Shown here: piece after piece, positions 1 through 64,000 of the stretch | Layout: the number at the start of each line of letters is the position of its first letter | How positions within the stretch are numbered: the stretch's first letter is position 1 | Assembly (NCBI GenBank): GCA_936914905.1 | Contig: CAKZGI010000290.1 | Span: 1 to 64,000, forward strand | Origin: an uncultured Trichormus sp. | Lineage (GTDB): Bacteria; Cyanobacteriota; Cyanobacteriia; Cyanobacteriales; Nostocaceae | Reading direction: 5' to 3' | Length of the DNA stretch: 64,000 nucleotides | Position numbers and translations under genes: made by a program | Notes under the pieces: generated by a model | Databases searched by the model: none | Seen by the model: the letters and a program-made list of their open reading frames with translations, nothing else | Told to the model about the DNA's origin: nothing

Positions 1-55
1 CAGAATTCCCTTCTAGCATTTTTTTGACACCAAGTTAATTTTCCTGACAGGTCTA
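1..55 (-). mobile_element. IS5-like insertion sequence, terminal remnant
   Basis: These 55 bases match 53587..53641 at about 52 of 55 positions, and both end in GACAGGTCTA. At the second site the sequence lies just upstream of a recognisable IS5-family transposase reading frame on the minus strand. This piece is therefore the promoter-side end of another copy whose transposase would lie to the left, outside the window. The end resembles the terminus of the fuller copy at 846..1998. Confidence 0.5.
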
Positions 56-181
56 ATAACCATGGATGAGTTTTTTTGTCAATGTGTAACTCCTAGATTA
101 TTACTATTTTGGAGATGTCTATTTTGTGGCTTACTCTTAATAGTCTTCCAAAACAACAACTCAAAATCTGGCACATTGCCC

Positions 182-397
182 ATGCTCGATATTCTAACAC
201 TCTTGCAAAGCCTCCTACCAGAAATAAAAGTGACGACGATGCGGCAATTGAGCTCCTTAGTCATGGCCATGTTAGTGATGAGGACAGAGTCACAATGTTG
301 GGAATCTCTCGTTGGGCAGGCATAGGTGGTAGTTATTGGACAGTGATGAGATTCTTTCAAACCGTCATACCGTGGGCAACAGTATTCATTACTATAT
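182..397 (+). pseudogene. IS701/IS4-like transposase, N-terminal fragment, frameshifted
   Basis: From the ATG at 182 the frame reads MLDILTLLQSLLPEIK, a start I recognise from cyanobacterial IS701/IS4-type DDE transposases. At about 281-287 the frame shifts, and the following frame gives DRVTMLGISRWAGIGGSYWT and then TVIPWAT, which is the expected continuation. Roughly the first 70 residues are present. The catalytic core is absent, so this is a dead, truncated copy. Family assignment is from memory of the N-terminal motif. Confidence 0.55.
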
Positions 398-845
398 AAT
401 AGTATTATAACATCAACGGGGCAGACTTTACTGACAAATGACTGCACTACTGATGTTGGTTACACTATTTGCATAGATATTTGGTAGATGCTTTGGGTTG
501 GGTAACTTGTTTAGATGTAATTATTGATATGGTTTGGTAAACCAACCAGAAGGTTGAAAAACTTAACGTATATTTGCGCCAAGTACAACATGAGCTTGAT
601 TATTGCTCAACTTCTATTGTTTCCAGTTCATTCTTAATTTCTTGCAGATTCGGAAACAATCATGCAACAGTTTCTTCATACTGAGCTAACTGCTCTAATA
701 TTTCTACTAGCTCTTCCAAAGTAAGCAAACTCTGGGGTTCTTGGCTGGAAGGAACTGTATAATCAGTCATTTGTCCTGAGAATTGGTTGAAAATAGCTGT
801 GATTAATTGCATTGTTATGCTGAACTTCTATTGTTTCCAGTTCAT
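398..845. other. Gene-poor stretch
   Basis: No recognisable gene on either strand except a possible 36-codon reading frame at 660..770. It contains one arm of a 24-base direct repeat (609..632) and most of the other (823..846). The stretch lies between two transposase remnants and probably consists of decayed DNA. Confidence 0.4.
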
Positions 846-846
846 T
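609..846. repeat. 24-base direct repeat pair
   Basis: The same 24 bases, containing CTATTGTTTCCAGTTCATT, occur at 609..632 and 823..846. The second copy ends where the IS5-like element begins. The repeat could be a duplicated gene fragment or a mark of an earlier rearrangement. Confidence 0.7.
660..770 (-). CDS. Possible 36-residue protein or gene remnant
   Basis: The ATG at 770 opens a short frame that reads MTDYTVPSSQ and continues through an acidic, probably helical segment (LTLEELVEILEQLAQ) to a stop at 660. I do not recognise it. It sits in decayed DNA beside an insertion sequence, so it is more likely the end of a lost gene than a working one. Confidence 0.2.
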   Translation of the reverse strand: MTDYTVPSSQEPQSLLTLEELVEILEQLAQYEETVA

Positions 847-1998
847 AGACTTGTCCACAAGAGATAAAAAGCTTACTGTGAAAGCGTTACACGAACTATA
901 ACTAGGATGAAACACCAATTATGGCTGAATGCAAAAATAAGGGTTTGGGGATGAAAACCTCAAAATTGTTAAAAGTTTTGAGAAACATAGCTTTCTAAAA
1001 AAGATAATCTCAAGGCTGATAATTCAAATATCATGACTTAGTATAAACGAATAATTTAGATCTAACCTAACTAATCCACATGCTGCTATTATCACCTGAT
1101 TATAACGATGTCGAGCTAAACGAAATATATCACTAGCTACTCGAAAAGTTTCGACTCTATATATGAGATGTTCAACACCAATTCTTCTTGAGGAGAATTT
1201 CTTATTTTCTTCTTTTTGAATCTCTGAAAATTCAGCTTTTTTAAGCTTCTTATCAGGTGTGGTAATAAATTCTCCTCCTATATAAGCTTTGTCTCCCAAA
1301 AATCTTTGTTTGGCATCTAGGTTTTGGTGATTTTTTCTCAAAAGTATAATATCGCTTATCTTACCTAATTGTCCAATAGAAATATCAACTATATCTTCAC
1401 CTCGTGGCAATACTATAAATTGATTTTTTAGAGTGTGTATTGTCTTCTTGCCTGAATAATATTTTTTCTGCCCCTGATAGTCACCTGGTCTTTCTATAGC
1501 TTGTTCTACACTATCTATTAGTAATTAATACTCACTCAGTCCTTCGCATAATTATTGACATTTTTGCTCATTTTTTTTACCTTTTCTATTTGGGAGACAG
1601 GTGAAATTTACCTCAGAATTTCTAGCCAATAATTAAATCTGTTATTTGCTTTTCTCCTCGATACATCAAACAATAATCCTGGAATTTCAAATGTTGGCTT
1701 CTGTCTGAGGTCTACTAGGCATAAACATACTCCCTCCTTTGGGGTCATTTCTGCTTTACATCCTCCTCCAGACGCTATTAAGCTAATTTTTCTTTTTTCA
1801 ATTTCTGCTTGTTTCTCTAGATGCCTTTTTTCTGCTAATGCTACTAACGTCATAAAGTCTTCATACTTAATTCCAATTAATCTTTTTGATTCCTGGGGGT
1901 ATAATTCTATTCTTTCCAGGGGACTTGTCATTATTGATACAGATAATTACATTTTTTCTATTTATTTTCCTACAGAATTTATTTTAAAGATAGGTCTA
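846..1998 (-). mobile_element. IS5-like insertion sequence, nearly full length, inactive
   Basis: The element starts with TAGACTTGTCC at 846 and ends with GATAGGTCTA at 1998. These are imperfect inverted termini of the TAGACYTRTC type. It holds one transposase reading frame on the minus strand that is broken in its middle. The left part (about 900-1100) is closely similar to the partial copy beginning at 7993. A histidine kinase tail starts directly after the right end, so the element probably landed in that gene. Confidence 0.65.
1024..1931 (-). pseudogene. IS5-family (IS1031-type) transposase, disrupted
   Basis: The N-terminal part (1608..1931) has the helix-turn-helix region typical of this family: IGIKYEDFMTLVALAEKRH, then a Gly-rich hinge (ASGGGC) and PTFEIPGLLFDVSRRKANN. 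The C-terminal part (1024..1410) carries the DDE-core tail with GDKAYIGGE, FSSRRIGVEHLIYRVETFRV and RLARHRYNQVIIAACGLVRL. About 200 bases between the two halves have lost the frame, including the first catalytic aspartate region. The two halves lie in different frames, so no active transposase can be made. Compare the truncated copies at 8168 and 53281. Confidence 0.75.
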
Positions 1999-2124
1999 AT
2001 GGAAACTTACCAAATTGTTGTTGAAGAACACAAAGGTAAAATGAGCTGTCTTTCTAGCCCTGAACAAGGTACAGAATTTCAAATTGAGATTCCTATTAAA
2101 GTCATTGAAGAAAAGACGTTTTAA
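1999..2124 (+). pseudogene. Histidine kinase, C-terminal tail
   Basis: The frame from 1999 reads METYQIVVEEHKGKMSC, then SPEQGTEFQIEIPIKV and a stop at 2124. This is the end of a HATPase_c domain, covering the last helix, the G2-type GTEF motif and the final strand of a two-component sensor kinase. Nothing upstream remains, because the IS5-like element ends at 1998. The rest of the kinase was lost or displaced by that insertion. Confidence 0.65.
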
Positions 2125-2216
2125 AGACCGGAGTGTGATAGTTGTATAAGACATAAGAAAGTAGATCTTATACACATCCTTTTAAAGGGAATAAATTATT
2201 ACTGCACCTTAAAAAA

Positions 2217-3041
2217 ATGAATTTAGAAAAATATAGATTCAACTATTCTTTAGCAGGTAGTCTTCAAAAACCTTTAATTCTGTTTTTACACGGCTTCATA
2301 GGTAACATTGAAAAATTTGATGAAGCTATAAAATTACTAGGTGGAGATTTTTCCTATCTTATCCTTGACCTACCCGGACATGGTAAAACGCAAGTTTTAG
2401 GAAATGATGAATATCATCAAATCGAATGTATTGCCAAAGGCATAATCCATTTATTACAAGAATTAAAAATAGAAAAATGCTTTTTACTTGGTTATTCCAT
2501 GGGAGGAAGATTAGCCTTATATTTAACCCTACATTTACCTGAAAAATTTATCAAAGTTATTTTAGAGTAAGCTTCTCCAAGTTTAGCAACAAACATAGAA
2601 AGATTAGCCAGAATTATAAGTGATAGTCAAATCGCCAGGAAATTAACTATCATTAGCGAACAAAGTGATTTTCGGATTTTCTTAAATAATTGGTATGATC
2701 AGCCTATATTTAGTAATGTCAAAAATTGACCCAAATATCAAAAAATTATAGAAAGTAGGTTAGAAAATAAACCTTTAGAACTAGCAAAATCATTACAGTT
2801 TATGGGTACAGGATACCAGCCTTCCTTGTGGGAAAACATTAAAGAAAATAAAACACCTTTGCTTTTATTAGTTGGAGAAAATGACGAAAAATTTATCAAC
2901 ATTAATACAGTGGAGTCCTACAGATGTAAAGTTGCCCAACTAAAAACTACTAGTCAAGCTTGACATAATACACACTTAGAAGATACATTATCATTTGTCC
3001 AGAATCTGCATAAATTTATTAGTGTAGGGTGTGGAGCGTGA
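2217..3041 (+). pseudogene. menH: menH (SHCHC synthase), three in-frame stops
   Basis: The frame encodes an alpha/beta hydrolase resembling MenH, which makes 2-succinyl-6-hydroxy-cyclohexadiene carboxylate in phylloquinone synthesis. Visible motifs are LFLHGFIG (oxyanion loop), LDLPGHGKT and the nucleophile elbow GYSMGG, then a C-terminal LLLVGENDEKF near the acid residue and HNTHLED near the catalytic histidine. One frame runs for 275 codons but is interrupted by TAA at 2568, TGA at 2727 and TGA at 2961. There are no frameshifts. At two of the stops (Ser/Leu to TAA, Gly to TGA) single-base changes would explain the loss. A functional copy may exist elsewhere. Confidence 0.75.
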
Positions 3042-3079
3042 GGAGATAGGGAACATTATTTATTACCTCCTGATTCCTC

Positions 3080-3630
3080 GTAGGGGAAAGTCGGCGTAAA
3101 ACTTCATTTAACTGCTCCTAACGCAACAGTTTAGAAATATCAGTTCCCCAAACTTTTGGATCGTTCAACCAACGATAAACAACTATATCTTGATACTCAG
3201 GTTGGAAACTGTAACTAGACCAAAACATTACCTGAGACGGGTTGGGATGATAGCGAGGTGCAATTTCAGCCGAAGTAGTATTAATAATTTGATACCTACC
3301 CGCAGCAGTAGAACAATTACCTGTATTTGGTCCAACGACAATAGTCACACATATCTGAGGATGACGACTCAGGTCATTTACTTGTTGACCACCATATAAC
3401 AGAGAATAAGGACGTTTACTATTAGCCTCACTGAACTAAATAGTCCGCATTAAGGCTCGAATATAAGGATCACCTTCCGTCATCACTAAAGGAGGTTGTT
3501 TTTTCTCAAACACGGGGTCAGAAGATAAACGCAAATTGCTACCAATATACCACTGTAATAAATATACAAACCCAAAAAGCACGGCTATCGGGGCTATCAG
3601 TTTTTCTACACCTTTGAGTTTAAAAGTCAT
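3080..3630 (-). pseudogene. Phage-lysozyme-like muramidase, nonsense-mutated
   Basis: The product starts with an anchor or signal segment (LIAPIAVLFGFVYLLQWYI), followed by PYIRALMRTI, a stop at 3436, then FSEANSKRPYSLLYGGQQV and NCSTAAGRYQI. This resembles lambda-endolysin-type (GH104-like) muramidases, which share the GAGRYQ motif. A second stop occurs at 3118, after which the frame still reads QLNEVLRRLSPT before running into an intergenic repeat. The C-terminal end is missing. The frame is otherwise intact. The gene would have encoded a peptidoglycan-cleaving envelope protein. Confidence 0.6.
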
Positions 3631-3650
3631 TAGTCATTAGTCGTTAGTCA

Positions 3651-4334
3651 TTAATAAATTGTTCTCTGTTCCCTATTCCCTATTTGTTGAAACAATTCCT
3701 GGAAGCTTTTGGGGGTAGCTTCAGGTTTAGCGACAATTTCCACAATTTTATTGCGTGCAGCAGGTTCAAACAGAGACTCTACACAAACCTGAGCTACTTT
3801 TTGCCGGGGGATGCTACCATCAAACAAAGTATCAGCACCCTCCATTACTATGGCATCAGAGTTATCTTCATTTTTCAGCCCTCCAGGTCGCACAATTGTA
3901 TAGGTGAGTCCACTTTTTTGGATGTATTCTTCAGCTTGCTTTTTCCACACTAAAATTAACCAAAACAGGTTTAGGGGATGAAAAAACTGAGAAACACATA
4001 AAGAAGAAACTAAGATGAAATGGTCAATTTGCTTGGTTTTAGCTGCTTCTACTAAATTTTTTGTACCTTCGAAATCTACTTTATAGGGGGCTGTGGGGTC
4101 GAAACTGGGTTTTGCACCAGTAGCGCACATTACTACGGTACTATCACCTAAAACCGCAGTTAGGCTTTCTGGTTGTAATACATCACCTATAACTAACTCG
4201 ACTTCAGGAGACAAAATAGCTTTGGCTGTTTCTGAATCCCTGACCAAAGCACGGACTTTGATATTTCTGGCTACTAACTCTTGTACTATGCGACGACCTG
4301 TTTCACCTGTTGCACCTGCTACAAATATTTTCAT
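3651..4334 (-). CDS. NAD(P)-binding atypical SDR family protein
   Basis: This 227-residue protein begins MKIFVAGATGETGRRIV, a Rossmann nucleotide-binding loop of the GATGxTG type used by atypical short-chain dehydrogenases (NmrA/Ycf39-like, NAD(P)H-binding family). The pattern continues with VRALVRD (second strand), VVMCATGAKP, FEGTKNLVEAAK and TIVRPGGL. No catalytic Tyr-X3-Lys is evident, so it may be a sensor, an assembly factor or a reductase of unknown substrate. The last residues (REQRTIY) are encoded by a short intergenic-type repeat that has replaced the normal end. The start is the ATG at 4334. It is intact, although its downstream neighbour is broken. Confidence 0.8.
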   Translation of the reverse strand: MKIFVAGATGETGRRIVQELVARNIKVRALVRDSETAKAILSPEVELVIGDVLQPESLTAVLGDSTVVMCATGAKPSFDPTAPYKVDFEGTKNLVEAAKTKQIDHFILVSSLCVSQFFHPLNLFWLILVWKKQAEEYIQKSGLTYTIVRPGGLKNEDNSDAIVMEGADTLFDGSIPRQKVAQVCVESLFEPAARNKIVEIVAKPEATPKSFQELFQQIGNREQRTIY

Positions 4335-4512
4335 GATTGACGCTATATTAGGAAACTAATGTGTACTGACTTCGTTCTTAATTGTAGTGATTCCATGGAG
4401 TTGATGACAGTTTATTGATGTTTTGATGAAATTTGCATTTTTGTGTGAAAAATATTTCCGTAATTGGGAATTCTAAATATAGACAAACTGCCAACTATAC
4501 AAAAAACGCATT

Positions 4513-5172
4513 ATGGTAGCAAATAACTGGGAATGTCAATCCTTGGAAAGAACAGAATCAGTTTTACTAGTGGGTTCAAGTGTCGCAGTAGATGAAACTC
4601 TATCAAAAAAGACCCATTCGGGACCAAGTAAATTTTATAGTCATCATCAAGACTGCATGGAAATGTATGCCCCAATTGAAAAGGTGGCTGAATATCTTAA
4701 TAGTCACTCTTCATGGTTTGCACGCTGTGCTGAACCGATGACCGTACAACCTTTGGGTGATAATGGTTATGGGTTGGTAATTGGTCGGTTTGGTGCTTTT
4801 GGTTATGAAGTTGAACCAAAAATTGGTTTGGAATTGTTGGACCCAGAGGAAGGTAAATACCGTATCCGTACAATTCCCATCCCAAACTATCAAGCTCCTA
4901 GTTATGATGTGGACTATAATGCGTGCATGGAATTGGTAGAAAGTTTGCCTGAGATGACACGGGTAGAATGGGAATTAGATTTGATGGTTGAGCTTCATTT
5001 TCCTGGATTTATTAAGCGTTTACCACATTCTTTAATTCAATCTACAGGCGATCGCTTACTTAATCAAATTGTCCGTCAAGTCTCCCGTTGCTTAACCCAC
5101 AAAGTCCAAGAAGATTTTCATCAGTCTATCGGTATCCCCTTTCTGGTCAATTCTAAGAAAAAGTGTCATTAG
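4513..5172 (+). CDS. DUF1997 family protein
   Basis: A 219-residue soluble protein of the DUF1997 family, which is conserved in cyanobacteria and plant plastids and has no firm function. The core runs from about residue 45 (MEMYAPIEKVAEYLNSHSSW) through FGYEVEPKIGLELL, NACMELVESLPEMTRVEWEL and LPHSLIQSTGDRLLNQIVRQ. It looks like a START/SRPBCC-like lipid-binding fold, though that is inference. A HIP1 octamer lies inside the gene near 5049. It is a single gene transcribed away from the SDR gene; the C-terminal KKKCH tail may be extended by a neighbouring repeat. Confidence 0.8.
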   Translation: MVANNWECQSLERTESVLLVGSSVAVDETLSKKTHSGPSKFYSHHQDCMEMYAPIEKVAEYLNSHSSWFARCAEPMTVQPLGDNGYGLVIGRFGAFGYEVEPKIGLELLDPEEGKYRIRTIPIPNYQAPSYDVDYNACMELVESLPEMTRVEWELDLMVELHFPGFIKRLPHSLIQSTGDRLLNQIVRQVSRCLTHKVQEDFHQSIGIPFLVNSKKKCH

Positions 5173-5235
5173 TCATTGGTCGTTGGGAACAGGGAACAGG
5201 GAATGTTTATCTTTCTCCTGCCTCCTGCCTCCTGA

Positions 5236-5706
5236 CTATGCTTTGGTAAGAATTCTGATGATAATTTCTACACCAGAAAACGCTTGCCAAATAAACAGCC
5301 CTAAAATACAGAAATTCAGCAATATATGAGTTGCCCTGGCCCAATTTGCTCCTTTTTGCATAAAGGGCGATAGAGACGCGGAAAGTGCTATCAAACCTGT
5401 CATCCCTAAGCCTACTAACAGGTGGGGTCCAACAAATAATTTGCCGTTATTGATGTAAGTAACAGCCATACCTCCAATTGAACCCGCTACCATCAAAGCT
5501 AAGAGAATCGACCCAATTTGGTGGTGTTTAATTGTATATTTGCCTTTAATCAATTCTTTTTTCTCTTCACCTTGAGCATTTCTGGTACGCTGTATTTGTA
5601 AGCCTAAGTAAGCTGCATACAAGGATAATGCTAATATTATCCACATGATTGCTGGGTGAAAGAAGTTCAACCCATATTTCACCGCTGGAGAAAGTTCAAG
5701 GCTCAT
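5236..5706 (-). CDS. DUF4079 four-helix membrane protein
   Basis: The product is a 156-residue membrane protein of the DUF4079 family, found in cyanobacteria and some plastids. Four hydrophobic helices are visible: HPAIMWIILALSLYAAYLGL; a second after the charged loop around KGKYTIKHHQ (GSILLALMVAGSIGGMAV); GPHLLVGLGMTGLIALSASL; and THILLNFCILGLFIWQAFSG. Conserved histidines near helix starts suggest a heme- or quinone-linked role, but this is not established. I chose the ATG at 5706 (MSLELSP); a TTG at 5721 in the same frame is an alternative. Confidence 0.8.
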   Translation of the reverse strand: MSLELSPAVKYGLNFFHPAIMWIILALSLYAAYLGLQIQRTRNAQGEEKKELIKGKYTIKHHQIGSILLALMVAGSIGGMAVTYINNGKLFVGPHLLVGLGMTGLIALSASLSPFMQKGANWARATHILLNFCILGLFIWQAFSGVEIIIRILTKA

Positions 5707-6132
5707 CGTGTGTTCATCCAATGATTAAATCTTAATAAAACTTAGCATACCTTAGTTCAGCAATCAGTACTCCGTACCCGGATTTCTTCTTGCCTCTTGC
5801 CAAAGTGGTTAAGCAATCTCAGAGTGAACTACCCAAACTGACCTGACGGTAGAGTCTGGGCTTCCTGTCCAACAGAAAGCACAATAGTAGATTTCTTTCG
5901 TGCTCTATTACTGCGACTTAGAGTAATCCAAGGAAAAAATGATCCAAAACCAGGGATACTGAGAGAATAATTAGCGTGCAGTATGGTTTATGTCTCCAGA
6001 ATGATTAATCCAACTAAGTGATAGTCTAAGGTCCTTGTATATGAAGACAGCACAAAAGCTAAAGAGTAATACTTTGAAGATTCTTGTCGCCCCCTCAAGC
6101 GAAAACGATTAACGCATCTCAAAATTTCTGAC
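5707..6132. other. Gene-poor stretch before an IS66-like remnant
   Basis: No intact gene is visible. The right part (about 6000-6130) probably holds the eroded upstream portion of the transposase that becomes readable at 6133. At 6088..6103 the 16 bases TCGCCCCCTCAAGCGA occur, and their exact reverse complement lies at 8546..8561. Confidence 0.35.
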
Positions 6133-6426
6133 TTGCTATATGTTTTAGAGCATCCTGAATTACCATTACACAATAATCCTGCGGAGTTAGCTGCTAGGAC
6201 GTTAGTGCAACGGCGTAATATTAGTTATGCCACTCAGATTCTTGAGGGTACTCAGGCTTGGGATACTTTTATATCTCTTGTTGCTACTACTCGTAAGTTA
6301 GGAATTAGCTTTTTTGAATATATCCGTGACTGGATTTCTCAGATTGGAAATATTCCCTCTTTAGGGACTATTTTTCGTCAAAAATCTGTTCTCAATCCCT
6401 TTGATTGCTCATGGATGCCTCAATAA
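6133..6426 (+). pseudogene. IS66-like transposase, C-terminal fragment
   Basis: The 97-residue frame reads LYVLEHPELPLHNNPAELAA and then QAWDTFISLVATTRKLGISF. This is the end of a DDE transposase of the IS66-like type, with the Asn-Asn-X-Ala-Glu motif that carries the last catalytic glutamate. The upstream catalytic aspartates and the accessory genes of such elements are missing. The fragment cannot act alone. Family naming is by motif recall. Confidence 0.55.
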
Positions 6427-6667
6427 CTCCTTCACCCTCCAGTTTTTTCACCGTGTTTACCACGACCTTCCTCGATACTTCTTCCACCAGTATTAAGTTG
6501 TGATCGATGGAATAATACACCTGCTCTTGCTACTCGCTCCCAAAGTCCTGCTGTAATGGGACTATGTCGTAAACATGGACATGGTACATCCCGGTTGTAG
6601 TTTTTACATACAGATCATTTCGGTAGCCTTTGGTGATACCTTCTATCTCATCGCGTTCGTCATTATA
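6427..6667. other. Non-coding, probably eroded IS DNA
   Basis: No gene was recognised. The stretch lies between the IS66-like fragment and a MITE and probably includes the fragment's former terminal region. Confidence 0.3.
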
Positions 6668-6797
6668 TAAGTAGCTGGGCGGAAAAATTCATAACTATGT
6701 CATGGCGAATGCAGGAAAGGGGAATCAAGCAATCCCAAGGGTTTCAAGTAGTTTACACTTTGCTACATATTTATATTTATTTGTGTCTACCTACTTA
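6668..6797 (+). mobile_element. MITE, family A, copy 1
   Basis: A 130-base element starting TAAGTAGCTGGGCGG and ending GTCTACCTACTTA, so the ends are inverted repeats. The same sequence recurs at 20501..20630 (opposite strand) and 62728..62863. It has no coding capacity. The TA ends fit a Tc1/IS630-type transposase acting in trans, though that is inference. Confidence 0.75.
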
Positions 6798-6868
6798 GGT
6801 AATAAATTTCTATTTTTATTTCTTCCTTATATTAATTTAGTTGAATTTTTTTTACTGTTGCACTATCT

Positions 6869-7096
6869 TTAGTGTTGATCCTCTAATTTTTCTAGCACTA
6901 CTTGTTTCAACTCATTTTTAAAGTCTTCAAAGTTCAGTTTTCCATTTTGGGCAGGGACAATCTCGAAGTGCTTTGGATCGTTGCCACCCTGAATGATGTT
7001 GAGAGTTTTGGGGATGCTCTTGACTTCATAAGTACCTCCGAATTTCCCAAAGTCTTTTTTCTTGTTGAAAAGGGACACAGCATGGGTGTTCTTCAT
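6869..7096 (-). CDS. Hypothetical protein, 75 residues
   Basis: The frame starts at ATG 7096 and reads MKNTHAVSLFNKKKDFGKFG, with a basic N-terminus and a more acidic, helical C-terminus (LNFEDFKNELKQVVLEKLED). I do not recognise the family. The segment GGNDPKHFEIVPAQNGKLNF looks like a compact folded motif. It is the only uninterrupted frame in 2 kb of decayed DNA, so it may be a small surviving gene or the end of a larger lost protein. Confidence 0.4.
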   Translation of the reverse strand: MKNTHAVSLFNKKKDFGKFGGTYEVKSIPKTLNIIQGGNDPKHFEIVPAQNGKLNFEDFKNELKQVVLEKLEDQH

Positions 7097-7144
7097 CTTT
7101 CTTGCTTGGCTATCCTAGACTTGCTATGCAAAATTAATACTTAA

Positions 7145-7727
7145 TAGCAGCTTAAATTCATTATATAGTAAGGGATTAAATACAATCAAATTGTTTTTTT
7201 ATTAAATCTGTTGTTTTGTATGGATTAAAGCTTATAATATAAATATTTTCAGCCTTTTTGATGTCTTAACTTATCATACCCAAACTGGGATAGCTATTAA
7301 TTTCTTCCAATGCGCTCTTCAATTCATTATTTTCCACCACTATTAAAACACCAATTCCTTTTTACATTGCTGGTCCGTTACGGACATAGCTTATATTGAC
7401 AATGCAAAGCATCTCAAATTCTTCAGAAGCAAACCGTGATGTCTTTAAGCAAAATGCAGGTTCAATCGGTTCAAAATTAAATTGATCTATTTTTTCTCTA
7501 AGAGATCGTTTATACCACCCCTGAATTGTTTAATACACAAACTACTGAAAGAGTCTTCAAATTCCACCAATTTATCACCCTTTTTATTTGTGACAAGTGC
7601 CATACTGTATTTTCTCTAACCTTCAGTATCGGGTTGATTAATTTGCAACAGGATTTGTCTAGGAACCTCAACGTCAAAAAGATTGTTAAACACTATCATG
7701 CTATTGTCTCAGATCAAATTGTTAGCT
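7145..7727. other. Stretch without an intact gene
   Basis: The left 120 bases are very AT-rich and hold nothing recognisable. From about 7266 to 7518 the minus strand contains a broken frame (next entry). The remainder up to 7727 shows no gene. Confidence 0.35.
7266..7518 (-). pseudogene. Unrecognised coding remnant
   Basis: The minus strand reads, in one frame, EPIEPAFCLKTSRFASEEFE, then MLCIVNISYVRNGPAM, one stop, and GIGVLIVVENNELKSALEEI before a final stop at 7266. The long amphipathic stretch and single stop suggest a recently broken gene rather than chance. I do not recognise the family. It precedes the YbjN-like fragment on the same strand, so the two could be parts of one degraded locus. 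Confidence 0.3.
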
Positions 7728-7993
7728 TTAGATTTGGGCAAACACATCTACTGGGGACACATCACTCTCAATTACTGCCATAATTCCTGGCAGGTATTGA
7801 TCCATCATTGTTACTTTGGCGTAAACTATCTGTTTAATTAGTGCAAAACTGAGGCGATCACCTTCTGCATGAATGCTGGTTTTTTGGCGAATTTCCCCAT
7901 CATTAAAATCGAGTTCAAAGTTGCCGATAATAATGCCGTAATTTGCTCTAGTGATACATTCGGGGATCATTTGTTTTTTATTTTCTAGGGGAT
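7728..7993 (-). pseudogene. YbjN-domain protein, truncated by an insertion sequence
   Basis: The frame reads ECITRANYGIIIGNFELDFN, GEIRQKTSIHAEGDRLSFAL and VTMMDQYLPGIMAVIESDVS. This matches the YbjN family (putative sensory-transduction regulator, type III secretion chaperone-like fold), which is common in cyanobacteria. The first part of the domain is missing: the frame runs at 7993 straight into the terminus of an IS5-like element (TAGACCTGTCC). The remaining C-terminal portion is without stops. It is inactive by truncation. Confidence 0.6.
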
Positions 7994-8440
7994 TAGACCT
8001 GTCCATAAAAGCTAAGGAGCTTACTGTGGAGGGGTTACAGGAAATTTTTTTGATATAAGACAGCTTTGCTGAACGTAAAAATGAGGCTTTGGGGATGAAA
8101 ATCTCAAAATTATCAAAAGTTTTGAGAAATATAGCTTTCTAAAAAGGTAAATATGAAATCTGATAACTCAAATATTATGGCCTAGTATAAATGAAGCATT
8201 TAAATGTAACCTAACTAATCCACATACCGTATCTATCACCTGACTATAACGATTTCGAGCTAGACGAAATCTGTCACTGGCAACTCGAAAAATTTTCAGC
8301 CTACAAATGAGATGTTCAACAAAAATTCTTCTAGAAGATAATTCCTTATTCTCTTCTTTTTCAGTTTCGGAAAGTCCGGCTTTTTTTAGCTTTTTGTAAG
8401 GTGTGGTAATCAGTTCTTCTCCTATGGTTAATTTATTTAA
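7993..8440 (-). mobile_element. IS5-like insertion sequence, truncated copy 2
   Basis: The left terminus TTAGACCTGTCC at 7993 and the following 200 bases are closely similar to the copy at 846..1998. The element breaks off near 8440, where similarity to the transposase gene ends. It interrupts the YbjN-domain gene. Confidence 0.65.
8168..8440 (-). pseudogene. IS5-family transposase, C-terminal fragment
   Basis: The fragment reads GEELITTPYKKLKKAGLSET, then SSRRIFVEHLICRLKIFRVA and CGLVRLHLNASFIL. It is homologous to the C-terminal part of the transposase at 1024..1410. It keeps the final catalytic glutamate region (VEHLI) but lacks the N-terminal DNA-binding part and the two catalytic aspartates. 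Confidence 0.7.
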
Positions 8441-8458
8441 TTCAAATTTCCCCTCCAC

Positions 8459-9097
8459 TCTACCCTATCCCACTGAGAGAGCTTTTTTACCTCCTCTCCG
8501 AGTTTTGAAATTGCCACCTTCATCCATAAAAAGGTGTATCGCTTGAGGGGGCGATAAGCAAGATGAAACCACCACAGGACAAAGGTTTTACGTGATAGAT
8601 CCCTTGGGAAAATTGATAGAAAACCGGTGCTTATTGACAATTAACTGTGCACTTATCAGGCAACTACGCCAGCATAAACCCTGAAGATACGAAGAGAATG
8701 GTCTTGTTAATGGAACAACTCATCAGTGTTATTCGCAATAAGTGGACATTTTATCAGTAGCTTCTAAAGGCCATACCCCTTATACAGGAAGCTTTTTAGG
8801 TTCTTTGTCACACCCTCACGTGTGTCCCATTCATCCCACCCCTCAAGGACGTTAAACCCTGAAAGCCAAAAAGATTTCAGGGTTTAACTGGTGGGCTTTC
8901 TGCTCTCATCACTGTAATTTTCGCAAGAGTGCGGAAAAGGTTAAAGGGTAAAGAAAAATTCTACCTCTTATCCTCTTTACCCCTTTCCCCAATTTCTGAA
9001 AGAAGTCCAATATCTACGGTACGCTGACATAAAAAGTTGATGTCCTAATCCTCCTGGCAACTGCTATAAGTGGATATGTAATCCATTTTTTTCTGCC
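8459..9097. other. Gene-poor stretch
   Basis: No intact gene. The plus strand around 8650-8755 reads YASINPEDTKRMVLLMEQLI and VIRNKWTFYQ before a stop, which may be a gene remnant that I do not recognise. A perfect 14-base inverted repeat lies at 8851..8888. The last 60 bases precede the GTPase start. Confidence 0.35.
8851..8888. repeat. Strong inverted repeat (hairpin)
   Basis: GTTAAACCCTGAAA at 8851..8864 is followed after a 10-base loop by its exact reverse complement at 8875..8888. There is no T-run on either side, so it is not a standard terminator. A palindromic end of an IS200/IS605-type element is one possible explanation. Confidence 0.6.
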
Positions 9098-10486
9098 TTG
9101 TCTCAACCTAACGCAGTCCGTAGTCTGCAAGAAACTCATTTAAACCGCGCCCGTGCTAGTCTCAGACAAGCGATATCTTGGTATGGTTATCTCCGGAAGT
9201 CAGGACAGTTATCATCAAAACCAGAATTGGCAGGTTTGGTAAAACCAGAAATAGAAACCTTAACAGCTACACTTAACAAGCTAGATTCTAATGTGGTGAG
9301 AATAGCTGCTTTTGGTTTGGTGAGTCGGGGAAAATCTGCGGTTTTGAATTCTTTATTAGGGGAAAAAATTCTCCAAACTGGACCTCTCAATGGTGTAACT
9401 CAATGGCCTCGTTCTGTGCGTTGGAAACCAGGAGGAAAGGTGCTAGTAGAATTAATTGATACTCCTGGTTTGGATGAAATTGAGGGTGAATCACGGGCGC
9501 AAATGGCGCGAGATGTTGCACGTCAAGCAGATTTAATTTTGTTTGTGGTGTCTGGAGATATCACCCGGACTGAGTATCAAGGGTTGCTAGAATTACGAAA
9601 AGCCCAAAAACCCTTAATTTTGGTGTTTAATAAAGTTGATTTGTACCCAGAAATAGATAGGAAAGCTATTTGTAATAATTTACAACAATTGGGAGCAGGA
9701 AATCTGCACAATAAACCGTTATTACCTGATGAAATTGTGATGATAGCGGCTGAACCGGCACCAATCGAAGTAAGGATAGAATACCCGGATGGGAATGTAA
9801 GTTATGAGTGGGAAACACAACCACCCCAGGTAGATGAACTCAAGCAAACTATTCTGAATATACTAAATCGAGAGGGGCGATCATTATTGGCTTTAAATGC
9901 ACTGATTCAAGCGCGAGATGCAGAAGCCACTATAGCTGAAAAAACCGTTGATTTCCGTCAACAAGAAGCTGAAGATATCATTTGGGAGTTTACTAAATAT
10001 AAAGCCCTTGCTGTCGGTTTAAATCCCGTTCCTGTTTTAGATATTATTGGTGGAGCAATTACCGATTTAGCGTTAATTCGTTCTTTGGCTAAATTGTATG
10101 GTTTACCAATGACTAGTTATGAAGCTACTAACCTATTAAAAACTATTTTATTCAGTTCTGGTGGTTTGCTGCTGGGAGAAATAGGTAGTAATTTAATGTT
10201 AGGTTTAGGTAATACTACAGGTGTGATCGCACCTGGTGATAATCCCCTTAATATTACAGTCAGTGGTTTGTTAGCAAAGCTCACCGGAGGTATTGCTCAA
10301 GCTGGTATTGCTGGTTATGGTTCTTATATGATCGGTAAAGCCGCACAGGTATATCTAGAAAAAGGCTGTACCTGGGGACAATTAGGTGCTAATACCGTTA
10401 TCCAAGAGATTTTATCTCAAGTTGATAAAAATACAATTCTATATCGGTTACGGGAAGAATTCAGGGGTAAAATAGGGGATGTTTGA
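9098..10486 (+). CDS. Era/dynamin-like GTPase with DUF697 membrane domain
   Basis: This 462-residue GTP-binding protein has a G1 loop (GLVSRGKSAVLNSLLG, about residue 75), G2 threonine in NGVTQWP, G3 (DTPGLDEIEG) and G4 (LVFNKVDL). The C-terminal third is hydrophobic (DIIGGAITDLALI, ILFSSGGLLLGEIG, IAQAGIAGYGSYMIG), typical of the DUF697 membrane-associated domain. Such proteins are conserved in cyanobacteria and probably work at membranes; the exact role is unknown. The start is TTG at 9098, which agrees with the usual N-terminus as I remember it; no good ATG lies upstream. It is monocistronic, and cp12 follows after 145 bases. Confidence 0.8.
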   Translation: MSQPNAVRSLQETHLNRARASLRQAISWYGYLRKSGQLSSKPELAGLVKPEIETLTATLNKLDSNVVRIAAFGLVSRGKSAVLNSLLGEKILQTGPLNGVTQWPRSVRWKPGGKVLVELIDTPGLDEIEGESRAQMARDVARQADLILFVVSGDITRTEYQGLLELRKAQKPLILVFNKVDLYPEIDRKAICNNLQQLGAGNLHNKPLLPDEIVMIAAEPAPIEVRIEYPDGNVSYEWETQPPQVDELKQTILNILNREGRSLLALNALIQARDAEATIAEKTVDFRQQEAEDIIWEFTKYKALAVGLNPVPVLDIIGGAITDLALIRSLAKLYGLPMTSYEATNLLKTILFSSGGLLLGEIGSNLMLGLGNTTGVIAPGDNPLNITVSGLLAKLTGGIAQAGIAGYGSYMIGKAAQVYLEKGCTWGQLGANTVIQEILSQVDKNTILYRLREEFRGKIGDV

Positions 10487-10631
10487 AATATTGAGTCATC
10501 CACAACACTATTTTTTATCTATAAATGCTCTGACAATAGCATTTGAATAAGGTTAATAAATAACATTCTTCTCAACTCCAAACGTGTAAGCTCCAGATAT
10601 CTTTATCTCACTCGAAAACGGTAAAAATATC

Positions 10632-10904
10632 ATGACAACTTTAGATGGAGTTTCTGCTATTAACTCCGACAAAAATAGCTCTAAAACCATCGAACAGAAA
10701 ATTCTCGAAGCAATAGTGGAAGCTCGTGCTACCTGTGAAGAAAACGGCATGAATTCACCCAATTGTGCAGTAGCTTGGGATATTGTAGAAGAATTACAAG
10801 CGGAAAAAGCACATCAGAAACAGGCACAAAATCGGCAAACATCCTTAGAAAGTTACTGTGAGATATATCCAGATGCTTTGGAGTGCTTAATCTACGACTT
10901 ATGA
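10632..10904 (+). CDS. cp12: CP12, Calvin-cycle redox regulator
   Basis: This 90-residue protein carries the CP12 signature. The N-terminal cysteine pair region reads ATCEENGMNSPNCAVAWDIV, the central AWD core motif follows, and the C-terminal pair reads SYCEIYPDALEC. In the dark, oxidised CP12 bridges glyceraldehyde-3-phosphate dehydrogenase and phosphoribulokinase and switches off the Calvin cycle. All four cysteines are present. The N-terminus is about 15 residues longer than the minimal family form. The start is the ATG at 10632. Confidence 0.88.
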   Translation: MTTLDGVSAINSDKNSSKTIEQKILEAIVEARATCEENGMNSPNCAVAWDIVEELQAEKAHQKQAQNRQTSLESYCEIYPDALECLIYDL

Positions 10905-10970
10905 AATCTTTTGGGTAATTGGTAATTGGAAATCTAATTACCAACTATCCCAGATTTATTATGATTATCT

Positions 10971-11783
10971 TTAACGAAAATCTGCAACAGCTGATTTAGT
11001 CATTTCCTCAACAGTATCTAAAGGCAGTGATATTGTCTCACTTTCCATCCCTAACCACAAAAGATATTCAATATTTCCCGCAGGGCCAGTTATTGGTGAC
11101 CAAGTTAAACCTTTATATTTCCAACCTAACTCCAAGGCTGTTTTTAATACTTGCAGAATCGCCTCAGCATGATCTTTTGCATTACGCACCACACCTTTTT
11201 TACCGACGCGGTTTTTTCCAACTTCAAACTGAGGCTTTACTAATAAAACTGCTTCTTTAGGAAATTGAGTTAAACGCCACACCGCAGGTAAAACTTTAGT
11301 TAAAGAAATAAACGACACATCAACCACTGCTAAATCAGGCGACGTCGCATTTTCAGGATATAATTCTTCTGGTTGTAATTGACGTAAATTAGTGCGTTCT
11401 TTTAAGATGACTCGTTCGTCAGTTCTGATTTTCCAATCAACTTGTCCGTAACCAACATCAATTCCATAAACCTGAATTGCACCAGCTTGTAATAAACAAT
11501 CTGTAAAACCTCCTGTAGAAATTCCCCCATCTAAACAAATACGTCTAGTTACAGAAATTCCAAAAAATTCTAAGGCCTTAGCAAGTTTTTCACCGCCACG
11601 AGAAACAAAAGGAGGATGTTCTTTCACTTGAATTTGTGCGGTAATATCAATTTCAGTTCCAGCTTTATCAATTACTTGTTGATTGACCATTACCTCACCA
11701 GCTTGAATCAGCCGTTGTGCTTGCTGACGAGAGGGAGATAAACCCAGATCTACTAATAAAGTATCTAATCTTTGTTTAACCAA
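10971..11783 (-). CDS. tlyA: TlyA-family rRNA methyltransferase (S4 + FtsJ domains)
   Basis: A 270-residue protein with an N-terminal S4 RNA-binding domain (residues 1-60: QRLDTLLVDLGLSPSRQQAQ) followed by a Rossmann methyltransferase domain: FVSRGGEKLAKAL, CLDGGISTGGFTDCLLQAGA (SAM-binding), VDVSFISLTKVLPAV and VKPQFEVG. Family members 2'-O-methylate rRNA and were historically called hemolysin A. Here a housekeeping rRNA-modifying role is the likely one. The SAM motif reads DGGISTGG where many members have DVGASTGG. It is convergent with cp12; a 34-base tandem duplication abuts its start codon. Confidence 0.85.
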   Translation of the reverse strand: MVKQRLDTLLVDLGLSPSRQQAQRLIQAGEVMVNQQVIDKAGTEIDITAQIQVKEHPPFVSRGGEKLAKALEFFGISVTRRICLDGGISTGGFTDCLLQAGAIQVYGIDVGYGQVDWKIRTDERVILKERTNLRQLQPEELYPENATSPDLAVVDVSFISLTKVLPAVWRLTQFPKEAVLLVKPQFEVGKNRVGKKGVVRNAKDHAEAILQVLKTALELGWKYKGLTWSPITGPAGNIEYLLWLGMESETISLPLDTVEEMTKSAVADFR

Positions 11784-11850
11784 TTAATTCTATTCTCCTG
11801 ATAATTTTAAACCTAAATTAATTCTATTCTCCTGGTAATTTTAAACCTAA
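11783..11850. repeat. 34-base tandem duplication
   Basis: Two head-to-tail copies (11783..11816 and 11817..11850) differ by one base. The unit contains TTAATTCTATTCTCCTG. It lies at the 5' end of tlyA and duplicates the leader, including the CAGGAGA ribosome-binding sequence on the minus strand. Confidence 0.85.
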
Positions 11851-12103
11851 AGCATGATGGATAATTTATCCTCTGTTAACCAGGTTTTCTAATTCTTCTG
11901 ATTCATAACCACCTTCTTCTACTTCCAGAGAGGCTTCATTAGTATTATGTTCCCGTGAGCATTGGTAGATGTAGTAACATAGTTTATGTACTAGCCAGGA
12001 ATATACAGGAATATAAGTGTATATTTTATAATCGCATAATTCAAGATGTTCTCATAAGAGGGCCTCCGCACATACATTTTCCATATCACCTAACAACTGG
12101 GTT

Positions 12104-12909
12104 TCACGAGTTAAGAAATTTCTTCAATTCTCGTATAGCGGCACTTGTATTGCGGTTATAGGCAGTTTCCAAACACTGCTGAACAATCTTATGTAAGTTG
12201 AAGTTGGGGAAATAGTAGCTATGGGTTTGAGGTAAATAGCTGTTTTGGTAAAGTTGATAAATAAACAGTTGCTTTTGTTTATACAGCCAAATTTGAGGAA
12301 CTCTATAGGGTAGATAGTCGTTGATATCGGTATAACTAGTAACGTCAATTTCTAATACCAAATCCGGTGGTTGATCAATACTCCAGATAATGTGATTTTT
12401 TCCAGATACTGCTTGCCAATTATCAATAGACCTCTTGCATAATTAATTTTATGTTATAATCGAGGCTTGTCTTTGTTTTAGCCAAAAGTTAGAGTTACAC
12501 GGTTATGTTTGAATTAGTGATCGCAAAGAACACCAAAAATACATAATAAAATCTAAAACTCTCTATCGTACCACAGAAACAATTTTGCAAGAGGTCTAAT
12601 GTAAAAACAGTAATCGGGTTCTAGTCCGCTTTCTTCCGGGAGTTCCATCGTTATGGGGATGAAAGCATCAAATTCACACTGAACATAATCGAGAAGGGTA
12701 GTAATGACACTGGTGATGAGGTGCGCATCTCGTCCATTTTGTGGCAAAGGTAACATCAGTATGACTGCCCCATCTCGATATTTTAGTTGTGGAATTGTGC
12801 GATCACACCGTTGTTGACATAGAGCTTGATACTCTTCCCATGTTGCAGGCATCCGCACCACTGCACCAGGAGGAATTTGGGTTTTATCTGGTGATATCAG
12901 AGCAAACAT
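12104..12909 (-). pseudogene. Uma2 family (DUF820) nuclease-like gene split by a MITE
   Basis: The N-terminal part (12909 down to 12600) reads MPATWEEYQALCQQRCDRTI and ends in LEPDYCFY; the C-terminal part resumes beyond 12427 with IDNWQAVSGKNHIIWSIDQP and PPDLVLEIDVTSYTD. Removing the 172-base insertion joins them in frame, giving a typical Uma2 protein with restriction-endonuclease-like fold residues in EPDYCFYI and LVLEID. These genes are abundant in cyanobacteria and of unclear role. The insert brings foreign codons and a stop (12553), so the gene is inactive. Confidence 0.75.
12427..12598. mobile_element. MITE, family B, inside the Uma2 gene
   Basis: The 172-base element begins TAGACCTCTTGCATAATT and ends AATTTTGCAAGAGGTCTA, giving inverted termini of 13 exact bases plus further near matches. 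It has no coding capacity. The flanking gene becomes continuous when it is removed, which fixes its limits to within one or two bases. Confidence 0.8.
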
Positions 12910-13013
12910 AGCTTATGAATTCAGACAGATAATTGTAGTTTTATCTTAGATAACATTTAGTAGCAAGCCTATAATATTTCATCAAAATCCTGTCAATTCC
13001 AATTCTGACACTT

Positions 13014-13056
13014 TTTAAAAAAAGTAAACGCACCTTGTCCAAACAGCCAAAGTGCG
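13014..13056 (-). terminator. apcF terminator
   Basis: On the minus strand CGCACTTTG pairs with CAAGGTGCG across a 10-base loop (13029..13056) and is followed by a T-rich tract (TTTACTTTTTTT). It sits 65 bases beyond the apcF stop codon. Confidence 0.65.
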
Positions 13057-13122
13057 ATATTAATTTAGTCCGCCTTCGCGAACTTTGCTTGTATAGTTGT
13101 AATTTCTAATCACCAGGACTAG

Positions 13123-13632
13123 TTAAACATCCTGTTCACTCAACTCACGAGTGATATGGTCAAAAGGCTCATCAACAAAAGCAGTATTAGCAACACCAGC
13201 CGCTGCTACTTGCTCCTTAACAATACCCTTCATAATCTGAATACCTTGAACAGTCGAACCAATGGGTACACCCAAAGAATTGTAGGTTTCCCGTAACCCT
13301 TGCAATACACGCTCATCTAACACATTCATATTACCAGCCACTAGCGCATAAGTAGCATAACGCAGGTAATAATCCATATCACGCAAACAAGCTGCATAAC
13401 GACGGGTCGTATAAGCATTACCACCAGGACGAATCAATTCTGGTAATTCTTCAAACAATTTAGAACCAGCTTGTTTAACAATAGCTGCCGCATTAGAATT
13501 AATCACAGCTGCCGCTTGCACTCTTGCCGTACCAGTTTCAAAGTAAGACTTGAGGCTGTCGATCGCATTCCGGTCAAAATATCTGCCGATTACGTCATAA
13601 TTCTTAATTAAAGTTGTAACTGCATCGCGCAT
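13123..13632 (-). CDS. apcF: ApcF, allophycocyanin beta-18 core subunit
   Basis: This phycobiliprotein has 169 residues from the ATG at 13632 (MRDAVTTLIKNYDVIGRYF), the usual ApcF length. The in-frame extension upstream (MGEKG) overlaps the ribosome-binding site GGGAG. Chromophore-site features are visible: AYTTRRYAACLRDMDYYLRY with the bilin-binding cysteine, then LDERVLQGLRETYNSLGVP. ApcF is a minor beta-type subunit that pairs with ApcE in the phycobilisome core and helps pass energy to photosystem II. The sequence is nearer to ApcF than to ApcB. In PCC 7120 apcF also lies beside glnA. Its own terminator is visible. Confidence 0.88.
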   Translation of the reverse strand: MRDAVTTLIKNYDVIGRYFDRNAIDSLKSYFETGTARVQAAAVINSNAAAIVKQAGSKLFEELPELIRPGGNAYTTRRYAACLRDMDYYLRYATYALVAGNMNVLDERVLQGLRETYNSLGVPIGSTVQGIQIMKGIVKEQVAAAGVANTAFVDEPFDHITRELSEQDV

Positions 13633-14144
13633 TCCTTTTTCTCCCAATCGTTGCTATCTATGATTTGATATTAATTTGGTTGCAGTTATGCACCATTGAC
13701 GTTCTCACAACTTTAGAGGTGAGATTCTTGGGCTGCTCAAACCGTGAATTACTCCCGGACTTACAAAGCATAGCGTATCCTTACAGACACCTCCTCAAGC
13801 TTGAGTTCGGGTGCGCCCCACCCTACCTGACTCAATTAAATTTTGCGCCATCTGCATAAATAAATAATAGATACGGCACAAAACTATCCATACCACTACT
13901 TAAAGGATTCTATGCCAAAGTTGACCCCGTTAAGATGAAGTTTCTTGTTTTGTGCAGATTAAGAAAGAAAGGTTAATATAACCTGTAATCCAGATAACCT
14001 GTAACGAAAACCACAAACGTTCCTCAAGTCAACTATTCACGATATTCCAGGTGGTGTGTCAAAACTTGCGTTACCGCCGCAGGGTGAGGATATATTGGCA
14101 AGGTGTGGTTTTACTTTAGGAAATTGGGTACACAAGGAGTAACA
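13633..14144. other. Divergent promoter region between apcF and glnA
   Basis: No gene. The right part holds the NtcA-type glnA promoter. Around 13700-13850 the bases look like a fragment of an IS200/IS605-type end, but I cannot show this. Confidence 0.5.
14001..14014 (+). promoter_or_regulatory. NtcA-type box of glnA
   Basis: GTAACGAAAACCAC fits the NtcA consensus GTA-N8-TAC except for one base. A TATTCA hexamer at 14034..14039 is placed as the matching -10 box of an NtcA-activated promoter. glnA in PCC 7120 has a similar site (from memory GTAACAAAGACTAC). It lies 131 bases before the glnA start. Confidence 0.6.
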
Positions 14145-15578
14145 ATGACAACCCCACAAAAAGTATTGAAAAGAATAAAAGATGAAAAAATTCAGATGAT
14201 TGATCTGAAATTCATCGATACACCAGGTACATGGCAGCACCTTACGGTTTACCATAACCAAATTGACGAAAGCTCATTTACTGATGGTGTACCCTTTGAC
14301 GGTTCCAGTATTCGGGGTTGGAAAGGCATCGAAGAATCCGACATGATAATGGTCTTAGATCCCAACACAGCTTGGATCGACCCGTTTATGAAAGAGCCAA
14401 CTCTAAGTATTATTTGTAGCATTAAAGAACCACGTACAGGCGAATGGTACAACCGTTGCCCCCGTGTAATTGCCCAAAAAGCAATAGATTATCTGGCTTC
14501 CACAGGACTCGGTGACACAGCCTTTTTTGGTCCAGAAGCTGAATTCTTCATCTTTGATGATGTCCGGTACGACCAAACCGCCAATGAAGGCTACTATCAT
14601 GTAGACTCTGTAGAAGGTCGTTGGAACACCGGTAGAAAGGGTAAAAACGGTGAAGTGGATGGTCCTAACCTGGGTTACAAAACACGCTTCAAAGAAGGTT
14701 ACTTCCCAGTTCCTCCAACCGATAGCTTCCAAGATATTCGGACAGAAATGTTGTTGACAATGGCAGCTTGTGGCGTACCCATTGAAAAGCAACACCATGA
14801 AGTTGCAACCGGTGGTCAGTGCGAACTCGGTTTCAAATTTGGTAAGTTAATCGAAGCTGCTGACTGGCTGATGACCTACAAATACGTTGTCAAGAACGTG
14901 GCTAGAAAATACGGTAAAACCGTTACCTTCATGCCCAAACCGATTTTTGGTGATAACGGTTCTGGTATGCACTGTCACCAGTCCATTTGGAAGGGTGGTC
15001 AACCCCTCTTTGCAGGTGACAAATATGCTGACATGAGTGAAATGGGACTCTACTATATCGGTGGTATCCTCAAGCACGCTCCAGCATTGTTGGGAATCAC
15101 AAACCCCACTACAAACTCTTACAAGCGCCTCGTCCCAGGTTATGAAGCACCAGTAAACTTGGCTTACTCCCAAGGAAACCGTTCTGCTTCTGTGCGGATT
15201 CCTCTGTCTGGAGACAACCCCAAAGCCAAGCGATTGGAGTTCCGTTGTCCTGATGCCACTTCTAACCCTTACTTAGCCTTCGCAGCCATGCTTTGTGCTG
15301 GTATTGACGGTATCAAGAACAAAATTCATCCTGGTGAACCCTTAGATAAGAATATCTATGAACTCTCTCCAGAAGAACTAGCTAAGATTCCTTCTACTCC
15401 AGGTTCTTTAGAACTAGCTTTGGAAGCACTGGAAAATGACCACGCTTTCTTAACCGAAACTGGCGTATTCTCAAAAGATTTCATTCAAAACTGGATTGAC
15501 TACAAACTGGCTAATGAAGTAAAGCAAATGCAGTTACGTCCTCATCCCTACGAGTTTTTCTTGTATTACGATTGCTAA
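14145..15578 (+). CDS. glnA: Glutamine synthetase type I
   Basis: The enzyme (477 residues) joins ammonium to glutamate using ATP and is the entry point of fixed nitrogen. Family motifs are present: [28 protein letters not shown] (metal ligands), [38 protein letters not shown] (ATP/glutamate loop) and [10 protein letters not shown] chose the ATG at 14145 (MTTPQKVL), preceded by AAGGAGTAACA, rather than the earlier frame opening. The neighbours explain control: an NtcA box upstream, a strong terminator downstream, and the inhibitor gene gifA converging from the other side. Expected regulation is transcriptional by NtcA and post-translational by binding of GifA. Confidence 0.96.
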
Positions 15579-15607
15579 TGGCAATTGAGCAATAATAGTA
15601 AATTTTT

Positions 15608-15634
15608 AAGCCACCCTCAAGGGTGGCTTTTTTT
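15608..15634 (+). terminator. glnA terminator
   Basis: AAGCCACCCT pairs perfectly with AGGGTGGCTT across a CA-type minimal loop and is followed by a T-run. It begins 29 bases after the glnA stop codon. Confidence 0.9.
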
Positions 15635-15724
15635 ATACAAGTAGCGGTGTAGGGGAGATGAGGGAGGTGGGAGAATCATCTATTCCTCTGAACTCCTGGC
15701 TTCTGACTCCTGAAATCCTACTCT

Positions 15725-15925
15725 TTAGCTCATCGCTGCATTACTCCGGCTATAAAGCATCTGAGTGGTAGGATCTACTTTCCCTTGAATGGGATTCCAA
15801 TAGTGAGATACTTCTTCGGGAAGACCAAGTTCTTGTGCCGCACGCATCAGCATGGATTGTTGACGGTTTTTAACTTGCTGATGTTGACGAACCATTAATG
15901 CACGGGATTTTTCTTGAATAGACAT
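15725..15925 (-). CDS. gifA: GifA, glutamine synthetase inactivating factor IF7
   Basis: A 66-residue basic protein reading MSIQEKSRALMVRQHQQVKN, then RQQSMLMRAAQELGLPEEVS and YWNPIQGKVDPTTQMLYSRS. This is the IF7 family, small unstructured proteins that bind and inactivate glutamine synthetase when nitrogen is ample. The three arginines expected for binding to GS lie in the QELG-upstream helix and the N-terminal region. It is convergent with glnA, as in PCC 7120 (asl2329). GAGAGGA lies 8 bases before the ATG at 15925. An NtcA box sits in its promoter in a repressing position. Confidence 0.93.
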   Translation of the reverse strand: MSIQEKSRALMVRQHQQVKNRQQSMLMRAAQELGLPEEVSHYWNPIQGKVDPTTQMLYSRSNAAMS

Positions 15926-15996
15926 AGCTTTAGTCCTCTCTATTTTTTAGTAATAGAATTAATTCTCTTTCACATATTTATAGTAGCTATAATTCT

Positions 15997-16010
15997 GTAT
16001 CATAAGCTAC
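15997..16010 (-). promoter_or_regulatory. NtcA box of gifA, repressor position
   Basis: GTATCATAAGCTAC is a perfect GTA-N8-TAC palindrome centred about 78 bases before the gifA start. On the minus strand TATAAA follows 14 bases after the box, so the site covers the -35 area of that promoter. This arrangement fits repression of gifA by NtcA under nitrogen shortage, as known in Synechocystis and Anabaena. Confidence 0.78.
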
Positions 16011-16216
16011 GAAATGGCAATTTCGTCATAAAAGTTCACGATTAAGTAATCGCAGCTTCCAGAATTAGAATCAAAAGCCAGAAAAATCACCGCTGAATAT
16101 CAAGGCTTTGATATCCCATACTTGAAAATAGGAATTTTCCTCGCAAAAATCCTTTATTCTTGATTTTTATTCAAATTAAATAATAATTAAGAGTATTAAA
16201 TTTTAATTTATTTTTT

Positions 16217-17277
16217 ATGTCTGACACCTTAACAAGGCTAACCTATCAGACTGTTCAAGAAGGAAAGAATTATTTCAGTCTTGCTCACAAGACCCTAACC
16301 TCACAGTTAAGGAAGCTAGTGCATCCCACACTATTACCGATGAGCCAAGATATCCCGCAAGAATTAATACTCAAACTGCAAAACAGATTGAACCAGCTGC
16401 TAGAAACAGACTGGGAAGATGCCCAAACAGGAATCTATCCCCACAGTTTATTATTCGATCATCCTTGGGAAGACTTTTTCCGCTACTATCTATTAATATG
16501 GCTAGAGTTACCCCTGATCTGGAAGCGAAGCACCAAAAATCGCCTGCAAGACTTTTCAGCAGAATTATAGATCAAGAAGGCTATCCCAGCTACTATGTGC
16601 AGAATTTTCATCACCAAACTAACGCTTCTTTAAGAGACCTATCAGCTAATTTGTATGAGTTACAGGTAGAAATTTTGTTTGGTGGTTTAGCTGATGCCAT
16701 GCGGCGATGTATTCTCGCTCCCCTGAAACGGGGATTGGCAAAATTCCAATCTCTTCCACAAAAACAAATCCGAATTTTAGATGTAGCTTATAGAACTGGT
16801 CTGACTCTAAAAATGATTCGAGCCGCTTTACCTCAAGTTTCTTGATTCTGGACTAATTTATCACCAGCTTATTTGCGGAAAGCCAATGAGCTATTATCTC
16901 AAAATCCGGTGGAATTGCCACAACTTCTACAAGCCAACGCCGAAGAATTGCCTTATCTAGATTACTACTTTCATGCAGTAACGTCTGTTTTTCTCTTTCA
17001 TGAGTTGCCAGAGTCTGTGCGTCAAACAGCTATTGAACAATGCTTCCGAGTGACAAAACCAGGAGGAACTTTTATTATTTGTGACTCGATTCAATTGAGT
17101 GATTCACCGGAAATGGAATTAATGATGAACAATTTCGCAAAAACCTTCCATGAACCTTACTACAAGAATTATACTGCTGATGATTTGGTAGAGCATTTGA
17201 AGAAAGGCGGGCTTAATCAGATTGAGACGCAAACTTACCTTTTGACTAAGTATTCTACCGCTAACAAGCAAGCTTAA
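16217..17277 (+). pseudogene. SAM-dependent methyltransferase, frameshifted and nonsense-mutated
   Basis: The first part reads PWEDFFRYYLLIWLELPLIW; after a frameshift near 16562 the next frame gives IDQEGYPSYYVQNFHHQTN, then FGGLADAMRRCILAPLKRGL. The SAM-binding motif reads LDVAYRTGLTLKMIRAALPQ, where LDVACGTG is expected. A TGA at 16843 interrupts the frame before LSPAYLRKANELL, and the rest (LFHELPESVRQ, FRVTKPGGTFIICDS) is readable to 17277. It is a class I methyltransferase of the UbiE/COQ5 type. Two inactivating changes and a damaged motif mark a true pseudogene. It stands in front of patX. Confidence 0.78.
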
Positions 17278-17853
17278 TTATGAATTCTAACCGTTGACAA
17301 TGTCATCCTGATCAGACAAGAGTTGTAAACGGCCGACCGCTGACTGATATAGCTACCAGCAGTACACCAAAATCAAATTTCTTGTCAGTCAAAAAGAGAA
17401 AATGGGAATTCCAAAGGGTTAAAAATAACGGGGGAAAGGGGAAAACCCTTGCCCTTTAACCATTCTCGGTTCCCTTCACAAGATTTGACATATTTTGGCT
17501 TAATTAAGCCTAGTTACAGCGATTCTGAGGTAAATTAACCATATATTTTTTCGCACCTAGACATAATGGCATTTCACCATTTCGTTAGCGTAGCGGATCG
17601 TCAAACCCTGCGTCCATAGCTCACTGACTGCATAGCGTACCGTAGAGATAGAGAAGAGTAGGCACAAAGAAAAAAATACATCAACACGAGTGTGGTCTAA
17701 ATACTGAAAAATGCTGTAACTATCCAACTTGGTATCGGATCAACTTTTCAGCTAGGTTAGCACTTATATATCACTGATGAGTAACTGGGTCACCAATACA
17801 AGGTTAGGTTTTTGCAATTACCGGATGTTTTGAAGAAATACTAAACTCCAGTC
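17278..17853. other. Non-coding stretch
   Basis: No gene found. It contains short repeated words such as GCATAGCGTACCGTAG near 17630, typical of dispersed cyanobacterial repeats, and leads into the three-copy repeat tract that follows. Confidence 0.4.
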
Positions 17854-18020
17854 AGTTGTGTAGTGCTTTAACTGTCTTTATCTCTATCAGAGAAGATGAA
17901 TTTACAGGACGGTTGTTGAGTTGTGTAGTGCTTTAACTGTCTTTATCTCTGTCGAAGAAAATAAAATTTGGAAGTGTTGTTGAGTTGTATAGTGCTTAAG
18001 CTGTCTTTGTTTCTGTCCGA
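17854..18020 (+). repeat. Three regularly spaced direct repeats, CRISPR-like
   Basis: The 32-base unit beginning AGTTGTGTAGTGCTTTAACT occurs at 17854..17885, 17919..17950 and, with several changes, at 17983..18014. The intervals are 33 and 32 bases and differ from each other except for a shared GTTGTTG just before copies 2 and 3. Two copies are identical over 32 bases and the third is degenerate. There are no cas genes in the window and the unit is not palindromic. It may be a relic mini-array, tandem sRNA repeats, or an ordinary tandem duplication of 64-65 bases. Confidence 0.65.
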
Positions 18021-18117
18021 CCAATTGTGTCCAGGATATGGGACACCCGATTATTCCGGTAAATTGATTTCTGTTCTGGCAAGAAATTCTCCTAAAAGCA
18101 GTTTGACCCAGGGGGTA

Positions 18118-18354
18118 TTAAACGGCAGAATTTATGTTTAGGAAAAATTCTATGGACTCCTTACGTCCACTACCGCGATGAGGTGCTGGCTGTTCTGGTT
18201 GGTTAGGACCTGGTTTGGAATTGTCTGCAAGCAGCTTTCCTGAACCAGAATTAGCAATCAGCAAATGGGAAAGGCTAGTGAACATTGCGTCGTAGTTAAA
18301 AGCTAAGGAGCCGAATACCAGACTCGATACTAAAAGTGAAATGGCAGCACGCAT
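18118..18354 (-). CDS. patX: PatX, RGSGR-peptide precursor for heterocyst patterning
   Basis: The 78-residue protein begins with a signal-type segment (MRAAISLLVSSLVFGSLAF) and contains PAPHRGSGRKE near the C-terminus. HRGSGR is the hallmark of PatX. RGSGR is also the active pentapeptide of PatS, which binds HetR and blocks differentiation of neighbouring cells. PatX is widespread in filamentous cyanobacteria; in PCC 7120 it is asl2332, also between gifA and hetR. After RGSGR a further 14 residues follow (KESIEFFLNINSAV). I expect export and processing to a short peptide. A TCCGGA motif lies 57 bases upstream. The start is the ATG at 18354. Confidence 0.85.
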   Translation of the reverse strand: MRAAISLLVSSLVFGSLAFNYDAMFTSLSHLLIANSGSGKLLADNSKPGPNQPEQPAPHRGSGRKESIEFFLNINSAV

Positions 18355-18411
18355 AGTAGATGTCTATTTTAGAACTCTCTACTTCACTGATACTTAGCTT
18401 TTATATAATGA

Positions 18412-18417
18412 TCCGGA
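18412..18417 (-). promoter_or_regulatory. DIF1-like TCCGGA motif of the patX promoter
   Basis: TCCGGA stands about 58 bases before the patX start codon. A possible -10 (TATCAG) lies 19 bases after it on the minus strand. TCCGGA at the -35 position is the reported consensus of promoters induced early in heterocyst differentiation, and has been reported for patX genes. Confidence 0.55.
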
Positions 18418-18455
18418 CAATTTATAAAAAAGTATTGTATTTAACTGCAAAAAAA

Positions 18456-20204
18456 TCAATTTGATACTTCGTCGATATGTTCGACAAGTAGCCAATTACC
18501 AGATAAATTTGCACGACCCCAGACAGTAAGCTTTTGATTTTGGGTTAGGAGTTGCAGTTGCTCATCAATACATGATCCCAAAGTCACAACTTGCCAAGTT
18601 CTCGGTAATAATTCAGTTGAGTTTGTGATAGTAAACCTGTAGTCTTGTTGGTCTAGACGATTAAAAATGCCTATGAAACAATCAAGATTCGAGAAATCAC
18701 ACGGTTCAACCGATAAACAGGGACAATTTCCACTGGTGGGATAGGTTTCTGAGTTATCTAAATAATGAATTTGCCAGTCTAACCAGTCTGGATGATTGAT
18801 TGGTAAGTTGAACAAGGGAACAATTGCAGTAGGTGATCGCTCATCTTTCAATAAAGCTGTTTGCAACTTCCTCACTGGCAAATCCCTGGGCTGACAGTTT
18901 AACTCACAACAGAGAGCAGCTGCCATACCCGCTGCTTGACCAATACCCATGACTACAGGTTGCAGTCTGGTAGCCCCATTAGCAATATGGGATACAGAAA
19001 TATTTTTCTCACAGACCAGCAAACCATCTGTAGACTTAGGAATCAGACAACGATAGGGTATAGTAAAGGGTGTTCCTGTCCAACGTCCCCCCCAGCGAAT
19101 AGATTTGGGTTGCAGTAAGAACTTGACACCAGGATAATGATGGTCATTGGCGTAGTTACCAACTGCGATCGCATCATCAAACTTAGCGGCAACTCTACCA
19201 CCTGCTAATGGTAGGATATCGTGCTCACAGACAGTAATGAGTCCCTCTAAGCGGCGACTTTCCCGAAAATAGGGATGAAGTGCAAAAGCCGGAGAGAGAC
19301 TAGGAAAAACTCCTTCTGCTAAACCGTAGCGTCTACCAAGGTGAGTTTGGATAAAACGGGCAAAGTTTTGACTATGCCAGAAACATTCTTGGTTAAACTC
19401 ACGTCTTGCTATATCTGACTTTATCAAACGCCCGACATCTTGGCCGTAGTCGTTGCCACAAATAGGCCAGTTGATCATAAACCGATTTGCAGGCAAACGT
19501 CCATAGTTCAAAAATTTTTCTGCCCCATAATCATCCCAAGCCCCAGTAAACAGCAATGGGTCATAATTAGGAGCAGATGGAATTTCTGGGGCGACACTTT
19601 CCCCAAAATCCTCCATCAGTACAACCCAAGTCGGTGCTTGCACAGGATATTTTTCAGTCAGAGAGTTAAAATTTCCTGGTGCGCTAGTTTCTCCCCACTC
19701 TGACTTTAGTTCCCAACCCCAACGGTAAGGTACTTCCCCTAAAGCCAACAAATCTCCTAACTCTGTACCATCAAGAATAATTTTGGCGTTGACTGTGAAA
19801 TCTACAAAGCTTACACCTGTAATACAGTCTCCCTGACGCAATACTCCTAAAGGGATTTTTCCCGATATCCATTGTAAATTGGGTAATTCCTGCACCCAGG
19901 CTGCAAAAATTTCTGCACCTATACGCGGATCATAACTAAAAAAGCTCACCCAACTATTATCTAATCCTCCTGGCTGTCGTTGGTGTAATTCTTGTATAAA
20001 CGCTCCCCATAAACCTGTTTGGAAAGATTGTAATTCATTGCCATCCGGTGCAGATACGCCAGTAGATGTTAACATTCCACCTAACCAGGAGAATTCGCTA
20101 ACCAGAATAGTTTCAGCGCCTCGTCGTGCTGCTTGGATGGCAGCCGCAGTTCCACCGGTTGCCCCTCCGACAACTAAGATATCTGTTGTATAGGTTTGAT
20201 TCAT
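18456..20204 (-). CDS. FAD-dependent oxidoreductase (FAD_oxidored family)
   Basis: A 582-residue flavoprotein. The N-terminus has the dinucleotide-binding strand-turn-helix ILVVGGATGGTAAAIQAARR and a following LVSEFSWLGGMLTSTGVSAP, typical of FAD_oxidored proteins. A later ILDGTELGDLLALGEVPYR contributes to the FAD site. Conserved blocks MINWPICGNDYG and FRESRRLEGLITVCEHDI, and the C-terminal IANGATRLQPVVMGIGQAAG, match the family. The substrate is unknown. The start ATG (20204) lies inside a 19-base tandem duplication, so a second ATG 19 bases upstream is out of frame. It lies upstream of patX on the same strand with a gap of 101 bases. Confidence 0.82.
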   Translation of the reverse strand: MNQTYTTDILVVGGATGGTAAAIQAARRGAETILVSEFSWLGGMLTSTGVSAPDGNELQSFQTGLWGAFIQELHQRQPGGLDNSWVSFFSYDPRIGAEIFAAWVQELPNLQWISGKIPLGVLRQGDCITGVSFVDFTVNAKIILDGTELGDLLALGEVPYRWGWELKSEWGETSAPGNFNSLTEKYPVQAPTWVVLMEDFGESVAPEIPSAPNYDPLLFTGAWDDYGAEKFLNYGRLPANRFMINWPICGNDYGQDVGRLIKSDIARREFNQECFWHSQNFARFIQTHLGRRYGLAEGVFPSLSPAFALHPYFRESRRLEGLITVCEHDILPLAGGRVAAKFDDAIAVGNYANDHHYPGVKFLLQPKSIRWGGRWTGTPFTIPYRCLIPKSTDGLLVCEKNISVSHIANGATRLQPVVMGIGQAAGMAAALCCELNCQPRDLPVRKLQTALLKDERSPTAIVPLFNLPINHPDWLDWQIHYLDNSETYPTSGNCPCLSVEPCDFSNLDCFIGIFNRLDQQDYRFTITNSTELLPRTWQVVTLGSCIDEQLQLLTQNQKLTVWGRANLSGNWLLVEHIDEVSN

Positions 20205-20233
20205 GTATTATATATTGATTCATGTATTATATA
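20196..20233. repeat. 19-base tandem duplication over a start codon
   Basis: TTGATTCATGTATTATATA occurs at 20196..20214 and again at 20215..20233. The first copy contains the start codon of the FAD oxidoreductase (CAT on the plus strand at 20202..20204), so the translation start context was duplicated. Confidence 0.9.
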
Positions 20234-20392
20234 TATTGAGGAAATTTGTCATGTTGATTATATCAAGTAATACATTAACTATTGCAGTAACTCACTGAAG
20301 TTAAATTTAGATTATTTATGAATAATATCTTAAAAATAGCTACTTTGCCGAGATAACGTTACAAAGTTACCTATCTTTGATCTAACAAGACT

Positions 20393-20433
20393 GATTTTGG
20401 TGATTAAAGTCAAAGACTTTAATCACCAAAATC
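20393..20433. repeat. Perfect 19-base palindrome
   Basis: GATTTTGGTGATTAAAGTC, then AAA, then its exact reverse complement. It would form a 19-base-pair hairpin. Neither side has a T-run, so it is not a typical terminator; it could be a mobile repeat or a regulatory structure. Confidence 0.85.
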
Positions 20434-20500
20434 ACCCAATTCGTATTTTAAAACAACTCAAATAACCTATAGCATCTAAATTAAATATTGCAAATCCTCG

Positions 20501-20630
20501 TAAGTAGGTAGATACAAATAAACATAACTAGGTAACAAAATGTAAATTACTTGAAACCCTTAGGATTGCTTGATTCACCTTTGCTGCATTCGCCACGACA
20601 TAGTTATCAATTTTTCCGCCCACCTACTTA
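20501..20630 (-). mobile_element. MITE, family A, copy 2
   Basis: The element begins TAAGTAGGTAGATAC and ends GGGCGG-type termini read on the other strand (CCGCCCACCTACTTA). It is the reverse complement of the 6668 and 62728 copies. It directly abuts the start of the protein kinase fragment and probably truncated it. Confidence 0.8.
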
Positions 20631-20882
20631 TTCCAGAACAGCAACAAATATTAAATCAATATTGGGAAGAATATCTGCGACTTTTCAGAGTAGCAACCCA
20701 AGCATTAGGTAAATTGGGAGAAGAGTATCAACAAATTCCGATAATTTCTGAATATTTTGATGAATAGGATGAATATTTTTATGTGCAGGAATATGTTGAA
20801 GGTCATTCTTTAAATTAAGAAATCAAACCAGGTCAAAAACTATCAGAACAAAAAACCATATCTTTATTAATTGAGATATTAG
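20631..20882 (+). pseudogene. Serine/threonine protein kinase, N-lobe fragment
   Basis: The frame reads QALGKLGEEYQQIPIISEYF, then a TAG/TGA-type stop, DEYFYVQEYVEGHSL, another stop, and EIKPGQKLSEQKTISLLIEI. This pattern (LGEHYQIP...YFVQELIEGHDL...EI.PGKKLSE) is the hinge region of cyanobacterial Hanks-type kinases. The ATP loop is absent, because a MITE ends at 20630, and the catalytic loop is missing downstream, where a PIN-domain fragment begins. It is a small relic. Confidence 0.6.
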
Positions 20883-21194
20883 ATGACAAACGATCCAGCG
20901 GATCATCATGTTGTCGCTGCTGCTATATTTGCTAACACAGAAGTAATTGTTACTACTAACCTTGATGACTTTCCTGTAGAATCTTCAGCTCCTTATGAGA
21001 TTGAGACTTGGCATCCAGATGATTTTTTGGTCTACTTTGATAAGCAAAATCCAGGAACAACTATTAAAATTATTTGGAAACAGTCTAATGAGCTTAAACC
21101 TCCCAGGAGTATTCCTGAAACCCTTGACAAGTTAGAAAACAATAATTTAAAAAGAAAGAATAAAGTACCAAAATTTACTCGTAGTATTCGCTGA
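20883..21194 (+). pseudogene. PIN-domain (VapC-like) C-terminal fragment
   Basis: The frame reads DPADHHVVAAAIFANTEVIV and TTNLDDFPVESSAPYEIETW. This is the second half of a PIN ribonuclease domain, with the late acidic residues in DPADHHV and NLDDFP. The N-terminal half with the first catalytic aspartates is missing, replaced by the kinase relic. The tail (LDKLENNNLKRKNKVPKFTR) has no known match. Such proteins are usually toxins; this one is likely inactive. The 103-residue frame itself has no stop, so a short product could still be made. Confidence 0.5.
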
Positions 21195-21485
21195 TGATTT
21201 TATGCTGATGGAATTGTGCAAACTGCCAGAAAGACCTTGGATAGACTAGGTATGCCAGCAGCAGAAGGGGGTAAGTGCTATGAGGGTAAACGGTATGAAC
21301 TCTGGCAAAAATGATAAATCTTAACAATTACTGCTAAAGACACCCATGGTGAGATTCTCAGGCTTGAGAATGGCGTAATTGGCGGATATCTTTCATCAGC
21401 AGATGTTGAAGGATTCGAAATATTTGAACAAAGCTTAGAACAACAATTAGAAGAAGCTAAAAGAAAGAAATATCAAACTTCATAA
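21195..21485 (+). pseudogene. Two short gene remnants
   Basis: First GIVQTARKTLDRLGMPAAEG ... YEGKRYELWQK, then after a stop LTITAKDTHGEILRLENGVI and GGYLSSADVEGFEIFEQSLE up to a stop at 21485. Both look like ends of small cyanobacterial hypothetical proteins; the second resembles short antitoxin-like proteins. I do not recognise the families with certainty. Confidence 0.35.
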
Positions 21486-21541
21486 CCTAACCTCAACCAC
21501 AAAATGTTAAATCTAGTAATGTTGAATGATAAGAAACCAAG

Positions 21542-22588
21542 GTGAAAGCACAAGTATTTAGAGGTGTAAATCAATTATCCTACGAAGAAATCTCAGTTCC
21601 GACACTGGAAGCAGATGAAGTCCTGGTACAGGTGCTGGTTGTGGGTTTGTGTCAGTCAGATATTAAAAAAATTCGTTATCCTTTATATGAACCACCTCGC
21701 ATATTTGGACACGAAACGGCTGGAATGATCGCATCTGTAGGTTCTCAAGTACAAGGGTGGACGGTAGGACAACGGGTAGCGGTGATGCACCATATACCAT
21801 GTATGCGTTGCGCCTATTGCTTAAATGATAATTTCTCAATGTGCGATGTTTATAAAAATATCTCCACTACCGCAGGTTTTAATGCTAGTGGTGGTGGTTT
21901 TGCTGAGTATGTGAAAGTACCAGGCCATATTGTGCAGAATGGTGGGTTAATTCCCATTCCTGATGATATCAGTTTTGAAGAAGCCAGTTTTGTTGAACCG
22001 ACTAATTGCTGTTTAAAAGCTGTTAAGAAAGCCCAACTTGCACCAGGACAAACTGTGTTAGTAACTGGGGCTGGTCCAATTGGGTTAATGTTTATGATGT
22101 TAGTGAAGTATTTTGGTGGGAGAGCGATCGCAACTGACCTGCTACCTTCTAGAATTGAAAAAGCTCTGGAAGTGGGAGCAGAAGCGGCTTTTGATGCCCG
22201 TGATCCTGATTTACCAGCAAAAATTCAAGCTTTAACTAGAGGTATGGGTGTTGATTTCACCTTGTTGGCTGTCCCCAGTGATAAAGCGTTTTTTCAAGCA
22301 TTAGACTGTACCCGCAAAGGTGGAAAAATTCTCTTTTTTGCTGAGTTTCCCGATGAAGTGGAAATTCCCATTAACCCGAATATTCTTTATCGTCGAGAAA
22401 TTGACTTAATGGGTAGTTATAGTTCATCTTACCGTCTGCAAGGTCTATCTGCGGATATAGTCTTTAATCGCCGCATTGATGTTAAAGCCTTGATTAGCGG
22501 TCACTATCCCCTAAAAGATTTATCACAAGCTGTAAACCAAGCGATCGCACCTACACCAGAAACGTATAAAATTTTGATTTATCCCTAA
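21542..22588 (+). CDS. Zinc-dependent medium-chain alcohol dehydrogenase
   Basis: The protein (348 residues) belongs to the medium-chain dehydrogenases. The catalytic zinc site is visible (VGLCQSDIKKI, FGHETAGMIASVGSQVQGW, FVEPTNCCLKAV), as are the structural zinc cysteines (IPCMRCAYCLNDNFSMCDV) and the NAD loop (VLVTGAGPIGLMFMMLVKYF). It resembles sorbitol/threonine dehydrogenase-type enzymes that oxidise polyols or other secondary alcohols; the substrate cannot be fixed. The start is GTG at 21542, matching the usual MKAQVF beginning. Two HIP1 octamers lie inside. It is complete. Confidence 0.82.
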   Translation: MKAQVFRGVNQLSYEEISVPTLEADEVLVQVLVVGLCQSDIKKIRYPLYEPPRIFGHETAGMIASVGSQVQGWTVGQRVAVMHHIPCMRCAYCLNDNFSMCDVYKNISTTAGFNASGGGFAEYVKVPGHIVQNGGLIPIPDDISFEEASFVEPTNCCLKAVKKAQLAPGQTVLVTGAGPIGLMFMMLVKYFGGRAIATDLLPSRIEKALEVGAEAAFDARDPDLPAKIQALTRGMGVDFTLLAVPSDKAFFQALDCTRKGGKILFFAEFPDEVEIPINPNILYRREIDLMGSYSSSYRLQGLSADIVFNRRIDVKALISGHYPLKDLSQAVNQAIAPTPETYKILIYP

Positions 22589-22715
22589 TTTGGTAATGGG
22601 TAATTGGTAATAGGAAAAGGATTTTCAGTGAATATCGTTCATTCTAAAATCCTGTTCATCCTTAAATCCTGGACATCCTGATATAGCTTGCGCCACGCTA
22701 CGCTATCAGACAATT

Positions 22716-23972
22716 ATGATTATAATCGCTTTCTTAGCCTTATACGTTGCTTTTAACCTGGGTGCAAATGACGTTGCTAACGCCATGGGAACATCTGTAG
22801 GTTCTAAAGCCGTCACCCTCAAACAAGCAATCATTATTGCTGGAATCCTAGAATTTACAGGTGCTGTATTATTCGGGCATGGAGTGACAGAAACACTAGG
22901 GACGAAAATTGCCAACCCCGACTTATTTATCGCTACACCACAAACCCTCGCTTTAGGGATGGTAACAGTACTTATATCAGCCGGGGTATGGCTGCAAATA
23001 GCCACCGCACGAGGTTTACCAGTCTCCTCATCTCATGCAGTAGTCGGTGCGATCGCAGGCTTTACTTGGGTAGCATTAGGCATAGAAGCAATAGATTGGC
23101 CATCTGTTGGTTCAATAACCATAGGTTGGGTATTAACACCCATGATTAGTGCAATTATCGCCGCTTTTTTTTACAGTCTCATCCAACACTGGATCTTATA
23201 TCAACCAGACCCTCGCCTACAATTACAAGAATGGATTCCCTGGTTAAGCACAATTTTACTGAGTATATTTGGTGTAATAGTCCTACCATCCTTAACTCAA
23301 CCACTGACAAACTTTTTAATTGAGAAAGTCGGTTTAAACATCCCTGCTCACGACATCCCCATTTTCACATGTGCAGCAGCAGCAATTGGACTTATACTCT
23401 ATAGCTGGAGAAAACTTAACTCCCCAATTACCAATCACCAATCACCAATCACCAATCCCACAGAGCAATTATTCGGACGCTTCCAACTATTAAGTGCTTG
23501 CTTTGTCGCTTTTGCACATGGTTCAAATGATGTCGGTAATGCGATCGCACCCCTAGCTGTCATTTCCTACATCAATCAAACACATAGCGTCCCCAACAAC
23601 GGAATCACCATTCCCTTATGGATTATGATTCTTGGTGGTGCTGGCATAGTTGCAGGTTTGGCAATATGGGGCAAAAAAGTCATAGCCACCATCGGCGAAA
23701 ACATCATCTCCCTACAACCTAGTAGCGGATTCTGTGCCGAACTAGCCACCGCCACTACCATCTTACTAGCTTCCCGATTAGGTCTACCTGTATCCACCTC
23801 TCATGCGCTTGTTGGTGGTGTAGTAGGCATTGGACTGGTGCAAAACCTCAAATCCATCAAATTTCAAACACTCCAAGGAATCGCCACAGCCTGGGTAATT
23901 ACACTCCCAATCAGTGCTGTAATCAGCGCCATAATATTCAGTATTATCCGGATTATATTAAATTTAAAATGA
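22716..23972 (+). CDS. PiT-family inorganic phosphate transporter
   Basis: A 418-residue membrane protein of the PitA/PHO-4 family. It has the two signature repeats: FNLGANDVANAMGTSVGSKA near the N-terminus and FAHGSNDVGNAIAPLAV in the second half. Two further inverted-topology blocks read ARGLPVSSSHAVVGAIAGF and RLGLPVSTSHALVGGVVGI. About ten hydrophobic helices are visible. It imports metal-phosphate complexes with low affinity. The hydrophilic central loop contains NSPITNHQSPITNPTEQ, encoded by an in-frame heptanucleotide repeat. A 43-base tandem duplication covers the stop codon region. The start is the ATG at 22716; a few residues could be missing. Confidence 0.85.
   Translation: MIIIAFLALYVAFNLGANDVANAMGTSVGSKAVTLKQAIIIAGILEFTGAVLFGHGVTETLGTKIANPDLFIATPQTLALGMVTVLISAGVWLQIATARGLPVSSSHAVVGAIAGFTWVALGIEAIDWPSVGSITIGWVLTPMISAIIAAFFYSLIQHWILYQPDPRLQLQEWIPWLSTILLSIFGVIVLPSLTQPLTNFLIEKVGLNIPAHDIPIFTCAAAAIGLILYSWRKLNSPITNHQSPITNPTEQLFGRFQLLSACFVAFAHGSNDVGNAIAPLAVISYINQTHSVPNNGITIPLWIMILGGAGIVAGLAIWGKKVIATIGENIISLQPSSGFCAELATATTILLASRLGLPVSTSHALVGGVVGIGLVQNLKSIKFQTLQGIATAWVITLPISAVISAIIFSIIRIILNLK
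23424..23460 (+). repeat. Heptanucleotide STRR inside the phosphate transporter gene
   Basis: Near-repeats of CCAATCA/ACCAATC are tandemly arranged and translate to part of the central loop (PITNHQSPITN). The repeat keeps the frame. Similar STRRs are dispersed through intergenic regions of this window. Confidence 0.75.
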
Positions 23973-24053
23973 AATCTATTGAGATTCTTACCTAGCAGTT
24001 CTGATCATGAAATGAAATCTATTGAGATTCTTACCTAGCAGTTCTGATCATGA
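23968..24053. repeat. 43-base tandem duplication at the transporter 3' end
   Basis: Two perfect head-to-tail copies, 23968..24010 and 24011..24053, containing ATCTATTGAGATTCTTACC. The first copy includes the stop codon of the phosphate transporter gene. Confidence 0.92.
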
Positions 24054-24351
24054 ATGGAATACATTCGCCGTTTATAACCTAAATAATATTACTGATTCAT
24101 CCCAAGAATTTGGGTGCTTTACCCCTACATTCAATCCGAATTAAACCCAATCACAAACTGCTATATTCTGCAAATACTCCCAAAACTAAAGCCTATTTTT
24201 GCAGAATTGTTAGTCATTTATTAGAATGATAGTATTATCTTCTATTTTTCCCAGAACAATACTTTAATTCCTCAGAGCAACGGAAACTGTCACGCAATTT
24301 ACACTTCGCAAAAATCTTGGTTTTTAACAACCTACCAATCTGCAAGGCTTT

Positions 24352-24428
24352 TAAACAGTAAACAGTAAGCAGTAAATAGTGAACAGCAAATAGTGAACAG
24401 TGAATAGTTATCAGACTGATAACTGACA
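24352..24428. repeat. STRR tract (AACAGTA/AATAGTG type)
   Basis: Seven-base units close to CAGTAAA and ATAGTGA repeat irregularly for about 75 bases, just upstream of the transporter-like gene at 24474. It is typical of Nostocales genomes. Confidence 0.6.
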
Positions 24429-24473
24429 ACTGGTATCTGAATTTATCGTCAAGGTGTTAGAGGTTAGAAACTA

Positions 24474-26894
24474 ATGGGGCGATTTGAAAAGCGACCAGAC
24501 AACCCACGAATCAGAGGCGACCTATCTAGAGCAGCTGAAAATGCCCTCTGGGATATAGTTGAAGACCTAGAAAATCTGCAACAAAATGTTATCAAGTCTT
24601 TGCAAGACGATGTAAAGCGTCTAGAAGCTGAAAAAACCCGTTTAGTGAATGATATCCAAAGACTGATAGAGGAAAAAGACAAGTTACAACAGGCTCGACA
24701 AATTACCGAACAACAAGTTCTAATTCGTCAGCTGGCGGAAGTTTTAGCAAAGCACATATCTTCCCAATTGCAATCTTCACTGAAGACATTAGCCACCCAA
24801 TCAATTGAAGTTGAGCTTTCTGAACATGCCGCGCTCAGATCTGCTGAAATTAACTCTACAGTAGCTAGTGAGATCAGTGAAAATGTCATCCAAATGCTGG
24901 ACAATCTCGATGATACTGTCACCATTGCTTTTAGCTCGCTGCAACAAGAACTCAAAAATTATCAGAGTCATCTTTCCCAGCTGCTATCACGAATGCATGA
25001 CCAACAGCAGCAAGGGGAAGAGATTTTATCAGAATTTGTGAATCGCCTCCGAGGGGAACTAGAGAAGACCAGAGAAACCATTCCTCTCAAGGTGGTAACA
25101 GGAGGTACACCAACAGTTTTACAACTAACTGAACCTCACAAAAACGGTTTTTTGGAAAAATCACCAGAACGAATTATTGCTGAACCAATTTCCTTAGTGA
25201 CTCAGGAATCGCCAAAAAATGAAAATTCAGCAATCAACGCTGTGATTACATTTCCACTCCCCCAGGAAAATAAGCCATCGGAATCAACTTCTGTTATCAC
25301 TTCTGATTCTTCAGCACAACAATCCACTACAGAATCACCAACTCAACAAAACATATCTGAGTCAACTTCTGTTATCACTTCTGATTCTTCAGCACAACAA
25401 TCCACTACAGAATCACCAACTCAACAAAACATATCTGAGTCAACTTCTGTTATCACTCGTGATTTTTCAGCACAACAATTAACCACAGAACCACCAACTC
25501 AACAAAACATATCTGAGTCAACTTCTGTTATCACTTCTGATTCTTCAGCACAACAATTAACCACAGAACCACCAACTCAACAAAACATATCTGAGTCAAC
25601 TTCTGTTATCACTCGTGATTTTTCAGCACAACAATTAACCACAGAACCACCAACTCAACAAAACATATCTGAGTCAACTTCTGTTATCACTTCTGATTCT
25701 TCAGCACAACAATTAACCACAGAACCACCAATTCAATCCAAAACACCTGAGCCAATTTCTGTTCTTTCTCCTGATTCCTCAGCAAAGCAATCAACTAAAT
25801 ACCAACCCCCACTAACACTTAACTGGCAAATAACACCTCGACGACAAAGAACCCGGAATTCTCCAAACTGGTCGCCGATTCAGGTAGGTTTTCTGTTGGT
25901 TGCATCCTCAACAGTGATGTCATCGCTTTATAACGTAGCTGTGAAGGCGCTTTTTAATGAAGGTTCTGATTTGCTGGGAAATTTTGAAACCCAGCAATTG
26001 ATATCACCAACCTTGGGTAATATTTTCTTAATTTTAATGCTCCGGTTATTGGTGGTTGTGCCATTAATGTTACTTTTGGCTCCCATCTTACATCCTCCAG
26101 TTTGGCAAGACCTACAAAATTTATCTGATTCAGTGAGTATAAGTACTGCTCCCAATAGTGACAAAACAAAACCAGTTTTATTGTTATCAGTTGTGAGTGG
26201 TGGCTTTTTATTTTTGTCACAGGTACTGATTTACATTGCTATTGGTAAAGTAACAACAGGAATTGCGATCGCACTCTTCTTTATCTATCCCATGATTACT
26301 GGACTCTTATCATGGTTTCTCTTTCGAGAGCGTCCTAATTTATTCAGTTCTGGTGCAATTTCCAGCATCTTTTTTGGTCAATTATTAATCTTGGGTAGTT
26401 ATTCAACTGGTACGAGTAATACCTCTTTAGGAATTATTTCTGGAATTATGTCCGGAATAGCTTTTGCTATTTACGTAATTTTTACTAGGTTATGCGCTCC
26501 GAAACTGCATCCAGTTTCATTTGCTTTAATTAACTTCGCCACCATGTTGCTATTAAGCTTCATCTGTTTATTAGTACCATTACCAAGTGATTCGAGTTTA
26601 GCCATTAGATCATCCAATTTACTGGAAGTGATTTTAAGTGCTTTTATGTTGGGTGTTCTCACTCTTTGTGGATATTTATTTAACAACTTTGGAATTCGCA
26701 AATTAGGTGGGCCACGCTCGGCTATAATTGGTGCTGTTGTTCCAATTTTAACAGTGATTTTTGCTGGATTAATGACTCAGGAAAAACTGGATCTCATTCA
26801 AATCTTGGGAGTTTTATTAGTAACTGGTGGTGCTGTTGCTCTCAGCTTTGAGAAAATGCAAACTCAATCGCAATCTTCTAGCTTCAAGAATTAA
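24474..26894 (+). CDS. Coiled-coil, repeat-linker, EamA/DMT-type membrane protein
   Basis: An unusual 806-residue protein. Residues 1-200 form a charged coiled coil (DLENLQQNVIKSLQDDVKRL, LVNDIQRLIEEKDKLQQARQ). Residues about 269-425 are six 26-residue repeats (SESTSVITSDSSAQQ type) rich in Ser, Thr and Gln. The last 330 residues are an EamA-type ten-helix transporter (GFLLVASSTVMSSLYNVAVK, IAIALFFIYPMITGLLSWFL, GGPRSAIIGAVVPILTVIFA). Known EamA proteins export small metabolites. The cytoplasmic coiled coil and linker are not usual for the family. It lies 436 bases before hetR on the same strand. The function is unknown. Confidence 0.75.
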   Translation: MGRFEKRPDNPRIRGDLSRAAENALWDIVEDLENLQQNVIKSLQDDVKRLEAEKTRLVNDIQRLIEEKDKLQQARQITEQQVLIRQLAEVLAKHISSQLQSSLKTLATQSIEVELSEHAALRSAEINSTVASEISENVIQMLDNLDDTVTIAFSSLQQELKNYQSHLSQLLSRMHDQQQQGEEILSEFVNRLRGELEKTRETIPLKVVTGGTPTVLQLTEPHKNGFLEKSPERIIAEPISLVTQESPKNENSAINAVITFPLPQENKPSESTSVITSDSSAQQSTTESPTQQNISESTSVITSDSSAQQSTTESPTQQNISESTSVITRDFSAQQLTTEPPTQQNISESTSVITSDSSAQQLTTEPPTQQNISESTSVITRDFSAQQLTTEPPTQQNISESTSVITSDSSAQQLTTEPPIQSKTPEPISVLSPDSSAKQSTKYQPPLTLNWQITPRRQRTRNSPNWSPIQVGFLLVASSTVMSSLYNVAVKALFNEGSDLLGNFETQQLISPTLGNIFLILMLRLLVVVPLMLLLAPILHPPVWQDLQNLSDSVSISTAPNSDKTKPVLLLSVVSGGFLFLSQVLIYIAIGKVTTGIAIALFFIYPMITGLLSWFLFRERPNLFSSGAISSIFFGQLLILGSYSTGTSNTSLGIISGIMSGIAFAIYVIFTRLCAPKLHPVSFALINFATMLLLSFICLLVPLPSDSSLAIRSSNLLEVILSAFMLGVLTLCGYLFNNFGIRKLGGPRSAIIGAVVPILTVIFAGLMTQEKLDLIQILGVLLVTGGAVALSFEKMQTQSQSSSFKN
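25278..25745 (+). repeat. Six in-frame 78-base tandem repeats
   Basis: Units start at 25278, 25356, 25434, 25512, 25590 and 25668, followed by a degenerate seventh. Units 3 to 6 alternate between VITRDFS and VITSDSS, showing that a 156-base double unit was itself duplicated. Some adjacent units are almost identical in DNA, so the expansion is recent and copy number probably varies between strains. Confidence 0.92.
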
Positions 26895-28230
<1,336 letters not shown>

Positions 28231-28450
28231 TCTGACACAAATCTGATATGTGTAGAAAGCAAAGTTCTCACATTATCTTAGTAGTCAGTGAAAGCACATT
28301 CGAGCGAGAGGGTTAAAGCTGGAACTTTATTTTATTTGCTCCTCAAACTTGCCTTAACCCCATCATCTTTGGTTTGACAGACTAGTAGGGTGGAAAGTTT
28401 CCCAACCCTACAATTATGCGACTCACTGCTAACTTTAAAGCGTTACCAAT

Positions 28451-29029
28451 TTACTTAATGCTAGGATCTGATGGCATGGGAACAGTCTCAAAACGAGGCA
28501 TAGAACCCAGTGGTGTTGTCATTCCAGTTCCAATGCCACTAGACCGGTCACTGGCATCTATACAAGTATCCAAAGCCTGAATTGAAGTCATCTCAATTTC
28601 TTGACCCAAGCCAACTACACACTGAGCAAAAGTCACTGGTAATAAACTACGTCCACAGTAGGTTAAGGTAGCTTGATTAATTTCCTCCTTGGTGCTTTTG
28701 CTAATACCCACTATACAGGTAGCTAAATCTACAGGACGGCGGGCTTGACCACAGGAATAAAGGGCATCTGTAGGGTTAATCTGTGTCTGCTTTTCAATTT
28801 GAGCCACGCACGTAGACAACTCTCTGGGTCGCATTGCTGTGGCACAACCTTGAGATGCTGCTTGTGTTGTGACTCCTACACTCAATAATTGCGCTGCACA
28901 GGCACGGTAATCATTTCTATAAGAATCTATAACAGCGTGGCTGGGCAGAATATTTATCAAAAATCCAGCTATAGCTACAACTGGAACTGTGAAAATTCTG
29001 CTGCTAATTTGTTTACGGCTTTTTATCAT
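28451..29029 (-). CDS. Secreted cysteine-repeat protein, unknown function
   Basis: A 192-residue protein with an N-terminal signal segment (FTVPVVAIAGFLINILPSHA) and a mature part with a periodic cysteine pattern: YRACAAQLLSVG, SQGCATAMRPRELSTCVAQI, LYSCGQARRPVDLATCIVGI, LTYCGRSLLPVTFAQCVVGL, LDTCIDAS. The repeated unit is about 40 residues with paired cysteines, so disulfides in the periplasm are likely. I do not know the family's function, though such proteins occur beside hetR-region genes in related cyanobacteria. The start is the ATG at 29029. It is convergent with hetR and appears intact. Confidence 0.65.
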   Translation of the reverse strand: MIKSRKQISSRIFTVPVVAIAGFLINILPSHAVIDSYRNDYRACAAQLLSVGVTTQAASQGCATAMRPRELSTCVAQIEKQTQINPTDALYSCGQARRPVDLATCIVGISKSTKEEINQATLTYCGRSLLPVTFAQCVVGLGQEIEMTSIQALDTCIDASDRSSGIGTGMTTPLGSMPRFETVPMPSDPSIK

Positions 29030-29466
29030 TGCTATTCTCCGTTATTCTCCAAACACCCAAGGCTATGCTAACTTAGAATTTTCTCACCCTGTTCGAAAAT
29101 TCAGGAATTTTTGCCTTCTGAAATTGATAACTAAACCTAAATCATCATTAATGTTCTTAATGATCAGATTGTAATGATCAGTCAGATTATAGTGATTTTT
29201 CTCTCCTTGTGTATAATCTAAGCACGCATCAAAAATGCGGAATTTACAGCAAAATTCAGGAGTCAGGAGTAAAATACGCTTGATACTTGATAGTGCAGCT
29301 TGGCGTAAGCCATTTTTCGATGGAAATTTTGGACTTCATTTACCTGCAATCTGCTGTATCTCTGTTCATAGATAATTTTATTGATAATCCTCTAGCTAAT
29401 TGGAGCAAGGAATGTAATAATTAAAAATTTGGGTAAAGTTTAAACAGGATTAAATTAAGGAAACTC
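29030..29466. other. Intergenic region before rpsD
   Basis: No gene recognised. It carries the divergent promoters of rpsD and of the secreted protein gene. AT-rich, with a short direct repeat TAATGATCAG near 29159. Confidence 0.4.
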
Positions 29467-30075
29467 ATGTCCCGATATAGAGGGCCTCGCCTCAGAATTG
29501 TCCGCCGCTTGGGCGAATTACCAGGCTTAACTCGAAAAAGTGCTAGACGCGCCTATGCACCAGGACAACATGGTCAGAACCGCAAAAAACGTTCTGAGTA
29601 TGCTATCCGTCTAGAAGAAAAGCAAAAACTCCGCTTGAACTACGGATTAACAGAAAAACAAATGCTGCGCTACGTTCGTAAAGCTAGGCGTGTAACTGGT
29701 TCTACTGGACAAGTTTTGCTGCAATTGCTGGAAATGCGCTTAGATAATACAGTTTTTCGCATGGGTATGGCCCCCACCATTCCCGGAGCACGTCAACTAG
29801 TAAATCATGGTCACGTCACCGTTAATGGTCGTGTAGTTAATATTGCCAGCTATCAGTGCCGTCCTGGTGAAGAAATTGCTGTGAGGGATAATGAAGCATC
29901 CAAGAAATTGGTGGAATCTAACTTGCAATATCCCGGTTTAGCTAACCTCCCCAATCACTTAGAATTTGATAAAAATAAATTAACTGGCAAAGTTAATAGT
30001 GTGATTGAAAGAGAATGGGTAGCACTACAAGTTAATGAACTGCTTGTGGTGGAATACTACTCACGTCAAGCGTAA
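29467..30075 (+). CDS. rpsD: Ribosomal protein S4
   Basis: A 202-residue S4 protein. The basic N-terminal region ([33 protein letters not shown]) and the S4 RNA-binding domain ([37 protein letters not shown]) are complete. S4 binds 16S rRNA early in 30S assembly and represses its own operon in many bacteria. In cyanobacteria it is often a stand-alone gene, as here. The start is the ATG at 29467 behind AAGGAAACTC. STRR repeats follow the stop. Confidence 0.95.
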
Positions 30076-30182
30076 TAGTCAGTGGTCAGTAGTCAGTAGT
30101 CAGTGATCAGTTATCAGTGATGAATTATTATTCTTTTCTGTTCGCTGTTCCCTGTTCCTAATGACTAATGACTAATGACTAA
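30074..30182. repeat. STRR tracts between rpsD and moaA
   Basis: Two short heptamer tracts: AGTCAGT/ATCAGTG units at 30078..30117, and three AATGACT units at 30159..30182. The second runs into the stop codon of the moaA pseudogene. Confidence 0.7.
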
Positions 30183-31165
30183 CCCCCAATTTGCGACATG
30201 GTACGGGTGTAAGAGCCGACTGTACCTGAGTCGCGTTGTTTAAAGTTAATTTCACATTTGAAGTTTAATAGTTGTCGAACTTGTTCTTGCAATTGAACAG
30301 TTCTAATACCAGCACGCAAAGAGGTTTTCAAATCAATTTGACCAGTTTCATTTAATAAGCAGGGACGTAACCACCCATCGGCACCTAGACGTAATCGATT
30401 ACAACGATCACAAAAACATTCCGACATCTGGCTGATAAAACGTAGTGTTCCCTTCGCTCCTGGAATTTGAAACACATCGGCAGGTCCATTACCACAGATT
30501 TGTGATTCTGTTAATCCCCAACGTTGGCGAATGCGATCGCGCAAATCAGCAGAAGATATCCAGCTGTGATCGCCAAATAATTGACCATTACCAATAGGCA
30601 TAAACTGAATAAACCGGACGTGCCAATTTTTGTGAATCGTCAGCGCGGCTAAATCTAAAATTTCATGGTCATTAACACCAGGAATTACAATTACATTTCA
30701 CTTTAACGGATCAAAACCCACATTATAGGTAGCTTGAATCCCTTCCCAAGCTTGTTGCCAACGTCCACACCCATGATTGCCGATAATTTGCTCAAAGGTT
30801 TCTGGGTCAAGAGAATCTAAACTAATATTAATCCTTCTTAAACCTGCATCATAGAGATTCTTAGCTATGGGTGCTAGTAAAAATCCATTAGTAGTCATTG
30901 CTAAATCCTGAGTTTGGTGAAAATTGGCAATTTCCTTCACCAACTCGACCACACCAGGACCTAACAGAGGTTCACCACCAGTCAAACGAAAGCGGGTAAA
31001 ACTGACGGGAATAAATACCTCTTGAATCAGAGTGAGAAGTTCCTCACAACTTAATAACTGTTGTTTGAGGATATAGTTTAATTCCGCACACTCTGGCATA
31101 CAGTACAGACAACGGAAATTACAACGATCAATTAAACTAATGCGGAGATAGTCTACCTGGTTCAT
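30179..31165 (-). pseudogene. moaA: moaA (GTP 3',8-cyclase), one in-frame stop
   Basis: The 328-residue frame encodes MoaA, the radical-SAM enzyme of molybdenum cofactor synthesis. It has the N-terminal 4Fe-4S motif CNFRCLYCMPE, TGGEPLL, and the C-terminal cluster [20 protein letters not shown] and the final Gly-Gly. It is interrupted by one TGA at 30698 in [17 protein letters not shown], where a leucine codon is expected. Everything else is intact. The N-terminal fragment alone (156 residues) has the first cluster but not the second. Without another copy, molybdenum cofactor and nitrate reductase would be lost. Sequencing error cannot be excluded. Confidence 0.85.
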
Positions 31166-31264
31166 TTTTGTTTAGCTGAAGTCTAATTTCTAGATGATCG
31201 GAAACAATTAGAAAGTGCCTGGTATCGCGTAAATTAGAAACAAGGATCAAATAGCAGTATCGGA

Positions 31265-31437
31265 ATGAAAAGACATTGGCTATTATTCGGTGTATCTGTA
31301 GTTGTGTTGTTAACAATCCGTCAAGTATTGGCACAGAATAAATTGCAGGTAATAGTTAACCGCTACTTAGAAGTTTGCAAACTTTCCCAGTCTCTCACCT
31401 ATCAAAATAAACAAAGATGGATTTATTTGGCGTTTGC
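31265..31437 (+). pseudogene. Secreted-protein N-terminal fragment
   Basis: The frame opens MKRHWLLFGVSVVVLLTIRQ with a cleavable signal segment ending in VLA, as in FecR-domain periplasmic proteins that commonly precede CHASE2 sensors in cyanobacteria. Only about 50 residues remain before the frame merges with the next relic. The assignment is tentative. Confidence 0.35.
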
Positions 31438-31930
31438 GCCCCAGTTGGATGAGTGGCTGTTATTCTCGTGCTAGGAATCTTTCAACCACTGGAATGGATC
31501 ATGTACAACAATCTATTTCGCCTGTGGGGAGACGCTAACTAGGATCAGCGTATGGTAATGGTGGCAATAGATGATAAAAGTTTAAATGAGTTTGGACAGT
31601 TTCCGTGGACAACGCAAAAGCACATTAAAGCCCACAAGATACCACAATATTCCTTTGTCGATGTAGTAGAGCAACAAATACCTACTCAGACTTTCCAAAA
31701 CAAAATAGTGTTCGTGGGAGTTACAGCTCCTGGTATTGACGGCTTGACAACTTCCTTTGACTAGGATAACCCTACAGGTGATGTGTGTGTACACACTACG
31801 ATGACCAGTAATGCTTTACAGAGTAATTTCTTCCATCCCTTTCCTCCAAGGGGATGGGTAATGTTATTTTTACTGGGAAGACCGGGTTTATATTGGGCGA
31901 TCGCTGTTGTGCTTCTAGACAATTAGTTGA
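31438..31930 (+). pseudogene. CHASE2-domain sensor, internally deleted and mutated
   Basis: The frames read VILVLGIFQPLEWIMYNNLF (membrane helix), then RMVMVAIDDKSLNEFGQFPW, the usual start of a CHASE2 domain, then after an internal deletion YSFVDVVEQQIPTQTFQNKI and VFVGVTAPGIDGLTTSFD, the usual end of the domain, and a remnant membrane helix near 31860. Stops follow SFD and GDAN. CHASE2 domains are extracytoplasmic sensors in kinases and nucleotide cyclases; the output domain is missing. Confidence 0.65.
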
Positions 31931-32174
31931 ATTTTTCAACTCTAGGATTCTATTCGATTGTTGAAAAAATTCCGTAGACTAGAAGTTTTATTCTTGGTTA
32001 TTCCCTATTGCCTATTTTCTGCCCTAACGAGTAATTATGGTTTAAGCCACGCAAGGTATCAGAAATCAAACCGGATTGCTATATAATATTTACCTGTTTG
32101 TTGTTACCTATTCTGTGTAAGTACGCAGGATTTGTGAGAATTAACTGATCGCACACACCAACCGGCTATCCATC

Positions 32175-33206
32175 GTGCAAGATACCGACTCTATGAATGA
32201 CCTTGCTGCTGCACTGCAACAGCCAGTGGACTTAGACTTTGAACTCCCAGATCCAGAAGATGAACAGATTGCTGAGTCTGACTTTTTACAGCAGTTAGAT
32301 GTAGCTTGGCAAGTATGTGATCGCTTTGATTTGCAAACAGAAATTTGGCGAGGTCGCATTTTACGCGCTATCCGCGACAGAGAAAAAAAAGGTGGTGATA
32401 GCAGAGGTACTGGTTTCCTCAAATGGTTGAAGGAACGGGAAATTAGTAAAACTCAAGCTTATTCCTGGATTCAATTGGCTAACAGTGCTGATACTCTCCT
32501 AGAAGAAGGCAAACTTGATCCAGGCAGTGTTAATAATTTTAGTAAACGGGCATTTGTAGAAACCGCTAAAGCCGCCCCAGAAGTACAACAGATGGTGAGT
32601 GAAGCCGCGCAAAAAGGCGATCGCATCACCCGCAGAGAAGTCCGTCAACTCACCGACGAATGGACAGCCATGTCTTCAGAATTCTTACCTGAACCAGTTA
32701 AGGAAAAAGCCGCAGATAATAGCCTTCCTGCTCGCTACATTGCCCCTCTGGTCAAAGAAATGGAAAAACTGCCAGAATCGCACCGAAGGCTATTACAAAG
32801 GGATATAGCGGCTAATCCTGATGTTGATACTCTCAAACAAGCCACCACAGAAGCCCGTCAATTAGCAAAATATCTCAAATCTGCTGCCCAAGTTCAGGCA
32901 CTGACAGAAGAAAATGTGGATATTGAAACCGCATTAGAAGAAGCCCAAAGAATAGGCTGTTTGAGTATTGCGGCCGATTTAGTAAATCAAGCGTCTCAAA
33001 TGGAACAAAGTATAGCTAAGTTATACATGACTTGGAAAAAAATCAGTAACTTGGCTGATAGATTATACGTTGATACTGGTGCAAGTACCCCCAATTTGCG
33101 ATCGCTCCTAAGTTGCGTAGAACCGCTGGGAGGAGAAGTCATGGAACTACAACTGAGTGGTGCAACAGAACACACGATTAGGTTACAAATTCAGGAAACA
33201 ACTTAG
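32175..33206 (+). CDS. Conserved hypothetical protein, 343 residues
   Basis: A soluble, acidic, mostly helical protein. The N-terminus is acidic (DLDFELPDPEDEQIAESDFL); residues about 50-130 look like an HTH-type region (EREISKTQAYSWIQLANSAD, then FSKRAFVETAKAAPEVQQMV and GDRITRREVRQLTDEW), reminiscent of ParB-like or phage-type replication regulators. The middle is rich in heptad-like helices. I do not recognise a named family. The frame is free of stops and contains HIP1 octamers, so it looks maintained. The second methionine (MNDLAAALQQ, 32193) is an alternative start. Confidence 0.65.
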   Translation: MQDTDSMNDLAAALQQPVDLDFELPDPEDEQIAESDFLQQLDVAWQVCDRFDLQTEIWRGRILRAIRDREKKGGDSRGTGFLKWLKEREISKTQAYSWIQLANSADTLLEEGKLDPGSVNNFSKRAFVETAKAAPEVQQMVSEAAQKGDRITRREVRQLTDEWTAMSSEFLPEPVKEKAADNSLPARYIAPLVKEMEKLPESHRRLLQRDIAANPDVDTLKQATTEARQLAKYLKSAAQVQALTEENVDIETALEEAQRIGCLSIAADLVNQASQMEQSIAKLYMTWKKISNLADRLYVDTGASTPNLRSLLSCVEPLGGEVMELQLSGATEHTIRLQIQETT

Positions 33207-33255
33207 GTGATTGGGGACTGGGAAATCGAGGAGAGTAATTAATTCCTATTCCCAA

Positions 33256-33549
33256 TTACGAACTATAAATTTCTTCCATTTTCTTTGCTAGTTCGACATC
33301 TAAACTGGTGATAGCATTACCGATGTCGTGGGTAACAAGATTCACCCAGACCGTGCTGTAAACATTAAACCATTCCGGGTGATGTCCCATAATTTCCGCG
33401 TGAACACCAACAGTTACCATCCAACCCAAGGCTGTAGCAAAGGAATTAAATTTGTATTCTTTGTATAACTTGCCTTCTTTAATTTGCCATCCTGGTAAAC
33501 TATTGAGGGCTTGTTGTAGTTCGGTTTCGCCGAGTTTGTATCCTGCCAT
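33256..33549 (-). CDS. Pterin-4a-carbinolamine dehydratase (PCD/DCoH)
   Basis: A 97-residue member of the PCD family. The active-site signature is visible: HAEIMGHHPEWFNVYSTVWV followed by NLVTHDIGN, with the conserved histidines. The enzyme dehydrates 4a-hydroxytetrahydropterin during pterin recycling; in cyanobacteria homologues have also been linked to RuBisCO assembly in alpha-type organisms, which does not apply with confidence here. The start is the ATG at 33549. Intact. Confidence 0.88.
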   Translation of the reverse strand: MAGYKLGETELQQALNSLPGWQIKEGKLYKEYKFNSFATALGWMVTVGVHAEIMGHHPEWFNVYSTVWVNLVTHDIGNAITSLDVELAKKMEEIYSS

Positions 33550-33593
33550 TTTCTTAATTTATACAAAGGTTTCTAAATACTTATTCTATCCAA

Positions 33594-33857
33594 TTAGAAT
33601 CTTTTTCTGTTTTTCCGCTTCCATCTTTTGAAGAATGTCCGCAAGTAACGGAAATTCAAATAACGTCGATATCGCTGCACTACTTCTTTTCCTACCAGTA
33701 GCGCACCTAACCAAAATATAACTTCAGCGAAAACCAATAACGCTGGTACTAACAGGGCTTTCTGGGCAACGGAAAGTGGTATAAATGGCAAAATTATTGC
33801 GATCGCCAGCCACGGTAAAAATGAGATGATGATTAAAAATAAACCCAGCTTTTGCAT
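33594..33857 (-). CDS. Small two-helix membrane protein (transporter-suffix type)
   Basis: An 87-residue protein with two hydrophobic helices (LGLFLIIISFLPWLAIAIIL and LLVPALLVFAEVIFWLGALL) and a strongly basic tail (RYRRYLNFRYLRTFFKRWKR). It resembles the 'transporter suffix domain' proteins of cyanobacteria. Function unknown. It lies 44 bases from the PCD gene on the same strand, so the two may be co-transcribed. Confidence 0.65.
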   Translation of the reverse strand: MQKLGLFLIIISFLPWLAIAIILPFIPLSVAQKALLVPALLVFAEVIFWLGALLVGKEVVQRYRRYLNFRYLRTFFKRWKRKNRKRF

Positions 33858-34149
33858 AATTTTTGTTGGTAACAGAATCTGAGTTTAGTATTTTTATCTG
33901 TTGGGTTGTAGTGGCTTACCTTACATTGTAGATTTTTTATTTCGGGCCAAGATGCAAATAAGAAAGCGAAAGAAATGGTTTATCTCATTTGCATAAAATC
34001 TCGGAGTAGTGAAATAATATTAGTTAAGGGTGGGTTACATTGCCTATTAATATTTACAGTAGATTGCAGATCAATGAGGTACAGATTCTAAATTGAAACC
34101 AAGACAGCAAGAGAGTTTTACTCCTGACTCCTGACTCCTGCTGTATAAT

Positions 34150-35454
34150 TCATCTTTTTCTAATTCTAGGTTCTATAACATCAGGATTAACTTCAAAATA
34201 TTTAGCAGCTTGTGACATATCAAATGTCAATAACCTGCTTTCTCCTAAATCTTCTAAATTTTTACCGGACTTAAGTTGGGAAGATTTTATACCTAACACT
34301 TTAATAATTTCTGATGCTACAGCTTGAGCTAAAAGTGGAGGAACAGAGTTACCAATTTGTCTAAAACCATGCCATTTTGTGGGATGAAATCTAAACCAGT
34401 CAGGATAAGAATGCAACCGTGCAGCTTCTCTAACAGTAATACATCTAGGTTTAAAAGGATGTATGGGACGAGGGGAAGTAAATGCACCTTTATTACTTGC
34501 TGTTCCTGCTCTGAGTGTGTTACATAAGCCATCAGGAGCTAGTTTATAAAAACGGCTGATTGGTTCGATTTGTCCATAGGGAGTTAATGCAAATCTTTCG
34601 ATAGATTCGGGATTATGTTTTGTTCTCAAACTGGATGTTAGAATGTTATGATTAAATTTACGCTGATAGGAATAATTATTGTTAGATAGGCTAAGATTAC
34701 GCATTTTTTTCCCGTAATTACTAGGTTGTCCAAAATCAGTTACTACCCAATCTTGTTGATATAATTCTGGATAATTTTCTATTTCCGGTAGGTCTTGAAT
34801 AGCTTGCAAAACTGTAGGTGTTGATGGTAATTTTGATAGTCCAATTGTGGTGCAAGCTATAGAGTTATTAGATTTGGCAGGATGGGTAATTTTATCTGGA
34901 TGATTTGGTAATTTTAGATCTTGACGACAACCGAATAAAAATAATCTTTCTCGATTTTGTGGTACTCCATAATTAGCAGCATTTAATACTTGATAATTCC
35001 GATTAACCTTATAACCATTATTCTCAAATTTATCAAATATTTCCGTAGTAAATTCTTTGTGTTTACCTACGGTCATTCCTTTAACATTTTCCAAAACAAA
35101 GAAGTTAGGTTGTAGTTCCAAAACTAACCTAATAAAATGAAAAACCAGAGTATTTCTAGGGTCATCAATAGAACGTTTACCAATTAATGAAAACCCTTGA
35201 CATGGTGGACCGCCAAACACTACATCAATTTCTTGATTACCAATGTCAGAACTATTTCTAATTTCTGACCCTGTTGTTTCTTCTACACTTTTACATAAGA
35301 CTTTCCAAAAGGGAAAGTTAAATTTATGAATTGCACAATGAATTGGGTCTAGTTCTACAGATACAAGGACATCAAAACCTGCTTGTTCAAAGCCAAGAGT
35401 CATACCTCCTGCACCTGCAAATAAGTCAACTGCAATTGGCCGTTTTTTAATCAT
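34150..35454 (-). CDS. C5-cytosine DNA methyltransferase
   Basis: This 434-residue enzyme has the ordered motifs of cytosine-C5 methyltransferases: I (VDLFAGAGGMTLGFEQAGFD, SAM), IV (FGGPPCQGFSLIGKR with the catalytic Cys), VI (FVLENVKGM), VIII (AANYGVPQNRERLFLFG), and X (WHGFRQIGNSVPPLLAQAVA). The target-recognition region is about residues 180-330. No restriction endonuclease gene is next to it, so it is an orphan in this window; the specificity cannot be read from sequence. It lies downstream of lpxB on the same strand. It is complete. Base composition is lower in G+C than the lpx genes, hinting at acquisition. Confidence 0.87.
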   Translation of the reverse strand: MIKKRPIAVDLFAGAGGMTLGFEQAGFDVLVSVELDPIHCAIHKFNFPFWKVLCKSVEETTGSEIRNSSDIGNQEIDVVFGGPPCQGFSLIGKRSIDDPRNTLVFHFIRLVLELQPNFFVLENVKGMTVGKHKEFTTEIFDKFENNGYKVNRNYQVLNAANYGVPQNRERLFLFGCRQDLKLPNHPDKITHPAKSNNSIACTTIGLSKLPSTPTVLQAIQDLPEIENYPELYQQDWVVTDFGQPSNYGKKMRNLSLSNNNYSYQRKFNHNILTSSLRTKHNPESIERFALTPYGQIEPISRFYKLAPDGLCNTLRAGTASNKGAFTSPRPIHPFKPRCITVREAARLHSYPDWFRFHPTKWHGFRQIGNSVPPLLAQAVASEIIKVLGIKSSQLKSGKNLEDLGESRLLTFDMSQAAKYFEVNPDVIEPRIRKR

Positions 35455-35487
35455 TTTATCTGTAACTTGTCACCTGTAATCTATCAC

Positions 35488-36651
35488 CTATATTTTCATT
35501 TCTAAAATTTCTTGTGCAGCGCGATCGCACACTCCTAATTCCCCCAAAGATTCCCGCATTTGTTGATAATCTTCTAAAGTTGTTTGTTTCTTTTCATTAT
35601 TTAATAATAATTCCATTGCAGCTTGAGTAATATTCTCTGCTGTGGCTTGTTCTTGTAGCAATTCTGGGACAATTTCCCGCATCATAACTAAATTCACTGG
35701 TGAAGCGAAGGGAATAGAACCTTTAAGAATATTACGCCCTATCCAAGCAGTAAAAGGACTCAGACGATAAACAACTACTTGCGGTACATTTAACAATGCT
35801 AATTCTAAATTTACAGTCCCAGATTTGGTAATTGCAAAATCAACAGCTGCAAAAATTTCTTGTTTTTGACCTGATACAATTGTTGCTTCTAAACCATAAT
35901 GTTCAATACCTTTCTCAATTCTATCTCTAAATATTTCCAAAGATAGAGGAATCCAAAAATGTACTTCTGGTAATTTAGATTGTAGATTTTGAGCAGCTTT
36001 AAAAATTACTGGTAATAGATATTTTAATTCCTGATGACGAGAAGCGGGTAAAAGAGCGATCGCAATTTGTTCTGGTTTAATTCCCAAACTTGTCCGCGCT
36101 GCTTCTCGATTAGGCGCATTGGCCATCTTATCGACTAAAGGATGACCAACCCAATGAACTCTAGCCCCCTTCTCCTGATAATAACGAGCTTCTTCAGGAA
36201 AAATCGCCAATAACTTATCCGTAAAGCTAACTATACGTTTTGTTCTCTCCAAACTCAGGGACCAAACCCACTCTTGGGGAGCGATGTAATACACTACAGG
36301 CACATTAGGAAAATGTTCATGCATATAACTACCAATCCCGATATTAGGGGTCATGTAGTCAATTAGCACTATTAAGTCAGGGGGATTTTGTTTCAAGTAA
36401 GTGATCGCTCTTCGTTGTACCTGTATAGTAGGTATAAAATACGGTAAAGCCTCAATTATTCCCATCGAACCAATACCGCTAGTATCACCCAAAATAGTTG
36501 CCCCAGCTGCGGCCATTTTATCGCCACCCAAAGCCACAATCTCTAACTCTAATTTTAACCCCCTCGTCATAACGTGACGCTGAAGCGCCGTAATTAACAG
36601 CGCCCCCTGCAAATCTCCAGAAACTTCCCCAGTGCTGATAAATATCCGCAT
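35488..36651 (-). CDS. lpxB: Lipid-A-disaccharide synthase LpxB
   Basis: A 387-residue glycosyltransferase that joins UDP-diacylglucosamine and lipid X in lipid A synthesis at the inner membrane. Visible motifs: FISTGEVSGDLQGALLITAL at the N-terminus, VYYIAPQEWVWSLSLERTKR, LLAIFPEEARYY, ARVHWVGHPLVDK, and LPASRHQEL. The end of the gene, AITKSGTVNLELALLNVPQV, carries the conserved UDP-sugar site. It is the last lpx gene of a minus-strand cluster, 117 bases after lpxA. The start is the ATG at 36651. Confidence 0.93.
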   Translation of the reverse strand: MRIFISTGEVSGDLQGALLITALQRHVMTRGLKLELEIVALGGDKMAAAGATILGDTSGIGSMGIIEALPYFIPTIQVQRRAITYLKQNPPDLIVLIDYMTPNIGIGSYMHEHFPNVPVVYYIAPQEWVWSLSLERTKRIVSFTDKLLAIFPEEARYYQEKGARVHWVGHPLVDKMANAPNREAARTSLGIKPEQIAIALLPASRHQELKYLLPVIFKAAQNLQSKLPEVHFWIPLSLEIFRDRIEKGIEHYGLEATIVSGQKQEIFAAVDFAITKSGTVNLELALLNVPQVVVYRLSPFTAWIGRNILKGSIPFASPVNLVMMREIVPELLQEQATAENITQAAMELLLNNEKKQTTLEDYQQMRESLGELGVCDRAAQEILEMKI

Positions 36652-36768
36652 TTGAATTTTAGATTTCAGATTTTAAAGTTTGGGTTTTCTGCTTCCTTCT
36701 TATATTCACTTTTATGGAATCCAATGAACGATGAATTTAGGAGTGATTCATAATTCATCACTCATAAA

Positions 36769-37587
36769 TCACGACTCATCTCTCGTGCCTTTTCTCCCCT
36801 TTCCAGGAATCAAACCGCGTCTTCCTGGCATTTGTGAAAGCCTTAAGAAATGGTGTAGGTGTTCCAATTGTTCCGTATCTCCCAACATTTCTAACTCGGC
36901 CAAAGCATCTTTAAAAAGCAAATTAGAACGGTAGAGAATACGAAAAGCCTTTTTCAGAAGTTGGAATTCTTTAGCAGATATTCCTGAGCGTTTTAGTCCC
37001 ACCAAATTGAGCGATCGCACCCGTGACGGATTACCCTCAACTAACATATAAGGCGCTACATCTCGATCAATGCGAGTCATCCCGCCCACCATCGACATAC
37101 CACCAATATGTACAAATTGATGCACACCTAAAACGCCACTTAATCTAGCTCTTGACTCAATGTGAACATGACCCGCTAAAGCCACAGAATTAGCAATCAC
37201 CACCGAGTTTTCAATCACGCAATTATGACCTATATGAACATAAGCCATCAATAGATTACCATTACCAATTACTGTCGCTTCGCCTCGACCAGTAGCACGG
37301 TTAATAGTCACATATTCACGAATTGAATTATTGTCGCCAATTTTTACCCAAGTTGGTTCTCCTACATACTTGAGGTCTTGGGGTTCCATACCGATGGCAG
37401 CACCAGGAAAAATATGATTTCGCGCTCCTATATCACATGGACCTTCTAGAACAGCATGAGCACCAATAACAGTTTCCTGTCCCACTTTGACATTCGCTCC
37501 AATCACAGCATAAGCACCGACTTGCACCGTTGAGTGGAGTTCTGAATTTGGATGTATTACAGCAGTTGGATGAATAAGTGTCTTCAA
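36769..37587 (-). CDS. lpxA: UDP-GlcNAc acyltransferase LpxA
   Basis: A 272-residue left-handed beta-helix protein with hexapeptide repeats (VGAYAVIGANVKVGQETVIG, VIGNGNLLMAYVHIGHNCVI with the catalytic histidine region, SRARLSGVLGVHQFVHIGGM). It catalyses the first step of lipid A synthesis using acyl-ACP. I chose the TTG at 37587 (MKTLIHPTAVIHP), which has GGAGAG about 8 bases upstream and matches the usual family start; a TTG at 37632 in the same frame would add 15 residues. It is followed by lpxB. Confidence 0.9.
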   Translation of the reverse strand: MKTLIHPTAVIHPNSELHSTVQVGAYAVIGANVKVGQETVIGAHAVLEGPCDIGARNHIFPGAAIGMEPQDLKYVGEPTWVKIGDNNSIREYVTINRATGRGEATVIGNGNLLMAYVHIGHNCVIENSVVIANSVALAGHVHIESRARLSGVLGVHQFVHIGGMSMVGGMTRIDRDVAPYMLVEGNPSRVRSLNLVGLKRSGISAKEFQLLKKAFRILYRSNLLFKDALAELEMLGDTEQLEHLHHFLRLSQMPGRRGLIPGKGRKGTRDES

Positions 37588-37767
37588 GGGTGACTCTCCA
37601 GAACTGAGTTCAGTGAAAAAAGTGTCGGGCAAAACAAGCTATGTGTGAGGATGACGAAAATCTAGATATCAGTAAATACGCTTGTGGTTTTTTATTATTA
37701 CTGTTATCCTTGCTTATAATTGGCCGAGGGCATTTCACGGCTATGCCCAGAACAGCAAAGCAAAATT

Positions 37768-38283
37768 TTAGGTAACCAAAGAAAACATCAATTCTCCTTC
37801 AGCAGCTAGTTGTCCATCAACTTCGGCTCTACCTTGCATTTTACCAAAACGACGGTGTTTAACCCATAACAGTTCCACAGTCATAACCAGCTGATCACCA
37901 GGTGTTACTTGACGGCGAAAACGGACTTTATCAATACCTGCAAATACAAACAGTCCTCCGGGGCTATCAGACATTTGGGTCATGACCACCCCACCGACTT
38001 GCGCCATGGCTTCCACAATGAGTACACCAGGCATTAATGCACGTCCGGGAAAATGACCTTGAAAGTGGGGTTCATTAAAGGTGACATTTTTCACACCCAC
38101 AGCCATTTTTCCTGGTACATAGTCAATAATTTTATCTACCAGTAAAAAGGGATAACAGTGCGGTAGTAATTGTTTAATTTCTTCCACAGAGTAGGTTGTT
38201 TTAATTCTCGGTGTATTAGTTTCCTGATGATCTCCTTCAGATGTAGTCACGTCGGTAGAATTAGCTTCGGTGATAGTTGACAT
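37768..38283 (-). CDS. fabZ: 3-hydroxyacyl-ACP dehydratase FabZ
   Basis: A 171-residue protein with the FabZ hot-dog fold. [20 protein letters not shown] and the active-site segment [18 protein letters not shown] with His, and [11 protein letters not shown] with Glu, are present. It removes water from 3-hydroxyacyl-ACP in fatty-acid synthesis and competes with LpxA for hydroxyacyl-ACP, which explains its place between lpxC and lpxA. The N-terminal 30 residues ([10 protein letters not shown] type) are an acidic extension common in cyanobacteria. Confidence 0.92.
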
Positions 38284-38375
38284 GGGTAATTTGTAATGAG
38301 TTATTTGTAGTTCTTAATTACTAATTCCTACTTGGATTAGTAACCAGATTCAAAACTAAGAGACAGAATTAAATT

Positions 38376-39215
38376 CTAAAATAATTCTAAAATTTTCTGT
38401 GCTAGTTGAATATGCAGATTATGACTGGCTTTGTATGCCAAGAAATGAGCAAGGGGAAATTTGCCCAGTAAGCTAATGTCTCCTACTAAATCCAGGATTT
38501 TATGACGTACTGGTTCATTTGCAAATCTCAATGGTGGATTTAACCAACCATCAGAACCACAAACCAGGGCATTATCCAAGCTGCCACCTTTGATTAATCC
38601 TGATTTTTGCAGATATTCAATTTGATGTAATAAACCAAAAGTACGAGCCGGGGCAATTTCTGTAATAAAGGTATTTTCTAGATTAGTAGATAATGACCAA
38701 CTGTGCCATTGATTACCAATAGCTGGTAAATCAAAATCAATCCCATAGCTAAAACGGGTTTCTGGCGCAGGTAGGGCGCATATAAAAGCATCCCCTTGAT
38801 GCACCCAAAGCGGTTCTTTAATAAATATCGGTGATTGTTCGTCACAGACCGGTTGTAATACTAAGCCCACTGCGGCAATGCTATCAGTCCAAACCTGAGC
38901 GGAACCATCTAAAAGTGGCACTTCTGAACCATCAATTTCAATGCGAGCATTATCTACACCCATAGCAGACAAGGCTGCCAATAAATGTTCTACTGTGCGG
39001 ACATAAACCTCCTCTGTACCCAACTGAGTAGAAAGAAGAGTCTGATTAACAGCAGTAACTGTGGCGGGAATAATAGGAGAATTAGGCAAATCCACCCGCA
39101 CAAAATAGCGATCACTTCCCGATTCTGCTGGTAGTATCCTCAAACTGGTACTCACACCACTATGCAGCCCGACACCCTTTTGGATAACTTCCGCAGCTAA
39201 AGTGTGTTGGTGCAT
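38376..39215 (-). CDS. lpxC: UDP-3-O-acyl-GlcNAc deacetylase LpxC
   Basis: A 279-residue zinc deacetylase, the committed step of lipid A synthesis. Zinc-site motifs are present: [29 protein letters not shown], and [19 protein letters not shown]. The sequence begins [20 protein letters not shown], where the first His-rich segment contains the conserved GVGLHSG. The start is the ATG at 39215. A long STRR lies between it and bamA. Confidence 0.92.
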
Positions 39216-39299
39216 AGACCAAAAGCCAATATATTTACGTTGTTATTACTCATTTGATCGATATTTAGATTTAGTACACACCCTGATTTTCAAAAGTTA

Positions 39300-39396
39300 T
39301 TCAGTTATCAGTTATCAGTTATCAACTATCAGTTATCAACTATCAGTTATCAACTATCAATTATCAACTATCAATTATCAATTGCTAACTGATAAC
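39300..39396. repeat. STRR tract between bamA and lpxC
   Basis: About 13 units of heptamers close to TTATCAG, TTATCAA and CTATCAA/G lie in the 189-base gap between the bamA end and the lpxC start. The tract is AT-rich and could act as a spacer or a weak terminator. Confidence 0.85.
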
Positions 39397-39404
39397 TGAC
39401 CAAT

Positions 39405-41942
39405 TTAAAACCTTTCCCCTATCCCGAAATTAATGCGGCTATCACCATCATCGCTGATACCGTAGTCTATACGAATTGGTCCTAATGGTGACTGTACACG
39501 CACACCTAGACCATAACCATAGCCAGTACCATTTTTGTTCAAAATTTCCGCCGTTCTGGTGCTGCTTCCCAGGTCACTACCGTAATCAAAAAACAGAGCG
39601 CCACTGACTACAGAAAAGACAGGAAAACGATACTCAACAGATGCTTGTACATAGCTACGTCCAGTTGCTAATCTGCCTTCATCGTAACCCCGGACAGAAT
39701 TACTACCACCAAGGGTAAAGGCCTCGTAGGGAGGTAAATCACCGAGAATTGTACCCCCTTGGAGGTTAAATGCTAGGGTTTGTGCACCTTTACCAAAGCC
39801 GAGGAATTTTACTGGTAAATATTGGCTGTAGTTACCCCGTAACCTGGTCAGTAAAATATTGCCTTGTCCCACGGGTACAGATTGGTCAACTCCGACACGG
39901 AGGTAAGAACCATTGGTAGGTTGTAAGGGATTATTACGGCGATCACGTTGTGCGCCCAGTTGTAATAATAGCAAATCGTCTTCACCTGTACCTGATTGCA
40001 TCAGAGGAATTGTAGGGCTAATCTGATTGCCATGATCATCAAATATCGCCCCTTCTTTTCTCAGATTACCATCAGCATCACGGCTAGAAACTCGTTGATA
40101 CTGCAAACCTGCTGAAGCTGTCCATTTTGGCTTTTGGTAAGGATTAGCAGAAATAGGACGGGTAAAGGATACACCACCGCCTAAACGGGTAATTCGGGGG
40201 CGGTCCTGGTCATCTTTACTAGTAATATCACTAGGGTCAAACGTTTCTATGGCGTCATTTTTACCTTCGAAAATCAGAGAAATTGAACGACGACGGAAAA
40301 TATTGGCTGTGTAGGAAGTACGGTAAGGATCACCAGCAATCCAAGGATCTGTAAACCGCAGGTCAAACAGCAATTCTCTTTCTCCTAACTGAACCTCAGC
40401 CCCCAGTTTCTGCGCTCTACCCCCCAGGTTTTGCTGTTGATAGCTAACAGTACCAAATAACCCACTGGCAGAACTAATACCCGCACCAGCAGCGATTGAA
40501 CCACTACTGCGTTCCGCCACATTGAGTACCACATCTACCTTACTTGGATCTGTACCAGGATCAAGGGACACATTTACATCTTCAAATAATCCTAAACCAA
40601 ATATCCTTTGCAGGTCTTTCTGGACGATGTTGCGGTTAAATACCTGACCAGGCTTTAATTCAAATTCTCGCTTAATTACATAATCTTTTGTTCGTCCGCG
40701 AATGGGATTACCTTTGTCGTCTACTTCCTCACCCTGTTTGTTGCGGAAACGGACTTTGATATTTTCTACTACCCCTTCTGCTACTTGTAGGGTAACAACT
40801 CCATTCTCTGAAACTTTAGGTGCTCCAATCACGTTGGCCAGCACATAACCTTGGTCTTGATACTTTTTGGTTAATTCTTTAATTCCTTCTTGTAAATCTC
40901 GCAAATTCAAGATTTGTCCATACTGTTTACTGAAGATTTCATCTACAGTTTTGGCAGGTATGACTGAAGCTAATCCGGGAACTGGTGTAGCTTCTACTTG
41001 TACTTTACTCAGAACCGGGTTAGGACTAACAACGAAACTCACCCTTACACCCAAGGGCGTATCTTCTGGCATGGCTTGCACGTTGGAGAAAAAGCCTGTG
41101 GCAAAGATAGCATTAATATCTTCTTGGAGTTGGGAGCGAGTAGTTGTTTGTCCTGCTTGGGTACTAATCGCCTGATAAACTTTATCTTCTAGTTCTTTTG
41201 CAACAGCACCAGTTGGAGATTTGACTGCTACTTCTGAAACTAATACACGAGGTTCTGCTGTTGGTGTTGTTTCGGGATTAGTCGGGAAAGCTGGTTGTCC
41301 TATGGGTGGTTCGAGTTTTTCCTGTGTATAATTTCTTGCAGGAGTTACTTCTGATTTTTGTCCTTGTGCTGTTTTAGATGGGGTGGTGATATTGTGGATA
41401 ATTGCTTGTGATGTCTCTATCCCTAGTGAATTGGTAGATAATAGCGATGCTTTTAGGGTTTGTGCTGTGGGGATAATTACCGCTTTCGTTTCTGTGTTTG
41501 CTGAATTACGAGCTATTGCTGTTTTTGATGAAGTACTGACATCTGGAATAGTTACTGCTTTCGTTTCTGTGTTTACTGAGTTACGAGCTATTGCTGTTTT
41601 TAAGGCTTGTGCTGTTTTTGATGAGGTGCTGATCTTTGAAGGAATTACTTCTGGTGTTGCTATTACTGTTGACTCAGTGGTTAAGGCTGAAACAGGAGTT
41701 ATGGAGGATGGAGATTCGGTTTCTCTAACTTCTGTTTTCGTGACTATGACTGATTCTTGTTGTTGATCAAGATGATTCTGACTGCTTTTCTGTGGTAGAT
41801 GTTGGTTTGTTTCTACCGTGGCGACTTCTGTTACTTGCTGAGTATAATCAGGAGTTTGTGCAGTTGCACTCAATGAACTATCAAAAGGGGTTGCGATCGC
41901 CACAACTGCCAGTAACACCGTAGATAAATGCATTTTATTCAT
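39405..41942 (-). CDS. bamA: BamA/Omp85 outer-membrane assembly protein
   Basis: An approximately 845-residue precursor. The signal segment is MHLSTVLLAVVAIATPFDSS. A long Ser/Thr-rich, low-complexity region with a repeat (NSVNTETKAV / NSANTETKAV) follows to about residue 220, then POTRA domains (VLVSEVAVKSPTGAVAKELE, VLSKVQVEATPVPGLASVIP, GVVENIKVRFRNKQGEEVDD) and a C-terminal beta-barrel with the family end FGIGERF. Internal RLRGNYSQYL and GGSNSVRGYDEGRLATGRSY match the barrel signature. It inserts beta-barrel proteins in the outer membrane. I used the ATG at 41942 with AAGAGGA close by; the frame opens 18 bases earlier. purC is 59 bases upstream. Confidence 0.92.
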   Translation of the reverse strand: MNKMHLSTVLLAVVAIATPFDSSLSATAQTPDYTQQVTEVATVETNQHLPQKSSQNHLDQQQESVIVTKTEVRETESPSSITPVSALTTESTVIATPEVIPSKISTSSKTAQALKTAIARNSVNTETKAVTIPDVSTSSKTAIARNSANTETKAVIIPTAQTLKASLLSTNSLGIETSQAIIHNITTPSKTAQGQKSEVTPARNYTQEKLEPPIGQPAFPTNPETTPTAEPRVLVSEVAVKSPTGAVAKELEDKVYQAISTQAGQTTTRSQLQEDINAIFATGFFSNVQAMPEDTPLGVRVSFVVSPNPVLSKVQVEATPVPGLASVIPAKTVDEIFSKQYGQILNLRDLQEGIKELTKKYQDQGYVLANVIGAPKVSENGVVTLQVAEGVVENIKVRFRNKQGEEVDDKGNPIRGRTKDYVIKREFELKPGQVFNRNIVQKDLQRIFGLGLFEDVNVSLDPGTDPSKVDVVLNVAERSSGSIAAGAGISSASGLFGTVSYQQQNLGGRAQKLGAEVQLGERELLFDLRFTDPWIAGDPYRTSYTANIFRRRSISLIFEGKNDAIETFDPSDITSKDDQDRPRITRLGGGVSFTRPISANPYQKPKWTASAGLQYQRVSSRDADGNLRKEGAIFDDHGNQISPTIPLMQSGTGEDDLLLLQLGAQRDRRNNPLQPTNGSYLRVGVDQSVPVGQGNILLTRLRGNYSQYLPVKFLGFGKGAQTLAFNLQGGTILGDLPPYEAFTLGGSNSVRGYDEGRLATGRSYVQASVEYRFPVFSVVSGALFFDYGSDLGSSTRTAEILNKNGTGYGYGLGVRVQSPLGPIRIDYGISDDGDSRINFGIGERF

Positions 41943-42000
41943 ATTCCTCTTCACTACCACACTTACCGCTTTGCGGAATTCAAAATTAAAAATTAAAAAT

Positions 42001-42741
42001 TCAAGGCTTTCGGCTTTCCAGCACTTTTAATACTCGTTGTAAAACCTCCTGGTAGGCATTCTCTACATTCCCTAAATCCCTGCGAAAACGGTCTTTATCC
42101 ATTACTCGACGGTTAGGATCGTTTTCAGCCATGTCCCACAAACGACAGGTATCAGGACTAATTTCATCTGCTAGAAGCAACTGCTTTTGTGAGTCCAAAC
42201 CAAATTCGAGTTTAAAGTCTACTAGGGTAATCCCACACTGTTGCCAAAAATCCTTGAGAAACTCGTTGATTTGCAATGCAAGATAGGTAATACTGTCAAC
42301 TTGTTCCTCTGTAGCTAGTTTTAGCAAAAGTAAGCGATCGCGTGTTAGCAATGGATCTCCTAATTTGTCGTCTTTGTAATAAAACTCTACCAAAGGCTGT
42401 GACAGAACTGTACCTAATGATAATCCTGTTTGTTGACACAGGCTCCCAGCCGCAATATTTCTGACAACTACTTCTAATGGCAAAATTTTAACTGCTCTGA
42501 CCCGCATTTGATTAGGGGCTGGAGAATCAATAAAATGAGTCTTAATACTATGGGATTCTAACTGTTGAAACAATTTGCTGGAAAGGGTACAGTTTATGCT
42601 GCCTTTCCCCTGGATACTGCCACGCTTTTGTGCGTTAAATGCCGTTGCATCATCTTTAAAATCAGCCAGCAAAACGTCCGGCTCGTCTGTGCTGTAAAGG
42701 ATTTTTGCCTTGCCTTCGTAGAGTTTAGTTTGAACAAACAT
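42001..42741 (-). CDS. purC: SAICAR synthetase PurC
   Basis: A 246-residue enzyme of purine synthesis that joins CAIR and aspartate using ATP. Motifs: LYEGKAKILYSTDEPDVLLA, FKDDATAFNAQKRGSIQGKG, FIDSPAPNQMRVRAVKILPL, VVRNIAAGSLCQQTGL, LVDFKLEFGLD, LADEISPDTCRLWD. The start is the ATG at 42741. It is the first gene of a minus-strand run with bamA-lpxC-fabZ-lpxA-lpxB, an order also found in other cyanobacteria. Confidence 0.94.
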   Translation of the reverse strand: MFVQTKLYEGKAKILYSTDEPDVLLADFKDDATAFNAQKRGSIQGKGSINCTLSSKLFQQLESHSIKTHFIDSPAPNQMRVRAVKILPLEVVVRNIAAGSLCQQTGLSLGTVLSQPLVEFYYKDDKLGDPLLTRDRLLLLKLATEEQVDSITYLALQINEFLKDFWQQCGITLVDFKLEFGLDSQKQLLLADEISPDTCRLWDMAENDPNRRVMDKDRFRRDLGNVENAYQEVLQRVLKVLESRKP

Positions 42742-43516
42742 AATAATTTAGATACAGTTGGAGAACAATTGATATTTGGGGGAAGAAAAAACCTTTAACC
42801 CAAACCCAGTAAACTTTTCCCAAGTCCAGTTAGGTGGGCAAAACCGAGTACCAAGTAGTATTCAGAGGGTAATGGTTTCAAGCTTAACTATTTTCTTATA
42901 AGATAGTAGGCTTTCTTATAAAAGAGTAGGCTGAAAACCCTTGAGGTTGGAGTCAGGAATCAGGAGTTCAGAGCAAAGAATTAATTCTTCCCCCTGCACC
43001 CCACTTTCCATTTTTCCTATTCCCCTGTCTTTTCGGTGAAACGGGTAAACTCTGCACAAAACTTTCATGATTTTCGTTAACTTTTTGTAATTTTTGGTAA
43101 ATAAAATTTTATAATACTCTAAAAAAGTATATATTAATACTTTAATTACTTGTCTTTTAGTTGAAGTTAATTAAAACCCATTTTTGTAAATTAAGGAATA
43201 AAATGAAATAATTGAGAGAATGTGAGCAGTGTGGAAATCTTCCTCTAGGAGATTGTAATATTTATTTATATAATTTATATACCGGGTAAGTGTTCGTAAA
43301 TAGCCTTGGTGAATTTCGCATAAACTTTTTTTGACAACTTTTTACTTAATGGCTTAAGTCTTGATTCATTATGTCAAAGTTGATATTGACTAATCTCTGA
43401 ATCACTTTGTCGTAATCATGCTTTAATCATTAGCATTTTCCTCGCTGAACACAATACAGATCAGAGTGGTTAGTGGTTATGCTACAAACAAGAAAATCAG
43501 GAGGAGAGTTAAATAT
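42742..43516. other. Long intergenic region, divergent promoters
   Basis: 775 bases without a gene. It has very AT-rich tracts (around 43080-43300) and a 20-base tandem duplication (42891..42930). It serves as upstream region of purC on one side and the DUF7219 gene on the other. No motif I can name. Confidence 0.45.
42891..42930. repeat. 20-base tandem duplication
   Basis: TTTCTTATAAGATAGTAGGC at 42891..42910 is followed by a copy differing at two positions at 42911..42930. Confidence 0.85.
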
Positions 43517-43795
43517 ATGGAGAAAAAAATGGTTAGTAAAGATGATTTTCTCTATCCTCGTGGTCGCTACTACGGTCATGTACAGCCTGAGAACTTGGTT
43601 TTTAATGCAAATTTACAGGAATTTGCCCAGAGAGTAAGTTACATCTGCAACCTAGAAACCAGTGGCAAACTTCCACCAGGGGAAGCTTACAAACAAATCA
43701 AAATGCTGTGGAAGCAGTTAAAACGCTCAAAAAAGCAACTGAGAATAGGTGAAGACCCCTTTCAAGACAAAGGTTCTGACTCAGAGGATGAGTGA
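43517..43795 (+). CDS. DUF7219 family protein
   Basis: A 92-residue hydrophilic protein from the ATG at 43517 (MEKKMVSKDDFLYPRGRYYG), preceded by AGGAGGAG. The conserved core is VQPENLVFNANLQEFAQRVS, YICNLETSGKLPPGEAYKQI and MLWKQLKRSKK. I know this as a conserved cyanobacterial family (DUF7219) of unknown function. The tail is acidic (SDSEDE). The frame upstream of 43517 is not conserved-looking. It is intact. Confidence 0.7.
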   Translation: MEKKMVSKDDFLYPRGRYYGHVQPENLVFNANLQEFAQRVSYICNLETSGKLPPGEAYKQIKMLWKQLKRSKKQLRIGEDPFQDKGSDSEDE

Positions 43796-43867
43796 TTGGA
43801 GATTTGGGAGATGGGGAAGATGGGGAAGATGAAGGAGAACATTCTTTACGTACACCCTTACACCCCG

Positions 43868-46462
43868 CTACTTTGTTACTATTGTCCAGACACCATCCCA
43901 GGAAGTTGGTGGTGGTGTTTTTTGGTAATTGTAGGCAGGTTCAAGGTGGGTATGTACGGCTTGGTCTGTAGGTCGAATTCGTTTGGCAATTTCAAAGCTG
44001 GCGATCGCTTGGGTAAAATTTCGTGATATATAAGCACCACGTCCAGCATCATAATGGTATAAAAAATCTTGGGTGTTAGCATCTAGGGGGATGGTGCGAT
44101 CGCCAATTAATTCATAAATATCTACAGCCTGATGTTTTCCTTTGACACGAATTCTATCTAGTTGACGCACCCAGACGCGATCAGCGCATACTTTATAAGT
44201 AAATTAACTTAAAATAATATCACATCCATATTCTTTTGTCACTCCTTCTAAGCGGGAACTTAAATTCACCCCATCGCCAATCACTGTATAATCCATGCGT
44301 TTCCGAGAACCAATATTTCCCAAAACCACTTCCCCTGAACTAATACCAATACCAAAATGGATTTGCCGCTGGGATTGAATAATTCGCTTCTCATTAAATT
44401 CTTCCAGTCTTTGGCGCGCATATCCAATGCGGATTGTATTGCTCGCCAGCCAAGGGTGATTTTCTGTTAATGGTAGTGGGGCACCAAATACCGCCATTAA
44501 AGCATCACCAATAAACTTATCTAAAGTTCCTTCATAGCAAAAAACTGATTCCACCATGGTTTCAAAATACTGATTGAGCAAGGATACCACCTCCGCTGCT
44601 CCCAAGTTTTCTGTTTTGTCAGTATAAACACGGATGTCAAAAAATAAAATAGTGACTTCTTTACGTTCACCCACCATTAAACTATCATCTCCCAGCGCCA
44701 TAACTTGCTCGGCTACGTGGGGTGTGAGATAAAGATACATAGTGCTTTTGAGGCGTTTTTCTCTACTGATATCTGATATCTTCCAAGACCACTAAACCAC
44801 CCCTCACACCTCCTTCTGGGTTAGTTAAGGGATTGACAGTTAGATTGATGCTACGTTCTAATATTTTGACTACATCAGCACTAAGTAACTCAGATTGTGG
44901 GGTGAGGGGTTGATTCCAAGGTATAAAAATATTATGATTATTGCGAGCGCGCACCGCCAAAATTAACTTCTGATTTTTCAATCCTGGATTTTGAGTTATA
45001 TTGCTATCCAAGTCATACAATCCCACTTGTAAATTTTGCTCTGGGACATAATGCCTAGCTGCATACTTTAAACTATCTTCCAGACGCGGTTGCAAATTTT
45101 CAATTGGTACAACCTCCCAAACTGCACGACCCAGTAAATTTTATTTCCACAACAGCTTATTGGTTTTACCATTAGCTAACTTCAAAGGACAACCAAGTAA
45201 CTCTAGGGCTGCATCATTAATAGTAACTATTTGACCTTGCATATCTGTACAAATTACAGCATCAGATAGACTCTGAAGAATATCTTTTTGATACTGTCTT
45301 TCTAACAAAACACTTTCAAATAAGCAAGCATTTTCCAAAGCTATTCCTGCTTGGATATTAAAAGCTCGCATAAACTCTTCATCTGAAGTCGTAAAACTGC
45401 CTTGTTGTTTATTTATTAACTGAGTAACACCAATCAACTCACCAGCCGAATTGAAAAATGGTAAACATAGAATATTACGAGTTATATATCCAGTTTTGTT
45501 ATCTGCAGTTGGATCAAAGCGAGGATATTGATAAGCATCGGGGATATTTAGTGCTTGACCTGTAGAGGTGACATAATAAGCAATACCACGATTAGAAGGA
45601 ATGCGGACTTCTATCAATTTTGTATCATTAACAGTGGCTACTTTTGTCCACAGTTCCCCCATTTCTTTGCGATACAAAACATAGTGTACTGCGGTCTGCT
45701 TGCATTAAAATCCTGGCTTGTTACATGACTATCTGCAAAGTTACTTCTAAATCCAAACTTTGTCCTAAAGTTTGGGTAGCACGCAAAAAAGCCGTTGCAC
45801 CCCGTTGATTTCGAGCCGCTACATAGAAAGATTGGCAACTTTCCAAGATAATACCAATAGAAGCAGCAAAGTCTCGAAAAGACTCTTAATCATCATGATC
45901 AAATGGAATATCACCAGCTTTATTTGCCAGTTTTACTACAGCTACAATTTGCTTTTTGCTACTCACAACCGGCATACATGAAAGATTGCGAATTGTATAG
46001 CCCATTTGTTTTTCCAACTCTCGACTAAAAAGAGGATGAGCAGCTGTTTCCGAAATATTGAGATATTGACCTGTGCTGGCCACTTGACTAGGAATACCTA
46101 CATTTAAGGGAGGGAGTGCGAATTCCTAGGAGTTTTTGGCTATTATCTTGGGGAACTTTTGACCATAGTTGAGACTTATCATAGTCCACTGAAAAAATAG
46201 CTGTATGTTCTGCTTGGAGAATTTGACCGATTTTGAGTGTGATGGCTTCTAGCACTTTCTCCAGCATACTTTCTAGAGCTTCATTCTTGATAAGATCAAT
46301 AGCTCTGAGAAATTGTTGAAATTCAGCGGTGATAAAGTCAAGTAAGCAAACAAATTCATTAACCGAAAGGTCTCTAACGCTACTCAGTAGAGCGTGGGTG
46401 CGATTAACTTATATCAGTTCAGTTAATGTAGCCAAGACGGTGCCGGCGTTGGGAAGTGTCAT
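43868..46462 (-). pseudogene. GAF-GAF-PAS adenylate/guanylate cyclase, multiply disrupted
   Basis: The reading pieces follow the usual order of cyanobacterial CyaB-like cyclases. They are an N-terminal GAF (MTLPNAGTVLATLTELI, stop, then LLDFITAEFQQFLRAIDLIK), a second GAF (45141..45677), a PAS region (DMQGQIVTINDAALELLGCP), then a class III cyclase domain (44204..44740) with VTILFFDIRVYTDKTENLG, GDALMAVFGAPLPL, HFGIGISSGEVVLGNIGS and DYTVIGDGVNLSSRLE. The C-terminal tail follows to 43868. At least four breaks occur: stops near 46413 and 44204, and frame changes near 46100 and 44750. cAMP signalling from this enzyme is lost, while a Crp-family regulator remains at 59868. Confidence 0.82.
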
Positions 46463-46478
46463 AAAGTCAGTTATCAGT

Positions 46479-47672
<1,194 letters not shown>

Positions 47673-47846
47673 AAACAACTAGAACGCTGGAGGCAGAGGA
47701 GATGAGGGTGATGGGGGTGATGCTTACAGGTGTAAGTTTTTTAGTTGCCCTCACGATCAATTAAAAAACCTACCCTTGTGAGCATGGGGATGATGGGGGT
47801 GAATTAATTTATTTCCAATCCCTAGTCCCCAATCCCCAGTCACAAG

Positions 47847-49013
<1,167 letters not shown>

Positions 49014-49141
49014 TTACTCGCTGATAGCTAAATCTATCAGGTTTCTGTCCCCTCTCGCTCATTAATTCTGGTCAATTGAGGCAGAAGGCAGGAGGTAAAA
49101 GGCAGGAGTTTTTTTAATTTTTAATTTTTAATTTTTAATTT

Positions 49142-49663
49142 TCAATTGATTTTATACTGCTGGGCAATGTAATAAAACAAACGATAGTATTCTTTAAATT
49201 CCTTGCTGTTGCTTTCTCCCCGCCAATAATATTTCACCTGACCTTGAGTTATGGTCAGTGTCATAGAAGTGGTTTGTTGACTAACGTCTAGAGACAGCAC
49301 TCCAAAAACTCCCTCAGCAGTTTGAAAATTCTGTGTCTGCTGTCTTGAGTATTCTTCTTGAAGACTAACTCCTAAGTGCTTACTAGCCCACGCCCGCATC
49401 TCTACATTATTCCTGTTATTTGGTGTAACAAAGGCAATACCATCGTTATTATCAGAATTTCCTGAAGAATTCCAATTGCTGGGATAGGGAAACTCAAAAC
49501 TATAGTGCGTGTTGCTGTAGGTTTTCCAGCTAACTTCGGATGGATAAATATTGTTGATAGTACACCCAGACAGAATCATTGCCGTGCCAATAGTGCCAAT
49601 ACTGGAGACTGCACCCGCTATTACTCGCATCCATCTGCGAGTTTTTAACACAGCAATATACAT
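49142..49663 (-). CDS. PsbP-like lipoprotein, unknown function
   Basis: A 173-residue protein with an N-terminal membrane segment and a lipobox-like ILSGC at about residue 34, so it is probably anchored as a lipoprotein. The mature part (VSWKTYSNTHYSFEFPYPSN, VEMRAWASKHLGVSLQEEYS, QVKYYWRGESNSKEFKEYYR) looks like a small beta-rich domain related in pattern to PsbP/DUF1795-type proteins, a resemblance I cannot confirm. It ends in poly-T-rich intergenic repeats. The start is the ATG at 49663. Confidence 0.6.
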   Translation of the reverse strand: MYIAVLKTRRWMRVIAGAVSSIGTIGTAMILSGCTINNIYPSEVSWKTYSNTHYSFEFPYPSNWNSSGNSDNNDGIAFVTPNNRNNVEMRAWASKHLGVSLQEEYSRQQTQNFQTAEGVFGVLSLDVSQQTTSMTLTITQGQVKYYWRGESNSKEFKEYYRLFYYIAQQYKIN

Positions 49664-49898
49664 AAATCACACCCTTTACCCTACTTTACTTTCAGTATAT
49701 TTTGATTGGGTTTGCAACTCAGATTTTCATTGGGCATTGGGTATTGGAAATTATTTTCTTATCCTCCTGACTCCTAACTCCTGACTTAATATAAAGATAT
49801 ATAACAGAATAGCCGTCAAAACGTCTTCCTGTCTTGACAAGGAAAAAACGAGGCGATAAAGTGGGACACATACCCGGGTAAGACCGTTAATAAGTTAT

Positions 49899-50255
49899 AT
49901 GCAAACTAAGCAAAAAGTAACATTGTATTTATCGCCGGAATTGCATAGAAGGCTGAAGATTCGTTCCGCAGTTGACTCTGAACCGATGTCAGAGCTAGCA
50001 GAACGCGCTCTTAATTTTTACCTCACTAACTCAGAATTAGTAGAAGAGTTTGAAGAGTCTTCTTATGGCAGTTATGGCAGAACACACAGGGTATATTCCT
50101 GTCCAATTTGTGAAGGTTCGCTAATTTTACGAGATGGTGAATTAGTAACTTTGGGCAATCAACCAGGAATAATTAGTCAAGATCATCTACCCATTGATGA
50201 AATTGAACAAGATCAAACCCATCCCAAGGGTGAGGAAGAATTAGTCCCCTGCTAG
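49899..50255 (+). CDS. Ribbon-helix-helix protein with a Cys pair
   Basis: A 118-residue protein. Residues 1-50 read KVTLYLSPELHRRLKIRSAV and MSELAERALNFYLTN, a CopG/Arc-type ribbon-helix-helix DNA-binding fold. The middle has a YSCPICEGSLILRDGE segment with a CxxC pair that could bind zinc as half of a ribbon. The tail is acidic. It might be an antitoxin or a transcription regulator; no toxin gene is beside it. It is 107 bases upstream of ycf46 on the same strand. Confidence 0.72.
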   Translation: MQTKQKVTLYLSPELHRRLKIRSAVDSEPMSELAERALNFYLTNSELVEEFEESSYGSYGRTHRVYSCPICEGSLILRDGELVTLGNQPGIISQDHLPIDEIEQDQTHPKGEEELVPC

Positions 50256-50362
50256 TTAGGAATTAGGAATTATGAATGGAATGGATAAGTTCATAGTTTG
50301 TCTTTAATTAACGGCGATGATTGTACTGACTGTCTCTATAAGGTCTCAAGTAGGTCGATAGT

Positions 50363-51874
50363 ATGAAAGAAGAGCTCAATATTCTCATTCAAGCTCAATA
50401 CCCTTTAATCTACCTTGTGACCTCCGAGGAAGAACGGGCAGAGCAAGCAATCCATACAATCGCTCAATTGTTAAAGCCTCAGCGACGAGTTTACGTTTGG
50501 ACAGTAACTCACGGCATTGTGGAGTACGGTCAACCCAGGAATGTCACTCAGCATAATACCGTTTCGCCAGAGGCGGCGATTGAGTGGATAATTCGGCAGA
50601 AAGAACCCGGTATATTTATTCTTAAAGATTTACATCCTTTTATTGATGCTCCGGCAACAACGAGATCGCTTCGGGATGCGATCGCTAGTTTTAAGGGAAT
50701 GCAAAAGAACATCATTTTGATGTCTCCCATGCAGCAAGTACCAATAGAACTAGAAAAAGAAGTTGTTGTCATCGACTTCCAACTGCCGGATATGTCAGAG
50801 TTAAATAAAGTTTTAACTCAGCATCAAGAGCAGCATCGTGGTCGCAGGTTAACAACTGAGGCCAGAGAAAAGCTTCTTAGAGCAGCTTTAGGTTTAACTA
50901 AAGATGAAGCTGAGAAAGTATATCGTAAGGCTCAGGTGACAACTGGACGCTTAACGGAAGATGAAGTAGATATAGTTTTATCTGAGAAAAAGCAACTCAT
51001 CCGCCGTAACGGTATTCTAGAGTACATCGAAGAAGATGAAACTATTGAAGCAGTTGGCGGTTTGGAAGAGTTGAAAAAGTGGCTAAAACAACGCTCTAAC
51101 GCCTTTACAGAAAGAGCGAGAGAGTATGGTTTGCCCCAGCCTAAAGGGATGTTAATTCTTGGTGTTCCTGGTTGTGGTAAGTCACTAATTGCCAAAACTA
51201 CTTCCCGTCTGTGGGGTTTACCAATCTTGCGGTTAGATATGGGGCGTGTTTACGACGGCTCAATGGTGGGTCGGAGTGAAGCAAACTTGCGGAACGCTCT
51301 CAAAACAGCAGAATCAATTTCCCCAACGATTCTGTTTATCGACGAATTGGATAAATCCTTCGCTGGTAGTGCAGGTTCTGGTGATTCTGATGGGGGGACA
51401 TCAAGCAGAATTTTTGGTTCTTTTCTCACCTGGATGCAAGAAAAGAAATCTCCAGTATTTGTAATGGCGACTGCTAATCGGGTAGAACGCCTACCTGGGG
51501 AGTTTTTGAGAAAAGGTCGCTTTGATGAAATTTTCTTTGTAGATCTGCCCACACCTGAAGAACGTCAGGATATCTTCAACATTCACCTGACCAAACGCCG
51601 TGAAGATATTGCTAGATTTGATCTGGAACAACTAGCAAAAATGTCTGATGGTTTTTCTGGGGCAGAAATTGAACAAGCGATAGTGGCGGCGATGTATGAA
51701 GCTTTCGCCCAAGATCGGGAGTTTACCCAACTAGATATTATTGCTGCATTGAAGTCTACTTTGCCGCTGTCACGAACAATGCAAGAACAGGTCACAGCTT
51801 TAAGAGACTGGGCCAGACAGCGTGCCAGACCCGCAGCATCCTCTGTCGCTGAATATCAGCGCATGGAGTTCTAA
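50363..51874 (+). CDS. ycf46: AAA ATPase Ycf46
   Basis: A 503-residue AAA+ protein of the Ycf46 family, known in cyanobacteria and plastids. An N-terminal non-ATPase domain (LIYLVTSEEERAEQAIHTIA) is followed by the ATPase core: Walker A GVPGCGKSLIAKT, Walker B PTILFIDELDKSFA, sensor 1 FVMATANRVERLP and arginine-finger region FLRKGRFDEIFFVDLP. In cyanobacteria it has been linked to inorganic carbon response, but the role is not settled. Start is the ATG at 50363. It is followed by ycf35 in the same direction, after 145 bases with a possible hairpin. Confidence 0.88.
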   Translation: MKEELNILIQAQYPLIYLVTSEEERAEQAIHTIAQLLKPQRRVYVWTVTHGIVEYGQPRNVTQHNTVSPEAAIEWIIRQKEPGIFILKDLHPFIDAPATTRSLRDAIASFKGMQKNIILMSPMQQVPIELEKEVVVIDFQLPDMSELNKVLTQHQEQHRGRRLTTEAREKLLRAALGLTKDEAEKVYRKAQVTTGRLTEDEVDIVLSEKKQLIRRNGILEYIEEDETIEAVGGLEELKKWLKQRSNAFTERAREYGLPQPKGMLILGVPGCGKSLIAKTTSRLWGLPILRLDMGRVYDGSMVGRSEANLRNALKTAESISPTILFIDELDKSFAGSAGSGDSDGGTSSRIFGSFLTWMQEKKSPVFVMATANRVERLPGEFLRKGRFDEIFFVDLPTPEERQDIFNIHLTKRREDIARFDLEQLAKMSDGFSGAEIEQAIVAAMYEAFAQDREFTQLDIIAALKSTLPLSRTMQEQVTALRDWARQRARPAASSVAEYQRMEF

Positions 51875-52019
51875 AAGCTTTCCTCTGTATGCCAGAGGGG
51901 AAAGGTTAGCCAGAAGGCTAACAGATCACGAAAAAAGCCGCTTCCCAATTATTGCGGCTTCGCTGAAAAAGAAACTGTTGTTGTTTTTCTCATCAATCTT
52001 CTCATTGGAGGAAACCCAA

Positions 52020-52370
52020 ATGTCTCACTTTAGCACTCTGCGTACCAAAATCACCGATGCCGAAATCCTCAAAGCTTCTTTGCGCGACCTGGGTATCAGC
52101 GTAAAGACTGAAGCTGATGTTCGTGGTTATAACGGTCAGCGTGTACGTTCCGACATCGTTGCTGTATTGGAAGGCGAGTACGATTTAGGTTGGTCTCGCA
52201 ATAGCGATGGTTCTTTTGACCTAATCGCTGACCTGTGGGGCGTTGCTAAGAAGCACAACCAAACCGAGTTAATTAACTCTATTAACCAAAAATACGCCGT
52301 TAACAAGACTTTGGCTGAAGTAAAACAGCGCGGCCTGCAAAATGCCAACGTTAAGTTGGTATTGCAATAA
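52020..52370 (+). CDS. ycf35: Ycf35 (DUF1257)
   Basis: A 116-residue protein from the ATG at 52020 (MSHFSTLRTKITDAEILKAS), preceded by ATTGGAGGAAACCC. The frame opening 198 bases earlier overlaps the ycf46 end and is not real. It is the DUF1257/Ycf35 family, conserved in cyanobacteria and red-algal plastids and of unknown function; characteristic segments are TEADVRGYNGQRVRSDIVAV and YDLGWSRNSDGSFDLIADLW. It has its own terminator. Confidence 0.9.
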   Translation: MSHFSTLRTKITDAEILKASLRDLGISVKTEADVRGYNGQRVRSDIVAVLEGEYDLGWSRNSDGSFDLIADLWGVAKKHNQTELINSINQKYAVNKTLAEVKQRGLQNANVKLVLQ

Positions 52371-52399
52371 CAATTTCTCTGTGCGTTCCCAAAGCTGAA

Positions 52400-52438
52400 C
52401 GGGTTAACCAAGCATTAGCGGTTAGCCCGGTTTTTTTT
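52400..52438 (+). terminator. ycf35 terminator
   Basis: CGGGTTAACC pairs with GGTTAGCCCG (one G-T pair) across a ten-base loop, followed by T8 at 52431..52438. Confidence 0.9.
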
Positions 52439-52539
52439 GGGTAAATTTCCCACTAGGATCGATACAACAAAAAAGTTGTGTAATAATTACATTATTAGAG
52501 GTTGAGACATAATAGTTAACAAAACAAGGATAAGTAAGA

Positions 52540-53040
52540 ATGATCCCAAAGTTTGATCAAAATCGGAATTTACCTGCTGGTATTTATGTTTCCACCTGGG
52601 AAGAAATCAAAGATGTTCTAGCTTTTAATGAACACCATCAACAACTTTTGGAAGGTATGAAAAGAGTTAGTGAAATATTAAAATAAGCAGGATTTAATCG
52701 AATTTATATTGGTGGTAGTTTTCTGAATAGAACAACCTATGCAAAAGACTTTGATCTCTATGGCATGACAAGGGTGTAGATTTCAGAATATTACAATCTT
52801 TTAGATATAAATTTATTTGATGCTGGCAGGAATAAAAGATTAGCATGAAAAAAGACTTATGGAGGTGAAATTTTTCAAGCCTATCTTTACACCAATGATC
52901 GTGAACTTTTCTTGAATCCTTTCAAAAAGATAAGAACCTTAATAATAGAGGGATAATTGCAATAGATTTGTAGAACATTAACCAAAGAATATTACCATAG
53001 TTAGAGTAATATTCCTAACCAAGATAAAGAGTAAATCAAA
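52540..53040 (+). pseudogene. DUF6932-like protein, several in-frame stops
   Basis: The frame begins MIPKFDQNRNLPAGIYVSTW, then FNEHHQQLLEGMKRVSEILK, a stop at 52684, AGFNRIYIGGSFLNRTTYAK, stops at 52777 and 52846, and YGGEIFQAYLYTNDRELFLN. It resembles nucleotidyltransferase-like DUF6932 proteins (IYIGGSF...DFDLYG). After about 52930 the frame shifts, and RGIIAIDL is readable in another frame. As in menH, the early stops lie in an otherwise intact frame. From about 53060 to 53280 the plus strand holds a further unrecognised remnant (QLPENSLFRAFCYELVSHDR). Confidence 0.6.
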
Positions 53041-53280
53041 AGGTTAAGTATGATCTTAAATTAACGTCAATACATGATTACTAAAGCTCAGATTAGAAAA
53101 TTTCAATCAGCAATAGGAAATCTGAAAAAAAAGTACCTCCCGAAGATAATGAAAATGAAAAGTTACGATATCAATTGCCGGAAAACTCTTTGTTTCGAGC
53201 CTTTTGTTATGAGTTGGTATCCCATGATCGCTATCATGTTTTCCTACCTGTCCAAGGAGACTAGCAGGCAAAAGATTTCC

Positions 53281-53641
53281 TAATATCTCTACCCAGTTTT
53301 GGATATACCGAAATGCAAACCTAAAACCTCAAATGTTGGCATTTTCCCGAAATAGAACAAGCATAGACATACCTCTTATTTTATCTCTAGTTTCGGTTTC
53401 CGCCCTCCTCCTTTCTGATTTATACGTATATTTTCACTTTCTATCTCAGCTTGAGGTTTTTTATGCTGCATTTCAGCTTGGGCTAACAAGTCTTGAAACT
53501 GATGGTTAGTTATTCCCAGTATTTGTTTTCTACAATGTGGATATTATTGAATATAATTAAGTGGATTTTCCCTTTTGGTAGACGGTCAAAATTCACTTCT
53601 AGCATTTTTTTGACACCAAGCTAATTTTCCTGACAGGTCTA
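53281..53641 (-). mobile_element. IS5-like insertion sequence, N-terminal end fragment
   Basis: On the minus strand, after the terminus TAGACCTGTCAGG (53641), the frame reads ILGITNHQFQDLLAQAEMQH and then AEIESENIRINQKGGGRKPK, a stop, EVCLCLFYFGKMPTFEVLGL and HFGISKTG. This is the N-terminal DNA-binding region of an IS5/IS1031-type transposase. It breaks off at 53281, so it is a truncated copy. Its outer 55 bases match 1..55. Confidence 0.65.
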
Positions 53642-53870
53642 CTGCATTCTGAAGCTTTAGCAGCGGTAGTAGGGATTGCAGATTATTTAGTTTTACCCAC
53701 ACCGCCAGTAGCAATGGAATTAACTGTTCTCATTGATATAGTTAGACAAGCTGCTATTCCTTCCTGTGGGTACTCCCCATCGGGTACTGTTAACTAAAGT
53801 CGATACGCACAGTTAAGGAGCTGGCAAATGAATGAAAATAATTATCCAAATCTACTAATATTTACTCAAC
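53642..53870 (+). pseudogene. ParA-family ATPase, middle fragment
   Basis: Directly after the IS terminus the frame reads HSEALAAVVGIADYLVLPTP and MELTVLIDIVRQAAI, then, after a frame change, GTPHRVLLTKVDTHS, a stop, and GAGK. These are the later strands of a ParA/MinD-type ATPase (YLVLPTPP, RVLLTKVD). The P-loop half has been removed by the IS5-like element, and the C-terminal end lies beyond the IS607 element, at 55185..55341. Confidence 0.62.
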
Positions 53871-53890
53871 AAGTATGCTATACATAAAAA

Positions 53891-54505
53891 ATGAGTAAAT
53901 TAACTATATCGGAGGCAGCAAACTTAAAAGGTGTAAGTGGTTACACTCTCAGGAGGTGGGAATTAGAGGGTAAATTAATACCTGAAAGAACTCCTAATGG
54001 ACACAGACGTTATGATTTGGCTCAATTCTTAGGAGTAAAATCAGCATTATCTTACACGATTGGTTACTGTAGAGTCTCCAGCTATGACCAAAAAGATGAT
54101 TTAGAACGCCAAAAACAAGTAGTGGAATTATATTGCGCTCAACATGCTTGGCAATTTGAAATCATTGAAGATTTAGGTTCAGGATTGAGTTCCAGTAAAA
54201 GAGGATTAAAGAGACTAATTCGCTTAATCACTGAAAGTAAAGTGGAAAGATTAGTTCTTATCCAGAAAGACAGATTATTGAGATTTGGAAGTGAATTAAT
54301 ATTTAGTTTATGTGAAAAATTTGGAACAGAAGTAGTTCTCATTAGTAGTTCTCATTAATCGCACAGAAGATAGTAATTTTGAGGAGGATTTAGCCCAAGA
54401 TGTCTTAGAAATAATTTTAGAAATAATTACAGTATTTTCTGCTAGACTTTATGGTTCCAGAAGTCATAGAAACAAGAAAATTATTGAGGAGTTAAAAGAT
54501 ATTGC
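53891..54505 (+). pseudogene. IS607 TnpA serine recombinase, frameshifted by a 13-base duplication
   Basis: The product starts with a MerR-like helix-turn-helix (LTISEAANLKGVSGYTLRRW, NGHRRYDL) followed by the resolvase domain (IGYCRVSSYDQKDDLERQKQ with the catalytic Ser, LVLIQKDRLLRFGSELIFSL). At 54332..54357 GTAGTTCTCATTA is duplicated, which shifts the frame so that translation stops at 54358. In the shifted frame the normal end (FEEDLAQDVLEI, ITVFSARLYGSRSHRNKKII) is still readable. A second, 12-base duplication near 54409 adds four residues (EIIL) there. Confidence 0.85.
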
Positions 54506-55184
54506 TACTAGGTGTTAAAAACGAGTTAAAGTTAAATCAAAACCAACGAGTTAACATAGTTAAACACTGTGGAGTAGCTCGTCATGTTTGGAATTGGGGA
54601 TTAGGATTAACTAGATTAACTAAACAAATATTAGACCATAACCAAAAAAAACCTGGCGATAAAATCGAATTTCCCACAGCAATAGATTTACATAAATCGT
54701 TAGTAGCATTAGTAAAACCTGAAAATAAATGGTATTATGAACGTTCCAAATCTGCTCCTCAAGAAGCACTAAGAGCATTGAGAAAGTCTGGGGATAGATG
54801 TTTCCAAAAAATTTCAGGAGTGCCAAGATTTAAAAAGAAAGGGAAGCATGACAGTTTTACATTAGAAGGAACTGTAACAATCTTACGTAATAACAGAATT
54901 CAAGTCCCCAATATTAGGTATATTCAAGACCTACGAAAGATCGCCATAGGTTGAACCGAAATCAGTAACGATAAGTCGTCAAGCGGACAGATTGTTTATT
55001 AGTTTTCAGATAGAAGTAGAACCGACAATCTCAAATTTAGATGTATTGTGGGTGTAGATTTGGGTGTGAAGAATCTAGCCACATTATCTACAGGTGAGGT
55101 AATTACAGGTGCTAAATCTTATCAAAGATATGAATCTAAATTCAGGAGATTACAATGGTTACATCGTCAGAAAATTATAGGTAT
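54502..55184 (+). pseudogene. TnpB-type nuclease, truncated and frameshifted
   Basis: The frame starts at 54502 with LLGVKNELKLNQNQRVNIVK and HVWNWGLGLTRLTKQ, then WYYERSKSAPQEALRALRKS and GVPRFKKKGKHDSFTLEGTV, which are N-terminal TnpB motifs. After 54954 the frame changes, and QADRLFISFQIEVEPTISNL followed by GVDLGVKNLATLSTGEVITG (first RuvC aspartate) are readable up to about 55184. The remaining RuvC motifs and the zinc finger are missing, so the guide-RNA nuclease is dead. No guide-encoding right end could be identified. Confidence 0.8.
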
Positions 55185-55341
55185 TCTAGTTTTTAACACT
55201 TTTATTTGTACTTATAAAGCTCATGAAAGAGCCCCCCTTGAGGGTGTCGCAATTACTCAATGGCGAGGAAAAAACGCACGGGAGGCTGCATCTGATTACC
55301 GTCGTGTGGTTGATGAATTAATGCATGATTGGAGGAAATAA
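55185..55341 (+). pseudogene. ParA-family ATPase, C-terminal fragment
   Basis: The frame reads LVFNTFICTYKAHERAPLEG and VAITQWRGKNAREAASDYRR, ending in VVDELMHDWRK and TAA at 55339..55341. This is the end of the ParA gene whose middle lies at 53642..53870. The stop overlaps the ATG of the next gene by one base (TAATG), which implies translational coupling in the intact state. Confidence 0.6.
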
Positions 55342-55895
55342 TGGCTAAGAAAAATCTTTCTGATTTACTACAAGAAGAAGCACAAAAATTTACACCCCAG
55401 GTGGGAGAAACAGCAATTGAAGTAACTGCACAAGCAGTTGTAGAAGAACATTCTTCTACTACGGAAGATTCTACACCCACTGCTAATAGGCGCACAACTC
55501 CGACTAAAGCAGATTTGGAAGTCACAATTAAAGACTTGACGACGACTCTGGAAAAATCACAGAAAAAAGAAGTTTCTCTCAGGGAGCAAATTAGTGATTT
55601 AAAAGCAGATTTGTCTACACAGAATGCTTTGGTGGAACGGTTGACTACAGAACTACATGAAACTAAGAAAACAGCTTTGCAATTAGCCGAGTCTAATTCC
55701 CAATTAATAGCAGAAATTGAAGTGTTGAAGAAATCTCAAGAACCAGTTAAGGAACCAGTTAAAGAACCAGTTAAACAAATCTCCAAATCTTTGTCCATTA
55801 ACCCTAAAAAGTCATACAGATCACCTGAAAGACTCCAGGAACTTCCCAATCAAGCCAATGATGATTTTGCCAATAACACTTGGTTGTACGATTAA
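55341..55895 (+). CDS. Coiled-coil protein, partner of the broken parA
   Basis: A 184-residue protein from the ATG at 55341 (MAKKNLSDLLQEEAQKFTPQ), with GGAGG six bases upstream. Residues 60-145 form a strong coiled coil (IKDLTTTLEKSQKKEVSLRE, SDLKADLSTQNALVERLTTE). Then comes a VKEP repeat (three units) and a basic C-terminal segment (INPKKSYRSPERLQELPNQA). It overlaps the stop of the parA relic, so the two formed a pair. It is probably a ParA-associated structural or adaptor protein; the exact role is unknown. It is uninterrupted although its partner is dead. Confidence 0.7.
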   Translation: MAKKNLSDLLQEEAQKFTPQVGETAIEVTAQAVVEEHSSTTEDSTPTANRRTTPTKADLEVTIKDLTTTLEKSQKKEVSLREQISDLKADLSTQNALVERLTTELHETKKTALQLAESNSQLIAEIEVLKKSQEPVKEPVKEPVKQISKSLSINPKKSYRSPERLQELPNQANDDFANNTWLYD

Positions 55896-55904
55896 AATCT
55901 AACC

Positions 55905-56807
55905 TCAAAAATCTAAAATATGTTGGGCTGTGATTTCTGGTTGTTCCAAGTGGGGGATATGACCAGAATCTTTAATCCAAATCTGTTGACTTTGGGGAAT
56001 TGCTTTTTTAAACTTTTGAGCATCCCCGGTTCCTAAAATTTTATCTGTATCGCCCCACAAAATCAGCGTTGGTTGTCGAATTTGTGCAAGCTGGTTAAAT
56101 TCAAAAGCACTGTAACCGCCACTTTTAGTAAAAGCAATCAACGCCTGATTCCAATTAGGCATTTTTAGGTGTAAGTCTCCACAACGTAAGGCATCACTGG
56201 AGATCAGACTTGGGTTTTTATACGCAGTACGACAAATGCGATTGCGCACTTGGGGATTTCGCAAAAACTCAGCCGCTAAAGAATATAAGGGCGCAAACGT
56301 TAATTTGCTCAAAGCCGAACCGCCCTTTAAACCAGCACTGTCTATTAACACCAGTTTCTGTATCACTTGTGGGTAAGTCAGCGCGAAATCAATGGCCGCT
56401 GCACCCCCCATAGAAGCACCAACTAAAATTACAGGTTGGTTAATCAGGGTTTTCCAAAAAAAATATAGATGAGTTTTAATAGCCACCGGGCTGTAAGCAA
56501 TATCCGGCTGTCTATCTGTAAAGCCAAAACCCAATAAATCCATAGCCCACGTTTCGTTCTTCCTGGCCAACAACGGTAACAACCGTCTAAATTCCAAAAT
56601 AGAACTATCAAAACCGTGAACTAATAAAATCGGTATACCTCCACTACCTTGATGTACATAAGTAGTAGTAATGGGTTCAGGACTTAAAGGAGTTGCGATC
56701 GCCTGACTTTGGATACTTTGAGCCAAAGCGATAGAAGTCGGTTCACTCAGTTGCCCAACTACGGCAGGTAAGAAACTTGGAAACATAAACATCAGTTTAC
56801 CTGACAA
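55905..56807 (-). CDS. Alpha/beta hydrolase
   Basis: A 300-residue alpha/beta hydrolase. The oxyanion loop is LLVHGFDSS, followed by MDLLGFGFTDRQ; the nucleophile elbow is VGASMGGAAAIDFAL (Ser), the acid is LILWGDTDKIL (Asp), and the His lies in IKDSGHIPHLEQP. A cap insertion of about 60 residues lies between. The substrate is unknown; it resembles cyanobacterial esterase/lipase-type hydrolases. The N-terminus is hydrophobic without a clear cleavage site. The frame opens with TTG at 56807; the ATG at 56792 (MFMFPSF) is a plausible start. Confidence 0.8.
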   Translation of the reverse strand: MSGKLMFMFPSFLPAVVGQLSEPTSIALAQSIQSQAIATPLSPEPITTTYVHQGSGGIPILLVHGFDSSILEFRRLLPLLARKNETWAMDLLGFGFTDRQPDIAYSPVAIKTHLYFFWKTLINQPVILVGASMGGAAAIDFALTYPQVIQKLVLIDSAGLKGGSALSKLTFAPLYSLAAEFLRNPQVRNRICRTAYKNPSLISSDALRCGDLHLKMPNWNQALIAFTKSGGYSAFEFNQLAQIRQPTLILWGDTDKILGTGDAQKFKKAIPQSQQIWIKDSGHIPHLEQPEITAQHILDF

Positions 56808-56911
56808 CTAACCACTGAGAATCAAAAAAGAAAATTTTCCCAAACGTCATAATCCGGACCAAAGCCTCGTACAATAAATATCACTTATTGCGGATTCAGG
56901 AGAGTCAAGCC

Positions 56912-57223
56912 ATGCCAGTGGCGGTTGGCGTAATTGAAACTTTAGGTTTTCCCTGTGTACTAGCAGCAGCAGATGCAATGGTGAAATCTGCCGCTGTCAC
57001 AATCGTATATTATGGCATTGCAGAAAGCGGACGCTTACTAGTCGCTGTCCGAGGACAAGTTGCAGAAGTCAGAACAGCAGTTGCAGCTGGAATCGCTTCT
57101 GGAGAAGAAGTTTATGGTGGTCAAGTGATCACTCACTACATAGTTCCCAATCCTCCAGAAAATGTGGAAACCATTCTTCCCATCCACTTCACCTCAAAAT
57201 CTGAACCTTTCCGCACTTTTTAA
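56912..57223 (+). CDS. ccmK3: Carboxysome shell protein CcmK3
   Basis: A 103-residue BMC-domain protein from the ATG at 56912 ([20 protein letters not shown]); an in-frame upstream codon is not used. AADAMVKSAAVTIVYYGIAE and GGQVITHYIVPNPPENVETI match CcmK3, the minor shell hexamer-former. In most family members the segment is [14 protein letters not shown]; here it reads KSAAV, so a change in a core residue should be noted. It pairs with ccmK4 82 bases downstream. Confidence 0.85.
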   Translation: MPVAVGVIETLGFPCVLAAADAMVKSAAVTIVYYGIAESGRLLVAVRGQVAEVRTAVAAGIASGEEVYGGQVITHYIVPNPPENVETILPIHFTSKSEPFRTF

Positions 57224-57305
57224 GTGAGTTGACTGGCAACGTTAGGAACGCAACTTCCCCAAATTAACTTGTAGCACATAATTTTATTCATAAAGGAGAT
57301 TAATA

Positions 57306-57656
57306 GTGTCACTACAGGCAGTTGGATCATTAGAGACAAAGGGTTTTCCCTGTGTACTAGCAGCAGCAGATGCAATGGTAAAAGCTGGACGAGTTACCCT
57401 CGTCGGTTACATCAGAGTAGGTAGCGCCCGCTTTACAGTCAATATTCGTGGTGACGTTTCTGAAGTCAAGGCAGCTATGGCTGCTGGTGTCGAAGCCGCA
57501 GAAAACGTATATGGTGGCACCTTAGAATCCTGGGTGATTATTCCCCGTCCCCATGAAAATGTTGAAGCAGTTCTTCCTATCGCCTATACAGATGAAGTTC
57601 AACAGTATCGAGACTCTGTAGAAAATCCCATTGTTAGATCTTCCAACAGTAGATAG
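57306..57656 (+). CDS. ccmK4: Carboxysome shell protein CcmK4
   Basis: A 116-residue BMC-domain protein. The start is GTG at 57306, preceded by AAAGGAGATTAATA. The protein reads [40 protein letters not shown] and [20 protein letters not shown], typical of CcmK4. Together CcmK3 and CcmK4 form mixed hexamers that tune the carboxysome shell. This pair is separate from the main ccm cluster, as usual in beta-cyanobacteria. Confidence 0.9.
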
Positions 57657-58462
57657 ATGAACTGGTGTGGGTGTCTAGGGGTGTACGGGTATAGGTGAAG
57701 AATAACCTTTTATCCCTTTGGGGTTATACTAGGGCACGCTGCGCGAACGCTTTAGCGATACCTCAGTCGCAACCTGCGGGAAACCCATCCACCCCAGTGG
57801 CGTCCCAAGACCGCGCTGACTCACCTCTTGCTCCCTGAATAGGAACTTACTTACCTTAGTATCGGAAGTGTTAGTTCATGAAAAATTCATACTTTTATTG
57901 CGGAAATCGCCCAAAAGGAATTACTTAAACTCAGTGATATCGGTCACATTACACCTACAGGCTATTTATATCAGTATTCTAAATACTAAATACTAATACT
58001 GAATTCACAAGGAGCTTTTCCCGTTCACCAAGGTAAATTTTTAACCTTTGTGGATACACTGTATTTCAACTCAAAAATCTCAACCTGTGATTAACTTGAT
58101 TTCTCAGCTTCACTTGCGAGAGTATTAATACAACAGTTACTCTTTTAGGCAGCTTAAAAAATTCACAAGCAACTTTACTAATGCTTTTGTCTAACAAATA
58201 CCAATAAATGTAAAGAAATATATCATAAATCTTTAGAAAAGCTTGAAACTTACTATGTAAGTATACGTCTTAACTAGTAATTAATCATTTTTCCCCCATA
58301 AATGGGAAATTAAACGACCTTATTGAGATATTCATCCATGATTTGAGTAGAGTGAGACGTATTAGAAAATCATTACACAAATTTCGTGAAGAAGTGGATT
58401 GACTATTTATCAGATCAGGGAAAACTAGTAGTTAATAACTATAGGTTGGGATGGGGGTTGTG
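57657..58462. other. Long non-coding stretch after ccmK4
   Basis: About 800 bases with no gene. It contains a dispersed repeat of the GGCACGCTGCGCGAACGC type (57733) that recurs near 62669, and AT-rich DNA upstream of the HetZ-related gene, with no motif that I can assign. Confidence 0.4.
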
Positions 58463-59638
58463 ATGCATACTTTAAAGCAGAGCTTCGACGAACGCAATCT
58501 CACTATGGGAAATGATGCGGCAAAACTGGCGCAATACTGGCAACACCGACTCGCAGCGGAATGTCCAGAACAAAGTGAGGCGATTAGACAAAGTATTATG
58601 CTTTGGTTGTTGGGGGCAGACTTACAACGATTTGAGCTACTCAACTCAAAAGAATTGGAAATTGCCAAACAAGCAATGGAATATCGCTGGCGGATCTTAC
58701 AGCAGCGATACTTAGGTATGGGGCGAGAACGCGCTTATCGTAACCTACTCAGTCGATTGGGTAGTGTAATGACCCTGAGAAATAAAATTCAGACGTGGGT
58801 TGGTCTCAGTCGCGATCGCCAACGCAGTGTCATGGACGTATTACAAGAAGTCCTCCAAGAACTGCTGCAAAGTGACTCATATATGCAGCAGGAAATATCC
58901 ACCATCGCGGAGATTACCACGGATAGAAGATTGCAGGACATTTTACTTTTCGCCACCATAGAAGAATATTGTTTGCGTCCAGTCCGTAACCAACCCCTGT
59001 TAGTGTATCGCTTTGTGAATTATCTACGCCGCATTCAGCGTGGTGGATTAACCCAAGTTCCTACTAACGACTTAATCAGACTTGTTTCTGACGAAGTGCT
59101 TACAGAAGATACAGACAATCCACTCAACCTAGTAGATAATCAAGCGATCGCTCAATATCAAGAAGCACAAAAACTAGAAGAACAACAATCACTACGTCAA
59201 GCTGTATATGAAGAATTTGAGCAATACTTACTGCAAAACTTAGGTCAACAGGCAGTAGACTGGCTGCAATTATATCTCCAAGGCAAAACTCAAGAAGAAA
59301 TTGCCAAAAGATTGAATAAGCCCATTAAAGAAGTATACCGACTCAGAGAAAAAATCAGCTATCATGCTGTGCGTGTTTTTGCTATTAAAGGCAAGCCAGA
59401 ACTTGTTGATAACTGGCTCTCCATTTCCTTACCAGAACACAACTTAGGTCTAACACAACATCAATGGCAACAAATGGAGGAAAAATTAACTTCTCTGGGC
59501 AAACAGATCCTCAATCTATTGAAAAAAGGTGACTCCATAGAAGCCATAGCCCAAAATTTACAACTCAAAACCCATCAGGTCTTAGGCGAATGGACAAAAA
59601 TCTATCTTGCCGCCCAAACCTTAAGAACTCAACAATAA
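58463..59638 (+). CDS. HetZ-related regulatory protein
   Basis: A 391-residue, mostly helical protein from the ATG at 58463 (MHTLKQSFDERNLTM). The C-terminal third has a sigma-region-4/HTH-like segment (LQLYLQGKTQEEIAKRLNKP, IKEVYRLREKISYHAVRVFA) followed by PELVDNWLSISLPEHNLGLT and QHQWQQMEEKLTSLGKQILN. This pattern resembles the end of HetZ, a regulator of early heterocyst differentiation, and I place it in the HetZ-related family. It is not the canonical HetZ. The N-terminal 200 residues have no clear domain. A HIP1 octamer is inside. It is followed by a Crp-family gene on the same strand. Intact. Confidence 0.65.
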   Translation: MHTLKQSFDERNLTMGNDAAKLAQYWQHRLAAECPEQSEAIRQSIMLWLLGADLQRFELLNSKELEIAKQAMEYRWRILQQRYLGMGRERAYRNLLSRLGSVMTLRNKIQTWVGLSRDRQRSVMDVLQEVLQELLQSDSYMQQEISTIAEITTDRRLQDILLFATIEEYCLRPVRNQPLLVYRFVNYLRRIQRGGLTQVPTNDLIRLVSDEVLTEDTDNPLNLVDNQAIAQYQEAQKLEEQQSLRQAVYEEFEQYLLQNLGQQAVDWLQLYLQGKTQEEIAKRLNKPIKEVYRLREKISYHAVRVFAIKGKPELVDNWLSISLPEHNLGLTQHQWQQMEEKLTSLGKQILNLLKKGDSIEAIAQNLQLKTHQVLGEWTKIYLAAQTLRTQQ

Positions 59639-59867
59639 CTGAATTTTGGATTGCAAGATTCCAAGCTCAAAGTTATATCTGATGGAAGTTAGGCATTGGG
59701 CATTGGGCATTGAAATTTTCCCCTCTACTCCCCTATACCCTTACACTCTTACACCCATAACCCAGTCTCCTTGCACCAGTAACTTATGCCATATTAAGAT
59801 ATGGTAAGTATTAACTAATTGACACACTTAGTTTTCCGCTATTGACTTAATTCCTTGTGAATATTTC

Positions 59868-60551
59868 ATGCAAACCGAGGTTTTTAGCGATCTTTTCCCC
59901 TTGTTGAGTACAGCCAATCCCCAGACTTTAGAATGGCTACTCAACATAGCTGTTGAACACGAGTACCCCTCTGGACGAGCAGTTTTAATGGAAGATGCTT
60001 GGGGTAACGCAGTTTATTTCTTGATTTCTGGTTGGGTGAAAGTCCGGCGTACCAATGGCTATAATTCTGTGACAATAGCAATTTTGGGTCGGGGCGATTT
60101 CTTTGGTGAAATGGCAGTTTTAGATGAATCCCCACGTTCAACTGATGTTGTTGCCCTTTCTCCAGTTAAATTGTTGACTGTCTCAAGAGAACGTTTTGTC
60201 CAAATCTTGTTTAAAGATCCACAGTTACATCACCGAATGCTGCAATTGATGGTGCGACGAGTAAGGCAAATAAATATGCGCTTACAAATGCGGTCTTCAC
60301 CACCAGCGGTTAAACTCGCTCATACTTTAGTTAGCCTGAATGATAACTATGGTCAGGAGTCAGATCAAGGCAATGAAATTTATTATATCCCTTTTAAAGA
60401 TTTGGCAGAAGTAGCCGAAATCAGCTTAGATGAAACTATCAAAATTATGGAAAAACTTGATGAAAGAGGATGGATCAAATGTGATCCTACTAGCCAGTCT
60501 ATTTATGTAATTAACTTCAAACAGCTTGAAAACTTGGCTAATAAGTTCTAA
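59868..60551 (+). CDS. Crp/Fnr-family transcription regulator
   Basis: A 227-residue protein with an N-terminal cyclic-nucleotide-binding fold (AVYFLISGWVKVRRTNGYNS, VTIAILGRGDFFGEMAVLDE, SPRSTDVVALSPVKLLTVSR) and a C-terminal winged helix (YYIPFKDLAEVAEISLDETI, KIMEKLDERGWIKCD). The phosphate-binding cassette reads FFGEMAVLDESPRSTDVVA, close to the cAMP-binding R-S/T pattern. It may respond to cAMP. One adenylate cyclase in this window is dead, so another source would be needed. The target genes are unknown. Start is the ATG at 59868. Confidence 0.85.
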   Translation: MQTEVFSDLFPLLSTANPQTLEWLLNIAVEHEYPSGRAVLMEDAWGNAVYFLISGWVKVRRTNGYNSVTIAILGRGDFFGEMAVLDESPRSTDVVALSPVKLLTVSRERFVQILFKDPQLHHRMLQLMVRRVRQINMRLQMRSSPPAVKLAHTLVSLNDNYGQESDQGNEIYYIPFKDLAEVAEISLDETIKIMEKLDERGWIKCDPTSQSIYVINFKQLENLANKF

Positions 60552-60656
60552 TCAGTACTGACTGTAGATGTAGCATAAGTTAATAGGATATTGACTATTG
60601 ACTATTATCTATAAAGTCTTGACCATTAACTAATAACTCTAGACTTGGCACACAAG

Positions 60657-62435
60657 ATGATTGAACTAATAGCAGTTAGTTTGAAAACTCAAGTTCAGGA
60701 AATTGAACCAGCAATTCATTACTGGGTAGCAATGCCCCAACCAGAAAATCATCTGTTTGAGGTGACTTTACATCTTGTAGGCTACCCATTACCAATTCTT
60801 GATTTGAAAATGCCAGTATGGACACCAGGGTCTTACTTGGTGCGAGAATACGCCAAGAATTTACAAGATTTTGCTGCCTTTGCTGGGTCTAAACCTTTAA
60901 ATTGGCGAAAAATTAGTAAAAACCACTGGCAAATCGAAAAGGCAGATGTTTCTGAAGTAGTTCTGCGTTACCGCATCTTTGCCAATGAGTTGTCAGTACG
61001 CACAAATCATTTGGATGCTACCCATGGTTATTTTAACGGTGCGGCCCTATTTTTACGAATTCCTGGTTGGGAAGAACAAGCAATTCATATTACTATTGTC
61101 CCACCACACCCTGAATGGCAAATAACGACAGGTTTATCATCAATTACTGGAGAAACTAATACTTTTTTAGCTGCGGATTTTGATACTCTTGTTGATACTC
61201 CTTTTGAGATTGGTAAGCATCAATTGTTTTATTTTGAGGTATTGGGAAAACCTCATGAGTTAGCAATCTGGGGACAGGGAAACTGTAAACCCCAAAAGAT
61301 GTTAGAGGACTTTAAGAGAATTATTGAATATGAAGCACAAATGTTTGGCGATTTGCCATATCAAAAGTATGTGTTTCTGCTGCATTTATTCAACCAAGCT
61401 TATGGTGGATTAGAACATAAAAATTCCTGTTCATTACTTTATCATCGCTTTGGATTTCGTCTGAAAGATAAATACGAACGTTTTATTCAATTAGTGGCGC
61501 ATGAATTTTTTCATTTGTGGAATGTGAAGCGAATTCGCCCCAAAGATTTCGAGGTTTTTAATTATGATCAAGAGAACTATACACAGTCTCTTTGGTTTTG
61601 TGAGGGAACCACAAGTTACTATGATTTGATAATTCCTTTCCGGGCAGGAATTTATGATATAAAATCTTACTTTCATCATTTAGATCAAGAAATTACCAAA
61701 TATCAATTAACACCAGGAAGAAACGTACAAAATCTTTCTGAGTCGAGTCTTGATGCTTGGATTAAACTTTATCGTCCAGATGCTAATAGTGGTAATTCCC
61801 AAATTTCTTACTATTTGAAGGGCGAAATGGTATCGCTATTGCTCGACTTATTGATTCGTTCTCGTCATCATAATCAGCTGTCTCTTGATGATGTTATGCT
61901 GAAAATGTGGGAACAATTTGGTAAGGCTGAAATTGGTTATACTCCAGAACAATTACAAGAAGTAATTGAATCTGTGGCTGGAATGGATTTATCGGATTTC
62001 TTTAAAAGCTACATTCATGGACTAGATGATTTACCTTTTAATGATTATTTAGAACCTTTTGGGTTGCAATTGGTAGAAGAATGTGAACAAGAACCTTATT
62101 TGGGTGTGAAAATAAAAACTGAATATGGACGAGAAATAATTAAGTTTGTGGAAATGGGTTCCCCTGCAAACATTGTGGGAATTGATGCTGGTGATGAGTT
62201 ATTGGCAATTGATGGAATTAAGGTAGGAACAAGCCAATTGAATGATCGTTTGCACGATTACCAACCTTACGATACTATCCAAATCACGGTTTTCCATCAA
62301 GATCAATTGCGTAACTATTCTGTGAGTTTAGGAAAAGAACATCCGACTAAATATCAGTTGCAGCCAGTAAATAATCCTAATACTACTCAGCAAGAAAATT
62401 TTTCCGGTTGGTTAGGTGTAGGTGTGCAGTTGTAG
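60657..62435 (+). CDS. M61-family metallopeptidase with PDZ domain
   Basis: A 592-residue protein of the M61 glycyl-aminopeptidase family. The catalytic zinc motif is HEFFHLWNVKRIRP with the third ligand in FCEGTTSYYDLI. The N-terminal part (residues 10-170) is the beta-rich domain. A C-terminal PDZ-like domain (VEMGSPANIVGIDAGDELLA, IDGIKVGTSQLNDRLHDYQP) follows. It degrades peptides with N-terminal Gly or Ala. No signal peptide is seen. I chose the ATG at 60657 (MIELIAVSLKTQ); the frame opens with a TTG twelve bases earlier. Confidence 0.88.
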   Translation: MIELIAVSLKTQVQEIEPAIHYWVAMPQPENHLFEVTLHLVGYPLPILDLKMPVWTPGSYLVREYAKNLQDFAAFAGSKPLNWRKISKNHWQIEKADVSEVVLRYRIFANELSVRTNHLDATHGYFNGAALFLRIPGWEEQAIHITIVPPHPEWQITTGLSSITGETNTFLAADFDTLVDTPFEIGKHQLFYFEVLGKPHELAIWGQGNCKPQKMLEDFKRIIEYEAQMFGDLPYQKYVFLLHLFNQAYGGLEHKNSCSLLYHRFGFRLKDKYERFIQLVAHEFFHLWNVKRIRPKDFEVFNYDQENYTQSLWFCEGTTSYYDLIIPFRAGIYDIKSYFHHLDQEITKYQLTPGRNVQNLSESSLDAWIKLYRPDANSGNSQISYYLKGEMVSLLLDLLIRSRHHNQLSLDDVMLKMWEQFGKAEIGYTPEQLQEVIESVAGMDLSDFFKSYIHGLDDLPFNDYLEPFGLQLVEECEQEPYLGVKIKTEYGREIIKFVEMGSPANIVGIDAGDELLAIDGIKVGTSQLNDRLHDYQPYDTIQITVFHQDQLRNYSVSLGKEHPTKYQLQPVNNPNTTQQENFSGWLGVGVQL

Positions 62436-62727
62436 AGTTCTTGATAAAAATTCGTAAGCATTCAGCTAGGTAGAAATTGAGGATCATGGGTGTTACAGGG
62501 TTAGTATTGGGCTGGTATCATACCATAATCTACCAAGTAAAGTATATAAATAAGAAAATGCTGATATTATTAGCAAATTTTTACATCTCCAAAATTAAAA
62601 TTTATCCCATTCTAAAATTCTATCTAGAATGGGGTAAATAAAACGTAAGCATTCAGCTAATGCCTAACGGCACGCTACGCGAACAGCTATCAGTAATTAG
62701 CCTTTTGAGGCTAACGCCAGAAATACC

Positions 62728-62863
62728 TAAGTAGGTGGGCGGAAAAATTGATAACTATTTCATGTTCATGGCGAATGCAGCAAAGGCGAATTAAGCAATC
62801 CCAAGGTTTTCAAGTAATTTACATTTCGTTACATACTTATGTTGATTTGTGTCTACCTACTTA
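62728..62863 (+). mobile_element. MITE, family A, copy 3
   Basis: Begins TAAGTAGGTGGGCGG and ends GTCTACCTACTTA. It is 136 bases long, six longer than the other two copies because of small internal insertions. Same orientation as copy 1. It lies in the intergenic region between the M61 peptidase gene and comB. Confidence 0.8.
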
Positions 62864-62946
62864 TTTGATAAGTAACCAATTTCTCAAACATTCTGACTAC
62901 TGACTCCTGAATTCTTACAATAAAACTAGAAACAATAACTTTTTAG

Positions 62947-63687
62947 TTATTTATTTTGACTTTTTAAAACACCTGGTTCATGCTGTATGGCTAGAACATC
63001 TAAAATATCAGTTTGGGAACAATATTTTAAATCTTCTAAACATTGCAGGCGTAATAATCGCCTACCATGACTAGCTTGGTGGAATAATCCCAATAAGTCA
63101 TTTTGCCACTGAGAATAAAGTGCGATTGCACTCGCAACTTCATCATTACCAGCTAATTCTTCGAGGGAAGAGTTAGTTTGTTGCCAAATACTATGAGCGA
63201 TCGCACCAGCACAAACGGTATCTTCTAAAGAAAAACTGCCTTCCCAGCCAGAACCAACAATCCAGACTGTTTTTGGTTGTTTTTCTAGGAGAAACCCCAC
63301 CACCGCAGCTCGATTAATTAAAGCAGCTGCGAGGACGATAGGGGCATCTTGTATCCGTTGTAAGGCACGAGTACCATTGGTGGTACTAATAAATAAGCGC
63401 CTCCCCTCTACCAGTTCTGCGGTGCAATCTAGGGGAGAATTCCCTAATTCAAAGCCAGCGACCTTAGCACCACCTCGTTCTCCAGCCCGTAATCGTTTTT
63501 CAGCCGGCCATTTTTCGCTAACTTCCATTAGTAGGTCTAAATCACTGAAGACTTGTACCGCCTCGCCTCCAGCCGCTAAAACTGTCGCCATTGTGCTAGT
63601 GGCTCGCAAGACATCGACGGCGATCGCGCATTCTGGCGCTTCATCAGTTGGGGTTAATTCTGGAGTATGATATACAAATATCTTCAC
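62947..63687 (-). CDS. comB: ComB, 2-phosphosulfolactate phosphatase family
   Basis: A 246-residue protein of the ComB family. It begins [20 protein letters not shown] and has [80 protein letters not shown]. The archetype removes phosphate from phosphosulfolactate on the way to coenzyme M in archaea; cyanobacteria have no coenzyme M, so here it is probably a phosphatase with another sulfonate or phosphate substrate. The start is the ATG at 63687. A 21-base tandem duplication lies just upstream. Confidence 0.87.
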
Positions 63688-63709
63688 GGGCTAGATATAC
63701 CTGCTCTAT

Positions 63710-63751
63710 ACTACTGCGGTTATATTCTACACTACTGCGGTTATATTCTAC
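63710..63751. repeat. 21-base tandem duplication
   Basis: ACTACTGCGGTTATATTCTA plus C is repeated head-to-tail at 63710..63730 and 63731..63751 with no difference. It lies in the comB promoter region. Confidence 0.92.
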
Positions 63752-63849
63752 CTACTTCATGTCACCAACTAACAGTACAAAACTCTATCTCTTAACTAAT
63801 ACATAAATACTAAAAAAGTATAGAAAGCTGACTAAGCAAGGTTTTAAGC

Positions 63850-64000
63850 TTTGTATAATTTCTTCTAATCGAAAAGATAGAAAAAACCGGATCGATTTTC
63901 AAGCTCGTGTTTTTGCGATAGCTACCCTCGCCGCAGGCATCGTCCCAAACTCTCTATCTCTTCAATCAAATTCTCAAAATCCAAATCCTCAATATCCCTA
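63850..64000 (-). pseudogene. DUF29 family protein, fragment at the window edge
   Basis: The minus strand at the right end reads RDIEDLDFENLIEEIESLGR before a stop. This is the conserved core of DUF29 proteins (typically DLDNLIEEIEALGK), common in Nostocales. It is followed by a 27-base GC-rich repeat (GCCTGCGGCGAGGGTAGC) that breaks the frame. The rest of the gene would continue beyond 64000 on the upstream side. Confidence 0.5.

Follow-up and report, generated by a model that had tools for sequence, protein, structure and literature searches.

The closest described system to the gene reported here is SepJ (FraG, alr2338) of Anabaena PCC 7120, a septal protein of filamentous cyanobacteria that helps keep adjacent filament cells joined. 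SepJ of Anabaena is 751 aa long, with a conserved N terminus and a coiled coil at residues 28 to 207, followed by a Pro/Ser/Thr-rich linker at 208 to 411 and a DMT permease at 412 to 751 (PMC5623728, PMC6282017, PMC6463045). Published work places it at the septa and shows that it forms multimers, and sepJ mutants fragment their filaments and transfer calcein poorly (PMC12096826, PMC6282017). Earlier work favored 9 or 11 membrane helices (PMC6282017). In 2025 the role of SepJ in bacterial multicellularity was still termed elusive (PMC12096826).

Identification of the gene as sepJ

The window, a stretch of 64,000 nucleotides, holds a single 806-aa open reading frame at 24474-26894 on the plus strand, with an ATG start. 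Its parts, and the gene that follows it, are as follows.

24474..26894, plus strand: sepJ (fraG), assigned as an ortholog, 806 aa (open reading frame, three-domain order and size as printed, orthologs)
24522..25079, plus strand: coiled-coil domain, residues 17-202, as two helices interrupted near 115-127 (AF2 model, homology to the coiled coil of an Hsp70-like-domain protein)
25101..25862, plus strand: disordered linker, residues 210-463, 254 aa (AF2 pLDDT <50, no hydrophobic segment)
25277..25795, plus strand: 78-bp (26-aa) tandem array, six full units and a partial one (TRF, unit alignment)
25839..25856, plus strand: basic stretch RRQRTR directly before helix 1 (sequence)
25860..26885, plus strand: EamA/DMT permease domain, residues 463-804, ten predicted helices (PF00892, hydropathy, DMT fold match)
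27331..28230, plus strand: hetR, heterocyst master regulator, about 0.4 kb downstream of sepJ (NF009718 equivalog, PF03574, PF18460)

This gene is almost certainly the ortholog of Anabaena SepJ, an identity that, relative to the 7120 protein, rests on the domain borders printed for it. The two proteins share domain order, length (751 aa printed versus 806 here), linker type, and a DMT permease. They differ in the linker, which is 204 aa as printed and 254 aa here, and in the recent 26-aa array of the window gene. The genome of the window has one full-length sepJ match, this gene. Its first 209 residues are 61 to 87% identical in 16 of the 17 other genomes of the family, 44% identical in G220, and 95% identical in the congener.

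Since the gene is the ortholog of a studied septal protein, the finding itself is already known. A preliminary description of this DNA had suggested a role in intercellular exchange or anchoring at septa, which is the published role of SepJ. It had also called the fusion unusual, a view that does not survive: among 243 genomes drawn from the order, the coiled coil was matched in 138 (E ≤ 1e-3), a count that includes weak matches and may include genomes where only the coiled coil of the Hsp70-like-domain protein answers, and the permease was matched in 144 (E ≤ 1e-30). The same domain order recurs elsewhere, as the description had proposed to check. At 89 of the 90 fetched loci, and also in more distant genomes, a single open reading frame encodes coiled coil and permease, so the fusion is neither confined to this sequence nor split into separate genes in relatives; at the remaining locus (L134) the gene is cut by a contig end. 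We rejected a novel fusion, the gene being sepJ, and, given the same reading frame at these loci, an assembly chimera.

Domain architecture and membrane topology

The AF2 model (mean pLDDT 62) shows helices at residues 17-114 and 128-202 and helices again at 468-804, with pLDDT below 50 across nearly all of residues 203-462 and mostly 70 to 90 in the permease part. No hydrophobic segment was found in residues 1-463, where the highest smoothed hydropathy was 0.34. The EamA family PF00892 matched above the Pfam cutoff (80.6 bits, two stretches). Hydropathy gave 12 partly overlapping hydrophobic stretches, which we reduced by reading to ten, and the fold match supports ten: residues 463-804 of the model matched SLC35B1 (Z 28.9), LicB (23.5), and YddG (17.9). 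The permease part thus resembles the ten-helix DMT transporters in fold across approximately residues 463-804 (YddG, 5i20; LicB, 7b0k/7paf; SLC35B1, 9i20). Unlike SepJ, those chains have 255 to 319 residues and lack the coiled coil and long linker. We take structure 5i20 to be YddG. Ten-helix DMT structures have both ends in the cytoplasm.

Under a ten-helix model with the N terminus inside, Lys and Arg are predicted to be more frequent in inside than in outside loops in all 114 rows, and in 113 of 114 when the long flanking parts are left out; the rows include three second copies (L020/L053, L027/L057, and L029/L150). The 25 residues preceding helix 1 hold on average 2.92 Lys and Arg over the same 114 rows. 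The permease is thus predicted to consist of ten helices from two EamA repeats with both ends cytoplasmic, and with such a fold the linker would meet helix 1 from the cytoplasmic side. This topology argues against the 9- and 11-helix models and is in line with the 2025 models, in which the linker is mostly cytoplasmic (PMC12096826). It also makes it more pressing to ask by what route, if any, the coiled coil gets across the membrane. The preliminary description had proposed a ten-helix EamA transporter with a linker and a cytoplasmic coiled coil. PF00892, the AF2 model, and the fold match bear out that architecture; the cytoplasmic placement of the coiled coil is not established and is disputed in print.

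A related coiled coil in an Hsp70-like protein

The genome of the window also encodes a 1418-codon open reading frame (G000:C335; L154:1131-5384, minus strand) with a SepJ-type coiled coil at its N terminus. Aligned with hhalign, the two coiled coils scored 87.7 (probability 97.8), and the best of 60 heptad-block-permuted controls scored 34.5. An acidic linker with repeats separates this coiled coil from a C-terminal domain that Foldseek matched to Hsp70 nucleotide-binding domains (best E 1.9e-10), a match that indicates a fold class at most, given a model pLDDT of 62, an rmsd above 10, and a TM-score to the target of about 0.3 to 0.4. Pfam, NCBIfam, and PDB sequence searches with the protein or its C-terminal part returned no match. 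No 19-residue stretch of the protein exceeded a hydropathy of 1.55; the usual threshold for a membrane helix is 1.6.

The Hsp70-like domain occurs in 123 of the 243 genomes, 116 of which also have HetR, and in 17 of the family's 18 genomes, where the frames measure 1167 to 1511 aa. We compared the SepJ-type coiled coil in four of the family's proteins (L154-L157); L158-L187 are further matches to the domain. SepI (alr3364) resembles SepJ, as compared by description, in having a coiled coil and a linker-like region, and interacts with it (PMC12096826); unlike SepJ, it has no permease. We rejected SepI as the identity of the 1418-aa protein, as SepI is printed as 521 aa (PMC12421839). In the literature searched, the coiled coil shared with an Hsp70-like protein and the ten-helix permease with its N terminus inside are undescribed.

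Published evidence from peptidoglycan binding, immunolocalization, and SjcF1 points to a periplasmic coiled coil (PMC12096826, PMC5623728), and in the 2025 models it threads back through a tetramer, with the linker mostly inside (PMC12096826). In this account (Flores 2025), the permeases are arranged as a ring of four, through whose center the coiled coils reach the septal periplasm, where they bind peptidoglycan; the linker only positions them. We regard this arrangement as quite possible, if short of probable. AF3 tetramers, a peptidoglycan pull-down, immunolabeling, and the interaction with SjcF1 favor it (PMC12096826, PMC5623728), and cytoplasmic entry of the linker at helix 1 is compatible with it, the bulk of the linker being cytoplasmic in 92% of the published predictions (PMC12096826). 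Against it stand the lack of a hydrophobic segment in residues 1-463, the absence of a signal peptide as stated in PMC5623728, and the homologous coiled coil in an Hsp70-like-domain protein with no clear membrane segment. That protein makes a cytoplasmic home for the SepJ coiled-coil module plausible, and no more; our data are compatible with both a cytoplasmic and a threaded coiled coil.

The linker is an in-frame tandem array

TRF detected a 78-bp array of 6.7 copies in the linker; its score of 812 tops the 25 TRF rows of the window, the runner-up reaching 212. The array has six 78-base units in register, with starts at 25278, 25356, 25434, 25512, 25590, and 25668, in agreement with the six repeats of the preliminary description. 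The units are 85 to 100% identical in pairwise DNA comparison and units 3 and 5 are identical, which suggests recent duplication, as that description had also held. The window assembly consists of 485 contigs and the 519-bp array is nearly perfect, so the copy number of six could be an assembly value.

To place this array among relatives, we compared 90 genes: the window gene and 89 full-length genes of loci L064-L153, with the truncated L134 left out. Their linkers are Pro/Ser/Thr-rich and 85 to 288 aa long. A TRF match (score ≥40) overlapped the linker in 70 to 71 of the 90, and the best period was a multiple of 3 in 70 of the 71 genes with a match; frame-switching phase variation was rejected on this ground. 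Under a strict definition (period ≥40, score ≥100), 66 of the 90 real linkers have an array. When the linker codons were shuffled, none of the 90 reached this level in any of five runs, and 2 to 5 of 90 per run had any TRF match. Periods vary widely (48, 54, 57, 69, 72, 78, 81, 90, 111, and others). In the Nostoc group, linker lengths of about 197, 224, 251, and 278 aa recur, and these 27-aa steps correspond to the 81-bp period.

A length-variable linker had been anticipated, with a comparison of repeat numbers as the check. In the congener G243 the linker is 176 aa long against 254 in the window, exactly three 26-aa units fewer (three versus six), and the flanking DNA is 97.8% (coiled coil) and 98.2% (permease) identical. 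Units are more alike within an array than between arrays: DNA identity is 0.92 within the window array, 0.87 within that of L145, and 0.79 within that of L067, versus 0.66 and 0.67 between the units of L145 and L067, respectively, and those of the window. For the close congener G243 the contrast is absent (0.88 within its array, 0.90 between it and the window). In the draft assembly G181, a break lies inside sepJ between the coiled coil (L009, G181:C10) and the permease (L036, G181:C9). The break fits the effect of a repeat array, and copy numbers from draft genomes therefore need care.

A recurring motif in the linker

When 31 sampled linkers were placed side by side, a word resembling EPISVLxxDLSES kept recurring in arrays of differing period. 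In most of the Nostocaceae genes examined it takes roughly the form E-P-I/V-S-V/L-L/I-x-x-D/E-L/S-S, with up to 8 copies at threshold, and an unsupervised width-12 fit on one group returned a SEP-SV-like word. A seeded 16-column PSSM gave 155 matches in 49 other linkers versus 1.75 expected from shuffles, with a match in 40 of the 49 and a best score at p < 0.05 against the linker's own shuffles in 42.

Because the seed had been picked after viewing linkers of both sets and the first split was not clade-clean (L080 in training, L119 in test), we ran a blind test, in which the training set was exactly a 41-row clade of the tree and random seeds and background came from training only. The blind motif, which carries the EPISV end at its right border, had 85 non-overlapping matches in 32 of the 49 linkers of other clades, where 1.75 were expected; three control motifs, derived from training linkers after shuffling, had 0, 2, and 0. 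The blind motif had no match in 17 of the 49: those of the window, its congener L144, and L146, together with 14 more. The seeded motif has four above-threshold instances in the window linker despite its six units.

Across all 90 linkers, the seeded PSSM found at least one match in 81 and at least two in 79 (median, 5) and none in 9, among them Scytonema and Brasilonema. The commonest spacings were 27 aa (84 cases), 32 (37), 39 (26), and 26 (24). Longer linkers have more matches (Spearman 0.70), a correlation that is partly built in. In the other open reading frames of the window of at least 60 aa, there was 1 match in 26,727 aa. Residues 200-320 of 22 distinct distant SepJ rows, 21 from outside the family and L029 from inside it, held none; 4 of these 22 rows had TRF matches, all within nucleotides 193-274, before the linker. 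A linker search of the window's own genome was answered by sepJ alone, with no second protein with a similar linker.

On a FastTree phylogeny built from the coiled coil and the permease, three changes are needed to explain where the seeded motif, scored at its threshold, occurs. In our reading the motif was gained once, basal to an 83-row clade (support 99) from which G220 and the Scytonema/Brasilonema branch had already split off, and was lost in G210 and G142. Long branches were flagged in this tree for L151 and for the joining of G220 with the outgroup; L029 and L150 represent the same G220 gene. L151 (from G142) and L149 (from G210) are family members without the seeded motif within the motif-bearing clade. 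In the 3.8-Mb genome of G142 the Hsp70-like domain has no match; its sepJ linker is short, at 99 aa, and its branch is long.

The repeats could be neutral, the product of slippage within a linker of low complexity, and the motif retained only through descent from one repeat and a constraint on composition. This explanation may well hold, although we stop short of calling it probable. It is consistent with copy numbers that differ among close relatives, with arrays that homogenize, and with the absence of the motif from 9 of 90 linkers in the looser test and from 17 of 49, including the window, in the blind one. It fits less well with a motif that is found across differing periods and in 9 of the 11 linkers without a TRF array that were checked in the blind-fit run. 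Nor does it readily account for the information profile of 151 distinct instances, in which motif columns, inflated by choosing instances on score, reach 2.7 bits and flanking columns lie at 0.1 to 0.8 with one at 1.4 (mostly <0.85). The copies of one array do not count as independent observations, and the linkers are related by descent.

The linker of SepJ has been printed as not conserved in sequence (PMC5623728), whereas the motif is present in most relatives here. An enriched, repeated motif within a part described as unconserved offers a concrete handle on SepJ function. The linker array and its motif appear to be undescribed: among the matches listed in the open-access literature searched, partly by listings, we found no description of either, and the "repeats" mentioned beside SepJ in the accessible text of PMC7766704 are TPR.

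Proposed function of the linker

We consider it very probable that the sepJ product is a cytoplasmic-membrane protein of the septum, a ten-helix DMT-type permease joined by a long disordered linker with a motif array to a conserved coiled coil. A multimer of the permease would sit in the septal membrane. The linker may leave the permease on the cytoplasmic side as a multivalent tether, whose motifs might dock a partner, for example, the divisome protein ZipN or SepF that recruits SepJ. ZipN, SepF, FtsQ, FtsW, and FtsI are listed as SepJ interactors (PMC12288457) and would be candidate docking partners. In most of the Nostocaceae genes examined, we read the linker as more than random spacer, since it carries copies of the motif multiplied by in-frame tandem duplication; the array could lengthen or shorten at little cost.

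We propose only tentatively, as the more doubtful interpretation, that the array is functional: a motif gained in Nostocaceae and copied in tandem, with copy number setting the strength or reach with which the septal complex captures a probably cytoplasmic partner, and a coiled coil belonging to a module that also occurs in an Hsp70-like protein of filamentous cyanobacteria. As the blind motif had no match in the window, we slightly lowered our confidence in this docking array. If the coiled coil is instead periplasmic, the repeats would be a length-adjustable spacer; a plain spacer needs no enriched motif.

Genomic neighborhood and distribution

The hetR gene downstream of sepJ matched the HetR equivalog NF009718 of NCBIfam with 623.6 bits. 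At 83 of the 90 fetched loci, hetR lies downstream of sepJ on the same strand. Of the seven loci without it, three (L134, L138, and L143) stop within sepJ or shortly past it, and the other four (L080, L104, L114, and L128) lack hetR in roughly 7 kb or more of sequence beyond sepJ. In each of the 18 genomes of the family (f1, which we infer from the names of matching records to be Nostocaceae, here and in all other family-level counts), the two genes are at most about 3.4 kb apart; in G181, where sepJ is split by contig ends, the permease half adjoins hetR. Outside the family, no listed sepJ-hetR pair lies within 20 kb, as judged by eye among assemblies many of which are fragmented, and the nearest is about 26 kb (G176). 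With no close pairs seen outside, adjacency appears to be mainly a family trait. In Anabaena 7120, hetR (alr2339) is presumably the next gene after sepJ. The preliminary description had reasoned from the position beside hetR to a role at septa, a step we do not follow, adjacency having been seen in the gene's own family only.

Over the 243 genomes, a SepJ-type coiled coil and HetR occur together in 132, each alone in 6, and neither in 99. An ordinary EamA exporter unrelated to septa, fused to a coiled coil by chance, is highly improbable: the PF00892 match and the occurrence in the order of EamA-like frames of about 320 to 345 aa allow for it, but the fusion is one open reading frame at 89 of 90 loci and in 22 distinct further rows, the SepJ-type coiled coil tracks HetR, and the published ortholog has septal phenotypes.

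Several smaller features were found in the window. Upstream of sepJ, TRF detected a perfect 43-bp direct duplication (23967-24054) that spans the end of a phosphate-permease-like gene and the sequence after it. Short tandem repeats of heptanucleotide type lie at 24352-24408, just upstream of sepJ, and at 39301-39383, 46479-46514, and 46527-46566 (TRF). On the minus strand at 30179-31165 is a moaA-like gene, named by reading its protein, with one in-frame stop and the rest of the frame open. In the relative L145 this frame is open over 332 aa, and the stop in the window marks either a pseudogene or a sequencing error.
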